Source: Enterococcus silesiacus
Lineage (GTDB): Bacteria; Bacillota; Bacilli; Lactobacillales; Enterococcaceae
Length of the DNA: 64,000 nt
Direction of reading: 5' to 3'
Assembly (NCBI GenBank): GCA_001465115.1
Contig: CP013614.1
Span: 248,001-312,000, forward strand
The position numbers were made by a program, and so were the translations under genes. Under the pieces are notes generated by a model. That model saw nothing but the letters and a program-made list of their open reading frames with translations. It ran no database searches and was not told the DNA's origin. Positions 1 to 64,000 of this stretch are shown here, in pieces (the first letter of the stretch is position 1; each line of letters opens with the position of its first letter).

Positions 1-461
1 ATGTGGTGGGTATAATTAAGGAAACAACGCTCCATAAGTAGCCTTGTACTGTTCAACATCGACTCACTGTGTTCCTCGTGGTTCACAGCAAAGCTGAACG
101 AAGCGTTTAGCTCTCAAGAAACCAAGTAGGTACTGAGCAACATCAGTTCATTGCATTCACTGTGTTTTACAGCAATTAGGAATCTGAATGTGGAACGCTT
201 TTTGTTCCATATGAAGATTGTCTATTTTCCTGGAGAGCTGCTTCGTGAAGCTGGATGAAACAAAAGCTGAGTAGGCTGCTCAGACTTTGAGCAGTAGAAT
301 GAGAAAAATATAGCGATGCTTTTTATCGCGGATTTTTCTTATCTACTGTCGAAAAGTCTAGCCTGCAAAGCTAGACGTCAAAGAGAAGAACGCAACTGTT
401 TCTAATCTACTCTTTCACTACCCAAGACCATTCACATTCTACTATAGAAAGGACTCAAAAA
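1..461. other. Intergenic region without a recognisable gene
   Basis: I see no credible coding frame here. The stretch has several imperfect internal similarities (for example two segments around 50-110 and 140-180 that share a 'cactgtgtt...acagca' pattern). It also has a perfect 7-bp hairpin at 356-376 (GTCTAGC / GCTAGAC) and a weak one near 313-328. It may hold the end or leader of a transcript that begins outside the window. A ribosome binding site for the next gene lies at about 448-453. Confidence 0.5.
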
Positions 462-1496
462 ATGACAGCAATCAATTTTGCCGTAATCGGCTATGGCGGT
501 ATGGGATCATACCATATCCATAATATTATGCCTAATGAAAACGAACGAATCCATGTCGTTGGAACCTACGATATTTCAGGCGAACGTCAAAAAATTTCCA
601 GTCAACACAAGCATAAAATTTACCATTCACTAGAAGATGTCCTAACCGATGAAACGATCGAAGCAGTGTTGATCGCTACGCCAAATGATTCACATAAAGA
701 TCTAGCGGTCCAAGCATTGAAAGCTGGAAAACATGTTGTCTGTGAAAAACCAGTCACCATGAATGTAGAAGAATTGGACGAAGTGCTAAAGGTCGCTAAA
801 GAGACAGGTCAAACCTTTATGGTTCATCAAAACCGACGCTGGGACCCTGATTTTTTGATCACACGAGAATTATACAAAATACAACAAATCGGAGAATTAT
901 TCCAAATCGAATCACGGGTTCAAGGAGCGAATGGCATCCCGGGTGATTGGCGTCATGAGTTAAAACATGGCGGTGGTATGCTTTTAGATTGGGGTGTCCA
1001 TTTATTAGATCAACTATTATTTTTAGTGGATAGCCGAATCGAAAAAGTATCTGCCGATTTAAGCTATATTCTTGGCGATGAGGTGGATGATGGATTTATC
1101 ACGTATATTATTTTTGAAAATGGCATCCGAGCAATTATCGAAGTTGGGACAACTAATTATACAAAATTACCTCGCTGGTATTTAAAAGGAACCCAAGGAA
1201 CAGCCGTCATCCAAGATTGGGATCTTTCTGGTGAGATGATCGTTGATTCAGGCAAGAAAAATATCCAAGCACCAAAACCAATTCAAGCAGGCGTTGGTTT
1301 GACTAAAACCATGGCACCACCATCAGAAGAAGCAACCGAGACAGTACCATTGCCAAAGGTTTCTGCAGAATATGATACGTTTTATAAAAATTTTTATAAA
1401 GTTGTTAGAGAACAAGCAGAACCCGTAGTTAAAAATGAAGAAGTCCGTCAAGTGATGGTTCTGATCGAAGAAATCTTTAAAGCAGCAAAAAGATGA
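462..1496 (+). CDS. Gfo/Idh/MocA family NAD(P)-dependent oxidoreductase
   Basis: This 344-residue protein begins with a Rossmann nucleotide-binding motif (GYGGMGSYH, residues about 10-18). The family-typical CEKP segment, whose lysine is the conserved catalytic/cofactor-contacting residue, lies near residue 95. The C-terminal half is the substrate-binding domain found in sugar or inositol dehydrogenase relatives. The length is normal for the family. The start has an AAAGGA ribosome binding site eight bases upstream. The gene is monocistronic, with a terminator directly after it. The substrate cannot be read from the sequence. Oxidation or reduction of a sugar or polyol is an inference from the family. 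Confidence 0.9.
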   Translation: MTAINFAVIGYGGMGSYHIHNIMPNENERIHVVGTYDISGERQKISSQHKHKIYHSLEDVLTDETIEAVLIATPNDSHKDLAVQALKAGKHVVCEKPVTMNVEELDEVLKVAKETGQTFMVHQNRRWDPDFLITRELYKIQQIGELFQIESRVQGANGIPGDWRHELKHGGGMLLDWGVHLLDQLLFLVDSRIEKVSADLSYILGDEVDDGFITYIIFENGIRAIIEVGTTNYTKLPRWYLKGTQGTAVIQDWDLSGEMIVDSGKKNIQAPKPIQAGVGLTKTMAPPSEEATETVPLPKVSAEYDTFYKNFYKVVREQAEPVVKNEEVRQVMVLIEEIFKAAKR

Positions 1497-1523
1497 ATCA
1501 AATGAACGAAATAGCTTCATCCT

Positions 1524-1563
1524 AAAAGTAAAGTTGCCTAAATAGGGTACTTTACTTTTTTTT
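1524..1563 (+). terminator. Rho-independent terminator
   Basis: A ten-base stem (AAAAGTAAAG / CTTTACTTTT) closes a 16-base loop and runs into a T tract. It ends the oxidoreductase gene. Confidence 0.8.
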
Positions 1564-1620
1564 AGACTAAGCATAGAATATTAAAGAGTGAGTTTAGGAA
1601 GAAGAAAAGGGAGAGCATTT

Positions 1621-3456
1621 GTGAAGAAAAAATTACAATTATTCAAAAAAAAGCCAATTAAGTATTCATTGATCATAGTTGGAATGATTTTGTTGGTTTT
1701 TATCAGCAACTTATACTTACAGTGGTGTCAAAACGAATTATCATTTGATTTAGTAGCTAAATTTGCTTTTTCTTGGCATACTGAAAAATTTATTTTAGGT
1801 AGTCTAGTCTTGTTGCTATTTTTACTATTTCTATGTAGTGTGGCAGGTTCACTAATACTTGGAAGTGTCCTGTATGCAATTACGATCGGAATTTTAGGCT
1901 TTGCCGATTATCAAAAAATGTTTTACCGAACTGAGCCGATTTATCCAGATGATTTAAAAATGATTACGGAGTTTGGTTTATTAAGAGAAATGATTGGAAC
2001 GATTCCTTTTGTTATTATTATATTGATTGCAGCAATCGGTTTGTTCTTTTTCGGCAGAGCCATTTATAAAAGCCGTCTGTTATCGAAAAAATGGCAGATC
2101 GTAAGAATCTCAGGCATAGTTATCACAGTAGCATTATTGTTGTATGTCAGCGATTTTAACAACCCAAATAATTTATTAAGAAAAGCCTATAACAAAACAG
2201 CGTTATGGATTCCCTATAGTCAAAAAATGAATTATTACAATACTGGATTTATGGGTGGATTTTTGTATAACTTAAAAGTTGAGGCCATGGACAAACCAAA
2301 AAGCTACTCCCAAAAGACTATCGAAGACATTACGGCTAAATACACAAAAACAGCTCAAGCAACAAACAGTTTATCTGAAGAAAAGCCAAATATTATTTTT
2401 GTGATGAGTGAAAGTTTTTCAAATCCGCAAAATTTAAACGGTGTGACCGTCAATAAAGATCCTTTAAAAGAGTATTATGATATTGCAAAAACAACCTATA
2501 GTGGTCAAATGCTCTCGCAGAATTATGGTGGGGGAACAGCGAATATTGAATTTGAGGCACTGACCAGTTTCTCCATGGAATTATTCAATCCTCAACTGAC
2601 AACGCCATACACAATGCTGATCCCTAAAATGAAGGAAGTTCCGTCGATTGTTTCGTTATTGAATCAGCAGGACTATCAAACAACCGCGATTCATCCTTAT
2701 AATACATCGATGTATAAGCGTAAAGATGTCTATCAGACGATGGGCTTCGATCAATTTATCAGTGAAGATACGATGAAATACACAGAAACACTTGAAAATA
2801 ATCCTTATATTTCTGATGAGTCGGCATATAAAGAAGTATTCGATTTATTAAAAGAGGATCAAAAGCCGCAATTCGTTCATTTGGTAACGATGCAAACGCA
2901 TATGCCATATAGCGATAAATACAAGAGCTCAGATTACTCTTCACAAAGTTTAGGAAACAAAAAAGCAATCGATAGCTACATGCAAGATGTTGCCTATAGC
3001 AGTGAAGCATTGAAACAATTTACAAGTTCATTGAAGGAGCTCAAAAGACGGACATTAGTTGTTTTTTGGGGTGATCATTTGCCTAGTATTTACTCAGATG
3101 AGATCAAATCGGCTAACGATGAAGTAAAAATACACCAAACGGAATTCTTAATGTATGACAATCAAGGAAAACTTAGCGAAAGAAACATACATGATGCAGT
3201 TACAAGTCCTTTTTACTTTGCGCCTTCATTATTTGAACAAAGCGGCATGCAAATGACTGGTTTTTATCAATTGCTATCTGAATTAGAAAAACAAGTTCCA
3301 GCTTTTGAGAAAAGCTTCTATTATAAGGATAAACAATGGAGTAAAACACTTGCTCTAAATAAAGCACAAGAAGAATTATACGAAGACTATCGCTTGATTC
3401 AATATGATATTGTTTCTGGAGAAAATTATAGCTTAAAAACAGATTTTTTTAAATGA
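1621..3456 (+). CDS. LTA synthase family protein (sulfatase fold, membrane-bound)
   Basis: The protein has about five hydrophobic segments in its first 200 residues, then an extracellular alkaline-phosphatase/sulfatase-type domain. Features of lipoteichoic acid synthase relatives are visible: a MSESF metal-site segment, a GGGTANIEFEA segment whose threonine (about residue 306 from this start) matches the catalytic nucleophile, and WGDHLPS near the C-terminus. Such enzymes transfer glycerol-phosphate or a related group from phosphatidylglycerol to a cell-surface acceptor. A GTG at 1588 is also in frame but lacks a ribosome binding site; the GTG at 1621 follows an AAGGGAG. Whether it is a primary LtaS or an accessory primase or phosphoglycerol transferase is uncertain. 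Confidence 0.85.
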   Translation: MKKKLQLFKKKPIKYSLIIVGMILLVFISNLYLQWCQNELSFDLVAKFAFSWHTEKFILGSLVLLLFLLFLCSVAGSLILGSVLYAITIGILGFADYQKMFYRTEPIYPDDLKMITEFGLLREMIGTIPFVIIILIAAIGLFFFGRAIYKSRLLSKKWQIVRISGIVITVALLLYVSDFNNPNNLLRKAYNKTALWIPYSQKMNYYNTGFMGGFLYNLKVEAMDKPKSYSQKTIEDITAKYTKTAQATNSLSEEKPNIIFVMSESFSNPQNLNGVTVNKDPLKEYYDIAKTTYSGQMLSQNYGGGTANIEFEALTSFSMELFNPQLTTPYTMLIPKMKEVPSIVSLLNQQDYQTTAIHPYNTSMYKRKDVYQTMGFDQFISEDTMKYTETLENNPYISDESAYKEVFDLLKEDQKPQFVHLVTMQTHMPYSDKYKSSDYSSQSLGNKKAIDSYMQDVAYSSEALKQFTSSLKELKRRTLVVFWGDHLPSIYSDEIKSANDEVKIHQTEFLMYDNQGKLSERNIHDAVTSPFYFAPSLFEQSGMQMTGFYQLLSELEKQVPAFEKSFYYKDKQWSKTLALNKAQEELYEDYRLIQYDIVSGENYSLKTDFFK

Positions 3457-3483
3457 AACAAATGAGGTGAAAAGGAGTAAACG

Positions 3484-4239
3484 ATGAGCTTTAAAAAGAA
3501 AGATAATCAAACGTATTATAATCCGATTCGTCGTGCCGTGTTGAACCACCAAATGATTCAACCAGGTGATAAAGTTGCAATTGGGATGAGTGGTGGCAAA
3601 GACAGCACAAGCTTGTTGTATTTTCTAGACATGATCAGCAAGCAAAAACGCTTAGGTTTTGAATTCGAAATCGTGCCGATCACATTAGCTATGGGGTTTG
3701 ATATGGATATCAGCCCTTTGCAGGAATTTGTGGAAGGATTAGGGTATGAGCTGGACATTGTGCCGACTAATATTGCCCAAGTTGTCTTTGATATCAGAGA
3801 AGAACGCTCACCGTGTTCGCTTTGCGCCAAATTACGTCGAGGAATTTTGTATAAGCGTGCCAAAGAAGTTGGCTGCAATAAAGTGGCTTTAGGTCATCAC
3901 CTAGATGATGCTATCGAAACGTATTTTATGAATTTTCTATTTCACGGTCAAATGGCTAGCTTTGATCCGATGAGCTATTTATCCAAAACAGATATCACCT
4001 TGATTCGCCCTTTACTTTATCTAGAAGAAAAACAGATCATTCAGTTTGTTCAAAGAGAAGAGCTCCCTGTGATTTTCAATCCATGTCCTGTTGATAAGAA
4101 AACCAAACGGGAAGAAATCAAACATTTTGTAAGTGGGTTAGCCCAAAGTTACCCTGATATTCGAGAGAAATTTATCATGGGGTTGGAGCAAGGGACATCT
4201 GAAAATTTTTGGACAAAGTCACTGCTATCACCTGAGTGA
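3484..4239 (+). CDS. TtcA-like tRNA 2-thiolation protein (PP-loop ATPase)
   Basis: The 251-residue protein carries the PP-loop SGGKDS (residues 36-41) for ATP pyrophosphatase chemistry and the CSLC pair (Cys111, Cys114) that in TtcA proteins binds an Fe-S cluster. A GHHLDDAIET segment follows. This is the layout of tRNA 2-thiocytidine synthetase, which activates C32 with ATP and exchanges oxygen for sulfur. AAAAGGAG lies six bases before the ATG. It starts 27 bases after the LTA-synthase gene and probably shares its transcript. A different thiolation substrate is possible, because Gram-positive members are less studied. Confidence 0.8.
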   Translation: MSFKKKDNQTYYNPIRRAVLNHQMIQPGDKVAIGMSGGKDSTSLLYFLDMISKQKRLGFEFEIVPITLAMGFDMDISPLQEFVEGLGYELDIVPTNIAQVVFDIREERSPCSLCAKLRRGILYKRAKEVGCNKVALGHHLDDAIETYFMNFLFHGQMASFDPMSYLSKTDITLIRPLLYLEEKQIIQFVQREELPVIFNPCPVDKKTKREEIKHFVSGLAQSYPDIREKFIMGLEQGTSENFWTKSLLSPE

Positions 4240-4252
4240 AAAAAGGAGTACT

Positions 4253-4660
4253 ATGAAAAAAATTATTGTGTTGTTTTTGTTGGTACTTGGTGGTTGTTCG
4301 AAAATAGAGCCATCGAAAACTGAAGAAGTAAACCCTAAAGCAATTGAAAGCAAACAAGTCGAATTTGAATTTAAAGGGAAAAAATTGCTCATTACGAATC
4401 ACTCGGAAAAGATTATGACATTGATAGAATCTGATACAACCTTTTCTATAGAAGAAAAGGGAAAATGGCAGACGATCGATCAAATTTCAGGTTCGCTTTC
4501 AATTACGTACAATGTGTTAAGTAAAGAAGTGTACGAATACGATCTTACCAAAGAACTGTCAGAAATTGGTAGCAATAAAATCAAAGTGACAGTTTTTTAT
4601 ACCTTTGAAACTGGTGATGAAACAAGCGAATATGAAAAAGAACTGATCTACAAAGAATAG
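4253..4660 (+). CDS. Small predicted lipoprotein
   Basis: A 135-residue protein with a short hydrophobic signal and a lipobox (LVLGGC; Cys about residue 15), so it should be lipidated and held on the outer face of the membrane. The mature part is hydrophilic, with a beta-rich pattern. I do not recognise the family. It starts 13 bases after the TtcA-like gene with an AAAAGGAG site, so it is likely the last gene of the operon. The bidirectional terminator follows. Confidence 0.75.
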   Translation: MKKIIVLFLLVLGGCSKIEPSKTEEVNPKAIESKQVEFEFKGKKLLITNHSEKIMTLIESDTTFSIEEKGKWQTIDQISGSLSITYNVLSKEVYEYDLTKELSEIGSNKIKVTVFYTFETGDETSEYEKELIYKE

Positions 4661-4680
4661 CAGGAACTGCAAACTATTGA

Positions 4681-4728
4681 AACACAAAAAGACCACCTGA
4701 ATATCTATCAGATGGCCTTTTTGTGTTT
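4681..4728. terminator. Bidirectional terminator between convergent genes
   Basis: The outer arms AACACAAAAAG and CTTTTTGTGTT enclose a second stem (CCACCTGA / TCAGATGG with minor mismatch). A- and T-rich flanks on either side allow it to serve the lipoprotein gene and the convergent minus-strand gene. Confidence 0.75.
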
Positions 4729-5701
4729 ATGAGGGATCGACGCATTTTGCTAGTGTTTCCTTAATAGAGGCAATCACATCATAATGTTTTACATTCAACG
4801 TAGGGAAGGTATCATTAGGATCTAGATACAAATCATATTCCTGCATCATCGCTGATTTAGTCGAATGAATACCATGTTCCAAACCGGCTTTTGCCGCCTC
4901 AGCATCGATACCTTCGTAAATGGCTTTGACATCATCATAAGAAACGACAGGGACTGCTGTATCTTGCCCTAAAGCGTCGACCATCATTTGATAAAATTCT
5001 TGATATTTCATATTGGTATCACCAATTGCATACGTGCTGCGATGTGTCCCGTTCTCCATAGCACCAACGGCTGCCTCAGCTACTTGTTCAACAGTCACCA
5101 TTGTGGTACCACCTTTTAGTGCTGGAAAGACATCTTGTCCTTTGATTTGTTCTGTAAACATTTTCCATAGCGGTTCACGGCCTGGCATTGTCCCGAAAAT
5201 ATAAGGCAGACGTAAAGAGGTTACAGTCATGCTGCCGTCACCTTCTGCAAAAGCTACTTGCTCTTGTAATAAGCGCATCATTGGGTAAGCCTCAAGTGTT
5301 AAATTTGATTCAGGCAAACGCTCAGCGAATTCAGCAAAGTAAGAGCCAAAAACAACAAAATCTTTCACACCAGCTTCTTTAGCTAAGTAAGCTAAACGTT
5401 GAGTAGGCAATACATTTGCTTCATAGAAAAATTTAGACGCAGGTTTTTTCGGAACGACACGTTCGTCTGCTCCAGCTGCATAAATAAAACCAACACAACC
5501 TTCAAGCATGGCTAAGATTGCTTCATCCGTCATATCATTGATATTTCCCAGAGTGACTGAAACATCACTAGAAAATAAATCCTCAGCCGGCATTGGCGGT
5601 AATGAAATCGTAGCGACTTCATAGCCTCTTTTCAACAATTCCTCCGTTGTATAATACCCTAAAAAACCAGTTCCACCTAACACAAAAACTTTTTTACTCA
5701 T
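4727..5701 (-). CDS. NAD(P)-binding epimerase/NmrA-like protein
   Basis: A 324-residue extended SDR-type protein. It begins with the nucleotide-binding motif GGTGFLG (residues 9-15) and has the fold pattern of NAD-dependent epimerase/dehydratases. The usual YxxxK active-site pair is not obvious: where the tyrosine is expected the segment reads FGSYFAEFAE, so it may be an atypical, NmrA-like reductase or sensor. TAGGAGG lies seven bases upstream of the ATG. It is divergent from an AraC-type regulator with a palindrome between them, which suggests control by that regulator or by a Crp-family protein. Confidence 0.8.
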   Translation of the reverse strand: MSKKVFVLGGTGFLGYYTTEELLKRGYEVATISLPPMPAEDLFSSDVSVTLGNINDMTDEAILAMLEGCVGFIYAAGADERVVPKKPASKFFYEANVLPTQRLAYLAKEAGVKDFVVFGSYFAEFAERLPESNLTLEAYPMMRLLQEQVAFAEGDGSMTVTSLRLPYIFGTMPGREPLWKMFTEQIKGQDVFPALKGGTTMVTVEQVAEAAVGAMENGTHRSTYAIGDTNMKYQEFYQMMVDALGQDTAVPVVSYDDVKAIYEGIDAEAAKAGLEHGIHSTKSAMMQEYDLYLDPNDTFPTLNVKHYDVIASIKETLAKCVDPS

Positions 5702-5725
5702 GAGTAAAACCTCCTAAAATCTATT

Positions 5726-5741
5726 TGTGATATGAATCACA
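5726..5741. promoter_or_regulatory. Crp/Fnr-like palindromic operator
   Basis: A perfect palindrome, TGTGATATGAATCACA, of the form TGTGA-N6-TCACA, sits in the 128-bp divergent region. On the minus strand it fills the space between TTGTAC (-35) and AATAGA (weak -10). This would place a bound regulator on top of the promoter for the NAD(P)-binding protein. Confidence 0.6.
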
Positions 5742-5829
5742 TGTACAACTATAGTATAATCGTAATGAAAAGGAAATGTTGGACACGAGAAATACAATTC
5801 TTATCCTAAATGAATAAAGGAGTGATGTT

Positions 5830-7047
5830 ATGAAAGCAAGTCTTCCTTATACTGGAACTAGTTACTATGGTTTTGAATTAACAAAAGCTGATTTTATTGT
5901 AAGAAACGAACGGTACAAAACTGCAACAGCTAAGACGAGCCGTATGACTGTTCAATTTCTTTTTATAAAAAGCGGTTCTGGAAAAGTTCAGATCAATAAT
6001 CAAGAATACCTAGTGGAAAAGGGGAGTGTACTTTGGCTATTTTCATATCATGTGTATCATTTTGTTGAAATTTATGAAGAAATCCAAGCCATCACTTTTG
6101 ACCTTTCTTTAAATGTTTTAATGTTGTCCTCCTTGACTACCCGTTCGGTTGAACAGCATATGAGTTTTTTTGAATATTGGGACACACCTGTTCTTAAATG
6201 TGAAGAGAAGGACTTTACGTATTTATTAACGATTTTTACCCATGGACTGCAAGAATATGAGCAACAAGAGCGACTCTACGATCTATCGTTGCTTGCGGAT
6301 TTATATCAAGTAATTGTCTGGTTTGAACGAACGGCAAGACATCAATGGACTCGTGAAAAACCAATTCGTGAGATCAGCTCCAAAATTTTGTTATATCTTC
6401 ATTTTCATTATAGAGAAGAGTTGCTACTCAACGAAATAGCAGATAAATTTAAAAGTACACCGCAAACGATCAATCGAGGACTAAAGAAATTAACGGGAAA
6501 AACATTTGTAGAAAATCTGATTGACGTTCGCATCAACAATGCTTTAGCAATGTTAAAGTTTGAGGAGCTAGATATCGCTTTTATTGCTGATTTTATCGGC
6601 TATCGGTCAGTTCCTAGTTTTAATAAACAATTTAAGGCTATGACAGGTTATTCACCTACAGAAGTTAGGAACATTAGAACAACTGATAAAAAAATGAATT
6701 CGTTTCGTTTTCAAAACAGTCTCCCCTTTGAAATTTATACGTATATTAATCAACACTATAGTGAACCAATTTCAATTCAAACTGCAGCTAAATACTTTTA
6801 TTCTAGTCCAACTAAAATCGATCAAATCGTCTTGGATGAGTTTTCAATGACCTTTAATGCGCTGGTAGAATATAATCGAATGTTATTTGCCCGTTCTCTT
6901 TTATTGAGCTCATCTAAAAAGATCAGTGAGATCGCTGAAGCCTGTGGCTATCAGTCGATTCGCACCTTCAACCGGAATTTTTTAACTTTTTGGGGCAATA
7001 CGCCGAAAAAATATAAAGAGTTACTGACTACGCAGAATACAGTGTGA
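5830..7047 (+). CDS. AraC-family regulator with two HTH modules
   Basis: A 405-residue protein. Residues about 1-150 look like a cupin-type sensing domain (typical segment GSGKVQINNQEYLVEKGSV). Two successive AraC-type DNA-binding regions follow. The first is about residues 190-280, ending in the family signature FIADFIGYRSVPSFNKQFK-MTGYSP. The second is about 300-400, ending ISEIAEACGYQSIRTFNRNF-WGNTPKKY. A normal AraC protein has one such module of about 100 residues, so this one is a tandem duplication. GGAGTGATGTT precedes the ATG. It is divergent from the NAD(P)-binding protein gene, its likely target. Confidence 0.8.
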   Translation: MKASLPYTGTSYYGFELTKADFIVRNERYKTATAKTSRMTVQFLFIKSGSGKVQINNQEYLVEKGSVLWLFSYHVYHFVEIYEEIQAITFDLSLNVLMLSSLTTRSVEQHMSFFEYWDTPVLKCEEKDFTYLLTIFTHGLQEYEQQERLYDLSLLADLYQVIVWFERTARHQWTREKPIREISSKILLYLHFHYREELLLNEIADKFKSTPQTINRGLKKLTGKTFVENLIDVRINNALAMLKFEELDIAFIADFIGYRSVPSFNKQFKAMTGYSPTEVRNIRTTDKKMNSFRFQNSLPFEIYTYINQHYSEPISIQTAAKYFYSSPTKIDQIVLDEFSMTFNALVEYNRMLFARSLLLSSSKKISEIAEACGYQSIRTFNRNFLTFWGNTPKKYKELLTTQNTV

Positions 7048-7173
7048 GTCAAAAAAATCAAGTAGAGGTTTACTAATTAAATGCTTCATTTTCCATTGAC
7101 ACTTCAGTATAGCGGGGGTAGTATGGGGGTGAAGATCAAGCAATAGCTTATTTTAGAAAAGTGGTGAGTGATT

Positions 7174-7341
7174 ATGGAAAAAGTGAAAACGATGTTAATC
7201 AGTCTGCTGGGTTTGGTAGGAACTATTAGTGTTTTTGGAGGCGGAGTTTTATTTGCTTCTCTGTTTGTTTTCCTATTTGGAGTGGCTGTGGGGTTAGAAA
7301 TCTTCACAAACCATGGCAAGTATGCCTCATCACAACGCTAA
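7174..7341 (+). CDS. Small single-pass membrane protein (55 aa)
   Basis: A short frame (MEKVKTMLISLLGLVG...) with one long glycine-rich hydrophobic helix (about residues 7-42) and a hydrophilic tail ending in SSQR. A GGTGAG site lies six bases before the ATG. The family is not recognised. It could be a small regulatory membrane protein. A hairpin follows the stop. Confidence 0.5.
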   Translation: MEKVKTMLISLLGLVGTISVFGGGVLFASLFVFLFGVAVGLEIFTNHGKYASSQR

Positions 7342-7364
7342 TTATTTGATTATAAAATCACCAC

Positions 7365-7408
7365 ACCCAGATTGTTCAGTAATACTATAATGATCTGGGG
7401 GTATTTTC
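7365..7408 (+). terminator. Probable terminator after the small membrane protein
   Basis: CCCAGAT at 7366-7372 pairs with ATCTGGG at 7393-7399 across a 20-base loop, followed by a short T-rich stretch. The long loop lowers confidence. Confidence 0.4.
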
Positions 7409-7534
7409 GTTTAATTTAATGCATGCCTCTATTTGTTAGTGTTAGAAAGGAAAGTAAGGATGGACGCTAATCTATATAACCTACAACTTTTTCAAACTAA
7501 ACAGAAATTTTTCTGAAAATCAAGACGATTTCAT

Positions 7535-7563
7535 TTGAAAAACACTAAAAGAACAGGTATAAT
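7535..7563 (+). promoter_or_regulatory. Promoter of the ATPase riboswitch transcript
   Basis: TTGAAA (7535-7540), a 17-base spacer, and TATAAT (7558-7563) make a near-consensus vegetative promoter. Transcription would begin near 7570, just before the riboswitch fold. Confidence 0.75.
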
Positions 7564-7594
7564 TAGTTCATCAATGATAATTGGTGAAGGATAT

Positions 7595-7748
7595 TAATCT
7601 GTCACCACTATTATTTCATGAGGGAGTAACTGGCGGCGCTAGCTGCGGCAACATCACCAACTCCGAAAGAAATTTCTGGTGTTGTCTTAAACGGTGAGAC
7701 TTATGTATGTTCTATTTAGCATACAGAGGTCTATTTTTTTTCGTTTTT
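7595..7748 (+). ncRNA. yybP-ykoY-type (Mn2+) riboswitch with terminator
   Basis: The leader holds GTCACC (7601-7606) pairing with GGTGA (7693-7697), the conserved GAGGGAGTAAC segment (7619-7630), and an internal stem CAACATCACCA / TGGTGTTGT. A terminator hairpin (AGAC...GTATG / CATAC...GTCT, about 7698-7732) runs into a T8 tract. The closing stem and the terminator share bases around 7693-7701, so they are mutually exclusive: metal binding would stabilise the closing stem and allow read-through. The Mn2+-sensing class typically precedes cation-efflux ATPases like the one downstream. The exact core match should be tested with a covariance model. Confidence 0.7.
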
Positions 7749-7837
7749 GCTGCGAACCAGTAAGTTCAAAAACGTGTTCGTTTCGCTATAATGAAGTAAA
7801 ATAGATTAAAGTAGCTGTAAATTATGAGGAGGATATC

Positions 7838-10549
7838 ATGTCAGAAGAAAAAAAGGTTCAACTATCTGAAGCATTTTACACGCAGTCAGATGAAGAGGTC
7901 TTACAAAAGTTTGATACGACAGTCGAGGGATTATCAGATCAAGAAGCCAAAAAAAGGTTAGAGAGTTACGGCGCCAATGCACTCGATGAAGGGAAAAAGA
8001 AATCGATTGTTGTAAAATTCTTTGAACAGTTTAAAGATTTTATGATCATTGTATTGCTATTTGCGGCTGTGATTTCCGCGGTCTTCTCAGGTGATTTTGT
8101 TGATTCATTCATCATCTTACTTGTGGTCATCTTAAATGCGATCTTTGGTGTGATCCAAGAAGCTAAAGCAGAGCAAGCAATCGAAGCGTTGAAAGAGATG
8201 TCTTCACCCAATGCCAATATTCGTCGTGATGGTCATGTAATAACGGTTAAAAGTGACGAATTAGTACCGGGCGATATCGTCTTATTAGAAGCAGGAGACG
8301 TTGTTCCAGCAGACTTACGTTTATTGGAAGCAGCCAGCTTGAAAATTGAAGAAGCTGCCTTGACTGGTGAATCTGTACCGGTTGAAAAAGAAGCGACTAT
8401 TTTAGAAGGTACTGCATCTGACATTGGGATCGGTGACCGAATCAATATGGCTTATTCAAGCAGTAACGTCACTTATGGCCGCGGAATCGGTGTGGTTGTC
8501 GGAACAGGAATGAACACAGAAGTCGGTAAAATCGCTGGCATGTTAGCCAACGAAAAAGAAACAGAAACACCATTAAAACAAAACTTAAACCAATTAGGAA
8601 AAATGCTGACGATTGCTATCTTAATAATTGCAGCGATTATGTTCGTTGTCGGTATGATGAACGGTCGTACATGGATCGATATGTTATTAACGTCTATCTC
8701 ATTAGCTGTTGCAGCAATTCCAGAAGGATTACCTGCAATCGTTACAATTATTTTAGCGCTAGGTACACAAAAAATGGCGAAGAAAAATGCCATCGTCCGC
8801 AAACTACCTGCTGTTGAAACATTAGGTAGCACAGACATTATCTGTTCAGATAAAACTGGGACGTTAACATTAAACCAAATGACGGTTGAAGCTCTTTATA
8901 CAGATAATGAAGTAAAACCTGCAACAGAGGCTGTTGCGATGGATAACATGGCATTAAAAATCATGAACTATACAAATGACACAAAAATTGCCCAAGACGG
9001 TTCATTGATCGGTGATCCAACCGAAACAGCTCTTGTCCAATACGGTTTAGATCACGATTTCAATGTAACTGAAAAAGTGGCAGCTGAACCTCGTGTGGCT
9101 GAGATTCCATTTGATTCAGATCGTAAATTGATGACAACTGTTCACCAATTAGCAGATGGTAAATTCTTAGTTGCTGTCAAAGGTGCACCAGATGAATTAT
9201 TAAAACGCTGTAAACAAGTTTTATTAAATGGTCAAACACCAGCAATGGATGACAAACAACGTCAAGAAATTTTAACGACTAACACAAAATTAGCAAAACA
9301 AGCCTTACGTGTCTTAGGAATGGCCTACAAAATCGTAGATGCAGTGCCAGCTGAAATGGATTCTGATTTAGTCGAAAAAGACTTAGTATTTGCAGGACTT
9401 GTTGGCATGATCGATCCAGAACGTAAAGAAGCAGCCGAAGCCGTTAAAGTAGCTAAAGAAGCCGGTATTCGTCCAATCATGATCACAGGTGACCACAGAG
9501 ATACAGCAGAAGCAATCGCAGCGCGTCTTGGCATCATCAAAGAAGGCGACGACGCTGCCGTGATTACAGGTGCTGAACTAAACGAATTATCTGACGAAGC
9601 ATTTGCTAAAGTTGTTGAACATTATTCCGTTTATGCTCGTGTTTCACCTGAACATAAAGTACGTATCGTTAAAGCGTGGCAGCAAGAAGGTAAAGTTGTT
9701 GCGATGACAGGTGATGGCGTCAACGATGCACCAGCCTTGAAAGCAGCTGACATCGGTATTGGTATGGGAATCACTGGGACAGAAGTATCAAAAGGTGCCT
9801 CTGATATGGTCTTAGCAGATGATAATTTCTCAACAATTATCGTAGCCGTTGAAGAAGGTCGTAAAGTCTTCTCAAATATCCAAAAAACGATTCAATATCT
9901 ACTTTCTGCCAACTTAGGAGAAGTCTTAACACTATTTATCGCAACAATGTTAGCGTGGGATACCTTACTACCAGTTCACTTATTATGGATCAACTTAGTA
10001 ACGGATACCTTCCCTGCAATTGCTTTAGGTGTAGAGCCTGCCGAACGTGACGTCATGAGCCATGCTCCTCGTGGGAAGAAATCAAACTTCTTCTCTGGTG
10101 GTGTCTTGAGCAGTGTGATCTACCAAGGGATTACACAAGGTGCGTTGACGCTGATCGTATATAAAATGGCGATCGAATTCCCAGCTCATACAGCAGCAAA
10201 TATGCCAAACTTATCTGCAACAGCCTTGTATGATTTACAACACGGTGACGCCTTGACAATGGCTTTTGCCACATTAGGCTTGATCCAATTGTTCCACGCA
10301 TTTAATGTGAAATCTATTTACCAATCAATCTTTAAAGTTGGCTTGTTCAGAAACAAATCATTCAACTGGGCTATCTTAGTATCGTTCTTGTTACTAGCAG
10401 CAACGATTCTAATTCCAGGATTCAATGACTTGTTCAGCGTAACATCATTAGATGGTTACCAATGGGCTATCGTTGCCGGAACCTCATTTGCGATTATTCC
10501 AATCGTTGAAATTGTAAAATTTGTTCAACGTAAAATGGGTAAGAGCTAA
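7838..10549 (+). CDS. P2A-type cation-transporting ATPase (Ca2+/Mn2+)
   Basis: A 903-residue P-type ATPase with the full domain order. It has an N-terminal cation-ATPase segment, two TM helices, the actuator loop with LTGES, two TM helices including IPEGLP, the phosphorylation motif DKTGTLT (Asp338), the nucleotide-binding domain with KGAPD, TGDGVNDAPALK, and six C-terminal helices. The IPEGLP helix and SERCA-like length place it with Ca2+/Mn2+ pumps rather than heavy-metal CPx pumps. Control by the upstream Mn2+-type riboswitch favours manganese efflux as the main role. AGGAGG lies eight bases before the ATG. The gene is monocistronic. Confidence 0.9.
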   Translation: MSEEKKVQLSEAFYTQSDEEVLQKFDTTVEGLSDQEAKKRLESYGANALDEGKKKSIVVKFFEQFKDFMIIVLLFAAVISAVFSGDFVDSFIILLVVILNAIFGVIQEAKAEQAIEALKEMSSPNANIRRDGHVITVKSDELVPGDIVLLEAGDVVPADLRLLEAASLKIEEAALTGESVPVEKEATILEGTASDIGIGDRINMAYSSSNVTYGRGIGVVVGTGMNTEVGKIAGMLANEKETETPLKQNLNQLGKMLTIAILIIAAIMFVVGMMNGRTWIDMLLTSISLAVAAIPEGLPAIVTIILALGTQKMAKKNAIVRKLPAVETLGSTDIICSDKTGTLTLNQMTVEALYTDNEVKPATEAVAMDNMALKIMNYTNDTKIAQDGSLIGDPTETALVQYGLDHDFNVTEKVAAEPRVAEIPFDSDRKLMTTVHQLADGKFLVAVKGAPDELLKRCKQVLLNGQTPAMDDKQRQEILTTNTKLAKQALRVLGMAYKIVDAVPAEMDSDLVEKDLVFAGLVGMIDPERKEAAEAVKVAKEAGIRPIMITGDHRDTAEAIAARLGIIKEGDDAAVITGAELNELSDEAFAKVVEHYSVYARVSPEHKVRIVKAWQQEGKVVAMTGDGVNDAPALKAADIGIGMGITGTEVSKGASDMVLADDNFSTIIVAVEEGRKVFSNIQKTIQYLLSANLGEVLTLFIATMLAWDTLLPVHLLWINLVTDTFPAIALGVEPAERDVMSHAPRGKKSNFFSGGVLSSVIYQGITQGALTLIVYKMAIEFPAHTAANMPNLSATALYDLQHGDALTMAFATLGLIQLFHAFNVKSIYQSIFKVGLFRNKSFNWAILVSFLLLAATILIPGFNDLFSVTSLDGYQWAIVAGTSFAIIPIVEIVKFVQRKMGKS

Positions 10550-10562
10550 GTTAGATAAGAGT

Positions 10563-10601
10563 AAAACAGGAGTGTATCTACGGATGCATTTCTGTTTTTT
10601 T
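10563..10601 (+). terminator. Terminator after the cation ATPase
   Basis: AAAACAG (10563-10569) and CTGTTTT (10592-10598) with an inner TGTATC/GATGCA pairing form the stem, followed by a T tract. Confidence 0.7.
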
Positions 10602-10660
10602 AATAGAAGAGCAAGGCAATAAAAAAATCGGTTTTTTAAGGTCAAAACAAGTCAAAAAAG

Positions 10661-10688
10661 TGGACAAATTTTCAAATTACGGTATTAT
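10661..10688 (+). promoter_or_regulatory. Promoter of the clpP-like gene
   Basis: TGGACA (10661-10666) and TATTAT (10683-10688) are separated by 16 bases. The ATG lies 42 bases downstream. Confidence 0.55.
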
Positions 10689-10729
10689 TAATATAGATAT
10701 GTAGCTTTAAACTATGGAGGTTATCAATT

Positions 10730-11317
10730 ATGAACTATTTAGATGAAAATGAAGAAACAGAAGAAAAACAACAACCTAATGCGTTTATGAAAAAGCTTTT
10801 TGAAGAACGAACAATTTTGATCTACGGTGAAATTAATCAAGACCTAGCTCGAGAAGTTACTTCTCAATTACTATTGCTTGCAGCAATGGGAGATGAACCA
10901 ATCAAGATTTTCATTAATAGCCAAGGCGGACATGTTGAAGCCGGAGATACAATCCATGATATGATCAAATTTGTGAAACCAGAAGTGATCGTAATTGGAA
11001 CCGGTTGGGTTGCAAGTGCTGGTATTACGATTTATTTAGCTGCTGAAGCGAAGAACAGATACAGCTTGCCAAATACGCGTTATATGATCCATCAACCTGC
11101 TGGCGGCGTTCAAGGGCAAAGCACAGAGATTCAAATTGAAGCCAAAGAAATCATCCGCATGCGTGAACGTGTAAACCGTTTGATCGCTGAAGCGACAGGC
11201 CAAACCTATGAAAAAATTTCAAAAGACACAGACCGTAATTTCTGGATGTCAGCTGACGAAGCCAAAGATTATGGAATGATTTCTAAAATTATCCAAACAA
11301 GTGATGAAATTAAATAA
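10730..11317 (+). CDS. ClpP-family serine protease (paralogue)
   Basis: A 195-residue protein of the Clp peptidase family. The catalytic triad can be placed: Ser96 in GWVASAGIT, His121 in YMIHQPAGG, and Asp166 in KDTDRNFWMS. The oxyanion/handle region INSQGGHVEAGDTI is present. The sequence around the nucleophile (VASAG instead of the usual AASMG) and the acidic N-terminal extension differ from the housekeeping ClpP. It is therefore likely a second ClpP that forms its own or a mixed tetradecamer. No Clp ATPase is adjacent; clpX lies far away at 55754. AGGAGG-like TGGAGG precedes the ATG. Confidence 0.85.
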   Translation: MNYLDENEETEEKQQPNAFMKKLFEERTILIYGEINQDLAREVTSQLLLLAAMGDEPIKIFINSQGGHVEAGDTIHDMIKFVKPEVIVIGTGWVASAGITIYLAAEAKNRYSLPNTRYMIHQPAGGVQGQSTEIQIEAKEIIRMRERVNRLIAEATGQTYEKISKDTDRNFWMSADEAKDYGMISKIIQTSDEIK

Positions 11318-11323
11318 AATGGT

Positions 11324-11362
11324 AAAAAAACGACAAACAGAAAAAATGTTTGCCGTTTTTTA
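11324..11362 (+). terminator. Terminator after clpP-like gene
   Basis: AAAAAACG-CAAAC pairs with GTTTG-CGTTTTTT around a short A-rich loop. Confidence 0.8.
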
Positions 11363-11464
11363 TCTTAAAATTGACAGAAAAAGCTACTTTTGCAGATTCT
11401 TCTTGTCATCCACCCATGAAAAAGTGTAAAATTGAGTGATTACTAAAAGAAAGTAGGAAAGACA

Positions 11465-11899
11465 GTGAAACCAAATTTAGGTTATTATGTTCAAAACATC
11501 AATGATATTGTAAAAGAAACCGAAGAAGTCGGCGAAAAAATGAACGATTATTACGAAGAAGTTCGTAAAGCGATCGATGAAGGAAAAGTAACTGAGTTGG
11601 CACCAGAAAGAATTGCTGAAATTCAACGCATTTTCCAAGATGGAACGAAAGAATACACAACAATGTTGGAAAAAGTGTCTCAATTACGCCCGCCAGCACG
11701 CGTGATGGGGATTCATAAAAAATTCGAACGTTCATATATTGAATATTTAGCTGGATGTAATGAAATGATACTATCGTTAGATCCTGAAAAAGGCATAGAT
11801 GTTGAATTGTTCAATAACTCAGAAGAAAAACAAGATAAAGCAACAGATGATATTTCATTCGCAATTACACGGATGAGCAATCTTTTATTGAAAAAATAA
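11465..11899 (+). CDS. Uncharacterised helical protein (144 aa)
   Basis: This all-helical, charged protein has no signal peptide or membrane segment. It begins at GTG (11465) after an AGGAAAG site. An alternating pattern of E, K and hydrophobic residues in the first 70 residues suggests a coiled-coil or helical bundle. I do not recognise the family. It is monocistronic and stands between the clpP-like gene and a likely small RNA. Confidence 0.65.
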   Translation: MKPNLGYYVQNINDIVKETEEVGEKMNDYYEEVRKAIDEGKVTELAPERIAEIQRIFQDGTKEYTTMLEKVSQLRPPARVMGIHKKFERSYIEYLAGCNEMILSLDPEKGIDVELFNNSEEKQDKATDDISFAITRMSNLLLKK

Positions 11900-11962
11900 A
11901 AAAATAAATGAAATAATGACAAAAAAAAGCAATGTTTAATTTCATTTTAATGTTATTTTTAG

Positions 11963-11991
11963 TAGACAAAGGAAAAAATGTGTTGTATTAT
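11963..11991 (+). promoter_or_regulatory. Promoter of a putative small RNA
   Basis: TAGACA, a 17-base spacer and TATTAT. No open reading frame with a ribosome binding site follows before the terminator at 12055-12090. Confidence 0.55.
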
Positions 11992-11997
11992 ATATTC

Positions 11998-12092
11998 ATA
12001 CCAACAACAACCTTTTTATTTTTCATTTTACTCTTATTGAGTAATACTCCTTTTCCATCGGCCTTTTCAGCCGGTGGTTTTTTGTTTTTTAT
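11998..12092 (+). ncRNA. Putative small RNA of about 95 nt
   Basis: The segment lies between a good promoter and a strong terminator (CCATCGGC-CTTTTCA-GCCGGTGG followed by a T6GT6 tract, 12055-12090). It has a short inner hairpin ACTC-TTATT-GAGT near 12030. The 5' part is unstructured and rich in CAA and C/T, which is common in base-pairing regulators. The hydrophobic 79-residue frame running through it (from 11932) lacks a ribosome binding site and spans the terminator, so I consider it non-coding. Confidence 0.5.
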
Positions 12093-12242
12093 TATTGAAG
12101 ATTGCTATTATTTGGATTATATTTTTTATAAAATTGTATCGCATCGATTGTTAGGTTATTTTATCAATTAGCGAATAATTATCAAATAATAAATGATTTG
12201 TTAATTGACATAAAAAGAAAAAAAGAGTTGTAAACAATCGAA

Positions 12243-12284
12243 AAAGAGTTAAAACAAAACGTTTAAGTTCTGTTTTAACTCTTT
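12243..12284 (-). terminator. Terminator for minus-strand small genes
   Basis: A perfect 13-base stem (AAAGAGTTAAAAC / GTTTTAACTCTTT). On the minus strand it follows the stop of the 53-residue gene and runs into a T tract. Confidence 0.75.
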
Positions 12285-12307
12285 AAATTGTGTTGCAACC
12301 ATTTGGG

Positions 12308-12469
12308 TTAATTTTCCACGTTACGAACATAATCATCAAAATACTGAACAAGATCTGCTTTGATCTTTTGATATTCTGCTTCTGTGTATTCACGTTCTTC
12401 GATTGTTCCATTAAAAAATGGAATTTCCAATTCTTCGCGCAAGCGATCTACAACTTCGCTTTGATCCAT
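12308..12469 (-). CDS. Small acidic hypothetical protein (53 aa)
   Basis: The minus strand encodes MDQSEVVDRLREELEIPFF..., rich in Glu and Asp and without membrane segments. A GAAGGTG site lies about six bases before the ATG. It sits 32 bases downstream of the 118-residue gene on the same strand and ahead of a strong terminator, so the two probably form a small operon. Function unknown. Confidence 0.65.
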   Translation of the reverse strand: MDQSEVVDRLREELEIPFFNGTIEEREYTEAEYQKIKADLVQYFDDYVRNVEN

Positions 12470-12501
12470 TTGGGCACCTTCTTTACCTGTTGTCTACTCT
12501 A

Positions 12502-12858
12502 TTATAAAACATTAAAATCATTCGTCAACTGCTCAAACGAATCTTTCATAGCAGTTAACTTATTATAAAGTAGGATGCTATCTTCATCTTCAAGGAAAAA
12601 GACTTGTTTTAATTCAAAATAAAAGTCTTCAAAGGCTTTAAAAAATGGGTGAACCTCTGATGCATTCAGCTCACTATTGCTGTAGTAAAAAACACGTACA
12701 CTGTGATAATAAGTGAATACTTCGTTGATATTCAAAAGAATACGCGTATCCTCAGGGCGTGGGCGGCTAGTGACTAAATCATATAACGTTAAGCTTTTCG
12801 TGTGAATCTCAGATAGATAAGACAAAAGTAATTCCACTTTTTCATTATTCGTTGACAT
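12502..12858 (-). CDS. Hypothetical helical protein (118 aa)
   Basis: The chosen ATG (MSTNNEKVELL...) has GGAGG eight bases upstream. A TTG fifteen bases earlier is in frame but overlaps that site. The product is predicted to be mostly helical, with many aromatic and acidic residues and no membrane segment. I do not recognise a family. The first gene of a two-gene minus-strand unit. Confidence 0.6.
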   Translation of the reverse strand: MSTNNEKVELLLSYLSEIHTKSLTLYDLVTSRPRPEDTRILLNINEVFTYYHSVRVFYYSNSELNASEVHPFFKAFEDFYFELKQVFFLEDEDSILLYNKLTAMKDSFEQLTNDFNVL

Positions 12859-12966
12859 TAAATCGACCTCCAATTTCTCTAATTATAATAAAAAATGGAA
12901 AGAAAGAGAAATAGGACACTCAATTACCAAGAAATATTTAGAAAAAATGAAAATAAAAGAAAAAAG

Positions 12967-12995
12967 TTGACAAAAAAATGAGGATGTTCTAATAT
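12967..12995 (+). promoter_or_regulatory. Promoter of the T-box/metY transcript
   Basis: Consensus TTGACA (12967-12972), 17-base spacer, TAATAT (12990-12995). Confidence 0.75.
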
Positions 12996-13002
12996 TGGTT
13001 TT

Positions 13003-13300
13003 AATAATAAAACTCATTGAAAAGAAGAGTACACAAGCAGACATTAGAATCTAGCTGATTGTTTTGATTCAGCCAGAAGCAGAGAGCTTTCATTTGGTGA
13101 AAGGAAGCAATGATCCCTTGTCGAAAATGATCTTGGAGAGGAAAAAATCAGTTTGATTTTTACGGCTGCTACCGTTAACAAGGCACCAAATCAAGAAGCA
13201 ATTCGGCGTTTGGATCGAGATGGAAATTTATTCCAATAAAGGTGGTACCGCGACAGTCGCCCTTTGCTAGCATAATGCTAGTAGGGGGCGACTTTTTTTG
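13003..13300 (+). ncRNA. T-box leader (methionine specifier)
   Basis: The leader has an extended Stem I with the AG-rich box (AGAGAGC... at 13080-13100), and the invariant T-box AAAGGTGGTACCGCG at 13238-13252. A terminator follows (AGTCGCCC at 13255-13262 with GGGCGACT near 13286-13293 and a T7 tract). The likely specifier is ATG at 13110-13112 in GCAATGATCCC, reading methionine. This fits control of a homocysteine-forming enzyme by uncharged tRNA-Met. The specifier call depends on the Stem I fold, which I traced by eye. Confidence 0.85.
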
Positions 13301-13338
13301 TTCCTTTTTAATGAGAATAATAGAAAGAGGGGGTCATT

Positions 13339-14695
<1,357 letters not shown>

Positions 14696-14696
14696 C

Positions 14697-14741
14697 AAAA
14701 AAGTGAGACAAAACAAACAAACGTTTTGTCTCACTTTTTTT
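14697..14741. terminator. Bidirectional terminator metY / CGNR gene
   Basis: Perfect long stem (AAAAAGTGAGACAAAAC / GTTTTGTCTCACTTTTT) with eight-base loop, flanked by A and T tracts. Confidence 0.85.
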
Positions 14742-14742
14742 G

Positions 14743-15336
14743 CTATATTGCCTCATTTGAAGCTTGCTTTTTTCTTTTTGCAAATGCTTCCACTTTATGA
14801 CGATTTCCACAAATTTTCATTGAACACCATTTTCTACGTCCGGTACGATCTACAAATAATAGGACACATTCTGGATTACTACAGCGACTTAGTTTGTGAA
14901 TATCGCCATTAGAAATAAACTGAGCTAAATCTAGCAAAATCAGTGATTCAAACGAATGGCGATCGATCGTTATTGGTGTGAATGATAAGGCATCATTTAT
15001 GAGTTCTACGCTGAAAGGATGAGCTTTTGTCGTTGATTTAATTAAATGTAACAGTTCATCTTGGATGTTTTCCCCAATAATCAGTGTAGATAATTGTTCA
15101 TGAAGCGAATCTCTAAAAGCAATAATTGATGAAATATCATCGACCTTCTCAAAATAGTGTTTAAATAACATTAATTGATAAGAGTAATGATTATTTTTTT
15201 TAATTTCATGATCAAACCAGCTGGATAAATCATTTTTTGAGTGAATTAATTCAGTGATTTTTCCATTTTTTGAAATCTTTGTGTTGATGAAATCTAATAG
15301 CAAACAATCAGATACATCTGGAAAATGATGAGACAA
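14743..15336 (-). CDS. CGNR zinc-finger transcriptional regulator
   Basis: A 197-residue protein with an N-terminal helical ABATE-like (stress-response) domain and a C-terminal CGNR zinc finger. The zinc finger reads RCSNPECVLLFVD, then RRKWCSMKICGNRHK, with four cysteines and the CGNR signature. Such proteins bind DNA through the finger. It begins at TTG with GAGGAGGG eight bases upstream. It is divergent from the HPP gene, whose promoter contains an operator palindrome. I infer that this protein represses that promoter. Confidence 0.85.
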   Translation of the reverse strand: MSHHFPDVSDCLLLDFINTKISKNGKITELIHSKNDLSSWFDHEIKKNNHYSYQLMLFKHYFEKVDDISSIIAFRDSLHEQLSTLIIGENIQDELLHLIKSTTKAHPFSVELINDALSFTPITIDRHSFESLILLDLAQFISNGDIHKLSRCSNPECVLLFVDRTGRRKWCSMKICGNRHKVEAFAKRKKQASNEAI

Positions 15337-15416
15337 AAGACTCCCTCCTCTTTAACTAAATATGATTTTATCATAAGTCAAAAATTAATGCTAATAACTA
15401 ACTTATAAAAATGTTG

Positions 15417-15446
15417 TTGACAGGTTAGTTATGACTAACCTATAAT
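15417..15446 (+). promoter_or_regulatory. Promoter with embedded operator for HPP-gap
   Basis: TTGACA (15417-15422) and TATAAT (15441-15446) are both perfect. The whole 18-base spacer is the palindrome GGTTAGTTATGACTAACC (7-bp arms, 4-bp centre). Further half-sites lie just upstream (ACTAACTT near 15397) and in the leader (GGTTAGTT near 15460). The divergent CGNR regulator is the natural candidate to bind here. Confidence 0.8.
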
Positions 15447-15469
15447 TGGTTTTAAAGGAGGTTAGTTTT

Positions 15470-15976
15470 TTGAGAGTATTAAAAAAAATAATCACAGCTG
15501 AACGTTCACCGTTAAAAGTGGATTTAAAAGCCGCAATTCTAGGTTTTATAGGAGGTTTTATTGTTATTTTTAGTCTAATCATTCTGACTGAAAAAACCGA
15601 ATGGAATTGGATAATGGCCCCATTTGGAGCAAGTTGTGTTTTGGCGTTTGGTGTATGGGATGCGCCACTTTCTCAGCCAAGAAACATTATTGGGGGACAC
15701 TTTATTTCAACGTTTATAGGACTAGCATGTCAGACATTATTTGGCAATTCAGCGGCTTCGATTGCGGTAGCTGTTGGTTTGGCGATAATGTGCATGATGC
15801 TGACGAAAACCACTCACCCGCCAGCTGGAGCAGATCCGTTAGTTGTTATGATGAGCCAGACTGGCTGGAATTTTTTATTTACACCTGTGTTAGTAGGTTC
15901 GTTGGTTATAGTAATAATTGCTTTGATTATAAATAACCTAAATGATAATAGAAAATATCCAACGTTTTGGTTATAA
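15470..15976 (+). CDS. HPP family membrane protein
   Basis: A four- to five-helix integral membrane protein of about 168 residues with the family signature HPPAGADPLVVM and the preceding MAPFGASC segment. The preferred start is TTG at 15470 with AAAGGAGG seven bases upstream. The earlier in-frame TTG at 15446 overlaps the promoter. HPP proteins have been linked to nitrite transport in plants and cyanobacteria; the substrate here is unknown. It is transcribed from an operator-containing promoter and followed by gap after 46 bases, so the two may be co-regulated. Confidence 0.8.
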   Translation: MRVLKKIITAERSPLKVDLKAAILGFIGGFIVIFSLIILTEKTEWNWIMAPFGASCVLAFGVWDAPLSQPRNIIGGHFISTFIGLACQTLFGNSAASIAVAVGLAIMCMMLTKTTHPPAGADPLVVMMSQTGWNFLFTPVLVGSLVIVIIALIINNLNDNRKYPTFWL

Positions 15977-16022
15977 ATTTTTTGAATTAGCAATTGAATA
16001 GAAAAAGAGGAGGAATAGGAAT

Positions 16023-17039
16023 ATGACAATAAAAGTAGGAATCAATGGATTTGGACGTATTGGTCGCTTAGCGTTTCGCAGAATCAAAGAGGTATCGGAT
16101 CAAATTGAAGTAGTAGCGATCAATGATCTGACTAGTCCTAAAATGTTGGCTCAGTTATTACAGTTTGATTCAACTCATGGAGCATATAATGGTAAAGTTA
16201 ATGCAACAGAAGATGGAATCATCGTGGATGGTCAAGAAATTAAGATATACGCACAAGCAGATGCACGTCAGCTAGATTGGGTAAAAGAACAAGGCGTAGA
16301 TATTGTTTTGGAGTGCACAGGGTTTTACACTTCGGAAATAAAAGCACAAGCACATTTAGACGCTGGGGCAAAACGTGTCCTAGTTTCGGCTCCTGCAGGA
16401 GATATGAAGACGATTGTTTATAATGTCAATGATGATCTATTGACTTCAAAAGACACGATTATTTCTGCAGGATCTTGCACAACCAACTGTTTAGCATTGA
16501 TGGCGCATCATCTAAATAATGAATTTGGTATCGAAGTTGGCACAATGACGACAATTCATGCTTATACTTCAACACAGATGTTGTTAGATGGCCCAGTCAG
16601 AGGAGGAGATTTACGTGCTGCTCGTTCAGCCGCAGTCAATACGATTCCTCATTCCACTGGTGCAGCGAAGGCCATTGGTTTAGTTATTCCTGAACTAAAT
16701 GGACGATTACAAGGTCATGCACAGCGAGTGCCGGTTGTTGCAGGCTCTTTGACAGAATTAGTGTCTATTTTAAAAACAAACGTTACAGCTGAACAAGTAA
16801 ATGAAGCTATTCAAAAACACACAGTAGACAACCCATCATTTAACTATGATGATCGACAAATCGTTTCTAGTGATGTGATTGGTTCAACAGCGGGTGCGAT
16901 TTTTGATCCTACACAAACGGAAGTAACAACAACTGGGGATGTTCAGCTCGTTAAGACCGTTGCTTGGTATGATAATGAATATGGATTTGTCTGTCAGATG
17001 ATTCGTTTGTTGGAAAAATTTGCTTGTTTGGAAAACTAA
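16023..17039 (+). CDS. gap: Glyceraldehyde-3-phosphate dehydrogenase, type I
   Basis: A 338-residue phosphorylating GAPDH. It has the NAD-binding GFGRIGR motif at residues 8-14, an Asp in VAINDLT (NAD preference), the catalytic cysteine in SCTTNCLA and the catalytic histidine in TIHAYTSTQ. The substrate-phosphate loop ([20 protein letters not shown]) is also present. GAGGAGGAA lies eight bases before the ATG. Unlike the housekeeping glycolytic gene, it is not next to pgk or tpi but follows an HPP-family gene under a regulated promoter. It may therefore be an accessory isoenzyme. Confidence 0.92.
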
Positions 17040-17048
17040 ACCCATAAG

Positions 17049-17117
17049 GAGGTTGGGACGGAAGCGTCTAATCCCGAGAAATAAGAAGGTATTGCTTCTG
17101 CTTCCACCGTTTATTCG
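17049..17117 (+). repeat. Dispersed intergenic repeat, copy 1
   Basis: Contains GGTTGGGACGGAAG, then CCCGAGAAATAAGAAGG, then TTGCTTCTGCTTCCACCG and TTTATTCGGG. The order and much of the sequence recur at 22064-22184. Its ends pair (CCCGA...AAATAA / TTTATTCGGG). It lies just ahead of the gap terminator. Confidence 0.65.
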
Positions 17118-17121
17118 GGTA

Positions 17122-17146
17122 AAAAGAGCCTGAGGCTCTTTTTTTG
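17122..17146 (+). terminator. Terminator after gap
   Basis: AAGAGCC-TGA-GGCTCTT followed by a T7 tract. Confidence 0.9.
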
Positions 17147-17202
17147 TTCTATGTCTAGAATGGTGAAATTCAGCTTTTCTTAAAAAAATTCTCATAAAAC
17201 TA

Positions 17203-17231
17203 TTGACTTTGATTTAAAAGTTCTGTATCTT
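17203..17231 (+). promoter_or_regulatory. Promoter of the leu operon
   Basis: TTGACT (17203-17208), 17-base spacer, TATCTT (17226-17231). A sequence matching 11 of 15 positions of the CodY consensus lies at 17256-17270, just after the start point, so CodY may add a second layer of control. Confidence 0.6.
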
Positions 17232-17286
17232 TAACACTATAGTTTGAATTATTCAAAAATTCTGACAATAAAGGATGTTGAAGAAG

Positions 17287-17346
17287 ATGAACAAGCAAAC
17301 AACGACAATTACATTCTTATTATTACTGAAGGACTCATCACACTGA
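17287..17346 (+). CDS. leuL: Leucine leader peptide (19 aa)
   Basis: MNKQTTTITFLLLLKDSSH, with four consecutive leucine codons (TTA TTA TTA CTG) at residues 11-14. It follows an AAGGA site eleven bases upstream and precedes attenuator-like stems. Ribosome stalling at the leucine run when charged tRNA-Leu is scarce is the expected sensor of an attenuated leu operon. Confidence 0.8.
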   Translation: MNKQTTTITFLLLLKDSSH

Positions 17347-17457
17347 TTTCTAGAAACCAGCTGTAACACAGCTTTTTCTTATCAGACGTTGAGAGTCCTG
17401 TTTTCGCATTGCATGAACGGGATGACAAAGCATCCCATATCGTGGGGTGTTTTTTTT
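17330..17457 (+). promoter_or_regulatory. Transcription attenuator of leuABCD
   Basis: AGGACTC (17330-17336, inside the leader frame just after the Leu codons) can pair with GAGTCCT (17393-17399). A hairpin AGCTGT-AAC-ACAGCT lies at 17359-17373. GGGATG (17419-17424) can pair with CATCCC (17431-17436), which excludes the terminator CATCCCA / TGGGGTG (17431-17449) that runs into a T8 tract. This gives the alternative stems needed for leader-peptide attenuation. The exact switching order is inferred. Confidence 0.75.
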
Positions 17458-17512
17458 ATAGAAAAATTTAAATGTAATTAAAAAATGAAGAATTTGAAGG
17501 GAAGTATGAACA

Positions 17513-19036
17513 ATGAACAATATCCAATTCTTTGACACCACTCTAAGAGACGGCGAACAAACACCTGGTGTAAATTTCAACACCAAAGAAAAGGTCCAAA
17601 TCGCAAAACAACTAGAAAAATGGGGCATTGATACGATCGAAGCGGGATTTCCAATCGCATCAGTCGGTGATTTTGAAGCAGTCAAAGCCATCGCAGAAAA
17701 TGCCGAAAAAATGACCGTTGCAGGTCTGGCACGGTGCCAAAAAGCTGACATCGATCGCGCTCATGAAGCCTTGCAAAATGCCAAGCACCCACAAATCCAT
17801 GTGTTCCTTGCAACAAGTCCAATTCACATGGAATTCAAACTAAAAATGACACCAGATGAAGTGATTGCTTCTATTAAAGAACATGTCAGCTATGCTAAAA
17901 CCAAATTTGATAAAGTCCAGTTTTCACCAGAAGATGCAACGAGAACTGACAAACAATTTCTACTAAAAGCCGTTCAAACTGCCATCGATGCGGGAGCGAC
18001 GATCATCAATGTTCCTGATACAGTAGGTTATTCCAACCCAACAGAATACGGCGGACTATTTAAATTTCTAATCGAAAATATTCAAAGCGACGAAGAAATT
18101 ATTTTCTCTTCTCATTGTCACGATGACCTAGGAATGGCGACGGCCAATGCCTTAGCAGCCATCGAAAATGGTGCACGTCGAGTAGAAGGAACAATCAACG
18201 GTATTGGCGAACGAGCTGGCAATACCGCACTTGAAGAAGTAGCCTTGGCACTATATATCAGAAAAGACTTTTACGAAGCGCAAAGCAATATCACATTGAA
18301 TGAAACCAAAAGAACCAGCGATCTCGTCAGCCGTCTATCAGGCGTGGCTGTCCCAAGAAATAAAGCAATTATTGGAGCGAATGCTTATGCTCACGAATCA
18401 GGCATCCATCAAGATGGCGTGTTGAAAAATCCAGATACGTACGAAATCATCACACCGTCACTTGTTGGGGTAAACGAAAACTCATTGCCACTAGGCAAAC
18501 TTTCAGGACGCCATGCGTTTGCGACTAAAATGGACGCTCTAGGCTACCAACTAACCGAAGACGAACTAAAAGATGCCTTCAAACGCTTCAAATCGCTAGC
18601 TGACAAAAAGAAACAAGTCACAGAAGAAGATCTGATCGCGCTAATGGTTGGACAATCCCAAGAATGTAGTGAAGATTATCGTTTGGAACGTGTCCAATTA
18701 CAATACGTTTCTGACGGCAGCCAAGGAGCGATCGTTTCCATCAATACAGGAGCAGACGAAAGCAAAACAGAATCAGCGATCGGCTCTGGTAGTATCCAAG
18801 CAATCTATAACTCGATCGATAAAATTTTCGTCCAAAAACCTGAACTACAAGAGTACTACATCAAAGCCATTACAGGCGGTGAAGATGCCCAAGCTGAAGT
18901 CCATGTAACTTTAGCCGATACAGAAAATAATAAACAATTCAACGGCATCGGCATCGATTTTGATGTTTTACAAGCGTCAGCGAAAGCCTATGTCAAAGCC
19001 AGTGAACAATTTCAAAAAGAAGTGGGGAAAGCTTAA
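17513..19036 (+). CDS. leuA: 2-isopropylmalate synthase
   Basis: A 507-residue enzyme that condenses acetyl-CoA with 2-oxoisovalerate, the first committed step of leucine synthesis. The HMGL-like TIM barrel begins with [14 protein letters not shown] (metal-binding Asp and catalytic Arg). HCHDDLGMA and [14 protein letters not shown] follow. The C-terminal part after residue about 390 is the LeuA regulatory dimerisation domain, which binds leucine. The start has GAAGGGAAG upstream. The last base of its TAA stop overlaps the leuB ATG. Confidence 0.96.
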
Positions 19037-20082
19037 TGAGCAAACGAATCGTAGCATTGCCGGGCGACGGCATCGGAGCAGAAATTATGGATAGCGCACT
19101 AAAAATTGTAGCAGAAATCATGGTACAAGATAATCTGGATTTTGATATTGAACATTTTGCCTTTGGCGGCGCAGGCATCGATGAACAAGGGGAGCCTTTA
19201 CCAGATTCAACCTTAAAAGCCTGTGAAAAAGCCGATGCAATTTTACTAGGTGCGATCGGTGGTCCAAAATGGGACAATGCACCAAAACGACCTGAACAAG
19301 GTTTACTAGGTCTAAGAAAAGCCTTAGGACTTTTTGCCAATATTCGTCCAATTTCCGTACCTGATGCAGTGGTTCATTTATCTCCATTAAAAGAAGAAAA
19401 CGTTCGAGGCGTTGATTTTGTAGTCGTTCGTGAACTAACAGGTGGCATCTACTTTGGCGAAAAACAACTAGGCGAAACAAAAGCTTCAGACCTATGTACC
19501 TATTCAAAAGCTGAGATCCAACGTATCATCAGAAAAGCTTTTGAAATCGCTCAAACTAGAAATAAAAAAGTCACATCTGTTGATAAAGCCAACGTACTAG
19601 CGACAAGCAAATTATGGCGTCAAACAGCAGAAGAAGTGGCACAAGAATTTCCAGATTGTACATTAGAACACCAATTAGTCGATTCAGCGGCAATGGTCAT
19701 GATCCAAAAACCAAAAGCCTTTGACGTGATCGTCACAGAAAATCTATTCGGCGATATCCTGAGTGACGAAGCATCAGTGATTCCAGGATCACTCGGCATG
19801 ATGCCAAGCGCCAGTCATAGTGAATCAGGGCCTTCGTTATACGAACCAATCCACGGTTCAGCGCCAGACATCGCCAATCAAAATATCGCCAATCCAATGT
19901 CGATGATCTTGTCCGCTGCGATGATGTTACGTCAATCATTTGGCTTAGAAAATTCAGCGAAGAAAATTGAGGAGGCTTGTGATCGTGTCATGAATCAAGG
20001 AATCCTAACAACAGATTTAGGGGGTAAAGCCACAACAACAGACTTTACCGAAGCTGTAATAACAGAATTGAGAGGTGCTTAA
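19036..20082 (+). CDS. leuB: 3-isopropylmalate dehydrogenase
   Basis: A 348-residue NAD-dependent beta-decarboxylating dehydrogenase that oxidises 3-isopropylmalate. GDGIGAEIM is at the start, the substrate arginine segment [10 protein letters not shown] follows, and [22 protein letters not shown] and [11 protein letters not shown] are the metal and NAD sites. The ATG overlaps the leuA stop by one base (translational coupling). Confidence 0.96.
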
Positions 20083-20083
20083 C

Positions 20084-21460
20084 ATGGGAAAAACACTATT
20101 TGATAAACTTTGGGAACAACATGTGGTATCAGGCGTTGCTGGCGAACCACAACTATTATACGTCAATCTTCATCTGATCCATGAAGTCACCTCGCCACAA
20201 GCTTTTGAAGGTCTAAGAGAAGCAGGCCGAAAAGTTCGCCGACCAGATAGAACCTTTGGGACAATGGATCATAACGTTCCCACACAAGATATCTTTAACA
20301 TCACAGACTTGGTGGCAAAAAAACAAATCGAAGCCTTACAGAAAAACTGTGAAGAATTCGGCGTAACGTTATGCGATAATGGCAGTGATAGACAAGGAAT
20401 TGTCCATATGGTGGGTCCTGAAACTGGCTTAACCCAACCTGGAAAAATCATCGTTTGTGGAGATTCACATACAGCAACTCACGGCGCATTCGGAGCCTTG
20501 GCATTCGGTATTGGAACCAGTGAAGTGGAACATGTTTTTGCCACACAATGCATTTGGCAAAATAAGCCAAAATCAATGGGTGTTAAAATTACTGGAAAAC
20601 TAGCCAAAGGCGTGTATGCCAAAGATATTATTTTAGCCTTGATCGCAAAATATGGGGTTGATTTTGGTGTCGGACATGCGGTTGAATTTTACGGAGAAAC
20701 GATTGAAAATCTAACGATGGAAGAACGCATGACCATCTGTAACATGGCCATCGAAGGCGGCGCGAAAATGGGGATGATGGCGCCAGATGAAAAAACCTTT
20801 GAATATGTGCGTGGCAGAGAATATGCACCAGAAGATATGGATGCGGCAATCGCTGATTGGAAAAAACTACCAAGCGATCCAGACGCAACCTATGATGTGG
20901 ATCTAGAATTGAACGCGGATGAATTGGTTCCCTTCATTACATGGGGCACGAATCCAGAAATGGGCATCCCGATCACGGGAACTTTCCCAGAAATCAAAGA
21001 TATGAACGATGAACGTGCGTATAACTACATGGATCTAAAACCAGGTCAACGTCCATCAGATATCGAAATCGGCTATGTCTTTATCGGTTCATGTACCAAC
21101 GGTCGACTATCTGATTTGGAAGAAGCGGCTCGCATCGTAAAAGGCAAAAAAGTCAAAGAAGGCATTACGGCAATCGTCGTACCTGGCTCAAGACCAGTAA
21201 GAAAAGCAGCAGAGAAAATCGGTTTGGATAAAATCTTCACCGAAGCAGGCTTTGAATGGCGAGAACCAGGTTGCTCGATGTGTCTAGGCATGAATCCAGA
21301 CCAAGTACCAGCAGGCGTTCACTGTGCTTCAACCTCTAACCGAAACTTTGAAGGACGCCAAGGCAAAGGGGCAAGAACTCATCTTTGCAGCCCAGCGATG
21401 GCGGCAACAGCCGCAATCGAAGGAACATTTAAAGACATTAGAGAGGAGCTTGGTGCATAA
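20084..21460 (+). CDS. leuC: 3-isopropylmalate dehydratase large subunit
   Basis: About 458 residues of aconitase-type Fe-S protein. Cysteine ligands of the 4Fe-4S cluster lie in [12 protein letters not shown] and in [24 protein letters not shown] is also conserved. With LeuD it isomerises 2- to 3-isopropylmalate. An in-frame GTG nine bases earlier lies within leuB; the ATG at 20084, just after the leuB stop with AGAGGTG upstream, is preferred. Confidence 0.96.
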
Positions 21461-22047
21461 TGGAGGCATTTACACAACATACAGGAACCACGGTTCCACT
21501 AATGAATGACAATATCGATACGGATCAAATCATTCCAAAATCATTTCTAAAACGAATCGAAAAAACAGGTTTTGGCGAATTTTTATTTGATGAATGGCGC
21601 TACTTGCCAGACCGTACACCAAACCCAGAATTTACCTTGAATGAACCACAATACAAAGAGGCGACAATTTTGATTTCTGGTGATAACTTTGGTTCAGGCT
21701 CATCAAGAGAGCATGCGGCTTGGGCGTTGGATGATTATGGGTTTAGAGCGGTTATTGCAGGAAGTTTTAGTGATATTTTTTACATGAATGCCACGAAAAA
21801 TGGCTTACTACCGATCGTGTTGAAACATGATGAGTTGGATGCCTTGGCAGGTCTTGAAGCGGATGAAACGATCACGATCGATTTGCCTGCCCAACAAGTG
21901 ATCACGCCAAATGGGACATATTCTTTTGAGATCGACGGAACATGGAAGCATAAGTTGGTCAATGGATTGGATGATATTGCTATCAGTTTGACGCATGATG
22001 CTGAAATTGCGGCTTATGAAGCGAAGATTCCGGCGTATTGGCAATAG
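21460..22047 (+). CDS. leuD: 3-isopropylmalate dehydratase small subunit
   Basis: A 195-residue swivel-domain subunit with [13 protein letters not shown] and [14 protein letters not shown]. Both are substrate-contacting segments of the LeuD family. The ATG overlaps the leuC stop by one base, and GAGAGGAG lies upstream. The last gene of the leu operon; no ilv genes follow. The operon depends on 2-oxoisovalerate supplied from elsewhere. Confidence 0.95.
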
Positions 22048-22063
22048 GAAATAGTAAGAGTGA

Positions 22064-22184
22064 GGTTGGGACAGGAGTGTTTAACCCCTCGGAAATAAGA
22101 AGAAATTCACGAAAATTGATCTTCAAATTTTTGTGAATTTCAGCTTATTTCCGAGGGGGTTGCTTCTGCTCCCACCGTTTATTC
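22064..22184 (+). repeat. Dispersed intergenic repeat, copy 2, with long hairpin
   Basis: Shares GGTTGGGAC, a segment ending in GGAAATAAGAAG and TTGCTTCTGCTCCCACCG-TTTATTC with the copy at 17049. Here a longer insertion makes a near-perfect hairpin: AACCCCTCGGAAATAAG (22083-22099) with CTTATTTCCGAGGGG (22144-22158), plus an inner AAATTCAC / GTGAATTT stem. Confidence 0.7.
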
Positions 22185-22191
22185 ATATTTA

Positions 22192-22240
22192 GGGTGTGAA
22201 ACAAAAGTGCTTTTTACTTTTGTCCCACATCCTTCTTTTC
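22192..22240 (+). terminator. Terminator after the leu operon
   Basis: GGGTGTG-ACAAAAGT pairs with ACTTTTGT-CCACATCC around GCTTTTT, followed by a T-rich stretch. Confidence 0.65.
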
Positions 22241-22266
22241 ATTACATCGTTAGGAGCGTGAAATCA

Positions 22267-23013
22267 ATGGAATGGGATGCAAAAAAATACAATACGACAC
22301 ATGATTTTGTTTTTAAATATGGTGCTGGCTTGTTGGAATTATTGCCGAAAGAATCGAAAAAAGTGTTGGATATCGGCTGTGGGACGGGAGCATTAACGAG
22401 TCAAATGGCGGAACTTGGGCATGAAGTGACGGGAATTGATCAGTCGGTAAATATGATCAATCAAGCAAAAGAAAGTTATCCTGATTTGATTTTTTTACAG
22501 GAGGATATTTTAAATCCCTCGGCTCAAATTGGACTGTATGATGTCGCTTTTTCAAATGCTGTTTTTCATTGGATTCCTGATCAAGAGTTGTTATTGAAAA
22601 ATATCAGTGAACATCTAAACATGAAAGGGCAGTTGATTTGTGAGTTTGGTGCAGTTGGAAATGTTCAGATGATTAGAGAAGCTTTTGGGCGTGAGTTAAA
22701 TACATTAGGTGTACCTTTTGAGGAGCCGTTTTGCTTTACGTCTGTTGAGGATTATCGGATTTTGCTAGAAAAGAATCATTTTGAGGTTGTGGAGATTTTA
22801 GAATATGAACGGCCGACTCCGCTTAAAGGTGGGAAATCTGGTTTGAACGAGTGGATGGAACAATTTTATGCTGCTGAGTTGGAGGAATTGTCTGGAGAGC
22901 AGAAAGACAAGGTTCTTGAGAATATGGAGCGAGATTTGAAGTCAAAATTGTGGAACGAGGATCATTGGGAAGCAGATTATCGAAGATTGAGGATAAAGGC
23001 AGTGAAAGGATAG
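22267..23013 (+). CDS. Class I SAM-dependent methyltransferase
   Basis: About 248 residues with the SAM-binding motif I VLDIGCGTGALTSQMA (near residue 33), acidic ribose contact GHEVTGIDQS, and DVAFSNAVFHWI for motif IV. It resembles trans-aconitate-type and other small-molecule methyltransferases. The start at 22267 follows TTAGGAGCG; longer in-frame forms reach back into the terminator and are unlikely. The substrate is unknown. Confidence 0.85.
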   Translation: MEWDAKKYNTTHDFVFKYGAGLLELLPKESKKVLDIGCGTGALTSQMAELGHEVTGIDQSVNMINQAKESYPDLIFLQEDILNPSAQIGLYDVAFSNAVFHWIPDQELLLKNISEHLNMKGQLICEFGAVGNVQMIREAFGRELNTLGVPFEEPFCFTSVEDYRILLEKNHFEVVEILEYERPTPLKGGKSGLNEWMEQFYAAELEELSGEQKDKVLENMERDLKSKLWNEDHWEADYRRLRIKAVKG

Positions 23014-23048
23014 GATGAAGGGATAAAAACACGAAGGAGAAAAAGGCA

Positions 23049-23543
23049 ATGAAAAAGATAATAGGGGAAGTAGCGGTATGCGTTATTCTAGTATTAATCG
23101 GCTTAATGTTTCGAACCAAAGCTGACAATGTTGACTCAGTTAGCAAATCAGAACGAAAAAAATACGGAGAAACAATCTTTAATTATATGAAAGCAGAAAC
23201 CTATTTTAATTCTGAAACATTAGAAGCTAGTCTAGAGGTTAAAAAAATTAAATTGGTCATAGATTTTTATGGACAAGATGTTGATAAGGACAGTATAACC
23301 GTTTATCTCAATCAAACAGTTTTAGGACTTGATGAATCTGGGCAAGATGTTTACGGTTCGAATTTCCCTGTGATCTATACACTTGAAAAACAAAAGGAGG
23401 GATACAAAGTCATTCATTATGAAGAACCAAGAGATGGTTCGTTTTATCAAGAGGATATCAAGAGAATGTTTCCAGAAAAAAAGTTTGGTCCATTGAACAA
23501 GTTAAAGAGTGGTAATATCGCTTTTGAAGAAGAGGTACAATAA
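23049..23543 (+). CDS. Hypothetical membrane-anchored protein (164 aa)
   Basis: One hydrophobic N-terminal segment (residues 4-21) is followed by a hydrophilic extracellular part of about 140 residues with beta-strand character. There is no lipobox, and the helix ends in FRTKA, so it is either an uncleaved anchor or a signal peptide. GAAGGAG precedes the ATG. Family not recognised. It follows the methyltransferase after 35 bases and may be co-transcribed. Confidence 0.6.
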   Translation: MKKIIGEVAVCVILVLIGLMFRTKADNVDSVSKSERKKYGETIFNYMKAETYFNSETLEASLEVKKIKLVIDFYGQDVDKDSITVYLNQTVLGLDESGQDVYGSNFPVIYTLEKQKEGYKVIHYEEPRDGSFYQEDIKRMFPEKKFGPLNKLKSGNIAFEEEVQ

Positions 23544-23576
23544 AATTTAAGCAATAAGCAATCCATTTTATATTAA

Positions 23577-23615
23577 AGTAAGAGTTATCATCTAATGATG
23601 GCTCTTATTTTTTAT
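23577..23615 (+). terminator. Terminator
   Basis: TAAGAG-ATCAT-CTA-ATGAT-CTCTTA and a T6 tract. Confidence 0.8.
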
Positions 23616-23711
23616 TATCTATACATTTTTTTTGAACTTAAAATGACAGAATAGATAAATATGCTAAAATAACTATAGGGATAAAAAATAATAAACAGGA
23701 GCGGATAGAAA

Positions 23712-24992
23712 ATGAAGAAAAAAGTGTTGGGGATTTCTATTGGAGTAGTAGCACTTGTAGGAATTGTTATTGGAGTCATTGTGTTTCAGCAACAAGCAAA
23801 GGAAAAGAAAAAGATCGCCACAGCTCAAGATAACATAACGACTATTGAAAAAGAAACAACAAAAGATGGCGCTCTTTATAAAGAAGTCACTGCACTTTTT
23901 GATGAAAAAGAAGATTTTCTAAGCAAAGAAATAAAACCAGCGACGATCAAAGAAATAAAAGATAAGCTTTTAAAGAAACAAACAGAAATCGAAAAATTAA
24001 AAAGTGAATATGACAAGAAAATAAACGCCAATACAGCAGAAACGACTATTCAAAATTTAAAGAAAAAGATTACTTTGGCGAATACTAAATTAGAGATACA
24101 GACTGAAACAAATGAATTGTTCAGCTCAAAAGAACACGCAATCAAAGGAGACAAAATCAAAAATGAACTGCCGATTACAGTAGACTTGACGAAAGGAAAA
24201 ATTACCGAAGTCAACGATACAGTTTCAGAAAATAAAGAGCTAAAAGGAAAATGGAACGAAGCTATCGACTCTATCCTTAAAAATGCCACAGAGCAAGTAG
24301 ATCAAGTAGAGAAAATCAAAAAATTACTCAATGAATCCTTTGACGGAAATATACCAAAAGAAACGGTCCAACAAAGCGACTATGATATTTTAAATCAAGA
24401 AATTGAAAAGGTTAAAAACGAAGAACTGAAAACAACATTTACTGCAAAATTAATTTTAATGAAAGCCATGATCGATGCTCAAGGTCAGATCAGCGCTTTA
24501 ACGCACCAGCAAAAAGCTGCTGAAGAAGAAGTCAATAAAGCAATAGAAAAAGCTAAAGCAGATACAAATAAAGCCGTAGAACAAGCGACAGGAGACGATA
24601 AACTATTGCTTGGTTATTCAGATGATCAGATTGAATATGCTCGTGTATGGCTGACATTGATCGGTGTGAAACCTTCGGAGTTACATATAGATAAAATTGC
24701 TGCAGGATCACCGATTGATTTTTATGATAAGGGGAGTGTAGGTTATCCAACCGATGTTATTTCACTTTCAGGTGCCGCAATGGCGGATGGCAATGTCACT
24801 TATAGTAGTAATCATAATGGAACGATAACGGTTTATCCTGTTCCTAGCCATTGGCAAATGACGGCAGAAAATGCGAATGATCCAGAGAAAATCAGACAAC
24901 TGACACAGAATATTTTAGATCAAGCAAGAGTTGTTAGTGTCGATGTAGGGAATCCAAGAGATGTCTTGGATTTGATTAAGATACAGAAGTAA
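23712..24992 (+). CDS. Membrane-anchored extracellular coiled-coil protein
   Basis: A 426-residue protein with a single N-terminal helix (residues 5-26). A Lys/Glu-rich region follows (about 30-290), with long heptad-like patterns. A compact C-terminal domain (about 295-426) includes a GSPIDFYDKGSVGYP segment and a VTYSSNHNGTITVYPVPSHW strand pattern. It resembles surface proteins of enterococci carrying Cry1Ac D-VI-related helical repeats, but I cannot assign the family with certainty. It directly precedes the LXG island and is separated from it by a terminator. GGAGCGG precedes the ATG. Confidence 0.65.
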   Translation: MKKKVLGISIGVVALVGIVIGVIVFQQQAKEKKKIATAQDNITTIEKETTKDGALYKEVTALFDEKEDFLSKEIKPATIKEIKDKLLKKQTEIEKLKSEYDKKINANTAETTIQNLKKKITLANTKLEIQTETNELFSSKEHAIKGDKIKNELPITVDLTKGKITEVNDTVSENKELKGKWNEAIDSILKNATEQVDQVEKIKKLLNESFDGNIPKETVQQSDYDILNQEIEKVKNEELKTTFTAKLILMKAMIDAQGQISALTHQQKAAEEEVNKAIEKAKADTNKAVEQATGDDKLLLGYSDDQIEYARVWLTLIGVKPSELHIDKIAAGSPIDFYDKGSVGYPTDVISLSGAAMADGNVTYSSNHNGTITVYPVPSHWQMTAENANDPEKIRQLTQNILDQARVVSVDVGNPRDVLDLIKIQK

Positions 24993-25005
24993 ATATACTT
25001 AAACC

Positions 25006-25056
25006 AACAAAACAGGTAGTTTGGAAATGAAAATTTCTAGACTACCTGTTTTGTTA
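25006..25056 (+). terminator. Terminator before LXG cassette 1
   Basis: Perfect 15-base stem AACAAAACAGGTAGT / ACTACCTGTTTTGTT with a 20-base loop. Confidence 0.75.
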
Positions 25057-25095
25057 TACGATTTAAAAACTGAAAATAGATTTTATACTTATATC

Positions 25096-25202
25096 GATAA
25101 ATGTATTTTATAATTTCCTTTTAAGTAAGCAAACGGAACATTTGAAAATTATATATTTACATTGAGTTGTTTACGAATTACAATTAAGTATATATACTAT
25201 TA
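25096..25202 (+). repeat. 107-bp duplicated promoter segment, copy A (cassette 1)
   Basis: This segment is identical to 31432-31538 except for one base (TTTGAAAATT here, TTTGGAAATT there). It ends in an AT-rich promoter-like stretch (TTTACG, 17 bases, TATACT at about 25193-25198). It lies 51 bases before the first gene of LXG cassette 1, and the other copy lies 51 bases before that of cassette 2. Confidence 0.85.
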
Positions 25203-25253
25203 CGCAAATGATGAAATTATGCATGACTAAAAGTTGAATAAAGGAGTGTTAGA

Positions 25254-25505
25254 ATGGGAAATATAGCTTCAGATATTGGGGTTGCTACTGGGGCAGTTTC
25301 AGGTATAAATGATATATCTGTCAACAAAGGGACGCAAGTTTCTTTAGGAAAAAGTAATGTCAGTAGTATGAAACAAGGTTCAGAAGTAAATAATCAGTTA
25401 CTTTCAGATTTATCACAATTGATTGATTGCGTGAAGGAACAAAGTCAAAAGTTTCCTAAAATCGCTGAAATAATGGCTATAGAGGATAGCAAAATTAAAT
25501 TCTAA
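25254..25505 (+). CDS. LXG-associated protein 1 (DUF3130/TIGR04197)
   Basis: An 83-residue WXG100-sized helical protein without a signal peptide. It is of the type VII secretion effector family SACOL2603/DUF3130: an N-terminal Gly/Ser/Ala-rich part with VSLGKSNVSS, then a helix. In studied T7SSb loci these proteins (Lap1) form a targeting complex with the N-terminal LXG domain of the toxin. AAGGAGTG precedes the ATG. First gene of cassette 1. Confidence 0.8.
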   Translation: MGNIASDIGVATGAVSGINDISVNKGTQVSLGKSNVSSMKQGSEVNNQLLSDLSQLIDCVKEQSQKFPKIAEIMAIEDSKIKF

Positions 25506-25515
25506 GGAGAATGTA

Positions 25516-25875
25516 GTGGAGAACAAAAATGATCAAGAGCGAGCAAAATACACCCGTTTGATTACAGAAAAAGAAAATGATACTAATGAATTAAAACAAG
25601 AGCAACGAAAAATAGAAGATAGTTTACGGAACTTGCAAGAAGATTTACAACGTGGCTATCGTACCTTAGCAATGATAAATGAAGAAGAAGTATACAGTGG
25701 AAATCATGAAGGTATTCGTATGCAACGAAAAAATGAAGAACAAGAGCGATTTTTTAAACGCCAATTACAAGAGGCAGAAGAAACGTTATCTGATCAATAT
25801 GCAGAACAACGAAAAACACTAGAGAAAGAAACTGAAGATCTTTATAAAAAGAGGGGGGAAATTCCTTGGGATTAA
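25516..25875 (+). CDS. LXG-associated protein 2 (DUF3958-like)
   Basis: A 119-residue, highly charged coiled-coil protein starting at GTG after AAGGAG. Glu/Gln/Arg-rich heptads cover almost the whole length, as in the DUF3958 family (Lap2), the second targeting partner of LXG toxins. Its last four codons overlap the start of the LXG gene in another frame, which indicates translational coupling. Confidence 0.75.
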   Translation: MENKNDQERAKYTRLITEKENDTNELKQEQRKIEDSLRNLQEDLQRGYRTLAMINEEEVYSGNHEGIRMQRKNEEQERFFKRQLQEAEETLSDQYAEQRKTLEKETEDLYKKRGEIPWD

Positions 25876-27482
25876 TTTATTCTAGTTCTGATTCCTCGCA
25901 ATTAATGTCCGCGCTAAAGCAAAATCTACAGAGCGGAAAAGAAGCATCTGAACAGTTAAAAGGAGGAAGTCAAAAAGTAATTTCAGCTGTAGATGGTAAA
26001 ACACTTTCTGGCTCAGCATATACAGCAGCAAAAGGCTTATTTAGCGAGTTGATTTTACCAACTATTAGTAAAGTAACTTCTGCAATCGATACGATTGAAA
26101 GTGAATTACAAACGTACACATCAGCAGATAGTTTAGTTTCATCAGAAGGAACGCTAGATGAGGACAAATTAAACCAACAAATTGCAACGAAAAAAGCAAT
26201 GAAAGCTTCTGTAGATGCTTCTGCAGCAGTAGCAAGAGTATTGTCTAGAAATAATCCAGTTGCTAAAGTGTTAGATGAGTTATTAAATGTTCAGTCAAGT
26301 CTAGCTCGTATGTCGAATGATTTTGAAGATGATATTCTAGAATTACAAAAAAAGCTAGAAAAACTACAACAGTTTTCTTCACAAACAAATGGACTTTTTA
26401 GCAATAGCTTGAATGATATGAAAATTGCGATGCAGAGTGTAACTGTATTGAATAATACGATAGTTAATAGTGATGGGACATACCAATTACCTAAAGGTAC
26501 TGATCTGAGTTGGTTTAACTCTTTGAAAAATTCTAGTGATATAGAAAAAATGGAAAAAACAGCTTTAGAAAAGGCAATGAAAGAAATCAATGATTTGTAT
26601 TCTAAAAATCCAATGGCAGCAATTGAGAAAGTAAAGAATAACAAACGTTTATTTGAGTACCTTATTACATTCTTGGATTCGGAAAAATTACCTAAAGGTA
26701 TACAAGATGCTGTACTAGATATTTTCATAGCGCAAGAAAGTTGGAATAAGTTACCTAAAGATTTAGCAACAAAAATTTTAAATAATCCAAAATTTGGTCT
26801 ATATTTGATTGATAAACCCATAGATATACAGGCTAAAGTATATGGAGTATTGATAAATTTGAGTGACAAGGGTTGGGAGGTATTAGCACCTATTGGCCAC
26901 GTGACCAATGTATTATCCAAATCGTCAGCGGGAGAAGCCATTATTGCAGGAACAAAAATAGGATTCAATAAGTTTAAAAAGCTAGGAAAAGTAGCTGACT
27001 TCTTAAAGAAATATAAAGCAGTTGGAGAAGTTGTTGGAGTTGCAGGAGATGGCTTTAGTATAGGTAGTTTAGCCTACAATGAATACATCAATCCGAATAG
27101 TCCAGCTTATGGAAATGCCAGTAAAGCTTTATATGGTGGTCAAAATAGATTTTTTGCATCAATTGGTCCTTTAGAAGGGGCGCAATATGGATTCATTCCA
27201 GGAGCTATCGCTGGTACAATGAATTATTTTTTACAAGGTGGTGGACTATCTGATATACCTCTACTAAACCAAATACCAATAATTAAAAACAGTGATGACT
27301 GGCATACTTGGATTAGTAAAAAAGATATTGACAAGTGGGTAAATGAACAATATGAATTTTATGATAGAAGACATGAAAATTTGGAAAGTGGAAATATTGG
27401 AGCAATAAAAGAAGACTGGTTTGGGAAACAAAACGGTCGTGTTGATACAGGAGATTTTAATACAGGATTACCTAAGTGGTAA
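25866..27482 (+). CDS. LXG-domain polymorphic toxin 1
   Basis: A 538-residue type VIIb effector. Residues about 1-215 form the helical LXG targeting domain (KTLSGSAYTAAKGLFSELI; then LPKGTDLSWFNSL, typical of its end). The C-terminal half contains a Gly/Ala-rich mildly hydrophobic part (about 345-470) and ends with a polar tail rich in Asp, Trp and Gly. I recognise no enzymatic motif. The next gene is a multi-TM protein, so a membrane-acting toxin is a reasonable inference. TTG start preceded by GAGGGGGG. Confidence 0.8.
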   Translation: MGLIYSSSDSSQLMSALKQNLQSGKEASEQLKGGSQKVISAVDGKTLSGSAYTAAKGLFSELILPTISKVTSAIDTIESELQTYTSADSLVSSEGTLDEDKLNQQIATKKAMKASVDASAAVARVLSRNNPVAKVLDELLNVQSSLARMSNDFEDDILELQKKLEKLQQFSSQTNGLFSNSLNDMKIAMQSVTVLNNTIVNSDGTYQLPKGTDLSWFNSLKNSSDIEKMEKTALEKAMKEINDLYSKNPMAAIEKVKNNKRLFEYLITFLDSEKLPKGIQDAVLDIFIAQESWNKLPKDLATKILNNPKFGLYLIDKPIDIQAKVYGVLINLSDKGWEVLAPIGHVTNVLSKSSAGEAIIAGTKIGFNKFKKLGKVADFLKKYKAVGEVVGVAGDGFSIGSLAYNEYINPNSPAYGNASKALYGGQNRFFASIGPLEGAQYGFIPGAIAGTMNYFLQGGGLSDIPLLNQIPIIKNSDDWHTWISKKDIDKWVNEQYEFYDRRHENLESGNIGAIKEDWFGKQNGRVDTGDFNTGLPKW

Positions 27483-27505
27483 AATACAATTAAGTAGGCG
27501 AATTT

Positions 27506-28333
27506 ATGAAAAAAATAGAGGACTATGTTAACAACATCAGTTTTGAAGAGGCTTATGTCAAAATAGATCGAAATAAAATTGACTATTTAATTAAAGGCGA
27601 TCCTGATGCAAAATTTCCAATCAGATTAAAAAAGCTAGGTTTTTTAGCAATAAGTTTATTTATGCCAATTATGATGATACTGTCCTATACAAGTGCTAAA
27701 GATAACATAGTAACGACTGTGTTTTCTAGAAACATAGCAATAGCAACAGCTACAAGTTTTATTTTAATATCACTATTTTCATATTTTAAGAGTAGACACT
27801 TTCTTCAAAACTATGGTTATAAAGAATTTATATATTCTAGTTTGAAAATTTTATTTTTATCTTATATTTGTGGTTCTATAGGAACTGTAGATTCTAATTA
27901 TATTATTAATTTGATTACTATAATTATCTATGTACCTACTTGTTTATACTTATATTACACAGTGGAAAATAATATGTTAATCGATTACATTAATGTAACA
28001 TTTGAAAAAGAGTATAAAACGAATAAGATTCTTTCTCTCTTGATAAAAATGGCTGGAATAATAATGATTTTAGGAATAGTAATTGTTCAGTTTTATAGAA
28101 TAAATAAAAGTTGGATAGATAAAGACAGTATCAATGATTCAATAAATGGTTTAGGTTTAAGTACGACGTTAATCGTAATTGCAGGGGCAGTTTTTATGAT
28201 AATTATTTCTTTGATACCTACTTATATCAGCTTCAAAGCTGATTTAAGAATTCAAAATATGATAGTAACAAAATATTCAGAAGAGTTCAGAGAAATGTAT
28301 GGGTATTATAAAGAAGAATGGTACGGAGAATAA
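27506..28333 (+). CDS. Multi-TM protein, putative immunity to toxin 1
   Basis: 275 residues with about six predicted helices (for example residues 45-61, 74-92, 110-125, 132-150, 185-201, 220-240) and short charged tails. It follows the LXG toxin gene after 23 bases, in the place where immunity genes lie in T7SSb loci. It is not of the DUF443 type seen further on. Weak ribosome binding site (AAGTAGGCG). Role by position only. Confidence 0.6.
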   Translation: MKKIEDYVNNISFEEAYVKIDRNKIDYLIKGDPDAKFPIRLKKLGFLAISLFMPIMMILSYTSAKDNIVTTVFSRNIAIATATSFILISLFSYFKSRHFLQNYGYKEFIYSSLKILFLSYICGSIGTVDSNYIINLITIIIYVPTCLYLYYTVENNMLIDYINVTFEKEYKTNKILSLLIKMAGIIMILGIVIVQFYRINKSWIDKDSINDSINGLGLSTTLIVIAGAVFMIIISLIPTYISFKADLRIQNMIVTKYSEEFREMYGYYKEEWYGE

Positions 28334-28427
28334 TAATTAAGGTAATCTTTGTTAGGTTTAGAAGTGGCATAGGTTAGAAAGACGAGAGGGAAAATAGCGT
28401 TATATTAGCGCTATATGTTGAGGTATA

Positions 28428-29057
28428 ATGAAAGTTTATGATTCTACAAATAAAAGGTACAAACTAGCTGAACTAGATACAAACTATTACTTAATAGATA
28501 TGGATAGCAATATCTTAGCTTATTTTTTCCCTACTTTAGTTTGGTTCTTCCCTTTTAGAGCAGTTGAGATAGATAAAGGAATGTTTAATAAGCTAGTGTC
28601 TAATGGTCAAAAAGAGTATGGTATTATGGCTACTGTTGTTATATCGATGTTTATTGGAAGACCAGTTTACAAACTATCGACTATTTTTTTTCAAGAGCTT
28701 GATGTTACTTCTGAACTAGATAAACGTGCAATCTATTTACTGATAACATTTGCATGTTTACTTATTTTTAGATCAATCATTATGTTCTACAATAAGCATA
28801 AACTTAGAAAAGTATTATTTGGAGTAGGTTACAATGTAACAATTGAGATTGAGAAAGAGAGTATTTCTACATATTACAAGAAGCATAGTATGATTCGATT
28901 GATTTTGATAGTTATGATTGCAGTAGGGATAATCTATATAACGATTGTTTATCTATTTGATTTCATTGTAATTTTTATTTTAGGTGTGCTTATTTTTATA
29001 TTTATGAATAGAAGTTATTTATTTCCCTATGTTAGTCGTTTTCATATAAAAGACTAG
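28428..29057 (+). CDS. DUF443-like tandem five-TM protein (immunity candidate)
   Basis: 209 residues. A hydrophilic N-terminal strand region (STNKRYKLAELDTNYYLIDM) leads into an 'AYFFPTLVWFFPF' segment and about five membrane helices. This is the pattern of the tandem five-TM family (DUF443), to which the TsaI immunity proteins of S. aureus TspA belong. GTTGAGG precedes the ATG. Closest paralogues in the window are the gene at 34275 and the pseudogene at 39310. It lies 94 bases after the presumed immunity gene of toxin 1 and may be an orphan defence gene. Confidence 0.7.
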   Translation: MKVYDSTNKRYKLAELDTNYYLIDMDSNILAYFFPTLVWFFPFRAVEIDKGMFNKLVSNGQKEYGIMATVVISMFIGRPVYKLSTIFFQELDVTSELDKRAIYLLITFACLLIFRSIIMFYNKHKLRKVLFGVGYNVTIEIEKESISTYYKKHSMIRLILIVMIAVGIIYITIVYLFDFIVIFILGVLIFIFMNRSYLFPYVSRFHIKD

Positions 29058-29084
29058 GAGATTAGAAGAATTAAACGTACAAAT

Positions 29085-29116
29085 AAGAGTCAATAACTTT
29101 AAAATTGTTGACTCTT
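29085..29116 (+). terminator. Hairpin, possible terminator
   Basis: AAGAGTCAA / TTGACTCTT with a short loop; only a weak T-rich stretch follows. Confidence 0.4.
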
Positions 29117-29186
29117 CCTCTATACGGGATAAAGACGATTGAACTTCTCCAAAACTAAAGTAAAACAATATTAAAATGGACTGGAT

Positions 29187-29645
29187 GTGATAAAACTGAA
29201 TAGCTTAACGATAAAAACACTCTATAAAAATAATCGATATAGCATAATACATTCTCAATCAAACTACTATTTAATTGACAAAGATAGTTCATTGTTAGGT
29301 TATTTCTTTTTCGGTTTAACTTGATTGATACCACAAAAAGCTTATATCTTAAATAAAAGCCAAGCTGAAGATTTACTAGTTCATCGAGTTGAAACTAAAA
29401 ATAGAAAAGTGTTAAGTAACATTTTAATCGTACTAATGATTTTAATTTTTAATATAGTATTACGGAATTTGTTAACTCTTTTTTATGCTTCAACAAGCAT
29501 AGAAAAGAGCCAGCTTATTGAAATTGGAACTACATTTATGATGATTCTATCAAATCTGTACATATTTTTGATATTGCTTATAATATTAAATTCAAAATAT
29601 ATCAAAAGTAGTAACAGTTCAATAGTCATTGATAGAAATGCATGA
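29187..29645 (+). pseudogene. DUF443-like pseudogene with in-frame stop
   Basis: From GTG 29187 the frame reads like its paralogues (NNRYSIIHSQSNYYLIDKDS...GYFFFGLT). A TGA at 29322-29324 sits exactly where the paralogues have tryptophan (VWFF/TWLI). After the stop the frame continues (LIPQKAYILNKSQ...) but ends after two or three helices, about 55 residues short. A TGG to TGA change plus loss of the 3' end explains it. Confidence 0.75.
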
Positions 29646-29666
29646 TAGGAAAAATATCTTTTTTAT

Positions 29667-29737
29667 AAGTGCCATTCCACAGTATAGAACAAGTCTATCC
29701 CATTAACGTGGCACTGAGATAGACTTATTTTTTATAT
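29667..29737 (+). terminator. Terminator at end of cassette 1 region
   Basis: AAGTCTATC (29691-29699) / GATAGACTT (29718-29726), then T6. A second pairing AGTGCCA / TGGCACT overlaps it. Confidence 0.7.
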
Positions 29738-29771
29738 TTTTATCGCAAAATTCTGCAATTCTTTCCTAAAT

Positions 29772-29901
29772 TTAAACGCTCTTGATAAGTAAGATGTAGA
29801 GTTCAGGTTCATCCTCAATATTGTCAAACGCCCATTTGGCCGATCTGCTTACTGCTAACCAATCCAACTACGATACTTTCTGATAGTATAATTTGATCCA
29901 T
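29772..29901 (-). pseudogene. Remnant of a small gene, frameshifted
   Basis: On the minus strand MDQIILSESIVV (from ATG 29901, after a GGGGG site) is interrupted. The neighbouring frame continues LDWLAVSRSAKWAFDNIEDEPELY... to a stop at 29772. Joining the two frames near 29865 gives one protein of about 42 residues. I do not know the family. Confidence 0.35.
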
Positions 29902-29903
29902 AT

Positions 29904-29936
29904 AAAAACCCCCTTTACATATAAGTACGTAAAGGA
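29904..29936 (-). terminator. Terminator of the secreted-protein operon
   Basis: On the minus strand CCTTTAC / GTAAAGG with a ten-base loop and a following T5 tract, just after the 98-residue gene. Confidence 0.6.
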
Positions 29937-29946
29937 GGAAAAGATC

Positions 29947-30243
29947 TTATTTGATGAAATCACTGTTGTCAGAGTGAGTAATTCTCCAAAAAACATAAAA
30001 TGAGTATATCGAGTACGCTATCAAAACTACAAAAAATAGTTTGCTTAGATTTATCATAGAATTTCCTAAATCATAATTGATAGAAAATTCTTTTTGCAGT
30101 TTAAACTTTTCTTCCATTGTTAATGTTTCAGGGTCTTGAATAGGTAAAAAATTCAGTGTCAGAAAAGTTCCAACAACTTTCAAAACTATAAATAGACAAC
30201 TAAGTGTAATGATTAGCAACTTATTATATTTTATGAAACTCAC
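29947..30243 (-). CDS. Two-TM membrane protein (98 aa), possible immunity
   Basis: Hydrophobic segments at about residues 9-29 and 65-87 flank a polar, Glu-rich loop. It starts 12 bases after the stop of the secreted protein gene upstream in the same operon, before a terminator. The pairing of a secreted protein with a small membrane protein suggests immunity to, or anchoring of, the partner. No family recognised. Confidence 0.55.
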   Translation of the reverse strand: MSFIKYNKLLIITLSCLFIVLKVVGTFLTLNFLPIQDPETLTMEEKFKLQKEFSINYDLGNSMINLSKLFFVVLIAYSIYSFYVFWRITHSDNSDFIK

Positions 30244-30255
30244 TCCTGTCTTATC

Positions 30256-31074
30256 TTATCTTGACATAGATCTTACTATTTCAATTTTATAAGGTTTTAT
30301 ATATCCACGAGATTGCATAGCATAGCAATAGTTATTCCCAAAACCGACAGCAAAATTATTACTATATCCATTTGCTTGTCGTTTATAGGACACTGTATAA
30401 GACACACCTCGTAAAGCTGTGAGTAAATGTCCACTTGTGAACGTATGTGACCCTGCGAAAGATCCTGAAGCTCTGCCTCCTCGGAAAGCTTCAGCTTTTA
30501 AACGACCGTAGTAAGAGCGCATTAAGTCTTCACTGTCTACCATTTTAGCCCAAGTATCATTCGTATTGTAATACGTTGCTGGTGTATATGCTGAGTTGAC
30601 TCTGTTTGCTGGAACAATAGCACGTCTCATATAATTAGCAGTCTGCCAATGCCCTATCCGTTCTACCAGTTTAATTCCAGCAGCGTATGCTCCTAAAGCG
30701 ATATCATAAGGTGTTGCAACCAAAGCTCTAGATGTTGGAGGTAAGTTGCTATCTAAAGATAAGTCAACGTTTTCCTCAGCAAATTCAAGCTGATTTTCTA
30801 ATTTTTCATCTTGATTATGATCGTAGTTTTTTAGCTCAACTAGAACTGAATTTAAAAATGAATTAAAATCTTCACTAGAATAATTTTCGGAAGGTACCTC
30901 ATAATACATATCAATAGTGCTATTGATATAATCTGAATTTGTAGGTTCCGCTGAGGTGAGTTCCTCAATCAGATTAATATTATTCTCAATAATTTCATAC
31001 TTCTCTTGAGACTCAACCTTTGTAGTAAATCCAAAACAAACGAATAATGAAATTCCCCATAAAACTTTTTCCAT
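30256..31074 (-). CDS. Secreted protein of unknown function (272 aa)
   Basis: A signal peptide (residues about 1-22, cleavage after VES likely) precedes an acidic pro-like region (about 25-110) and a basic C-terminal domain (about 120-272). The C-terminal domain is rich in Gly, Ser, Tyr and Arg, with GGRASGSFAGSHTFTSGH and YKRQANGYSNNFAVGFG. The acidic-then-basic layout resembles secreted proproteins or Sec-exported toxins. It lies in the polymorphic toxin island, with its own promoter, on the opposite strand, and is followed by a small membrane protein. I do not recognise a catalytic motif. Confidence 0.6.
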   Translation of the reverse strand: MEKVLWGISLFVCFGFTTKVESQEKYEIIENNINLIEELTSAEPTNSDYINSTIDMYYEVPSENYSSEDFNSFLNSVLVELKNYDHNQDEKLENQLEFAEENVDLSLDSNLPPTSRALVATPYDIALGAYAAGIKLVERIGHWQTANYMRRAIVPANRVNSAYTPATYYNTNDTWAKMVDSEDLMRSYYGRLKAEAFRGGRASGSFAGSHTFTSGHLLTALRGVSYTVSYKRQANGYSNNFAVGFGNNYCYAMQSRGYIKPYKIEIVRSMSR

Positions 31075-31107
31075 ACTATTCTAATTCTTCCTTCATTTAT
31101 TATTTAA

Positions 31108-31136
31108 AGTATATTATATTGTTCTTTTAGTGTCAA
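31108..31136 (-). promoter_or_regulatory. Promoter of the secreted-protein operon
   Basis: On the minus strand TTGACA (31136-31131), 17-base spacer, TATACT (31113-31108). Confidence 0.7.
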
Positions 31137-31431
31137 TATTCATTTTAGTTGTAATCATTTGTATAGTGCTGATTTGATAATACAGACATTTACTATTAGG
31201 AGTTGTAAATACATGATAGTTGATTTCTTTATTTCAGAAAAAAGGAGAAATAACCGAGAATTGATAACCATACTGACATACTTATAAAATTTTAGAGAAT
31301 ATTTTCAAGTTAAGGGGTGAGAAGCTAAAATGTGGAAACGATATGTTGCCGTATATAATTGTGAAGCGAAAAAAAAAAGAGTATATTTTTAGATTAATTT
31401 AAAAACTAAAAACAGAACACATAATTAAGTT
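31137..31431. other. Intergenic region upstream of cassette 2
   Basis: Two very short frames with ribosome binding sites occur (24 codons from 31213, 20 codons from 31331), but neither looks like a known peptide. I see no other structure up to the duplicated promoter segment. Confidence 0.4.
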
Positions 31432-31538
31432 GATAAATGTATTTTATAATTTCCTTTTAAGTAAGCAAACGGAACATTTGGAAATTATATATTTACATTG
31501 AGTTGTTTACGAATTACAATTAAGTATATATACTATTA
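31432..31538 (+). repeat. 107-bp duplicated promoter segment, copy B (cassette 2)
   Basis: Matches 25096-25202 at 106 of 107 positions by eye. The flanks diverge at once on both sides. It ends in the same TTTACG-N17-TATACT promoter-like stretch. Confidence 0.85.
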
Positions 31539-31589
31539 TAAAAACTAAGTAGTTAGATGTTTACTTTTTAATTATAGGAGGAAAAAACG

Positions 31590-31877
31590 ATGCCAAAGGA
31601 TATAAACAGTAATTCCGCAGTAGCACAAGCTGTCGCTACTTCTATAGCATCATCAGTGAGCTCCCTAAATCAAGGGACAACGATCACAAAAGATACCCAA
31701 ACGACCGTTGCAGGCAATAGCAATGCGCAACAGGCTATCACGCAACTAACGACCTTTAACACCTCACTTGTCCAAGCCGTTACCCAAGCAAGTAACAACA
31801 TCCGGTCAGTGGCAGCCGAATTCGAAGCTGTTGATCAACGAATCGCTCAAATGCAATATAACCAAATGCTTTCTTAA
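31590..31877 (+). CDS. LXG-associated protein 1 (DUF3130/TIGR04197)
   Basis: 95 residues, helical, rich in Ala, Ser, Thr and Gln, with the family segment TTVAGNSNAQQAITQL and a C-terminal helix VAAEFEAVDQRIAQM. It is a WXG100-sized T7SS targeting factor. TAGGAGGAAA precedes the ATG. First gene of cassette 2. Confidence 0.82.
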   Translation: MPKDINSNSAVAQAVATSIASSVSSLNQGTTITKDTQTTVAGNSNAQQAITQLTTFNTSLVQAVTQASNNIRSVAAEFEAVDQRIAQMQYNQMLS

Positions 31878-31897
31878 ACTGAAAGGAGGAATAAAGT

Positions 31898-32254
31898 ATG
31901 TCCAACCTTGAAGAAATCAACCAACAAAAAATCCAACTCGAACGCGAACAAGAAAAACTCGAAGATCTAAAACGTGACATCAACCAAACAGAAGAACATT
32001 ACGAAGAATATTTTTTCTATCAAAAGCAATTATTCAATGAATTACAAGAAGAATTTGCTCAAAGCCAGACAGATAGGTTGTATCAAGATATGGCCGAGCA
32101 AATCAACTGGCAAAGCCGAGGCGTTCAAGAATTTTTAGAGGAGCAACAGCAAGAACTAAAAAAACAAACAAGAGCATTAGAGGATCAACAAGAAGACTTA
32201 CATTGGCAAGAAATAAAAACAAAAGAAGAAAGGTCGGAACAGCATGAGTATTGA
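31898..32254 (+). CDS. LXG-associated protein 2 (DUF3958-like)
   Basis: 118-residue coiled-coil protein, very rich in Gln, Glu and Lys. GAAAGGAGGAA upstream. The last 11 bases overlap the LXG toxin start. Same position and character as 25516 and 45843. Confidence 0.78.
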   Translation: MSNLEEINQQKIQLEREQEKLEDLKRDINQTEEHYEEYFFYQKQLFNELQEEFAQSQTDRLYQDMAEQINWQSRGVQEFLEEQQQELKKQTRALEDQQEDLHWQEIKTKEERSEQHEY

Positions 32255-33584
32255 TATGTACCTCGGTCAAGCGAGAAGCCAAGCATCCAGTGTTAAAAGT
32301 GCGTGTAGCCAATTAGCACAAGGCTATACGTCGTTGATGCAAAGCAATCAACAGTTTATGAGTGCAGGCGAACTATCAAGTAAAGGCTATGACTCTGCCA
32401 AAGAATTCTTTGCGGCAGTGATCCAACCTTTAGTTCAAGGTGCCGAAGTAGGCGCGGACATGACAGCAGAGGCTTGTCAAAAATTTGTGGATCAATATAC
32501 ATCTGAGGTTGATAGTATTGATTTGAAGTCAGATGATTTAGAACGAAGAATCCAGCAGATCAATACGTCGATCCTGAATATGGAGAGTATTAATCGAGGC
32601 TTGCCAAAGCTTCCGACTGGAACGAATCCGTTGGAACAAGCCAATCGGCGGATTATTGAATCGTTAGAGACGACGAAACGTGATTTAGAGAAGAAGTTAG
32701 AGAAATTAATGACGTTTAATGGGACATCTCCTGCTATTTTTGATGGAGTGAATAGTTTTTATTCGACATTGTCGCAAGGCTTGCAGCAAGCGGATGCTAG
32801 CTTTAATCCTGCGACTGGGACGTTTTCGGTTCCGAAAGGGAAAGCGCTGGATTGGACGAACTCTGTGAAATCAGCTGTGAGAAAGAGAAATGAGAGAGAG
32901 CTAGATAAAATTGTTAAGAAAATACCTAATTTAAGTGCTGCGGATTATCATACAATTGGGCAAGCTCGAAAAGATGATCCTAATGTAATTATTCCAAAGA
33001 AACTAGGAGATTTTTTCAAGAATAATGGTGTTGATTATACTTTGGGGATAACGCAAGATACAGCATTATCATTTTTTGAGAATTACTTATCAGAGGATTT
33101 AGGTATCATTATTAGCTCATCTGTTAGTTCATATTTTACTAAAGGTGCGGGCTATGCTAGTACAAGTTTATCTGTGGCGTCTGGTTATGCCGCTACCAGT
33201 ATGATTCAAGGAGCTGCTAAAATTGCTGGTCCTGTAATAGGTTTTACTACGGATATTTTTGATGGAAAGTCTATTGGGCAAGCTATCTCTCATACATTTA
33301 CAACAACTGCTGTTGCGTCTGGGTTAACTTTGGGTTTAGAGGCTACTTTGCTAGCAGTAGGTATATCTAATCCTGTTGGTTGGGCTGCTATAGGTACAGC
33401 TGTTGCTGTGGGATTTGTAGCGAATGTTATATATGATGCTAATATAATGGGGATCAAGCAAATGGCAGATGATTGGGCTGCTGGATTTGATAAAGGAATT
33501 AGTAATGCTAAGAAAGGACTAAGCAATATAGGAAAAACAGTTTCCTCGGGGTGGAATAGCCTTACAGCTAGTTTTGGGTGGTAA
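32244..33584 (+). CDS. LXG toxin 2 with TspA-like membrane-active tail
   Basis: A 446-residue effector. The LXG domain covers about residues 1-215 (MSIDMYLGQARSQASS; SKGYDSAKEFFAAVIQPLV; FSVPKGKALDWTNSVKSA). The tail (about 270-446) is glycine- and alanine-rich with two hydrophobic helices (about 315-345 and 360-400, the latter NPVGWAAIGTAVAVGFVAN). It ends in an amphipathic GLSNIGKTVSSGWNSL segment. This composition is that of membrane-depolarising or pore-forming LXG toxins such as TspA and TelE. Four DUF443-like genes follow at once, as expected for TspA-type immunity. GAAAGGTCGG precedes the ATG. Confidence 0.82.
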   Translation: MSIDMYLGQARSQASSVKSACSQLAQGYTSLMQSNQQFMSAGELSSKGYDSAKEFFAAVIQPLVQGAEVGADMTAEACQKFVDQYTSEVDSIDLKSDDLERRIQQINTSILNMESINRGLPKLPTGTNPLEQANRRIIESLETTKRDLEKKLEKLMTFNGTSPAIFDGVNSFYSTLSQGLQQADASFNPATGTFSVPKGKALDWTNSVKSAVRKRNERELDKIVKKIPNLSAADYHTIGQARKDDPNVIIPKKLGDFFKNNGVDYTLGITQDTALSFFENYLSEDLGIIISSSVSSYFTKGAGYASTSLSVASGYAATSMIQGAAKIAGPVIGFTTDIFDGKSIGQAISHTFTTTAVASGLTLGLEATLLAVGISNPVGWAAIGTAVAVGFVANVIYDANIMGIKQMADDWAAGFDKGISNAKKGLSNIGKTVSSGWNSLTASFGW

Positions 33585-33587
33585 TAT

Positions 33588-34247
33588 ATGAAGATTGAAG
33601 ATACTACCATTCCTCGGTTTAAACTTGCCACTATGAATAAAAAAAACAAATATTTAATTGATTTAGATTCTCACAAAATTTCTTGGCTTATTCCAATGTC
33701 AACATGGTTTCTAGCTAATAGCGCCATGAAAATCACGGATCAACAATATAATCATCTGAAATCTATTAAAAAGGGCAAGGCTGGAACGTCTTTGTGGTCA
33801 TTCTCAGGATTTATGATTGGTGGAATGATTTATGGCGTGTTTAAGGGAATTGAAGAGAGCTTGTTTAACAATATTACTAATGGTTTTTTAATAGGTGCAA
33901 TGCTATCTTTATTACCTATTGTTATCATTTTTAGATATTTACGTTTTTACTTTAATTCTAAAAAATTGAAAAAAAATTATGATGTTTTAAACAATAGTAA
34001 TTTTGATGGTTATATTAAGCTTAATAAAAGTGATAGAAAAAAATCGGTCTATAAAAAAAGGTGTATCACAGGTACAGTTATATTATTGGTAGTCTTTATT
34101 TTCTTATTTTATCTTTATATAGAGACGGCTTCAATGATAATGTTACCAATATTGTGTATTTATTTTATCTTTATTTCTTTTATAAATACCTCTATTCTAA
34201 AGCCTTTTGAAAGTATGGAGTATTTCTATTTCGAGAAAGGAAAATAG
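33588..34247 (+). CDS. DUF443-like five-TM immunity protein
   Basis: 219 residues, starting three bases after the toxin 2 stop, so the most likely cognate immunity gene. N-terminal hydrophilic part (EDTTIPRFKLATMNKKNKYL), the SWLIPMSTWF segment, then about five helices. It is most similar to the gene at 35620. A TsaI-like protein would sit in the membrane and stop the toxin from depolarising it from outside. Confidence 0.75.
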   Translation: MKIEDTTIPRFKLATMNKKNKYLIDLDSHKISWLIPMSTWFLANSAMKITDQQYNHLKSIKKGKAGTSLWSFSGFMIGGMIYGVFKGIEESLFNNITNGFLIGAMLSLLPIVIIFRYLRFYFNSKKLKKNYDVLNNSNFDGYIKLNKSDRKKSVYKKRCITGTVILLVVFIFLFYLYIETASMIMLPILCIYFIFISFINTSILKPFESMEYFYFEKGK

Positions 34248-34274
34248 CATCTGAGTGATGCTTTGTATTAATAA

Positions 34275-34901
34275 ATGACTGTTTATGAATCAACAAACAA
34301 AAGATACAAATTGGCAAAGTTAGATAAAAAATGCTATCTATTGGATGTAGATAGCAAAAAATTATCTTGGTTTCTGCCAATGTTTGTATGGTTACTTCCA
34401 TTTAAAGCAATGGAAATAGATAAGGGAATGTTTGATAAACTGCTAACCAATAAAAAAGCTGGATATGGCGTTGTCCAGATTGTGGTCCTCTCTATACTTA
34501 TTGGGAGACCGTCTACATGGCTAATCAACATGATTTTTCAAAATATAACTATTTCAGAAATAGAAATAAGAGCACTTTACCTGATTGCTGTTTCTGTACT
34601 GCTAATATGCTATCGTGCAGCTACTTCCATTTTTAACAAGCATAAGATGAAAAATGAATTGGGAGAAAAAAGACAAGAAATAGTTATTAGTATAGAAAAA
34701 GAAAGTATAACAAGCTATTACAAAAGGAATAGTTTAGTTGCATTGCTAATAGTTTTCATACCTATTTTTGTTACAGGATATATTAGTGTGTTTTATTCGT
34801 TTGACATGATTGTGATTTTTATTATTTGCGTTTTATTCTCTCTATTCCTTAACAGAGGGTATGTATATCCTTATGGAAGTAGTTTTTATAAGAAAGAATA
34901 A
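34275..34901 (+). CDS. DUF443-like five-TM immunity protein
   Basis: 208 residues, second copy of the array. It belongs to the subgroup with STNKRYKLAKLDKKCYLLDV and WFLPMFVWLLPFKAMEI, closest to the gene at 28428. No strong ribosome binding site precedes the ATG, so expression may depend on read-through or coupling. Confidence 0.7.
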   Translation: MTVYESTNKRYKLAKLDKKCYLLDVDSKKLSWFLPMFVWLLPFKAMEIDKGMFDKLLTNKKAGYGVVQIVVLSILIGRPSTWLINMIFQNITISEIEIRALYLIAVSVLLICYRAATSIFNKHKMKNELGEKRQEIVISIEKESITSYYKRNSLVALLIVFIPIFVTGYISVFYSFDMIVIFIICVLFSLFLNRGYVYPYGSSFYKKE

Positions 34902-34981
34902 AAAAATGTAAGTTATTTTATATAAATCCTAACAGAAATAGAAATAAGAGAACTTTGTAATTGTTTTTGGAGGTGTAAAAG

Positions 34982-35617
34982 GTAAGAATAGATAACTCTA
35001 AAATAAGTCGCTACAAGCTAGCAATTCTCAATGAAAAAAGCTATCTCATAGATATGGATACAAACAAATTGATTTGGTTCTTCCCTATGATTATCTGGTT
35101 AAATAAACTACAAGCGGTAGAAATAACTAAGGAACAGTACAATCTTCTAAAACGTGATAGTAAATATTCTGCATCAACAGGCATAAACATTGCAGCTATT
35201 GGTTTAGGTGGTGTGGTATATAGTTTTCTTAAAGGGGTAATCGATATTGTCTTTCAAACAGCAACAGTTAGTTCTTTGATAATTTCCTTTTTAGTTATTG
35301 TGATGATAGCTTTTATCTTGAGATATATCGTATCTTTAGTGAACGTGTATCAATTAAAAAAATACGAAATAACTCAAAAATCAGTGGGATATATCCAATT
35401 AGCTGAAAAGAATCCATACTACAAAAAAATTTGTTTGCAATCTATGTTCATTTTTCTAGGAGTCTATTTTTTGCTATTGTATTTGTATCTTGCTTATCTA
35501 GAGGCAGTAGTTTTAGTGATATTACTAATTCTTTCGTTTGCCTTGTTTTTCCTTAATACTCTCGTTGTTAAACCCTACAATGATATGCCGTATAAATATA
35601 TAGAATATGGTAAATAG
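34982..35617 (+). pseudogene. DUF443-like gene with lost start codon (GTA)
   Basis: Homology to the neighbours begins at 34982 (V-RIDNSKISRYKLAILNEKS-YLIDMDTNKL). TGGAGGTG lies in the normal position, but the codon there is GTA, preceded in frame by TAA. No ATG, GTG or TTG occurs in frame until ATG 35054, which would remove the conserved 24-residue N-terminus and has no ribosome binding site. The rest of the frame (five helices, to 35617) is intact. A GTG to GTA change is the simplest explanation. Rare GTA or ATA initiation is possible. Confidence 0.65.
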
Positions 35618-35619
35618 AA

Positions 35620-36267
35620 ATGAAAGTAGAAGATACATCGATATCTCGCTTTAAATTAGCAACGATCAATAAAAAGGATAAGTATTTAATTGATTTAGAC
35701 TCGCACAAATCAACTTGGTTGATTCCAATGTCTACGTGGTATGTTGCTAACAACGCTACAAAAATTAGTGAAGACCAATATATTACGCTTAAAAAAGTTC
35801 ATAAAAACAAAGCAGGCGCTTCAATATGGTCCTTTTCTGGGTCTATGCTAGGTGGCGTAATTTATGCTTTTATGAAAGGATTAGAAAGTATATTTTTTGA
35901 AGCAACAACGATGAATCTTATGGTTTTAGCTTTTCTAATCGCTTTTTTCTGTAGCTTTATTTTTAGATATATACGATCTGTAGTTAATCTTAATAAGTTG
36001 AAAAAAATTTTTAATGAGGAAACAACTCTAAAATTAGATCATCTGATTGTTTTAAAGAAGGATAATACTTTTTATAAAAAACGTTGTGTAACTGGAACGA
36101 TTATTTTGATAGCAATCTTAGTTTTTCTGTTGTCCTTATTGATCCAGGCTAAATCCTTAACAGTTATACCAGTCATATTCATCTATTTAGTGTTTGTGTC
36201 ATTTTTAAACACGTCAATAGTAAAACCTATGGAAAATATGGAATATAGTTATAAACCTGAGAAATAA
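35620..36267 (+). CDS. DUF443-like five-TM immunity protein
   Basis: 215 residues, fourth copy of the array, nearest relative of the copy at 33588 (EDTSISRFKLATINKKDKYLIDLDSHK; TWLIPMSTWY). It starts two bases after the preceding stop. Because that preceding gene has lost its start, coupled translation of this copy may also be affected. Confidence 0.7.
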   Translation: MKVEDTSISRFKLATINKKDKYLIDLDSHKSTWLIPMSTWYVANNATKISEDQYITLKKVHKNKAGASIWSFSGSMLGGVIYAFMKGLESIFFEATTMNLMVLAFLIAFFCSFIFRYIRSVVNLNKLKKIFNEETTLKLDHLIVLKKDNTFYKKRCVTGTIILIAILVFLLSLLIQAKSLTVIPVIFIYLVFVSFLNTSIVKPMENMEYSYKPEK

Positions 36268-36307
36268 CATTAAAATGCCAAGGTTCAAGTGAAAAGGAGT
36301 GAAAATT

Positions 36308-36610
36308 ATGTTAACAATCGGTAGTATCGTTTACTTAAAAGAAGGTAGTCAAAAAATTATGGTTTTAAACAGAGGTCCCGTTGTAAATGAAAATGACAAA
36401 AATGTTTTGTATGATTATAGTGGTTGCAGATATCCAAGCGGTTTAAATCCTAATGAAGTGCTTTATTTTAATCAAGAAAATGTTGATTCTATTTTGTTCA
36501 ATGGTTATACAGATGAGGAAGAAGAACGGTTTGAACAATTGTATACGGAATGGCTAAATGGTGAAGGAAAGTTGATTGATAGAGGGATTGTTAGTAAACC
36601 TCTTGGATAA
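36308..36610 (+). CDS. DUF4176-like T7SS-associated protein
   Basis: About 100 residues beginning MLTIGSIVYLKEGSQKIMVLNRG, with a central YDYSGCRYPSGLNPNEVLYF segment. This pattern is found in DUF4176 proteins that accompany T7SSb loci. It is soluble and acidic at the C-terminus. The ATG 36308 follows AAAAGGAG by nine bases; a GTG at 36299 is too close to that site. Function unknown; probably the last gene of the cassette 2 unit. Confidence 0.75.
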   Translation: MLTIGSIVYLKEGSQKIMVLNRGPVVNENDKNVLYDYSGCRYPSGLNPNEVLYFNQENVDSILFNGYTDEEEERFEQLYTEWLNGEGKLIDRGIVSKPLG

Positions 36611-36635
36611 TATTGAAAAAATTTTAAGATAGAGC

Positions 36636-36695
36636 GAGACGAGAGTGGGAAAATAGTCAAAGAAAAATCTGATTATTAGTCCACTTTTTTTAATT
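36636..36695 (+). terminator. Probable terminator after the DUF4176 gene
   Basis: AGTGG ... CCACT with internal partial pairing, followed by a T7 tract. Confidence 0.5.
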
Positions 36696-36741
36696 TAAGG
36701 TTCATAAAAAAACACTCAACTATATAAGATTAAAGTGACTG

Positions 36742-36890
36742 GATTCAACGAAAGTAGAAGACGCAGGAAACAAACTAAAACAAGTTAGCAGTGTAGCTGA
36801 GGATATCTGGGTGGAGTTGGTAGTATGATAAAAGGAATCGGTGAGAGAAGTATTAGCTACATTGGAATAATGCTTCCCAAAAAGGATTGA
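36742..36890 (+). pseudogene. Orphan C-terminal fragment of an LXG-type toxin
   Basis: The frame from 36742 reads DSTKVEDAGNKLKQVSSVAEDIW. After a single-base shift near 36811 it continues GGVGSMIKGIGERSISYIGIMLPKKD and a stop. The Gly/Ile-rich amphipathic pattern resembles the end of toxin 2 (GISNAKKGLSNIGKTVSS). No start codon or LXG domain precedes it. Confidence 0.45.
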
Positions 36891-36928
36891 TAGTATCATA
36901 TTAAAAAAAATTACTAGGAGGAAGTATT

Positions 36929-37279
36929 ATGATGAAACATGCTGAAAGTGAGTTACAGATAATTGAACTTATGAAAAATATTTGTCCAGATTTTGATTCA
37001 TACAATTTTCTGGAGACAGATAGATATAAGGGCTCTTTGTTTGGAAAATTTAATGTATATTACAAAATTGGGTCTAATAAAGAGTTAGGAGTGATCACAG
37101 GTATAAATAATCAAAAAAAATATAATTTGGATCAATTCAAAAAGAATTTTACAACTACAGGTGGGTTTAATGGGACAAAAGTAGAAGAAGGTTGGAAAGG
37201 CGAAATTTTAATAGAGCTACTGAAATATTTACAAGGAATTAAAAAGGATCAGCAGGAGGAAGTAAAATATCTAGAGTGA
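36929..37279 (+). CDS. Hypothetical protein (116 aa)
   Basis: A soluble protein with a mixed helix/strand pattern and a Lys/Glu-rich C-terminus. TAGGAGGAAG lies seven bases before the ATG. Its stop overlaps the GTG start of the next gene (GTGA), so the two are coupled. It follows an orphan toxin tail and may be the leftover immunity gene of that lost toxin; this is only positional inference. Family not recognised. Confidence 0.6.
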   Translation: MMKHAESELQIIELMKNICPDFDSYNFLETDRYKGSLFGKFNVYYKIGSNKELGVITGINNQKKYNLDQFKKNFTTTGGFNGTKVEEGWKGEILIELLKYLQGIKKDQQEEVKYLE

Positions 37280-37614
37280 AACAGATGGTTGAAGATACGT
37301 TGGAAGATGGAAAGCCTTATTTAAAAGAAATAGATATAAAAGGTGCTGAAGATGATCACGATTTAGTATGGATTATTAATTGTGGATTGAACCATGCTTT
37401 TAAGGATCAGATTTATAATATAGAAGAGGTTGTAAACGACCAAGTAATGGATCAGAAAGAAAAAGATCAGCTTCTTCTAGAGATCAGCACATTTTTAAGA
37501 GAACTAAGAAGTTCATACAATGAAGCGATCTTGCAATTTAACAAAAAGAAAACAGAAATCTCTGAAGTAAAAGAAAATAAGAGCCGTTGGAATGGATTTT
37601 TTCATAAAAAGTGA
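37276..37614 (+). CDS. Hypothetical acidic helical protein (112 aa)
   Basis: Begins at GTG overlapping the previous stop. The product is Asp/Glu-rich with a long helix from residue 55 on. An in-frame ATG at 37285 would shorten it by three residues. No membrane segment. Possibly an immunity or accessory protein; I do not recognise it. Confidence 0.55.
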   Translation: MKQMVEDTLEDGKPYLKEIDIKGAEDDHDLVWIINCGLNHAFKDQIYNIEEVVNDQVMDQKEKDQLLLEISTFLRELRSSYNEAILQFNKKKTEISEVKENKSRWNGFFHKK

Positions 37615-37790
37615 AAATTTTATCAACTTTTACGCTTAAAGTATTCTGCAATAAAATTATCAAAAAGGATAAAATGAAAGTCCGGTTTTTTAATCAAAAA
37701 GTACTAAAAAATGAAAGAAACAAAGTTAAGTATGATATACTAATCAATGTAGAAAGTTATGACGGTGGCGCTCTTTAGGAGGTGGTGCAT

Positions 37791-37934
37791 ATGATTGTAT
37801 GTACTGAATCTAACGAAAGGAGAAGCCTTTTGTCCGCATTAGAAACAATTCAATTGATTCTAAGTTTTGGTATGTTTACCATTGCTTTGATTAAATTGGT
37901 TGTAGATATGCTTAAAAACGACAAAAAAAAATAA
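37791..37934 (+). CDS. Holin-like type I toxin (Hol-Tox/TxpA-like)
   Basis: The frame encodes 47 residues from ATG 37791 (after GGAGGTGG) or 34 residues from TTG 37830 (after AAAGGAG, the classical arrangement). The shorter form reads MSALETIQLILSFGMFTIA, then a second hydrophobic stretch and a KNDKKK tail. This is the pattern of the putative holin-like toxins of Gram-positive type I toxin-antitoxin systems, small peptides that damage the membrane. A bidirectional terminator follows, and a convergent antisense RNA is likely. Confidence 0.8.
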   Translation: MIVCTESNERRSLLSALETIQLILSFGMFTIALIKLVVDMLKNDKKK

Positions 37935-38043
37935 CCGTCAACTTTGGCTAGTTCGGTTATTTTTTATAAGTAATTAAACTAAGTCGCCGTCTTAAACGGT
38001 CTACACAAGAGAGGTATGTTAGCGCATATCTCTCTTTTCTATT
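37925..38043 (-). ncRNA. Candidate antisense RNA antitoxin
   Basis: On the minus strand TATAAT lies near 38050-38055, so transcription could begin near 38042. It would read through a hairpin (AGAGAGATATG / CATACCTCTCT) and end at the shared terminator with its T tract at about 37925-37930. The convergent 3'-overlap matches the txpA/ratA layout. The -35 element is weak (TACAAT). Confidence 0.55.
37929..37966. terminator. Bidirectional terminator of the toxin and antisense RNA
   Basis: AATAACCG (37930-37937) / CGGTTATT (37954-37961), with T tracts on both strands. Confidence 0.85.
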
Positions 38044-38143
38044 TTATTATACTACAAAACCCTAAAAAATTGTAGTTTAACATGAAGATTTTCACGTTTA
38101 AATATAAAAAGGAAATTCTCAAAAAGGATCGATAGCAGCATGC

Positions 38144-38728
38144 ATGAGATTCAAAAATATAAGAGATGGAGTTGAAAAAATGGATTTTTTTAATGGATGG
38201 ATAAATCATTCAATGGGTCTGAATGGTAGAGATAATCTCGATAAATCAGATTCAATTTGGAACAATGAATACAAGATTATGAAAAATAGTTTTATCGAGA
38301 AAGGAACACTATTATATAGAGTTCATGCAGGTGGTTATAGTGAACCGATATTTGAGCATTATGAAGATTATGGAAGTAGAAAATCTGAAAAATTTAATGA
38401 AGATTACAAAAATTGGAAGGATAGCCAAAGTGTAGATAAGATCAGATGGGATAATCATTGGGTTTCATTTACAAAAAGTATTGATGTAATTGGATCAGCT
38501 TACTTTGGAGATAAACTTCTTAGGGGATTTGTTATCGTAATAGAATCAGATAAAGCTATTGATATAAGTTGGCAAAAAACCAATGGATTTAATGAATGTG
38601 AAGTAGTAGCACCAATGAATAAGAATACCTGTTTAGAAATCCTTCAATTTGAAGATTTTATAAAAAAATATGGGACTGGTAATTCATACTATGAAAAGTG
38701 CAGAAATGTTACCAAAAAAGATCAATAA
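38144..38728 (+). CDS. Orphan ADP-ribosyltransferase-like protein
   Basis: Up to 194 residues; a second possible start is ATG 38180 with GGAG nine bases upstream. The order LLYRVH (Arg59), WVSFTKS (Ser108-Ser112) and NECEVV (Glu151/Glu153) fits the R-S-E active site of mono-ADP-ribosyltransferase toxins. There is no LXG domain, signal peptide or membrane segment, so it looks like a toxin catalytic domain separated from its carrier. A GNAT protein follows after 15 bases. I base the family only on these three short motifs. Confidence 0.45.
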   Translation: MRFKNIRDGVEKMDFFNGWINHSMGLNGRDNLDKSDSIWNNEYKIMKNSFIEKGTLLYRVHAGGYSEPIFEHYEDYGSRKSEKFNEDYKNWKDSQSVDKIRWDNHWVSFTKSIDVIGSAYFGDKLLRGFVIVIESDKAIDISWQKTNGFNECEVVAPMNKNTCLEILQFEDFIKKYGTGNSYYEKCRNVTKKDQ

Positions 38729-38743
38729 CTGAAGGAGGAAATA

Positions 38744-39208
38744 ATGTTTTTTAACAGAAAGTTTCTGAAAGAAATAGATTTAGCAAAAAAGAGGGGAAAC
38801 ATTATTCATTCAGATTTTAAGAGTTTTTATATTGAAATGAACAAGAGCAATGAAGAATTTCTAAAAGATACATACTGTAAAATTATTTTAAAAATAAAAA
38901 GTAAGAAGATTGGTTACACTAGCTTATCTGTCTACCAACCAGGTGAATTATTCATTGATGATCTTCACATTGACGATAATCATTATGAGAATAAAGGTTA
39001 TGGTACTGAAATGTTGGATACTGTGAAAAAGATTGCAGAGATTAACAAATTTAATCGAATAGTTGGTGACTTATCCGAAAAGGATATGGATCATATGGAA
39101 AAGCTGAATTACTTTTATAGTAAGGAAGGTTTCACAGTAACTTATTATGAAAAACAAGAAGGTATTAATATAGGTAGAATAGAATTATTTCTCCCAAAGA
39201 ATCGATAA
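38744..39208 (+). CDS. GNAT-family acetyltransferase-like protein
   Basis: 154 residues with the acetyl-CoA-binding motif A pattern in FIDDLHIDDNHYENKGYGTE (the xxGxGT turn) followed by an amphipathic helix and motif B (NYFYSKEGFTVT). GAAGGAGG lies seven bases before the ATG. It sits directly after the ART-like gene and may be its partner or immunity gene, or an unrelated passenger. Confidence 0.7.
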   Translation: MFFNRKFLKEIDLAKKRGNIIHSDFKSFYIEMNKSNEEFLKDTYCKIILKIKSKKIGYTSLSVYQPGELFIDDLHIDDNHYENKGYGTEMLDTVKKIAEINKFNRIVGDLSEKDMDHMEKLNYFYSKEGFTVTYYEKQEGINIGRIELFLPKNR

Positions 39209-39309
39209 CTAAATTTGATCCAAAAAGGATCAAAAATAAACCAAGCATACGGTATAGTAACACTTTGCCTTTTTTGGTAAAAACGTCAACATGTGCTATG
39301 TCACAAAAG

Positions 39310-39717
39310 GATGTTTATTGGAAGACCTGCTTACAAACTATCGACTGTTTTTTTCAAGAGTTTGATGCTACTTCTGAAAGAGAGAAATGTGCAACTTATT
39401 TACTGATAACTTTTGGGTGTTTGCTTATTTTTAGATATATCATAATGTTCTACAATAAGCAGAAATTTAGAAAAGTATTATCTGGAGTAGGTTGAAATGC
39501 AACAATTGATATTGAGAAAGGTAGCGTTTCTACATATTACAAGAAGGATAGTATGATTTGATTGATCTTGATATTTATGATTGTAGTAGGGATAATCTAT
39601 ATAACGACTGTTTATCTGTTTGATTCCATTGTAGTTTTTTTAGTTTGCTTATTTTGATATTTATGAATAGAAGTTATCTGTTTCCATATGGTAGTCGTTT
39701 TCGTATAAAAGAATGAA
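39310..39717 (+). pseudogene. Decayed 3' part of a DUF443-like gene
   Basis: From ATGTTTATTGGAAGACC the sequence follows the gene at 28428 closely. It matches TCLQTIDCFFQEFDATSE, CLLIFRYIIMFYNKQK and GIIYITTVYLFDS, ending YLFPYGSRFRIKE. It has TGA stops where the copy has Tyr (after VLSGVG) and Arg (after KKDSM), and a deletion near 39640. The first third of the gene is missing. Confidence 0.85.
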
Positions 39718-39883
39718 ACAACGTTTGGGATTGTTAGATAATCAAGATGTTGATGTAATTTACAATTGCTATTTCCTTGAGTTTATGGCAAATCAGGAAT
39801 TTGCGTTAAGTAAAGGTATAATAATACGATATTTGTTATATAAAATACTGGTTGGGCATAGTCAATTAAATTTGTTTTATTAA
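39713..39883 (+). CDS. Possible small protein (56 aa)
   Basis: A frame beginning MKQRLGLLDNQDVDVIYNCY overlaps the stop of the DUF443 remnant (ATGA). It has no good ribosome binding site. It may be a remnant of a larger gene or chance. Confidence 0.25.
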   Translation: MKQRLGLLDNQDVDVIYNCYFLEFMANQEFALSKGIIIRYLLYKILVGHSQLNLFY

Positions 39884-40286
39884 TGTTGAACGATACGGTG
39901 TTATTAAGATAATATCTTAGCTAATTGAGAATAAAAAAATAAATTTGCTTCATCGATAAATACTTCGGTGTAGCTTTTTTTATTTTTAAATAATAAAGTT
40001 AAATTCGTTATGTTGAAGTATATAGCGTGTAATCAAAGCTAGAAATAGCATAGAAAATATTGATTTGTAGTGAAGCAAGTAAATTTTTTTATGTTTCCAT
40101 AATCCATTATTCAAAATTAAAAATTTACAGGAAATATAGGGTTTTGATTTTTTTACAGTTTACGAAATGCATACATATTTTATTTATAAATAAATGAGTT
40201 TTAATATTATATATATTATACCTGTGGATCGTGATATAATTTATTTTGATTGAATTTATATTATATAAGTGAAAAAAGGTGTAATT
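39884..40286. other. AT-rich intergenic region before the HNH gene
   Basis: Contains a weak terminator-like hairpin near 39948-39985 (followed by T7) and a TATAAT at about 40235-40240 that may serve the HNH gene. No coding frame is seen. Confidence 0.4.
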
Positions 40287-41075
40287 ATGAAGAAAATAGA
40301 AAATTTGAAAAATGATGATGTTGAGGCTGATTTTGCAAAATGGTTGCTACTTAATAGAGGAATTAAAGAAGTAACGATAAAAAAATATTTAGGTGCGATA
40401 AGAACTGTTGAAAATATTCTTAATAGTAACGAGCATCTTACAACTAAAATATTCGAGATCAGTGATCCAGAATTGATTGAGAGTTTTAAGAATAATAAAG
40501 AAGTTCAGGAAATTGATAAGCGAGGCAATCGGATGTATACCGTTCCTTTGAATCACTATATTAAGTTTCTGTATTACTTAAAAGAAATAAATGAAGAAAG
40601 TTTGGATGATCAACTTAACAGAGAAGTTGAAGATATATTGATGAATAATGAGCTCAGGAAACCAACTTTAAAGAGAAGCAAAATTTCAACTCCAACTGAA
40701 ATGTTTGTTACTAAGACAAATTATTATAAAAGAAATCCAATAAAGGCAGCAAATGCATTAATACTAGCAAATTTTAATTGTGAAATAGCAAGTGAACATA
40801 AAACTTTTACATCTAGAAAAACTGGCGAGAATTTTGTAGAAGCTCACCATTTAATTCCTATGAACCAACAGAAAAATTATTTGGAAGTAAACATCGATGT
40901 AGAAGAAAATATTATTGCTCTTTGTCCAAATTGTCATAGGATGATTCATAGTGGGAAGGATTTCGAAGTCTCAACTATGTTAAACAAACTTTGGCAGATG
41001 CGTAATGAAGGATTAATAGAAAAAGGTGTTAATATATCATTGAATAAATTAAAAAAAATGTACTTTGAAGAATAA
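40287..41075 (+). CDS. HNH endonuclease (restriction-associated)
   Basis: About 262 residues. Residues about 10-90 resemble the core-binding helical domain of tyrosine recombinases (WLLLNRGIKEVTIKKYLGAI), here probably a DNA-binding part. The C-terminal HNH nuclease reads EAHHLIPM, then NIIALCPNCHRMIHSG, with CxxC and the conserved His-Asn-His order. The ATG 40287 follows AAAAAGGTG. It is convergent with a C5 cytosine methylase and probably belongs to the same restriction-modification module. Confidence 0.78.
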   Translation: MKKIENLKNDDVEADFAKWLLLNRGIKEVTIKKYLGAIRTVENILNSNEHLTTKIFEISDPELIESFKNNKEVQEIDKRGNRMYTVPLNHYIKFLYYLKEINEESLDDQLNREVEDILMNNELRKPTLKRSKISTPTEMFVTKTNYYKRNPIKAANALILANFNCEIASEHKTFTSRKTGENFVEAHHLIPMNQQKNYLEVNIDVEENIIALCPNCHRMIHSGKDFEVSTMLNKLWQMRNEGLIEKGVNISLNKLKKMYFEE

Positions 41076-41087
41076 TTATTGTGTTTA

Positions 41088-41138
41088 TAAAATATAGAGT
41101 GTGTAAAATAAACTTCATTTTACACACTCTATATTTTA
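41088..41138. terminator. Bidirectional terminator HNH / methylase
   Basis: Perfect stem AAATATAGAGTGTGTAAAAT / ATTTTACACACTCTATATTT around a 7-base loop. Confidence 0.85.
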
Positions 41139-41146
41139 CACCATAT

Positions 41147-42412
41147 TTAAACTAATAATTCTGGGTGACTATTTAAAAACTCTATTATTTGTCTACTCAT
41201 TTTTTCTGCGAGTAAAACAGGAACAGCATTTCCAATTTGTTTATATTGTTCATTCAGTCTATGATTTTTACTTACATGTTTTTTATTACCATCCGAAAAT
41301 TCAAACCAATCAGGAAATGATTGTATTCTCGCGCATTCTCTAACTGATAGTCGTCTGTTGAAATCACCTCGAAATGCCCATAAATCTTTTCCAATATGTT
41401 CCATTGGTTCTCCGCCAGGATGTTGAGGTGCTTGTCTACCAGAGGCTTGAATGGTAAATGATTGATCATTCCAATTTTTCTTTCTGTTTCTCGACATATA
41501 CATAGAGCTATAAGTTGCATCATAGACATCCTCAGCAGCTTCAGATAAATCTCCAATGACATCTCTGAGTGTTAGATATGGTTGATCAATTGTTCCATGA
41601 GTTGGTTTTGGAAGAGTATATTCAAAATTATATTTTTCCTTTATATCTTTTCGAACACCAATGATAAAAACACGTTCACGATTTTGCGCTACTCCGTAAT
41701 CTCTTGCATTAACTAAATGTGGTGTTACAACGTAATCCGCAGCTTCAAAATCTTCTATCATTTGTTTTAAGACTTGACCTTTAGCCATTGTCATAAGACC
41801 TTTAACATTTTCCGCAATAAAAAACGCTGGTTTAGATTGAATTAAGGCACGAATGTAATGTATATATAAGAAGTTTCTAGGGTCATCTAATAATCTTGGA
41901 CCAGCGGCACTGAATCCCGGACATGGAAATCCACCTAGCATCAAATTGCAATCTGGAAATTTCAATACTTTTCGAATATCTTTAGAAACTTTTGTAACAC
42001 TTTTTGGGAAATTCTTAATATATGTCAAGTTGGCAGATTCAAAAAGATCATTTGAATATATAAAATTAGTAATACTTTTTTTTCTCCAGTTTAAATACTT
42101 GTCTTTGCTATTTAAAGTAAGGTATGCTTTTTCTTCACCTTCAGATACAACAGCTCCAGATAATTCGACACCTAAATCAAGCCCACCTGCACCACTGAAT
42201 AATGAGACAATATTTATCTTTTCTGCTTTGTAGTTTAAACTTCCTAACAATCTTTTTTCTTCATCTTGATCAGCAGAAGTAATATTACTACTCAGAATTT
42301 CATTTTCTTCCTGTATCTTTTCAAATAAAATTCGCTGAACCTCTTCAGGGGTGTAGCTAAATGAAGATACAAAATTCTTGGTTTTTTTGTTTGTTGTTTC
42401 CACAATGATCAC
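41147..42412 (-). CDS. dcm: DNA (cytosine-5-)-methyltransferase
   Basis: 421 residues with the ordered motifs of C5 methylases: I (NIVSLFSGAGGLDLGVE), IV (GGFPCPGFS, catalytic Cys164), VI (AENVKGL), VIII (QNRERVFIIGV) and X (YKQIGNAVPVLLA). The target-recognition region lies between about residues 260 and 370. A 65-residue N-terminal extension precedes motif I. Such enzymes protect host DNA in type II systems. The neighbouring nuclease genes are on the opposite strand on both sides. Confidence 0.92.
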   Translation of the reverse strand: MIIVETTNKKTKNFVSSFSYTPEEVQRILFEKIQEENEILSSNITSADQDEEKRLLGSLNYKAEKINIVSLFSGAGGLDLGVELSGAVVSEGEEKAYLTLNSKDKYLNWRKKSITNFIYSNDLFESANLTYIKNFPKSVTKVSKDIRKVLKFPDCNLMLGGFPCPGFSAAGPRLLDDPRNFLYIHYIRALIQSKPAFFIAENVKGLMTMAKGQVLKQMIEDFEAADYVVTPHLVNARDYGVAQNRERVFIIGVRKDIKEKYNFEYTLPKPTHGTIDQPYLTLRDVIGDLSEAAEDVYDATYSSMYMSRNRKKNWNDQSFTIQASGRQAPQHPGGEPMEHIGKDLWAFRGDFNRRLSVRECARIQSFPDWFEFSDGNKKHVSKNHRLNEQYKQIGNAVPVLLAEKMSRQIIEFLNSHPELLV

Positions 42413-42521
42413 TTCCTTTCAGATCAAAACTTATTTTAACATATAAAGAAACATTTGGCCAGTATCAGATTTTGTGCGACAATATGTAAAGAGAATTAGT
42501 TAATTTTAGGGAGAGAAAAAA

Positions 42522-43388
42522 ATGACGACACCTACAACAAATGTTCTTATTGCATTATCAAACATCCTTCAAAGAAATTCATCAATATTAACGCCTATTT
42601 TTCGATCAAATGGATCAGCCAATGCCGCTGGTGATAGTCTTGAATATTTTATAAAAGATATGTTTTGTACTGGAGCCTCACAATACCAATATGATTATGA
42701 AAAAGATGAAGTTTACGATAAATATCTATCCTGGAAAGGAAATAGTTCAAACTTTCCGGATTTTATAGTACGTGGTGGTGTGGGCGTAGAACCGAAAAAA
42801 TTGAATAATACAAGTTATTCAACTTTAGCATTGAATAGTTCATATCCTAAAGACTACATATATCCAGATAGCCAAAATCTTCCTAAAATTATTGACGAAT
42901 CCAATTGGGAGAAAAAAGAAGTCATATATGTAGCAGGAAATTTAAATAAATCAAATAAATTAATAAGTTTGTGGTTCGCATATGGTAACACTATGGTAGC
43001 AGATAGAAGTGTTTATTTAGATCTAATTAATGATATACGTGAAGCGGTAAAGGAAACTGATGCTACTTTAGTTCCAAGTATTGAATTAGCACGTGCTAGA
43101 GGTATTGATCCACTAAAATATACAAATCTTAGAATGAGAGGAATGTATGAATTACAGCATCCGCACATTGTATTTAACGAGTATATTTCTAGGCATGATA
43201 TACCGTTGGAAGCTTCAAAAATTTTTCTTGTATTACTAAAAAAAGATTATGAGAACATTCAAGATAAACCTGATTTAAGTGAATTCTATTTTAATGGACA
43301 ATTAACGAGTCATGAAATTTTTATTGATGATCCCAATTCTACTGAAAATAAATTAGAGGCTATAATTTTTGAAGGATGGACTAGATAA
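42522..43388 (+). CDS. Type II restriction endonuclease, NgoPII-like
   Basis: 288 residues with a PD-(D/E)XK active site: Pro79-Asp80 in NFPDFIV and Glu90-Pro-Lys92 in GVEPKK, ten residues apart as usual. An early SANAAGDSLEYFIKDMF segment and the ALNSSYPK segment after the active site recall the NgoPII family (which cuts GGCC). It is divergent from the methylase, with about 110 bases between them. GGGAGAG precedes the ATG. Confidence 0.75.
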   Translation: MTTPTTNVLIALSNILQRNSSILTPIFRSNGSANAAGDSLEYFIKDMFCTGASQYQYDYEKDEVYDKYLSWKGNSSNFPDFIVRGGVGVEPKKLNNTSYSTLALNSSYPKDYIYPDSQNLPKIIDESNWEKKEVIYVAGNLNKSNKLISLWFAYGNTMVADRSVYLDLINDIREAVKETDATLVPSIELARARGIDPLKYTNLRMRGMYELQHPHIVFNEYISRHDIPLEASKIFLVLLKKDYENIQDKPDLSEFYFNGQLTSHEIFIDDPNSTENKLEAIIFEGWTR

Positions 43389-43436
43389 GGTGTTTTTAGA
43401 TAATGTGTAAATAATTCATCAAACAAAAATAACTCC

Positions 43437-43470
43437 AAGAGGGTGGGACATAGTTCTCATCCTCTTAATA
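43437..43470 (+). terminator. Terminator-like hairpin
   Basis: AAGAGG / CCTCTT with a partly paired interior containing GGTGGGACAT, a motif common in enterococcal intergenic hairpins. Confidence 0.5.
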
Positions 43471-43537
43471 ATATACGCAATTTAACTAGAAAATAACGAC
43501 ACGTTTAAATTATTCCCACTGAAAGGACGGAATCATA

Positions 43538-43960
43538 ATGCTAAACAACCTCATAGAAATAATGACAACAAACGACTCCATTTTCGCCAAAAAAGAAGAC
43601 GGAACAAACGTAAATTACTACATCTTTCCAGAATTCGAAATCCATCTAAACTCAGTTCCAGGAAATACCACCCAAGGATGGCATACTCACCAAAATATTG
43701 AAGAAATACTAGTAATAACCGCTGGACAAATCAGAGTTGAAACAATAGTCGACGATAAAAAATCCCATAAAGATTGTCAAAAAGGCGATGTAATTCGCAT
43801 GAATAACAGTCTACACAGAATCCTAAATCTTCAAAATACCGAAGCAACGTTTGCTGTATTCAGATTTGTTCCTCAAGGAATGGATAACCGAGAAATAATA
43901 AAAAATGACAAAAAAGAATATAGCGACAGCGAAGTAGCAACTATTTTAAATAGGGAATAA
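43538..43960 (+). CDS. Cupin-domain protein
   Basis: 140 residues with the small beta-barrel cupin pattern: GWHTHQNIEEILVITAGQI for motif 1 (two His and one Glu for metal) and DVIRMNNSLHRILN for motif 2. It is likely a small-molecule-binding or isomerase-type enzyme, substrate unknown. GAAAGGACGG lies nine bases upstream. Monocistronic. Confidence 0.8.
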   Translation: MLNNLIEIMTTNDSIFAKKEDGTNVNYYIFPEFEIHLNSVPGNTTQGWHTHQNIEEILVITAGQIRVETIVDDKKSHKDCQKGDVIRMNNSLHRILNLQNTEATFAVFRFVPQGMDNREIIKNDKKEYSDSEVATILNRE

Positions 43961-43969
43961 GCAACATTC

Positions 43970-43998
43970 AGAGGATGGATCATCTCCATCCTCTTTTA
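43970..43998 (+). terminator. Terminator after the cupin gene
   Basis: AGAGGATGGA-TCATC-TCCATCCTCT followed by TTT. Confidence 0.8.
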
Positions 43999-44011
43999 TA
44001 ACATACGCAAT

Positions 44012-44320
44012 CTACTCCAAATCCATTTTCCTAACCTCAAACCCAGTCTCAACCTTCTCAGCCCTAACCATCTCCATCACCAATTCATCCCCCAACTCAA
44101 TCAACCGATTATAATCCTCATAAAAAGCATGAAACATCTGCGCCCGAGCATAATACTCCTTCACAATCCGTTTCTTATTGATCGGCCCAGACCGAAACTG
44201 AAAAAAATGATCCAAAATCGCCAAAGGCTCCTGCCAAGAAGCCATCTTCTCCATAAAATCCCGCAACTCAATAATATCCTGATACGTAACCGCCTTTAAA
44301 TTCTGTCCTTGTTTATCCAT
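44012..44320 (-). CDS. Hypothetical helical protein (102 aa)
   Basis: From ATG 44320 (with GAGATCAGGAGA directly upstream) the product is helical and charged (QDIIELRDFMEKMASWQEPL...). The open frame reaches back to 44464, but that part is not preceded by a ribosome binding site and its composition differs, so I treat it as non-coding. The family is unknown. Codon use is GC-richer than that of the toxin genes around it. Confidence 0.5.
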   Translation of the reverse strand: MDKQGQNLKAVTYQDIIELRDFMEKMASWQEPLAILDHFFQFRSGPINKKRIVKEYYARAQMFHAFYEDYNRLIELGDELVMEMVRAEKVETGFEVRKMDLE

Positions 44321-44662
44321 TCTCCTGATCTCCTTCAAATAAGGCGGAGAAAAGCCGATAAGTGCCAAACGAAATCCAAGCCCAAACCCAACTTCTCCCA
44401 CCAGTTTTCTCACTGAATTTCGTGCTTCAGCAATTCTTTTTCTATATGCGCATTGACGAGGCAAACCTATAACCCAGCGCTACAAATGACTTTCAAAGCC
44501 TTGCGGTATTCATAACGCCTTGTTCCAGAGAAAACAAAAAAACGATACCGAACCTGTCAATACCGCCATCAATCAGCTAAACCAAACCCACAATTCACTC
44601 CTAAACCACCCTTAATCCCAAGAAATTAACAAAACCAACTAGAATTTCAAAAGAAAATTAGG
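44321..44662. other. Intergenic region with possible DUF3130 remnant
   Basis: Plus-strand bases about 44551-44616 read NDTEPVNTAINQLNQTHNSL, resembling the middle of the Lap1-like proteins (NSNAQQAITQLTTFNTSLVQ in the copy at 31590). The match is short and unsupported by a start codon. Nothing else is visible. Confidence 0.3.
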
Positions 44663-44780
44663 TACAATAAAGAAGCTAGTGCTTCGGTGCTAGCAAATTG
44701 GCAACTTGTGTAGACAGGGTCTAGATGTCTGTACAAGGCTTCATCGTTTGGTTGCCGCCAAACGGTGAAGTGCCTTTTTG
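44663..44780 (+). ncRNA. Structured small RNA, copy 1
   Basis: A TACAAT -10 box (44663-44668) precedes a roughly 105-nt transcript with three stems. Stem 1 is GCTAG (44675-44679) / CTAGC (44690-44694). Stem 2 is CTTGTGTAGACA (44705-44716) / TGTCTGTACAAG (44726-44737) with GTCTAG in its loop. Stem 3 is the terminator GGCTTCATCGTTTGG / CCAAACGGTGAAGTGCC with a T5 tract. GGCAAC (44700-44705) is complementary to GTTGCC (44751-44756) in the stem 3 loop. The same plan recurs in copy 2. Confidence 0.75.
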
Positions 44781-44960
44781 TTTTATCCAGTTTTTCATCT
44801 ATTCTTAAAATACTCCTCCCTTCAAAATAGTCGTAGGACAGAAAAAAACGGCATTGAGCAGATGCCCAATACCGTCGACAATAGACTAATCCCATATACA
44901 CAACAACCAATCATCACCGAAAAAAGCAAAGATTTCCTAGAAATCCCAACCTATTTTAGG

Positions 44961-45084
44961 TACAATAAAGAAGCTAGTACATGTTGCTAGCACTATTGGC
45001 AACTTGTTTGGACTATGTCTAGCATGTCTTAACAAGGCTTCGATCGTAAGGTTGCCGCCGAACGATTGAAGTGCCAATTTTTAT
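44961..45084 (+). ncRNA. Structured small RNA, copy 2
   Basis: 298 bases downstream of copy 1 and in the same orientation. It has the -10 box TACAAT (44961-44966) in TTTTAGGTACAATAAAG, stem 1 GCTAG (44973) / CTAGC (44987), and stem 2 CTTGTT-GGAC / GTC-AACAAG with the GTCTAG loop. The stem 3 terminator is CTTCGATCGT / ACGATTGAAG with a T5 tract. GGCAAC (44998-45003) and GTTGCC (45051-45056) are unchanged. Stem bases differ from copy 1 but pairing is kept. Confidence 0.75.
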
Positions 45085-45531
45085 TTATATGTCTTGAATC
45101 GATCAACGATTCGAATTTCTATCCTACACATTTTATTATACCGAAAGACACCACCCACCGCAACGAAATTCGGCATTTCCACCCATTAAATAACACCAAA
45201 AACAGCGCCCTTATATATAAGAAAAAATAACAAAATTTTTTCAATTTCTTTAACATTTCCTCGTACTGAACGATATAGTTGAAATTTAAAAATCGTATTT
45301 CTTCTAAATGAAGTGAATATTCTAAAAAAGAAGATTTATGCTTAAACGATTAGGTGTAAATCTGTTTTTTTTAAAATATTCTATAAAAAAACCATTTTAA
45401 ATCTCAAATTTGCAAAATTTTTACGTCACAAAGAAATATTTGATAACTATAAGGTATGTAAATGTGGCAAAATGGTAGTTGTGGAGTCTAGATATACGTG
45501 AAGGTAAAAACATGGCAAAGGGGTTTGGGAA
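45085..45531. other. AT-rich region upstream of LXG cassette 3
   Basis: Holds a hairpin GAATCG-ATCAA-CGATTC near 45094-45112 and probably the cassette 3 promoter (a TATAAG near 45452-45457 is a weak candidate). It does not match the 107-bp promoter segment of cassettes 1 and 2. Confidence 0.4.
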
Positions 45532-45846
45532 ATGTCAGGAATCAAAAGCAGTGTAACCGTTGCAGGTGGCGTCTCGGCACTGTTCAGTCAAGCGGCTAGC
45601 GGTTTTTCATCTGTGAATGAGGCCGTAAGCAAAGCAGAACGAACAACGGTCAGTGGCAATAATAATGCAAAAAATAGCTTAACCAGCATTCATAGTCGCG
45701 GTCAACGGGTGTCAAATGTGCTCGCTCGTGACGGCAATAATATTCATTCAGTTGCAAAAGAATTCAGTGAAATCGATCAAAAAATCAAAAGAAGTTTTGA
45801 CTTACCATTATTTTCTCCAAATCTTGGAGGTGGCAGTCGCTCATGA
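45532..45846 (+). CDS. LXG-associated protein 1 (DUF3130/TIGR04197)
   Basis: 104-residue helical protein with TTVSGNNNAKNSLTSI and VAKEFSEIDQKIK, closely parallel to the copy at 31590. It is WXG100-sized and has no signal peptide. The stop overlaps the next ATG by four bases. First gene of cassette 3. Confidence 0.8.
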   Translation: MSGIKSSVTVAGGVSALFSQAASGFSSVNEAVSKAERTTVSGNNNAKNSLTSIHSRGQRVSNVLARDGNNIHSVAKEFSEIDQKIKRSFDLPLFSPNLGGGSRS

Positions 45847-46217
45847 GTGAAGAAAAAGAACTAAAAATCAATCAACAGCTCAGGCAAGTAAGTATTGATC
45901 AAGAAGATAAACGACGTGAAATTCAAGAATTAGAGGATTTGGAAGCGGATTACTTTTCGATTCATCAACAGGAACAACGCTATTACCAAGACTTGATCGG
46001 CAATAATCAAGGCTCACGCTATACGAGTCACTTTATGGAGCTAGATGACGAAGCCAATCGTTTACATCAATATGAACGCCAACGATTAGAAGATATAGCA
46101 GAACGTTTAGTAAGTGAAGAAGTGCAGTTGAGAGATAAAGAAGAGGAACTGTACACTGAGAGAATGCAGCTATTTTCTGAGGGCAATGAAGCGGAGGAAA
46201 ACCGCTATGGGTATTGA
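45843..46217 (+). CDS. LXG-associated protein 2 (DUF3958-like)
   Basis: 124-residue coiled-coil protein, rich in Glu, Gln and Arg, ATG overlapping the previous stop (ATGA). Its last 11 bases overlap the LXG start. GGAGGTGG lies upstream. Confidence 0.77.
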   Translation: MSEEKELKINQQLRQVSIDQEDKRREIQELEDLEADYFSIHQQEQRYYQDLIGNNQGSRYTSHFMELDDEANRLHQYERQRLEDIAERLVSEEVQLRDKEEELYTERMQLFSEGNEAEENRYGY

Positions 46218-47640
46218 TTTTTATGTCGGCGAAGTAAACACACAAAGCGCCGCTGCTAAACAAATGGCAAATGAATATATCCAATTCTGCGGCACGTTAA
46301 CAGATAGTGTTAATGCCTTTATGAGTGCGCCGCTATCTAGTAAAACGTACGATTCAGCGAAACTTTATTTCTCGGCAGTCTATCCATCTTTGGCAAGTGG
46401 GTTTATACTAGCATGTGAGGCCTTAATTGAAGCCCATAGTAAATTCCCAGAAGAGTTTCAATCATCCGTGGATACGTGTGATGTGATCGAAGAACAATTA
46501 AAAGCTGAAATAGCTCAAGGACAAGCCTTGTTGCAAAATATCGCTCGTACGATGGATAAAGAGAAAGAACCAAATCACCGCCTAGAACAGCGTTATATGG
46601 GCGTGCAAAGCTCGATTCAAAAGAATGAAGAAAAGCTACAGAAATTATATGAGTTTAATGCAAGCTCACCGAATTTATTTGTGGATTTTGAAGCACAATT
46701 GGCTAATTTGGATGCAGGATTGGCGGAGGTTGAAAAAGGAGCGGCTTGGAATCCGACATCAGGAACATTTGAGTTGTCGAGGGTAAGTTTAACTTGGACG
46801 AAATCGATTGGGAAAGAGTGGGATAAACGGCAGAAAAAGATTGATGCGAAAGTTGAAGCACACCGTCTAGCCAATCAAGAAATAACTTATACATTTGATG
46901 AGTCTGGAAATGTTACAGGTGTTTATGTCGATGGTACATTTGATTCTAAAATGACATTAATGGTGCAAGAAGCAATAGCCACAAATAATTGGAATGGTCT
47001 TAAAGGATTAGGTGTTGGTTTAGCCGATAAAATTTACGAGAATTTTGGCTTGACTGGACTAATGGGTGAGAGAACGTTAGATCCGAATGCAGTTGGAACT
47101 AAACCATATGCAGTGGGACAACTTATTGGTGACCTTACTTCGCTTGTTGGTGGTGCCACTGAATTTGTTGGTGGTTTTTCATGGTTTGTTGGGGGAAATG
47201 GACTTTCATTTGTAGGAGCACCTTTTACTGGTGGAGCGAGTGTTGCATTGAGTCCAGCAGTAACAGCAAGTGGAGCCGCAGCAATGGCTCATGGCTCAGG
47301 AACTATTGTGAATGCTTTTGGAAGTATTGGTAGCGGGTACGATGCTTCGAAACATCCAAATGGAGTTTATAAAGATGCTGATTATCATACAGGTAAAGGA
47401 AATTCTGTAAAAAGTAAGAAACCTAAAAATGGGCAAGATGCTTTAGATAATTCTCTTCCGCTAAAAGATACAACAAAAAGAAGGATATCACTGAGTGACG
47501 ATGAGTTTGTTGTTATTGATAGCTCTGGTGATGGCACTTTTCATGGACATGTTCGTACCTGGGATGAACTGAGTCCTAAAATGAAAGCTATTTTGCAAAA
47601 AGCTGGATTAGTAAATAAGAAGGGGAAGATTATTAGATGA
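46207..47640 (+). CDS. LXG toxin 3 with nuclease-like C-terminus
   Basis: 477 residues from ATG 46207 (GGAGG eight bases upstream). The LXG domain covers about residues 1-215 (MGIDFYVGEVNTQSAA; SSKTYDSAKLYFSAV; ending FELSRVSLTWTKSIGKEW). A Gly/Ala-rich linker (about 290-390) follows. A soluble C-terminal domain (about 400-477) contains RRISLSDDEFVVIDSS, then GTFHGHVRTWDELSPKMK, and ends KKGKIIR. The FHGHVR-W-DL pattern recurs in tails of Firmicute polymorphic toxins thought to be RNases or DNases. The activity is inferred. The immunity candidate overlaps its stop. Confidence 0.82.
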   Translation: MGIDFYVGEVNTQSAAAKQMANEYIQFCGTLTDSVNAFMSAPLSSKTYDSAKLYFSAVYPSLASGFILACEALIEAHSKFPEEFQSSVDTCDVIEEQLKAEIAQGQALLQNIARTMDKEKEPNHRLEQRYMGVQSSIQKNEEKLQKLYEFNASSPNLFVDFEAQLANLDAGLAEVEKGAAWNPTSGTFELSRVSLTWTKSIGKEWDKRQKKIDAKVEAHRLANQEITYTFDESGNVTGVYVDGTFDSKMTLMVQEAIATNNWNGLKGLGVGLADKIYENFGLTGLMGERTLDPNAVGTKPYAVGQLIGDLTSLVGGATEFVGGFSWFVGGNGLSFVGAPFTGGASVALSPAVTASGAAAMAHGSGTIVNAFGSIGSGYDASKHPNGVYKDADYHTGKGNSVKSKKPKNGQDALDNSLPLKDTTKRRISLSDDEFVVIDSSGDGTFHGHVRTWDELSPKMKAILQKAGLVNKKGKIIR

Positions 47641-48194
47641 TAACTTTACTAACTTTAAATTTAGCAGATGATAAATATCTACAAATAAATAGTGAAAATA
47701 ATGGAGAAAAACGCTATTTTCATGATGAAACAACTATAAAATATCTAGATAGCAAGAGAGAGATTATTTTATTTAAAGACTCTTTGCATGAGGGACTTGA
47801 ATCCTTAAAAAATATGTTATTGCTTTCGTTAAATAATGAATTACCAGTTTCAGAAAAAACTTTTTTAACTGGTGTCGGATATGAATGGAATATCTATTAT
47901 CATAATTTAGATGAATTTTCTGAAGAAGATCCCACGGAACTGTATAGTCTATGGTCAGTGTCACCAGAAATTGGTAGTGCTTCTTGGATATACAATAGAA
48001 ATTCACAAATATTTTTTGAAATTAGCCCACAATATTTATGGGATTTTATAGACAGCAATGTAAATGAGGAACAAACCACATTTGAAGAATTTATGGAATC
48101 ATATACGTTTGACGCACAATTTAGTTTAGACAGAAAAGTTTGTATGGAAATGGTGAAGATTTTAGAGGGACTTTTGAGTACCGTTGAGTTATAG
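47637..48194 (+). CDS. Putative immunity protein to toxin 3
   Basis: 185 residues, soluble, acidic, with many aromatic residues (GVGYEWNIYYHN; SLWSVSPEIGSASWIY). The ATG overlaps the toxin stop (ATGA), which is the tight coupling expected of a toxin-immunity pair. A soluble immunity protein fits a cytosolic nuclease. The family is not recognised. Confidence 0.65.
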   Translation: MITLLTLNLADDKYLQINSENNGEKRYFHDETTIKYLDSKREIILFKDSLHEGLESLKNMLLLSLNNELPVSEKTFLTGVGYEWNIYYHNLDEFSEEDPTELYSLWSVSPEIGSASWIYNRNSQIFFEISPQYLWDFIDSNVNEEQTTFEEFMESYTFDAQFSLDRKVCMEMVKILEGLLSTVEL

Positions 48195-48270
48195 AGTGTA
48201 AATATGTTTTTATGGAGTTAAATGAAAATTCTCTGTATCATTCTAAAAAGAAAATCTTCATGTGTAGGGG

Positions 48271-48650
48271 ACCTTTTGCTAGTGGAGCGACGTTTAGCAT
48301 TGAGTCCAGTGATAAGATAATAGCAATTGGAGCCGCTGCAAAAGGCTCATGGCTCAGAAACTATTGTGAATGCTTTTGGCAGCTTGCTAGATGGTTATCA
48401 TTTTGAGGATAGATCTTATAATAATAAAAATGGAGAATGGGGGAAAGGAAAGTTTGATAATGCCATGGATAATGTTTAAGAACATTTTGAAAAACATGGT
48501 GAAGAAGTAGGAGCTTCTAACTTGGAATAATATATGAGAAAAGCTCAAGAATTTGCTAGAACTGTAAAGAAAGGAGTAAAAACTTCACCAGTGCCAGGTA
48601 TAACAACTGATGTTCTAAGATATCGAAAGAATGGTAAGTACATCGATTAA
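48271..48650 (+). pseudogene. Orphan LXG toxin tail with in-frame stops
   Basis: The first 130 bases match the Gly/Ala linker of toxin 3 (about 47220-47335) with mismatches and a shift. After ETIVNAFGSLLDGYHFEDRS the sequence turns into a different C-terminal domain (EHFEKHGEEVGAS, then YMRKAQEFARTVKKG, ending LRYRKNGKYID). TAA stops at 48477 and 48528 interrupt it, probably old Lys/Gln codons. The HFxKHGxExG...A..F...R..G pattern is known from RNase-type polymorphic toxin tails. Confidence 0.75.
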
Positions 48651-48691
48651 ATTAACTTTACGAATCACAGTAAACTATTTGTTTGAATATT

Positions 48692-48754
48692 GTTTAGAGG
48701 AGTGGTTATACATTCTTCTTTTTTTATTTATCTGTAAAAAACTCTATTGCTAAG
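48692..48754 (+). repeat. Junction repeat, copy 1 (partner at 49055-49114)
   Basis: TTTAGAGGAGTG-TTATACATTCTTC, then T/A-rich bases and TTATCTGTAAAA...CTATTGCT-AGA. The partner copy is TTTTAGAAGGATGTATTCTC-ATTCTTC...TTATCTGTAAAA-CACTATTGCTGAGA. Each stands directly before an LXG fragment. Confidence 0.6.
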
Positions 48755-48958
48755 ACATAGTAAATTCCCAGAAAAGTTTCAATCATCCGTGGATACATAT
48801 GATGTGATCGAAGAACAATTAAAAAATGGAAACAAATATTTGAAGTAGCTCCAGATGAATTTCTATTAAAAACTGACTATGATCTTGAAGCGATGATTTT
48901 TATAAGAGAAAATTTTTATAAGAAAGAAGTTCTTAAACAATTAGAAGCTGTTATATAA
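48755..48958 (+). pseudogene. LXG domain fragment joined to a foreign tail
   Basis: Bases 48755-48829 match 46434-46508 of toxin 3 (HSKFPE-FQSSVDTYDVIEEQLK) at about 90 per cent. An unrelated frame (KWKQIFEVAPDEFLLKTDYD..., ending LKQLEAVI and a stop) then follows. The two are not in the same frame. The tail could be the end of a lost immunity gene. Confidence 0.6.
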
Positions 48959-49114
48959 TTGTGTGCTAGTGCACAATCTACAAATAAAATACTTGTCCAT
49001 TTTGGTATATAAATTGATGGATGATAGTGAATAATCAGAGGATTTGAATCAGTGTTTTAGAAGGATGTATTCTCATTCTTCTTTTTTATTTTATCTGTAA
49101 AACACTATTGCTGA

Positions 49115-49201
49115 GATGGATAAAGAGAAAGAGCCCAATCAACGCTTAGAACAGTGTTATATGGGGGCAAAACTCGATTCAAAAGAAGGAAGAAAAACTA
49201 C
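49115..49201 (+). pseudogene. Second LXG domain fragment
   Basis: Matches toxin 3 at about 46552-46640 (MDKEKEPN-RLEQ-YMG), with small deletions that break the frame. Confidence 0.65.
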
Positions 49202-49651
49202 CAAATAAAAAGAATGGCTAGGTTAAATTAAATCCGAACAGAAATTTAATTTCAGGTTATTTCCTTTTGTATGAAATATTATCTCTCTTTAAGTAAGAAT
49301 AATCAGTTTTATTTTGCTTTTTATTATTTAAAATGAAATTTTATTTCGTTTTTCGCTTAAAAATGTTGAAAAAAAAGTTCTTTAACTGTATGATGAATTT
49401 GTCGATGAGTGAAATGCTCGTTTATCGATGCAAGTTGAACACAGGACTACCGATAAAAACGAAAAATCGAAAATCAGGAGGTAAGGAAGTTTTCTTAGTA
49501 ATTTATATGGATTCGTAGTTATCGTTTAGTTTAGTGGATCGAGTAGAAGATAAATGTGGTTGTGCAATTATGTTGTTATCAAAGTATTTTTTTTAGTGGT
49601 AGATGTAAGGGCTTTTATTTTTAAATGAATGTGAAATAGGAGATGAGAATA
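49202..49651. other. Intergenic region before the MurNAc operon
   Basis: No credible gene. It holds the operator-like palindrome at 49334-49348 and an unassigned region with AGGAGGTAAGG near 49477 that is not followed by a proper frame. Confidence 0.4.
49334..49348. promoter_or_regulatory. Possible RpiR/MurR-type operator
   Basis: TGAAAT-TTT-ATTTCG is a palindrome with one mismatch, upstream of an operon that encodes an RpiR-family regulator. Assignment is inference. Confidence 0.4.
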
Positions 49652-50941
49652 GTGAAAAAGTTTACTGAATTTATTGAAGAGCATTTAGCCGGTCCCATGG
49701 CAAAATTAGCAAATCAACGTCATTTACGTGCGATTAGAGATGGGATCATTGCAACATTGCCGTTGATCATTATTGGGTCGTTTTTCTTGATCATTGCCTT
49801 TCCGCCATTACCAGCTAATTGGGGGATTACACAGTTTCTAACATCAAATGCAGCAACGATTTTGTTGCCTTATCGAATGACGATGTATATCATGACTCTT
49901 TATGCAACGTTTGGGATCGGTGCAAGTTTATCGAAAACCTATAATTTAGATGTGATTTCTGGTGGTATTTTAGCGACGATTGCTTTTCTATTAACGTTTG
50001 TTCCAGTGAACATTCCTGCAGAAGCGTTAGATGCAGCTGGAACTGTTGGATTTGTCTTACCAATGGCTAACTTAGGTGGCGGTGGGATGTTTGTTGGAAT
50101 CATTACATCGATTCTAGCAGTAGAAATTTATCGTTTAACAGATAAATCAAAATTCAAAATCACGATGCCAGAACAAGTCCCACCTGCTGTAGCTAGATCT
50201 TTTGAAACATTAACACCAACCTTGATCGTGATTTTAGGAATCTCTACCTTAACATACTTTATCGGGTTTGATTGGCATTCAACGATTTCTAAAATTGTAA
50301 GCCCTTTAGTTAGTGCAGCCGATAGTTTACCAAGTGTTTTATTCTTGATCTTTATGATTACGTTCTTCTGGTCTTTTGGGATTCATGGGGTATCCATCGT
50401 AGGTTCACTAGCAAGACCATTATGGCTACAATTATTAGATGGAAATACGGCAGCAATGGCCGCTGGAAAAGAATTACCAAATATTGCCGCAGAACCATTT
50501 TACCAATGGTTTGTCTGGATCGGCGGCTCTGGTTGTACGATTGGATTGGCGTTATTATTAGCCTTCAAAACAAAATCGCAATTTGCTTCAAAATTAGGAA
50601 AAGCGACGTTGGCACCAGCTATTTTCAATATCAATGAACCATTGATTTTTGGAACACCGATCGTATTAAATCCAATATTGATTATTCCATTTATTTTAAC
50701 ACCGATGGTCACAGCAACAATTGCTTGGTTTGTGACACAGTTTGGTTTAGTGAATCGTGTGATCTTTACAGCACCTTGGACACTGCCTGGACCTATTGGC
50801 GCATATTTAGCGACAGGTGGGGATTGGCGAGCAGCTGTTTTAAGTGTTGTCCTAATTATTATTTCAGTTGTGATATATTATCCTTTTGTGATGATCTACG
50901 ATAACAATGAATTAGAAAAAGAACACGCTATCACAAAATAG
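49652..50941 (+). CDS. PTS EIIC component (cellobiose/lactose-type)
   Basis: 429 residues, about ten TM helices, of the lactose/cellobiose EIIC family (NQRHLRAIRDGIIATLPLIIIGS; FNINEPLIFGTPIVLNP, the conserved sugar-binding NEP segment). The start GTG 49652 has AGGAG nine bases upstream, whereas ATG 49643 lies against that site. There are no EIIA/EIIB genes next to it; it must use components from elsewhere. Its place in front of mupG and anmK suggests a MurNAc-containing or other amino-sugar substrate. Confidence 0.85.
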   Translation: MKKFTEFIEEHLAGPMAKLANQRHLRAIRDGIIATLPLIIIGSFFLIIAFPPLPANWGITQFLTSNAATILLPYRMTMYIMTLYATFGIGASLSKTYNLDVISGGILATIAFLLTFVPVNIPAEALDAAGTVGFVLPMANLGGGGMFVGIITSILAVEIYRLTDKSKFKITMPEQVPPAVARSFETLTPTLIVILGISTLTYFIGFDWHSTISKIVSPLVSAADSLPSVLFLIFMITFFWSFGIHGVSIVGSLARPLWLQLLDGNTAAMAAGKELPNIAAEPFYQWFVWIGGSGCTIGLALLLAFKTKSQFASKLGKATLAPAIFNINEPLIFGTPIVLNPILIIPFILTPMVTATIAWFVTQFGLVNRVIFTAPWTLPGPIGAYLATGGDWRAAVLSVVLIIISVVIYYPFVMIYDNNELEKEHAITK

Positions 50942-50966
50942 AACCTGTAGGCTAGACACAAAAATG

Positions 50967-51016
50967 AACGGAACGAAATGAACAGTGTAGTGAAATTTCG
51001 TTCCGTCATTGCTTTT
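50967..51016 (+). terminator. Intercistronic hairpin
   Basis: CGGAACGAAAT / ATTTCGTTCCG with a 15-base loop and a later T5; it may attenuate expression of the downstream genes or protect the EIIC message. Confidence 0.5.
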
Positions 51017-51043
51017 TAAGCTAGAAGTTAGGAGACGAATCAA

Positions 51044-51316
51044 ATGACTAAAATAATATTTTTAAGCGCGAGCGTTTTATTCCTCGCAGTTGGTTTGATC
51101 ATGACTCATTATTTAGAGAAGAAAAAATGGTTGCCGAATCGTTGGGTGATCGGCTGTTCAGTATTTTTGATTGCATTGATTCCCACTCTTTTATTTCCAA
51201 CTATGCCAGAATTTATCAAACAAACAATTTATGGCATCAGCGGATTGTTAGCTGTTATCTTTTTTGAAAGTAGTCGATTATTAGCAGAACAAAATAGAAG
51301 GGGGCAGAATCAATGA
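51044..51316 (+). CDS. Small three-TM membrane protein (90 aa)
   Basis: Helices at about residues 4-22, 34-51 and 60-80, charged C-terminus. TTAGGAG precedes the ATG. The stop overlaps the mupG start by four bases, so it belongs to the recycling operon. Function unknown. Confidence 0.7.
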   Translation: MTKIIFLSASVLFLAVGLIMTHYLEKKKWLPNRWVIGCSVFLIALIPTLLFPTMPEFIKQTIYGISGLLAVIFFESSRLLAEQNRRGQNQ

Positions 51317-52404
51317 GGAAATTAGGGATTTCTGTTTATCCAAATCATAGTAGTGTGGCAGATATCAAGGCCTATATGGACTTAGCAGCAAAATATAATT
51401 TTAAACGTGTCTTTACTTGTTTATTATCGGTCGAATCAGGAAAAGAGCAGATCATAAAAGAATTTACAGAAACTATTCTCTATGGAAAAAAATTGGGAAT
51501 GGAAGTGATTGCCGATGTTAGTCCTAAAGTGTTTGGCGAGTTAGGCATCAGTTATGATGAGCTATCATTTTTTAAAGAAATTGGTGCAGATGGTATTCGA
51601 TTAGATATGGGATTCACAGGAAATGAAGAATCGATCATGACGTTTAACCAACAAAATCTAGCAATCGAATTAAACATCAGCTCAGGCACACGTTATTTAG
51701 AAAATATTCTAAGCTACCAGGCAAATCTAGATAAATTATTGGGCTGTCATAATTTTTATCCTCATCGCTACACAGGTCTGAATTATGACCATTTTTTAGC
51801 GACGTCACAAGTGTACAAAGATCATGGGATTCGGACAGCGGCGTTTATTAATTCTCCCACAGCGACAATTGGTCCGTGGCCCGTAGAAGAAGGCTTATGT
51901 ACTCTAGAAATGCATCGAACATGGCCGATCACGACACAAGCTAAACACTTATGGGCAACAAATGTAATCGATGATGTGATCATTGCCAATGCATTTGCTT
52001 CAGAAGAGGAGTTAAAAGCACTAAGTGAAATCGACCCGTATCGTCTAACCTTTGATTGTGTGATCGATCCGAAAACACCAGAAGTAGAACGAAACATTAT
52101 AGTAGAGGAATTTCACTTTAATCGTGGTGATATCTCAGATTATGTTATCCGTTCAACCCAGAGTCGCGTAAAATATAAAGGGCATGAATTTGTTCCATTC
52201 AATACAGTTGATATGGAAATCGGGGATATTATTATTGAAACGTCATTATACGCTCATTATGCAGGCGAGCTTCAAGTAGCGTTGTTACCGATGGAAAATT
52301 CAGGTAAATCCAATGTTGTAGGGAAAATCACCGATGCAGATAAAATTTTGTTGCCTCACCTTAGACCGTGGCAAAAATTTGCCCTTCATGAAGTGAAGCT
52401 CTAA
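51313..52404 (+). CDS. mupG: MupG-type 6-phospho-N-acetylmuramidase (DUF871)
   Basis: A 363-residue TIM-barrel protein of the DUF871/MupG family, beginning KLGISVYPNHSSVADIKAYM. It has NFYPHRYTGLNYDHF and a C-terminal cyclophilin-like part (DIIIETSLYAHYAGELQVAL). MupG splits MurNAc 6-phosphate-GlcNAc disaccharides taken up by a PTS during cell-wall recycling. ATG overlaps the previous stop (ATGA), and AAGGGGG lies upstream. Next to EIIC, AnmK and MurR the assignment is strong. Confidence 0.88.
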   Translation: MRKLGISVYPNHSSVADIKAYMDLAAKYNFKRVFTCLLSVESGKEQIIKEFTETILYGKKLGMEVIADVSPKVFGELGISYDELSFFKEIGADGIRLDMGFTGNEESIMTFNQQNLAIELNISSGTRYLENILSYQANLDKLLGCHNFYPHRYTGLNYDHFLATSQVYKDHGIRTAAFINSPTATIGPWPVEEGLCTLEMHRTWPITTQAKHLWATNVIDDVIIANAFASEEELKALSEIDPYRLTFDCVIDPKTPEVERNIIVEEFHFNRGDISDYVIRSTQSRVKYKGHEFVPFNTVDMEIGDIIIETSLYAHYAGELQVALLPMENSGKSNVVGKITDADKILLPHLRPWQKFALHEVKL

Positions 52405-52436
52405 GTCATACGAACAAGAAGAGGGAGGAGAAACGC

Positions 52437-53564
52437 ATGGTGTATGCAATAGGCTTAATGTCAGGAACCTCTTTAGATGGAATTGATGCCGCTTTGGTGG
52501 AAATCTCTGGCAAAAATGAAACAACAGCTGTTAAACTAATCGATTTTTTGACCGTACCATTTAGTGAAGAAACCCTTAAAAGAATTCGGGCAGCATTGTC
52601 ATTAGAAAGCTCAGATGTCGAAAAAATTTGCTCCTTAAATGTTGAGCTAGGGGAGCACTTTGCTCAAGCGGCTTTAGAAGTCTGCAAGCAGGCTGGGATT
52701 GCTTCAACGGAGTTAGCATTTATCGGCAGTCATGGTCAAACGATTTTCCATATTCCTTTTGCCCGAGAATCTTTGTATGCCTCGACTTTTCAAATCGGTG
52801 ATCCAGCGGTGATTTGTGAACGGACAAAAACCACGGTGGTATCCAATTTTAGAGAACGAGATATGGCAGTAGGTGGCCAAGGTGCACCAATCGTTCCATA
52901 CTCAGAATATGTATTATATCAAAAACCGAATACAACAAGACTACTACAAAATATTGGTGGGATCGGGAATATTACAGTGATTCCTAAGTCGGGAGAAATA
53001 ACAGATATGATCGCGTTTGACACGGGTCCAGGCAATGTTATCATGAACGAATTATGTTTGTATTTCTTCAATCAAGAGTATGATCAAAATGGTGCATACG
53101 CTAAACAAGGGAAAGTAAGCCAAGCGTTGTTAGAAGAATTAATGGCCCATCCGTATATTCAAAAATCTTATCCTAAAACAACTGGACGAGAAGAGTTTGG
53201 CAAGCAATTTACGACAATGCTGTTAGAAAAATGGTCCCTTGATCCAAATGATTTCATCGCAACAGCAGCCATGTTTACCGCTAAATCAGTTGCCAAAGCA
53301 GCACAACCTTTTATTCAAGGGGATACTGAATTGATTATTGGCGGTGGTGGTAGTTATAATCAAACGTTGATCGCGATGATTAAAGCGGAACTTCCAGAAG
53401 TAAAAGTGTTGATTCAAGAAGAAATTGGTTTTTCTTCAGAAGCGAAAGAAGCAATTGCGATGGCTGTTTTAGCAAATCAAACATTACAGCATAGTCCAGG
53501 GAATGTACCAAGTGCTACAGGCGCTAGCAAATCGGTCCCTTTGGGCAGCGTTACCTATTATTGA
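52437..53564 (+). CDS. anmK: Anhydro-N-acetylmuramic acid kinase
   Basis: 375 residues of the ASKHA fold with the ATP-phosphate motif GLMSGTSLDGIDAAL at residues 6-20, the GSHGQTIFH segment, and FDTGPGNVIMNEL. It phosphorylates 1,6-anhydroMurNAc with ring opening to MurNAc-6-phosphate. AGGGAGGAG precedes the ATG. Gram-positive bacteria make little anhydroMurNAc themselves, so it may serve recycling of exogenous muropeptides. Confidence 0.93.
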   Translation: MVYAIGLMSGTSLDGIDAALVEISGKNETTAVKLIDFLTVPFSEETLKRIRAALSLESSDVEKICSLNVELGEHFAQAALEVCKQAGIASTELAFIGSHGQTIFHIPFARESLYASTFQIGDPAVICERTKTTVVSNFRERDMAVGGQGAPIVPYSEYVLYQKPNTTRLLQNIGGIGNITVIPKSGEITDMIAFDTGPGNVIMNELCLYFFNQEYDQNGAYAKQGKVSQALLEELMAHPYIQKSYPKTTGREEFGKQFTTMLLEKWSLDPNDFIATAAMFTAKSVAKAAQPFIQGDTELIIGGGGSYNQTLIAMIKAELPEVKVLIQEEIGFSSEAKEAIAMAVLANQTLQHSPGNVPSATGASKSVPLGSVTYY

Positions 53565-53633
53565 TTAGTCAGGGCGAGTAGCTTGAGTTCGCCCTGCCGT
53601 ACATACAAAAAAATTCAAAAAGGAGGGAAGCGA

Positions 53634-54485
53634 ATGAGTGGCGAAAATATTCAAGGAAGAATTATTAGCATGCTAGATGTCTTGCCGAATTCTGAGCGAA
53701 AGATTGGTAAGGTCATTTTAGAGAATCCTTCGATGGTGATTGAAATGACGGCGTCAGAGCTATCAACTTATGCAGGGGCTAGTCCAGCTACTGTGATTCG
53801 ATTTTGTAAGAAGATCGATGTTCCCAGTTTTACCCAATTGAAAATTCGTTTATCCGCAGAGATAGAAGCTCCAATTTATGAAGGTTATTCAGATATCACA
53901 GCGAATGGATCTGTGGATGAGATCAAGACAAAGCTATTAGGCAATGCGTATCAATCGATGCAAGAGACAGTTGCTTTGCTAAATGAAGAGCGAATTGAAA
54001 CAATCGTCGATGTATTAATTGCTGCACCGATCATTTATGTATTTGGGATAGGAGCTTCTTATTTAGTCGCTGAAAACATTGCTCAAAAGTGGAATCGAAT
54101 TGGTAAAACGGTTGTCTGTGTTCAAGATCCTCATGTGTTGGTGACGATTTTAGTTTCAGCACCAAGAGGCGCCGTATTTTTTTGTATCTCACATTCAGGA
54201 GAAACCAAAGAGGTATTAAGGTTACTTGCTGTAGCGAAAAAACACCAGTTAAAAACAATCGGATTATCACAATTTGGCAATAATACGCTGACAAATAAGG
54301 CGGAATACATGTTGCAAACAGTTCGTTCAAATGAAGCAGTCTTAAGAAGTGCCGCAACGACCTCTTTGCATGATCAATTCATTATAGTAGATATTTTATT
54401 CTACGCCTATGCATCTAGAAACTTTGACCAAACAATAGAAAAAATCCAAGAGTCGAAAGCCGAAGTTAAGAAATATGAAACTTAA
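53634..54485 (+). CDS. MurR/RpiR-family transcriptional regulator
   Basis: 283 residues with an N-terminal HTH_6 domain (MTASELSTYAGASPATVIRF, about residues 35-70) and a C-terminal SIS sugar-phosphate-binding domain (VFGIGASYLVAENIAQK; FFCISHSGETKEVL). ATG 53634 follows AAAGGAGGGAAG. As the last gene of the operon it likely senses MurNAc-6-phosphate and controls this operon, perhaps through the palindrome at 49334. Confidence 0.88.
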   Translation: MSGENIQGRIISMLDVLPNSERKIGKVILENPSMVIEMTASELSTYAGASPATVIRFCKKIDVPSFTQLKIRLSAEIEAPIYEGYSDITANGSVDEIKTKLLGNAYQSMQETVALLNEERIETIVDVLIAAPIIYVFGIGASYLVAENIAQKWNRIGKTVVCVQDPHVLVTILVSAPRGAVFFCISHSGETKEVLRLLAVAKKHQLKTIGLSQFGNNTLTNKAEYMLQTVRSNEAVLRSAATTSLHDQFIIVDILFYAYASRNFDQTIEKIQESKAEVKKYET

Positions 54486-54540
54486 AAAATGAGTGACGCA
54501 AAATCTGTTAGATTTTTGCATCACTCGTTTCTTTTTTTAT
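54484..54540. terminator. Bidirectional terminator
   Basis: GAGTGA-GCAAAATC / GATTTTTGC-TCACTC with A/T tracts on both sides. Confidence 0.85.
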
Positions 54541-55565
54541 TTAAAATAAACACAGACACACTCAGGTGCATAAACATCTTTTTGGATCATTTCTAAAAGA
54601 CCCGTTTGTTCATCACGACGATAAAGCGTTAAATTGTCCGTATTTTGATTAGCAGCAACAACAAATTTACCAGAAGGATCTAAATCAAAATCTCTTGGAA
54701 TTTCGCCTTCTGTAGAAATCAATTGTACGCGCTCTACTTTACTGCCATCTTCCGTTGTTGCAAAAACAGCGATCGAATCATGACCACGATTTGATGCGTA
54801 AACAAAACGTCCATCCGCTGAAATGCGAATCGCAGCACCACCGTTAAATTCATTGAAGCCATCTGGTAAAGTTGAAACTTTTTGAACTTGTGTAAACGAA
54901 CCGTCTGCCGCGTTGTAGGCTAAAACCGTCACAGTACTATCTAACTCACCAAAAAGATAAGCATATTGATTATTTGGATGGAACACTAAATGACGAGGAC
55001 CTGTTCCAGGCTCTGCAACATATTGAGCAACCTCAGATAATTTTCCTTCTGGGCTAACATCATACGTATAAACGCGATCCGTACCAAGATCACAGACAGC
55101 TAAACGGCGATCTGGCGTTAAGTCTGTATAGTGAACGTGGGCATTGTCTTGATTTTCATGTGGTCCAGTTGGTTCATCATGTATGATTTTATCAGTATGT
55201 TCTAACTGTCCATCGGCTAAAATACGATAAACATGAACGATTCCTTGGTGATAATTAGCACCAAAAACCAGTTGTTTTTCTTCATCAAGTGCAACATAAC
55301 ATGGAGGAGCGCCAGCTTCAGTTACTTTATTAAGCAAATCAAAGTGCCCATTATTGTTTGTGTAAGCTGCCATACCGCCTTCACCATCAACAGATGTGAC
55401 ATTGAATAGATCTCCTTTTTGATTGAGTGCTAAATAAGTTGGACTTGTTTCTTCTACTAATAAAGCAGCATCAGAAAGTCTCTCTTTTTCTGTATCCAGT
55501 TCGATCTGGTAAATCCCTTTACTTTCTCTACGTGTGTAAGTCCCTAATAAAATTTGTTCCAGCAT
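54537..55565 (-). CDS. pgl: Lactonase-family beta-propeller (6-phosphogluconolactonase type)
   Basis: 342 residues of the seven-bladed propeller lactonase family (YbhE/Pgl): GTYTRRESKGIYQIELD at the start, HENQDNAHVHYTDLTPD, and GTGPRHLVFHPNNQYAY, which carries the conserved Arg and His of the active site. It hydrolyses 6-phosphogluconolactone in the pentose phosphate pathway. AGGGAATTT upstream of the ATG gives a modest site. Monocistronic. Confidence 0.87.
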   Translation of the reverse strand: MLEQILLGTYTRRESKGIYQIELDTEKERLSDAALLVEETSPTYLALNQKGDLFNVTSVDGEGGMAAYTNNNGHFDLLNKVTEAGAPPCYVALDEEKQLVFGANYHQGIVHVYRILADGQLEHTDKIIHDEPTGPHENQDNAHVHYTDLTPDRRLAVCDLGTDRVYTYDVSPEGKLSEVAQYVAEPGTGPRHLVFHPNNQYAYLFGELDSTVTVLAYNAADGSFTQVQKVSTLPDGFNEFNGGAAIRISADGRFVYASNRGHDSIAVFATTEDGSKVERVQLISTEGEIPRDFDLDPSGKFVVAANQNTDNLTLYRRDEQTGLLEMIQKDVYAPECVCVYFK

Positions 55566-55753
55566 GAAATTCCCTCCATTTTTACTGAATTTTTAAAAGA
55601 ATCAGCAATTGATTTAACTCTTTTAGTATACCATAAGAATTCTTTTATTTAGTAAATCTTTGCAAATCCAATATTCGCATTTTCGCTTGATTTATGCTAT
55701 TATATCTTAAGACTGTAACGACAGTCATTTTTAATTTTAGAGGGGTGACACGC

Positions 55754-57007
55754 ATGTACGATAATACAAATAGCAACAATGGTGCAGTTCGCTGTTCATT
55801 CTGTGGTAAAACACAAGAAGAAGTGAAAAAAATCGTTGCCGGACCTGGCGTCTATATTTGTAATGAATGTATCGACTTATGTAAAGAGATTATTGATGAA
55901 GAATTTTACGACGAAGCCGTACGTGAATTAACGGATGTCCCAAAACCTCAAGAAATATTGGATGTCTTAAACGAATATGTAATTGGACAAGATCAAGCAA
56001 AACGCTCACTAGCGGTAGCTGTCTATAATCACTATAAACGTGTAAATCAATCAGAAAATTCAAGCTCTGAAGATGTAGAATTACAAAAGAGCAATATTTG
56101 TTTAATTGGACCAACAGGTTCTGGGAAAACATTTTTAGCGCAAACATTAGCTAGAACATTGAATGTACCATTTGCCATTGCAGATGCGACTAGCTTAACT
56201 GAAGCAGGATATGTAGGGGAAGACGTAGAAAATATTCTATTGAAGCTATTACAATCTGCTGATTTTAATGTGGAACGTGCTGAAAAAGGGATCATCTATA
56301 TTGATGAGATCGACAAAATTGCCCGTAAGAGTGAAAATGTTTCGATCACAAGAGATGTATCAGGTGAAGGGGTGCAACAAGCCTTACTTAAAATCTTGGA
56401 AGGAACAGTTGCCAGCGTGCCACCGCAAGGCGGACGCAAACATCCACACCAAGAATTTATCCAAATCGATACAACAAATGTCTTGTTTATCGTGGGTGGT
56501 GCCTTTGATGGTATCGAAAACATGGTCAAAAATCGCTTAGGCGAAAAAACAATCGGTTTCGGTACGAAAAATAGCAAGCTGAACGAAGACGAAAGTGTCA
56601 TGCAGCAAATCATTCCAGAAGATCTATTGAAATTTGGATTGATTCCTGAATTCATCGGACGCTTACCAGTGACTGCGGCTTTAGAGAAGTTGACGATAGA
56701 TGATTTAGTTCGGATCTTAACTGAACCTAAAAATGCATTAGTCAAGCAATATCAAAAATTATTGTCTTTAGATGATACAGAATTAGAGTTTGAAACAGAT
56801 GCTCTTCGTGCTATTGCGGGTAAAGCAATCGAACGTAATACAGGAGCGCGTGGCTTACGTTCGATCATTGAAGAGATCATGATGGATGTGATGTTTGATG
56901 TCCCATCAGATGAGACGATCGAAAAAGTGATCATTACAGAAATGGCTGTTGATGGTACAGGTAAACCAGCAATTGTTTATAATAAAAAGGATAAAAAAGC
57001 TGGGTAA
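55754..57007 (+). CDS. clpX: ATP-dependent Clp protease ATP-binding subunit ClpX
   Basis: 417 residues from ATG 55754 (after AGGGGTG). The zinc-binding domain uses CSFCGKTQ and CNECIDLC. The AAA+ Walker A is GPTGSGKT and Walker [12 protein letters not shown], with the sensor region and C-terminal small domain complete. The IGF-loop ([10 protein letters not shown]) that docks ClpP is present. It unfolds tagged substrates for ClpP. The housekeeping clpP is not here; the paralogue at 10730 is a possible second partner. Confidence 0.97.
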
Positions 57008-57019
57008 TGTTAAAAGACT

Positions 57020-57048
57020 AAAAAGTAGAGACGTGTCTCTACTTTTTT
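57020..57048 (+). terminator. Terminator after clpX
   Basis: AAAAGTAGAGAC / GTCTCTACTTTT followed by T's. Confidence 0.85.
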
Positions 57049-57147
57049 ACTGATTTTTATGAAATAAATTTATCTAGCTGGAATGGGGAAAAGATAACAT
57101 GAGGCTGAACGAGCTCGTTCAACGTTTAAACTTAGGAGGTTAGGACT

Positions 57148-57729
57148 ATGAATGTTCATAACGCAGAAATTATTATTAGTGCAGTTTCACCGAAACAATA
57201 TCCTGAGACTGAACTGCCTGAAATTGCTTTAGCAGGTCGTTCGAATGTGGGGAAATCATCGTTTATCAATACGTTGATCAACCGCAAAAATTTAGCTAGA
57301 ACTTCCGGAAAACCAGGGAAAACGCAAACACTTAATTTTTACCTGATCGAAGACGCTTTGCATTTTGTTGATGTTCCAGGATACGGGTACGCCAAAGTTT
57401 CTAAAACAGAACGCGCCAAATGGGGCGAGATGATCGAAACGTATATGACAACAAGGGAACAATTAAAGGCAGTGGTATCTTTGGTTGATCTGCGTCATGC
57501 ACCAACACAAGAAGATATTCAAATGTATGAGTTCTTAAAATACTACGAAATCCCTGTGATTGTTGTTGCAACGAAGAAGGATAAAATCCCTCGTGGCAAA
57601 TGGAATAAGCATGAAAGTATCATCAAAAAAGCCTTGAATTTTGATAAGTCAGATGATTTTATTCTTTTTTCTTCCCAAACAAAAGAAGGAAAAGAAGAAG
57701 CGTGGCTTGCCATTGAAAAGTATTTATAA
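57148..57729 (+). CDS. engB: Ribosome biogenesis GTP-binding protein EngB/YsxC
   Basis: 193 residues. G1 GRSNVGKSS, switch I ([13 protein letters not shown]), G3 DVPGYG, G4 ATKKDK and G5 FSSQTKEG are all present. This essential GTPase helps large-subunit assembly. TTAGGAGG lies eight bases before the ATG. The clpX-engB order is conserved in Firmicutes. Confidence 0.96.
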
Positions 57730-57778
57730 AAAAATAGCTTTGACGACTCTGAAGATGAGTGGTCAAAGCTATTTTTTA
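57728..57778. terminator. Bidirectional terminator engB / small minus-strand gene
   Basis: AAAAAATAGCTTTGAC / GTCAAAGCTATTTTTT with a 17-base loop. Confidence 0.85.
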
Positions 57779-57925
57779 TTGTTCCTTTTTCTTGTCTTCT
57801 TTTTGTTCTGTTTTTGCTGCTTGTTTTTCTAATTCTTCTTTCGGCATTTCAACTTTTTTAGGGTCTACCGCAAAAGAATCAAATAATTTATCTAGGTCAT
57901 TTGTACGTTCAAATTTTAAGCCCAT
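57776..57925 (-). CDS. SPJ_0845-like small protein (49 aa)
   Basis: The frame MGLKFERTNDLDKLFDSFAV, followed by a Lys/Glu/Gln-rich tail, matches the pattern of small Lactobacillales proteins named SPJ_0845 family. The ATG at 57925 has GGAG eight bases upstream; an in-frame ATG 15 bases earlier contains that site. Function unknown. Confidence 0.65.
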   Translation of the reverse strand: MGLKFERTNDLDKLFDSFAVDPKKVEMPKEELEKQAAKTEQKEDKKKEQ

Positions 57926-58141
57926 TTTGTCTTGCTCCATTTCATGTTAGATTGAGTAGAAGGAAACTGATGATTTCCGTCAGTCTCTTTTCTCTAGTTT
58001 AGCACCCTTTGAGAATTTTGAATAGTTTTCTTTTTCAACGAGTCAAAATTTAGCTAAAAATAGTTTTACTTTCCTCTTGTAAACTTGCATTCATTTATAA
58101 AACAAGGTATAGTTTTTTCTGATAGAGAAAAGAGGGACGAA

Positions 58142-58432
58142 ATGGCAGGAAATATTTTTATCGGAATGGTCCGGTTTTATCAACGATTCATTTCACCTGG
58201 GCTTCCGGCTAGTTGCCGCTATCACCCAACCTGTTCACAATATATGATCGATGCAATTCAAACTCATGGCAGTATCAAAGGTGTGACGATGGGAACAGCG
58301 AGGTTTTTACGGTGTCATCCGCTAACAAAAGGCGGTATTGACTATGTGCCGTTGAAGTTTAGCTTAAAAAGAAATCCAGACCAGGAATACCATGGACCTT
58401 ATAACTATAGAAGAAACAAGCAAAATAAATAG
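58142..58432 (+). CDS. yidD: Membrane protein insertion efficiency factor YidD
   Basis: 96 residues with the family core [28 protein letters not shown] and [15 protein letters not shown] small membrane-associated protein that helps YidC-dependent insertion. ATG 58142 follows AGAGGGACG. It is followed 19 bases later by the ROK gene. Confidence 0.92.
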
Positions 58433-58451
58433 ATGAAAGCAGGCATAGAAT

Positions 58452-59330
58452 ATGGCGATTTTAGCATTTGATTTTGGCGGTTCAGCAGTAAAACATGGGA
58501 TTTGGAACGGTGAGAAGATGCTCGATAAGGGCAAGTTTCCAACGCCAAAAACCTGGGAAGAAATGAAAGCGTCATTATTAACTGTATTTGATGGAACCAA
58601 GCAAGAGCTAGAAGGTGTGGCGTTAAGTGCACCCGGTGTTGTGGATGTTGACAAGCAAATGATTAATGGGATTTCAGCAATTCCTTATATTCATGGATTC
58701 AATATATTTAAAGAATTGGAAGAACTGTTTAAACTTCCTGTGGCAATCGAAAATGATGCCAATTGTGCAGGGATGGCAGAAATTTATGAAGGCGCTGCTA
58801 AAGGCAAACAAGAAGTAGCGTTTGTTGTCGTTGGAACTGGAATCGGCGGTGCGATTTTTCATAATGGGCAAATTACTAAAGGTGCTCATCTTTACGGTGG
58901 CGAATTTGGTCTGATGTATCTAAGTGGTGGCGAAACGTTCAGCAAGCTGGGAACAGCGGTCCAAATGGCGTGGCGGTATTGCGAACGAAAAGGTGTAGAA
59001 AAAGAGACCTTCTCTGGAGAAGATGTGTTTAACCTAGCGGAGTCTGGTGACGAATTGGCAATAGAAGAGGTCGATAACTTTTATGAGTACTTAACCCAAG
59101 GATTGTTTAGTATTCAATTTTCTCTTGATCCAGAAATGATTGTTTTAGGCGGTGGGGTTTCGGCGAAGCAAGGATTGTTAGATGAAATCAATCGTCGAAT
59201 GAAAGAAAAGTTAGCTCATTTTGAATTGAATGATTTTATTCCGCAGATCGTAACATGTAAATATAAAAACGATGCCAACTTGATTGGAGCGGCGGCAAAT
59301 TTCTCCGCAAGAAATCATAGTACGATATAA
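58452..59330 (+). CDS. ROK-family sugar kinase
   Basis: 292 residues with the ASKHA phosphate-1 motif AFDFGGSAVKHGIWN, the ENDANCAGMAE segment, GTGIGGAIF and the adenosine-binding FSLDPEMIVLGGGVS. The usual ROK zinc motif (CxCGxxGC) is absent, as in the bacterial beta-glucoside and N-acetylmannosamine-type kinases that lack it. The substrate is not determined. Confidence 0.85.
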   Translation: MAILAFDFGGSAVKHGIWNGEKMLDKGKFPTPKTWEEMKASLLTVFDGTKQELEGVALSAPGVVDVDKQMINGISAIPYIHGFNIFKELEELFKLPVAIENDANCAGMAEIYEGAAKGKQEVAFVVVGTGIGGAIFHNGQITKGAHLYGGEFGLMYLSGGETFSKLGTAVQMAWRYCERKGVEKETFSGEDVFNLAESGDELAIEEVDNFYEYLTQGLFSIQFSLDPEMIVLGGGVSAKQGLLDEINRRMKEKLAHFELNDFIPQIVTCKYKNDANLIGAAANFSARNHSTI

Positions 59331-59355
59331 GATTTGATCCGAGGATTTAGACTGT

Positions 59356-59404
59356 ATAGGACTGAGACATAACGTAATTGGTTATGCCTCAGTCCTATTT
59401 TTGA
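59356..59404 (+). terminator. Terminator after the ROK gene
   Basis: ATAGGACTGAG-CATAAC / GTTATG-CTCAGTCCTAT followed by T5. Confidence 0.85.
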
Positions 59405-59436
59405 TTGCTGAAAAAACATGGGAAGTTGTTGCTAGG

Positions 59437-60229
59437 TTATCGAGGGAAAAAAGCAGTTTTTTCACCAAGGGTTAAAACGTTTAGTTTGTGCTGAATGTTT
59501 AGAACGCCAAAGGCATCAAGTAGATCTTGTTCATTTTGGGTAAAGTGTTTCCAGCCTTCAAAATGCAAAGGAATTATTTGGGCTTCTGGAAATGTGTAAG
59601 AAGTATCAAGCGCATCATTAGTGCTTATAGTTAAGTTAAGTGGTCCTGTCGGCTGAGCTGCACCAGCATAAATCAAAACATAGTCAGGATTCGCCTTTTT
59701 GGCTACATCTCTAATTCCTTCATAATAAACGGGTGTCCCCAGTTAAATAAAGTTCGAATGGCTGTTTTCCTGCAACGGTTATCAAAAATCCGATAACATC
59801 ACCAGTCAATTTTTCAATCCCGGCAGGTCCATGTCGTGCTGGTGTTGCTGTAATGGTAACTTGTGTGCCGTTTGTGGTAAAGAGTATATCCTGTTTCCAA
59901 GGTGATAAACCAATTGCGTTATCACCTAAGCGTTGTGCACCGCTAACTGTGGTATAAGTTTTAGAGACAGTTTTTAAAAATTCTCTACCCGAATAATCTA
60001 AATTATCATGATGGTGATCATGACTAAGTAAAACAATATCGATGTTGTCTATTTCAGTAAGTGCAGGACCTTTTGTTTTTTCCAAAGTCGTATGATCATT
60101 AGCAAAAGAACTCCCTTGTGCATCCAATGTTGGATCGGTCATAAAACGTAGACCATCAATTTCTAAAATTACAGTGGGACCGCCGATATAGGTAAGATCA
60201 AACAAACGATTGTCTATCAAGTAAATCAC
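59437..60229 (-). pseudogene. MBL-fold metallo-hydrolase, frameshifted
   Basis: The first 169 codons (from ATG 60229) give a metallo-beta-lactamase fold of the YtnP/UlaG-like type, with LLSHDHHHDNLD and ELYLTGDT. A run of three C's on the minus strand (59731-59733) shifts the frame, giving RLL and a stop. Removing one C restores ...LTGDTVYYEGIRDVAKKANPDYVLIYAGA and continues to 59437. The product would be about 263 residues. It could be a true mutation or a sequencing/assembly error. It is divergent from a LysR regulator. Confidence 0.85.
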
Positions 60230-60323
60230 TCCTTTTCTAAATTCAGCTTACCACGGGTATATGTATTTGTTAAATTGAATAAAATGAATTAAACTATCAA
60301 TAATACAAATATGAGGTGGTAAG

Positions 60324-61199
60324 ATGGACTTAAAAGAACTCCAAGCGTTCAAAACAATACTGGTAGAAGGAAACTTTTCAAAAGCAGCGCAAAAATTACA
60401 TTATGCGCAATCAACGATTACAATGCAGATCCAACGATTAGAAAAGGAAATAGATTTTCGTTTGTTTGATCGAAGTGCTAATTTACAGTTAACGCCCTCT
60501 GGTGAGTTATTTGCTAAGGAAGTAGATGGATTGATCAAACATTGGTCTTCAGTAGTAGATTCAGCTAGATCTATCCAAAAGGAAGAAGTTGGTGAAATTA
60601 ATATTGGGGTAGTAGAGCCAATTGCGATTACCAAATTTCCGCGTATCATTGCGGAATTTAGAAAAGAGAAACCTTTCGTCACTTGTAATATTACTATAGG
60701 GAATGCAGATTCGTTAGGATTACTATTAGAGAAACAACAGTTGGATTTTATTATTGCTGGAAAACCGACAAAATATTATCAACATACGGTTTTTGAAGAA
60801 CTATATCAAGAGAAAATAATCTTTATTGTTTCTAGAAAATTTGTAGAATTATTTAGCGAGAAACATAAAATAGACGTTTTAAATAAATACCCGTTATTTG
60901 TTTCAGGCGAAAATTGTTTAACCTATATTCAACTTGAGCAACTATTTGAAGCTCCTCAGCAAAGACCGTTTCATTATTCAGTCGGGCAGCTCTCTAATGT
61001 TTCAAACTTCATTCATGAGTTCCCTTCAATAGGTGTAGTTAGCTCTTCAGTAGTATTGAAAGATGATGTTTTTAAATTGCCAATCGATGGGATCAAGTCT
61101 ATGATTTCTATTGGAATTTATAGTAAAAAAGAAGATATTCAATACTTGTCTAAATCAAAACAACTTATCTTAAAACTAATTAGAGAGTCACTCTGTTGA
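60324..61199 (+). CDS. LysR-family transcriptional regulator
   Basis: 291 residues with an N-terminal winged HTH (LQAFKTILVEGNFSKAAQKL, then YAQSTITMQIQRLE) and a C-terminal substrate-binding effector domain. GAGGTGG precedes the ATG. It is divergent from the MBL hydrolase gene with 94 bases between them, the usual layout for a LysR regulator and its target. The intergenic region has an imperfect palindrome (TTAAATTG...GAATTAAA near 60271-60294). Confidence 0.92.
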   Translation: MDLKELQAFKTILVEGNFSKAAQKLHYAQSTITMQIQRLEKEIDFRLFDRSANLQLTPSGELFAKEVDGLIKHWSSVVDSARSIQKEEVGEINIGVVEPIAITKFPRIIAEFRKEKPFVTCNITIGNADSLGLLLEKQQLDFIIAGKPTKYYQHTVFEELYQEKIIFIVSRKFVELFSEKHKIDVLNKYPLFVSGENCLTYIQLEQLFEAPQQRPFHYSVGQLSNVSNFIHEFPSIGVVSSSVVLKDDVFKLPIDGIKSMISIGIYSKKEDIQYLSKSKQLILKLIRESLC

Positions 61200-61292
61200 G
61201 CGGAATAAGACTAACTTAGGCACCTAGTCTTTCAAGGCACGAAATTAGCCCATTTAACGCGGTTTTTCGTGGATAATAATTTGAATTATAAA

Positions 61293-61338
61293 AATTTTCT
61301 GAAAATTCATTGACAATTTATTCTTTTTTGCTTATATT
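61293..61338 (+). promoter_or_regulatory. CodY box and promoter of the BCAA transporter
   Basis: AATTTTCTGAAAATT (61293-61307) matches the CodY consensus at all 15 positions. Two bases later comes TTGACA (61310-61315), then 17 bases and TATATT (61333-61338). Binding of CodY in branched-chain amino acid-rich cells would block the promoter. Confidence 0.85.
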
Positions 61339-61455
61339 TGTATACATACTTCTTTAATAATTATATACGCGAAGAACATTATCAAGCTTTTTGTGTTAGC
61401 TCTTCAGGAAACAGCTGACCAGCATAACAAGTTTTAAAATCAAGGGGGAAATAAG

Positions 61456-62625
61456 ATGAAAAAATTTAGCTTTTTATTTGCTAGTCTCTTTTTATTAGCA
61501 GCATGTGGTCCAACAGCTGGCGGAGGCGCAAGCGGTGGTGGAAATAAGACTGAAGGCGATACGATTAAAATCGGAATGAATATGGAACTTTCTGGTGATG
61601 TTTCGGCATATGGGAATGCTGAAAAGGAAGGTATTACCCTAGCTGTTGAGGAAATCAACGAAGCAGGTGGTGTGTTAGGGAAAAAAATAGAATTAATTGA
61701 AAAAGATAACAAATCAGAAAATGGTGAAGCCACTTCTGTTGCGGCCAATTTAACAGCTAAAGATAAAGTTGTTGCCGTTGTTGGGCCAGCAACATCTGGT
61801 GCAACGAAAGCAACGATTCCAAATATGACAAAAGCAGCGGTGCCTGTTATTACGCCTTCTGGGACGGATGATAGTATCACTGTTGTCAATGATAAAGTAC
61901 AGGAATATATTTTCAGAGCTTGTTTCCAAGATACGTTCCAAGGGGTTATCCTAGCGAACTTTGCCCAAGATAATTTAAAGGCTGAAAATGTTGTCATTAT
62001 CGGTGATAATTCAAGTGATTACGCCATTGGATTAACGAAATCATTTAAAGATACGTTTACAGGTAAGATCGCTAAAGAAGAAACGTTCACTGCAGGAGAC
62101 AAAGACTTCCAAGCCATCTTAACAAAAATCAAAGACCTTGATTACGATGCTATCTACATTCCTGGTTACTATGCAGAAGCAGGATTGATCATCAAGCAAG
62201 CACGTGAGATGGGGATCGACAAGCCGATCCTTGGTGCTGATGGATTTGGTGATGAAAAATTAGTTGAAATTGCTGGAGCGAAAAATGTCTCTGATGTTTA
62301 TTACACAGGACACTTCTCAGAAAAAGCACCGGCAACAGATAAAGTAAAACCATTTGTAGATGCATTCAAGAAAAAATACGATAAACAACCATCAGCTTTC
62401 AATGCTTTAGGTTACGACTCTGTTTACATGTTAAAACAAGCAATGGAAGATAAAGATTCAGCAGATTCAAAAGATATTACAGAAGGCTTAGCTTCATTGA
62501 AAGACTTTGTCGGTGTGACTGGTAAAATGACGATGGACAAGGATCATAATCCTGAAAAATCAGTTGTTGTATTAGGCTTGACAGAAGGAAAAGAAACATC
62601 AGCAGATGCAGTAGAACCTAAATAG
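61456..62625 (+). CDS. livJ: Branched-chain amino acid ABC transporter substrate-binding lipoprotein
   Basis: 389 residues, lipobox LLLAAC (Cys about residue 17), then a Gly-rich linker and a type I periplasmic-binding fold of the Leu/Ile/Val-binding family (IKIGMNMELSGDVSAYG; AVVGPATSGATKA). It captures branched-chain amino acids outside the membrane for the permeases encoded next. AAGGGGGAAAT lies before the ATG. Preceded by a CodY box. Confidence 0.92.
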   Translation: MKKFSFLFASLFLLAACGPTAGGGASGGGNKTEGDTIKIGMNMELSGDVSAYGNAEKEGITLAVEEINEAGGVLGKKIELIEKDNKSENGEATSVAANLTAKDKVVAVVGPATSGATKATIPNMTKAAVPVITPSGTDDSITVVNDKVQEYIFRACFQDTFQGVILANFAQDNLKAENVVIIGDNSSDYAIGLTKSFKDTFTGKIAKEETFTAGDKDFQAILTKIKDLDYDAIYIPGYYAEAGLIIKQAREMGIDKPILGADGFGDEKLVEIAGAKNVSDVYYTGHFSEKAPATDKVKPFVDAFKKKYDKQPSAFNALGYDSVYMLKQAMEDKDSADSKDITEGLASLKDFVGVTGKMTMDKDHNPEKSVVVLGLTEGKETSADAVEPK

Positions 62626-62645
62626 TAACAAGTTGGTAGAGACTT

Positions 62646-62694
62646 AAAAGAGGGTGAGACAAGGTTTTACGTTTTGTCCATCCTCTTTTTATTT
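62646..62694 (+). terminator. Intercistronic terminator/attenuator livJ-livH
   Basis: AAAAGAGG-TG-GACAA / TTGTC-CCTCTTTTT with T tract. Partial read-through would give more binding protein than permease, a common arrangement. Confidence 0.75.
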
Positions 62695-62736
62695 TAATTA
62701 AACAGCAATTATTCTAAAATATTGGAAGTGATAAAC

Positions 62737-63615
62737 ATGGAAGTAGTGATTCAACAGCTAGTAAACGGTCTTTTTCTAGGAAGTATTTATGCGCTCTTAG
62801 CATTAGGGTATACAATGGTTTACGGAATCATCAAATTGATCAACTTTGCTCATGGAGAAATTTATATGCTAGGTGGATTTATGGGCTATTTCTTTATCAA
62901 TAAATTGAATTTAGGTTTTTTCCCAGCATTGATTTTATCAATGGCAGGAGCTGCCGTGATCGGGGTAGTAATTGAGTTTTTAGCTTATCGACCGCTAAGA
63001 AAGTCAACAAGGATCGCGGCTTTGATCACCGCAATTGGGGTTTCATTTTTACTGCAAAACGGAATGATTTATTGGTTAGGTCCTGAAAAAAAATCATTTC
63101 CGCAGGCAATTGAATTTAAAAATTATCAACTAGGCTTTATTCAAATTTCAAATATTCAAATTCTTATTTTAGTTATTTCTCTAGTGTTGATGATTGCCTT
63201 GCAATTGATTGTTAAAAAGACAAAAATGGGTAAAGCAATGCGGGCCGTTTCCGTTGATGCTGATGCCGCACAGTTGATGGGGATCAATGTCAATCGAACA
63301 ATTTCATTTACTTTTGCATTAGGTTCTGCATTGGCTGCGGCCGCGGGCATGCTGATCGGACTCTATTATAATTCTATTGATCCAATGATGGGGGTTGTTC
63401 CAGGGCTTAAATCATTCGTTGCGGCTGTTTTAGGTGGAATCGGAATCATACCAGGAGCAGCACTGGGTGGTTTTGTGATTGGATTGTTAGAAACGATCAC
63501 GATTGCACTTGGGTTTTCAGATTACAAAGATGCAGTTGTATATGCATTGTTGATTATTATTTTATTGATTCGTCCTGCTGGAATTCTTGGCAAGAACATC
63601 AAAGAGAAAGTGTAG
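62737..63615 (+). CDS. livH: Branched-chain amino acid ABC permease LivH
   Basis: About 292 residues with eight or so TM helices, with the family segments GYTMVYGIIKLINFAHGEIY and AVLGGIGIIPGAALGG. ATG 62737 follows GGAAGTG. It forms the channel with LivM. Confidence 0.93.
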   Translation: MEVVIQQLVNGLFLGSIYALLALGYTMVYGIIKLINFAHGEIYMLGGFMGYFFINKLNLGFFPALILSMAGAAVIGVVIEFLAYRPLRKSTRIAALITAIGVSFLLQNGMIYWLGPEKKSFPQAIEFKNYQLGFIQISNIQILILVISLVLMIALQLIVKKTKMGKAMRAVSVDADAAQLMGINVNRTISFTFALGSALAAAAGMLIGLYYNSIDPMMGVVPGLKSFVAAVLGGIGIIPGAALGGFVIGLLETITIALGFSDYKDAVVYALLIIILLIRPAGILGKNIKEKV

Positions 63616-63624
63616 GTGGCAGTC

Positions 63625-64000
63625 ATGAAAAAGAATTTAAAATATAACCTTGTTTGGCTTTTAATTGCTGCGTTAGCTTATGCTTTTATTTATGTATTAT
63701 ATGTTACAGGCGTGATCACACCGTTTACTGAATATACACTGATTACGATCGGAATCAATATTATGTTGGCCTTGGGCTTGAATTTGATTATCGGTTTTTC
63801 GGGTCAATTTTCACTTGGTCATGCAGGGTTTATGGCAATCGGTGCGTATAGTGCAGCGATCATGACCGTTAAGTATCCAACAATGGGTGGTTTTTTCAGT
63901 GGGATTCTACTAGGAATCGTTTTATCAGGTCTTGTGGCTTTGCTAGTAGGTATTCCAACCTTGCGGCTAAAAGGGGATTACTTGGCGATTGCAACGTTAG
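63625..64000 (+). CDS. livM: Branched-chain amino acid ABC permease LivM, partial
   Basis: The first 125 codons of LivM; the gene continues past the window end. Several hydrophobic helices and the conserved GLNLIIGFSGQFSLGHAGFM segment are seen. It begins 10 bases after the livH stop, with TAGGTGG as a ribosome binding site. Confidence 0.92.
   Translation, partial: MKKNLKYNLVWLLIAALAYAFIYVLYVTGVITPFTEYTLITIGINIMLALGLNLIIGFSGQFSLGHAGFMAIGAYSAAIMTVKYPTMGGFFSGILLGIVLSGLVALLVGIPTLRLKGDYLAIATL

Follow-up and report, generated by a model that had tools for sequence, protein, structure and literature searches.

Tandem structured RNAs of a large unnamed family in Enterococcus: candidate antisense attenuators with locus-specific loops

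A 64,000-nt stretch of the Enterococcus silesiacus genome (GCA_001465115.1, contig CP013614.1, positions 248,001–312,000; hereafter the window, with positions counted from its first nucleotide) carries two direct copies, A and B, of a structured element of approximately 110 nt. Their main sequence blocks start 298 nt apart (298–301 nt across all blocks). The locus raises the question of what these two putative RNAs are, why they come as a pair and on what they might act.

Two predicted RNAs and their relatives

The first-pass annotation of this region, made from the sequence alone, described two small RNAs in the same direction with covarying stems, a shared three-stem plan and a terminator, and our analysis bears this out. 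The 20-nt promoter/5' block AGGTACAATAAAGNAGCTAG occurs twice in the window and in none of 100 shuffles (allowing up to three mismatches). RNA A folds at a predicted -50.7 kcal/mol (z = -6.2) and RNA B at -45.1 kcal/mol (z = -6.1); for each, 0 of 200 shuffles was equally stable. Both follow the same predicted plan, in which hairpin 1 precedes a three-way junction (stems P2 and P3) and a U-tract (Table 1). The 5' part of copy A is paired differently from hairpin 1 in the minimum-energy fold; copy B and the alignment of homologues show the GCTAG/CTAGC pairing of this hairpin. The TAGAA element reported earlier is present before both copies, at a spacing of 18 nt to the -10 box instead of the approximately 17 nt given there. 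The sequence at the -35 position of these predicted promoters, CTAGAA(A), is unusual and is also seen in some relatives outside the genus; a regulator or a special sigma factor might recognize it.

Table 1. Predicted features of the tandem locus, in window coordinates
Feature	Position	Strand	Details
Gene X, 102 aa, family without a name	44012..44320	-	ribosome site AAGGAG 44335-44330
T_A, terminator upstream of A	44536..44565	-	
RNA A promoter	44639..44668	+	TAGAA element at -35 position; -10 TACAAT 44663-44668; kept in orthologues and paralogues
RNA A	44674..44779	+	hairpin 1, three-way junction with P2 and P3, U-tract; 86.2 bits
RNA A loops	P2 loop core 44719-44724; P3 loop 44752-44757	+	GTCTAG (P2), TTGCCG (P3); common to B
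Leader domain B closing stem, 3' arm	44833..44844	-	UUUCUGUCCUAC; overlaps end of T_B U-tract
T_B, intrinsic terminator between A and B	44842..44876	-	hairpin and U-tract
RNA B promoter	44937..44966	+	TAGAA element; -10 TACAAT 44961-44966
RNA B	44972..45084	+	same plan as A; 77.8 bits
RNA B loops	P2 loop core 45017-45022; P3 loop 45052-45057	+	GTCTAG (P2), TTGCCG (P3); common to A
Leader domain B closing stem, 5' arm	45116..45127	-	GUAGGAUAGAAA
Opposite-strand promoter	45135..45163	-	TTGCGG-N17-TATAAT, start near 45128
D element	45186..45231		TTAAATAACA..CTTATATATAAG..AAAAATAACA; by eye; between minus promoter and variable cassette

In an alignment of 55 homologues (A1, MAFFT), whose own RNAalifold consensus served as the structure, so that one control leans in the structure's favor, 92.4% of the cells were paired against 82.8% in shuffles, and cells with both sides changed numbered 125 against 35. 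Pairing on A1 was 38–46% when the partner was slid by one to three columns. The covariation of the RNA stems is real. Among 23 of the 25 pairs (all but the constant U-G pair 63/69 and the outer pair 4/88), the plus-strand RNA has 104 G-U cells and 18 A-C cells, which are not independent events; this excess points to a folded RNA on the plus strand. A candidate pseudoknot, GGCAAC with the P3 loop GUUGCC, was dropped upon inspection by eye, as the P3 loop varies (UUGGCG, UUGUCG, UUCCCG and others) without a matching change.

The claim that the RNAs belong to no named family withstood both strict and relaxed comparison with Rfam. A scan of the window against Rfam 15 at gathering thresholds gave three hits, all outside RNAs A and B, and a scan of 44400-45300 to E = 10 gave a lone row (E 6.8) outside the RNAs. 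Relatives at 13 further loci matched no Rfam family above the gathering threshold; one rli117 match was seen at locus L113. Elsewhere in the window, matches to the Rfam families rli28 and RatA stand back to back (37726-37905, plus strand, and 37960-38049, minus strand), an arrangement that looks like a type I toxin-antitoxin module, and a match to Ref84, an Enterococcus sRNA, lies at 11999-12085 (plus strand). Full-text literature searches, judged on titles and abstract openings among the matches listed and with most subscription journals outside their scope, retrieved no description of the RNA family.

BLAST with the second copy found nine places in the E. silesiacus genome. A covariance model of an 84-position core, for which 55 copies were used, detected 27 places at E ≤ 1, of which 26 also pass E ≤ 0.001. 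The 26 comprise nine tandem pairs (18 copies), three singletons and five copies among polymorphic-toxin cassettes at 2678–2684 kb; the 27th, at 2554 kb, is weak (E 0.008). Weak model matches in the window at 34310 (17.5 bits), 31955 (14.6 bits) and 59473 (10.6 bits) were left uncounted. The scan of enterococcal genomes with a covariance model, which the first-pass annotation had proposed, found copies in all 22 genomes of the genus (7–32 model hits each). Copies were present in 60/105 genomes of the family and 54/295 of the order sample, both under-counts owing to stricter filters and the few candidates scored per genome. An exact 21-nt block occurs in records of Enterococcus moraviensis, plantarum, crotali, caccae, ureilyticus, quebecensis, ureasiticus and sp. 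DIV0212c, and also in an Isobaculum melis record. On sequence grounds, the two RNAs are members of a large family without a name.

Loops matched within pairs

Our main set consists of 56 tandem pairs from six genomes, picked by eye from the lists of model matches. The whole P2 apex is identical between A and B in 37 of these pairs, and a 6-mer is shared in the P2 apex of 52, compared to 56 of 490 mismatched pairs from the same genome. For the P3 loop, identity was found in 38/56 pairs and in 7/490 mismatched ones. Four pairs lack a common P2-apex 6-mer (L139, L157, L169, and L170), and L158 has a 6-mer in common, yet its loops differ by eye. The observed P2-apex match of 11.8 compares with 5.8 ± 0.37 when partners are permuted within genomes, with none of 20000 permutations as high. 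An initial set of 48 pairs (96 of 120 rows, the remainder being singles or second views of the same places; orthologues included) had a mean longest common P2-apex stretch of 10.3, against 5.2 ± 0.25 for permuted partners (0/2000 as high); its weakest matches were L050 (3), L021 (4), and L015, L024 and L025 (5 each).

Column by column, the excess identity between A and B has its highest values in the P2 loop, where it reaches +0.64, and in the P3 loop, with +0.55; several stem columns are also in excess, up to approximately +0.4, partly since the pairs fall into types. The stems keep an A- or B-type sequence within pairs, and the loops vary across loci and species. At the locus of the window in 14 genomes (E. 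silesiacus included), stems and flanks are kept and the loop occurs in several forms, among them GTCTAG, GCTAGTA, GCTCTTAA, TAACGG and GCTTTGGG. Two loci of one genome had the P2 loop in common in 2/245 comparisons and both loops in 0/245; across genomes, P2 was in common in 12/1076 comparisons of different type and 20/219 of the same type, where types are rough clusters, the largest of which lumps several loci. Judged by 2/245 within and 12/1076 between genomes, loop uniqueness is no stronger than that of random loops.

Matched central hexamers between inverted arms could also mark a DNA element, in which A and B would be recombination sites, or the ends of a non-autonomous mobile element, and the loops overlap sequences that need to match. 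The inverted repeats around unit B at many loci and the spacer-like position of single copies between toxin cassettes are in line with this. We nevertheless consider it improbable: the promoter-like sites and U-tracts are kept, the bias of G-U over A-C is strand-specific, the orthologous position and its flanks are retained in 14 genomes, and there is no recombinase among the neighboring proteins scanned. A mobile-element or coding match that might account for both copies, a possibility named by the first-pass annotation, did not turn up: copy A had no match in a plasmid collection, copy B had none in a phage collection, and no coding explanation was found.

Streptococcal csRNAs and Listeria LhrC are multicopy sRNA families, some of whose copies lie in tandem, that act in trans with shared motifs. 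It is unlikely, in our estimate, that A and B are redundant sRNAs of this kind, with the common loop serving as seed for one distant mRNA and following that target. Each locus would then require its own coevolving distant target, and the conserved terminators and gene X on the opposite strand, described below, would be left unexplained. Such a role would nonetheless suit a multicopy family with promoter-like sites, U-tracts and two matched loops per pair. It also agrees with a scan for local targets in 48 pairs (five with a trimmed loop shorter than 5 nt skipped; G-U pairing disallowed), in which neither the loop nor its complement was enriched over permuted loops at distances of up to 1 kb from the pair (lowest p 0.34 across 12 region-strand combinations). 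At the 2688k locus the P2 loop and a terminator loop match over 10 bp; this was a single occurrence and was treated as chance.

Terminators and a small gene on the opposite strand

Gene X runs away from the RNAs on the other strand, and its predicted promoter lies beyond RNA B (Table 1). The -10 box and the TTGC of this promoter are marked invariant in a 14-row conservation line (rows seen in part). A strict promoter pattern occurs within 230 nt downstream of B on the minus strand in 42/56 pairs and on the plus strand in 1/56 (for a limit of 160 nt, the counts are 37 and 0); relaxing the pattern gives 56/56 and 11/56, respectively. The best sigma70 matches score 9.18 on the minus strand, against 8.87 for shuffled sequence, and 8.46 on the plus strand. 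As these scores are barely above those of shuffles and the relaxed pattern is found on both strands, the prediction of the minus promoter rests on its conservation and on the strict pattern. The D element was recognized by eye at six of the nine paired loci, and unalike sequence starts after it; it could be an operator.

The spacer between A and B holds a minus-facing terminator in 55/56 pairs and a plus-facing one in 1/56. T_A, upstream of A, was found in 41/56 by this count. A second count, with a stricter rule for T_A, found the T_B hairpin in 56/56 pairs (33 distinct hairpins; 56 G-U against 1 A-C on the minus strand) and T_A in 27/56 (20 distinct hairpins; 31 G-U against 9 A-C on the minus strand). 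The search of the second count demands a minus-strand T-run, and its pairing rule treats G-U and A-C alike. The excess of G-U in the T_B hairpins supports folding of the terminator on the minus strand. In the window, leader domain B has a predicted fold of -101.5 kcal/mol (z = -6.3), in which a 12-bp closing stem encloses T_B and the antisense of the three-way junction; the fold of the unit-A leader is less exceptional (z = -2.8). The closing stem overlaps the T_B U-tract, while the terminator hairpin coexists with the stem in the predicted fold, and no mutually exclusive antiterminator was demonstrated in the predicted leader folds of units A and B.

A gene X-like ORF with a ribosome site accompanies 40/56 pairs, 7 of them partial or broken in the scan, and the ORF scan found none at the other 16. 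An 89-aa ORF at L119 aligned poorly (12%) and was left out. Intact copies encode 82–103 aa; the products carry much charge, and inspection by eye showed no long hydrophobic stretch. Relatives of gene X number 75 proteins at E ≤ 0.001, hypothetical or uncharacterized wherever named; the organisms in their names are Enterococcus, save for one record labeled Erwinia, and none of the 75 has a precomputed Pfam domain. Four copies of gene X had no match in NCBIfam, PHROGs or PADLOC. The best solved-structure match has an E of 0.2, and an AlphaFold model from 13 sequences is helical and weak (pLDDT 68, pTM 0.33). MazE/AbrB-like short ORFs were noted by eye downstream of gene X at L042, L133, L144 and L164, and also at L167; some of these loci may hold a toxin-antitoxin gene as well. 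At L042 (2366 kb in the E. silesiacus genome) the RNA pair adjoins a Cas3-like gene.

In type I toxin-antitoxin modules such as TxpA/RatA and Fst, a small antisense RNA overlaps the opposite transcript. Were A and B antitoxins of this type, the toxin would be gene X or a leader peptide. An antisense RNA beside a small gene, the rli28 and RatA matches in the window and a Hol_Tox ORF near the 186k pair speak for it. The charged, 82–103-aa product of intact gene X copies, without a long hydrophobic stretch by eye, speaks against it, as do the small leader ORFs, which are unalike by eye at three loci. A short hydrophobic toxin peptide opposite the RNAs was not seen with gene X read by eye, and we regard a type I module as decidedly improbable.

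We favor, with slightly better than even confidence, the reading that RNAs A and B are antisense RNAs encoded in cis, which gate terminators within the gene X leader. Antisense A and B would lie opposite a long leader of this gene, in which T_B would follow the antisense-B region and T_A the antisense-A region, ahead of gene X. The P2 and P3 loops would kiss the nascent leader and so alter read-through of T_B and T_A. In this proposal A and B have both loops in common since either RNA is then able to act on both segments of the leader. Differences in loops block cross-action of plasmid antisense RNAs, and locus-specific loops would similarly prevent such interference among the many copies. Repression is the likelier sign of the effect, by analogy with pT181 and pIP501. 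The RNA structures, their positions, the strand-specific bias, the matched loops, the opposite-strand terminators and gene X can be read from the sequence, whereas the promoters of both strands are predictions, and transcription, RNA pairing, the change in read-through and the role of gene X are inferred.

Single copies, toxin cassettes and known systems

The first-pass annotation placed the RNAs upstream of an LXG cassette, implying a link between the two. This stands in part. Among the neighbors scanned, four of the nine pairs in the E. silesiacus genome lie beside LXG-like or polymorphic-toxin genes (window, 1882k, 1946k, and 2688k); the more constant partner of the pairs is the opposite-strand terminators with gene X. 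At the orthologous locus in 14 genomes the pair and its flanks are kept, and by eye the sequence is unalike after about +160 of B. The genome has 12 LXG matches at E ≤ 0.1. Six of these are within 2 kb of an RNA copy (294, 1880, 1944, 2681, 2683, and 2555 kb), with the one at 2555 kb adjoining the weak copy, and the other six, which include the window matches at 273.9 and 280.3 kb, are not. In the order sample of 295 genomes, the RNA was found in 54 (E ≤ 1e-4), an LXG match in 76 (E ≤ 0.001) and both in 36, against 13.9 expected if independent, an excess inflated by shared ancestry; 18 genomes had the RNA without an LXG match. The window also contains a row of four DUF443 genes and one DUF4176 gene after a 446-aa ORF (33588-36610, plus strand), possibly immunity-like genes of another LXG cassette, and a C5 cytosine methylase gene (41147-42412, minus strand) that adjoins one for an NgoPII-like restriction enzyme (42522-43388, plus strand).

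Among 26 single copies, 21 have an opposite-strand frame of at least 60 codons that ends between -27 and +37 nt from the end of the RNA core; L087, L088, L089, L117 and L120 have none. In the 160 nt upstream of the core, 18 of the 21 have an opposite-strand terminator and 11 a plus-oriented one, so that the direction is less clear than at the pairs. The 21 singles come from seven loci, namely L054 and six that were scanned for domains. Five of the scanned loci (L093, L112, L118, L121, and L123) carry toxin domains, namely Ntox30, LHH, LXG, Tox-MPTase4, CdiA_C and EndoU; at the sixth, L113, the single protein scanned had no match. In its predicted layout of transcript, antisense segment and terminator, the single-copy geometry resembles that of the pairs.

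Hairpins that end both strands close together, with the upstream hairpin of singles two-way in several cases, might suggest plain bidirectional terminators between convergent transcripts, their loops matched through gene conversion of neighboring copies only. This is highly improbable given the promoter-like sites before A and B, the excess identity, highest in the two loops and lower in stem columns, and the replacement of loops between species while stems stay.

Extended to all copies, the antisense reading would yield a chromosome-wide set of orthogonal, barcoded switches, in which the private two-loop address of a pair gates terminators before a small gene and singles gate read-through at the ends of polymorphic-toxin/immunity cassettes, in Enterococcus and other Lactobacillales. 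We put this forward tentatively, at less than even confidence, the plus-facing upstream hairpins at 11 of the 21 singles having lowered its odds. If true, antisense attenuation with self/non-self loops, familiar from plasmids, would be used many times on one chromosome, providing a naturally occurring collection of RNA switches whose loops differ, part of it tied to secreted-toxin cassettes. It would also pose an evolutionary puzzle, in that two loops in two RNAs change together and the stems do not.

How does this arrangement compare to known systems? Like the antisense RNAs of TxpA/RatA and Fst, A and B would overlap an opposite transcript, and a RatA match lies in the same window; different from these, no short hydrophobic toxin was seen opposite A and B, which do not match the RatA model. 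Compared to the csRNAs and LhrC, the loops of A and B are locus-specific and the opposite-strand unit is conserved. The Salmonella mgtCBR leader likewise has two attenuators in tandem, but these respond to translation of leader peptides and not to antisense RNAs (PMC3641672).

The closest likeness in layout is to the attenuators of pT181 and pIP501, where an antisense RNA lies opposite a leader with a terminator upstream of the gene. The locus has the corresponding sequence features: a structured antisense RNA opposite the leader of the predicted gene X transcript, and an intrinsic terminator in that leader downstream of the antisense region (T_B in 55/56 pairs; G-U to A-C 56:1). Binding of RNAIII to the RepR leader is reported to bring about a terminator-like structure, by which the transcript is attenuated in a way similar to pT181, and plasmid incompatibility is described as a failure to tell self from non-self (PMC5703833). 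Hypervariable loops that match within a pair would be the chromosome's equivalent of such incompatibility. Plasmid copy control itself does not describe the locus: the window is part of a 3.93-Mb contig, gene X has no match in NCBIfam, PHROGs or PADLOC, and there was no plasmid match. The A/B system differs from pT181 and pIP501 in being chromosomal, with up to 32 model hits per genome, in having two antisense RNAs, two terminators in tandem and two matched loops per pair, and in its putative target, a small uncharacterized protein and not a replication initiator. Antisense attenuation as such is of a known kind; its chromosomal, tandem form with two-loop barcodes is, to our knowledge, new.
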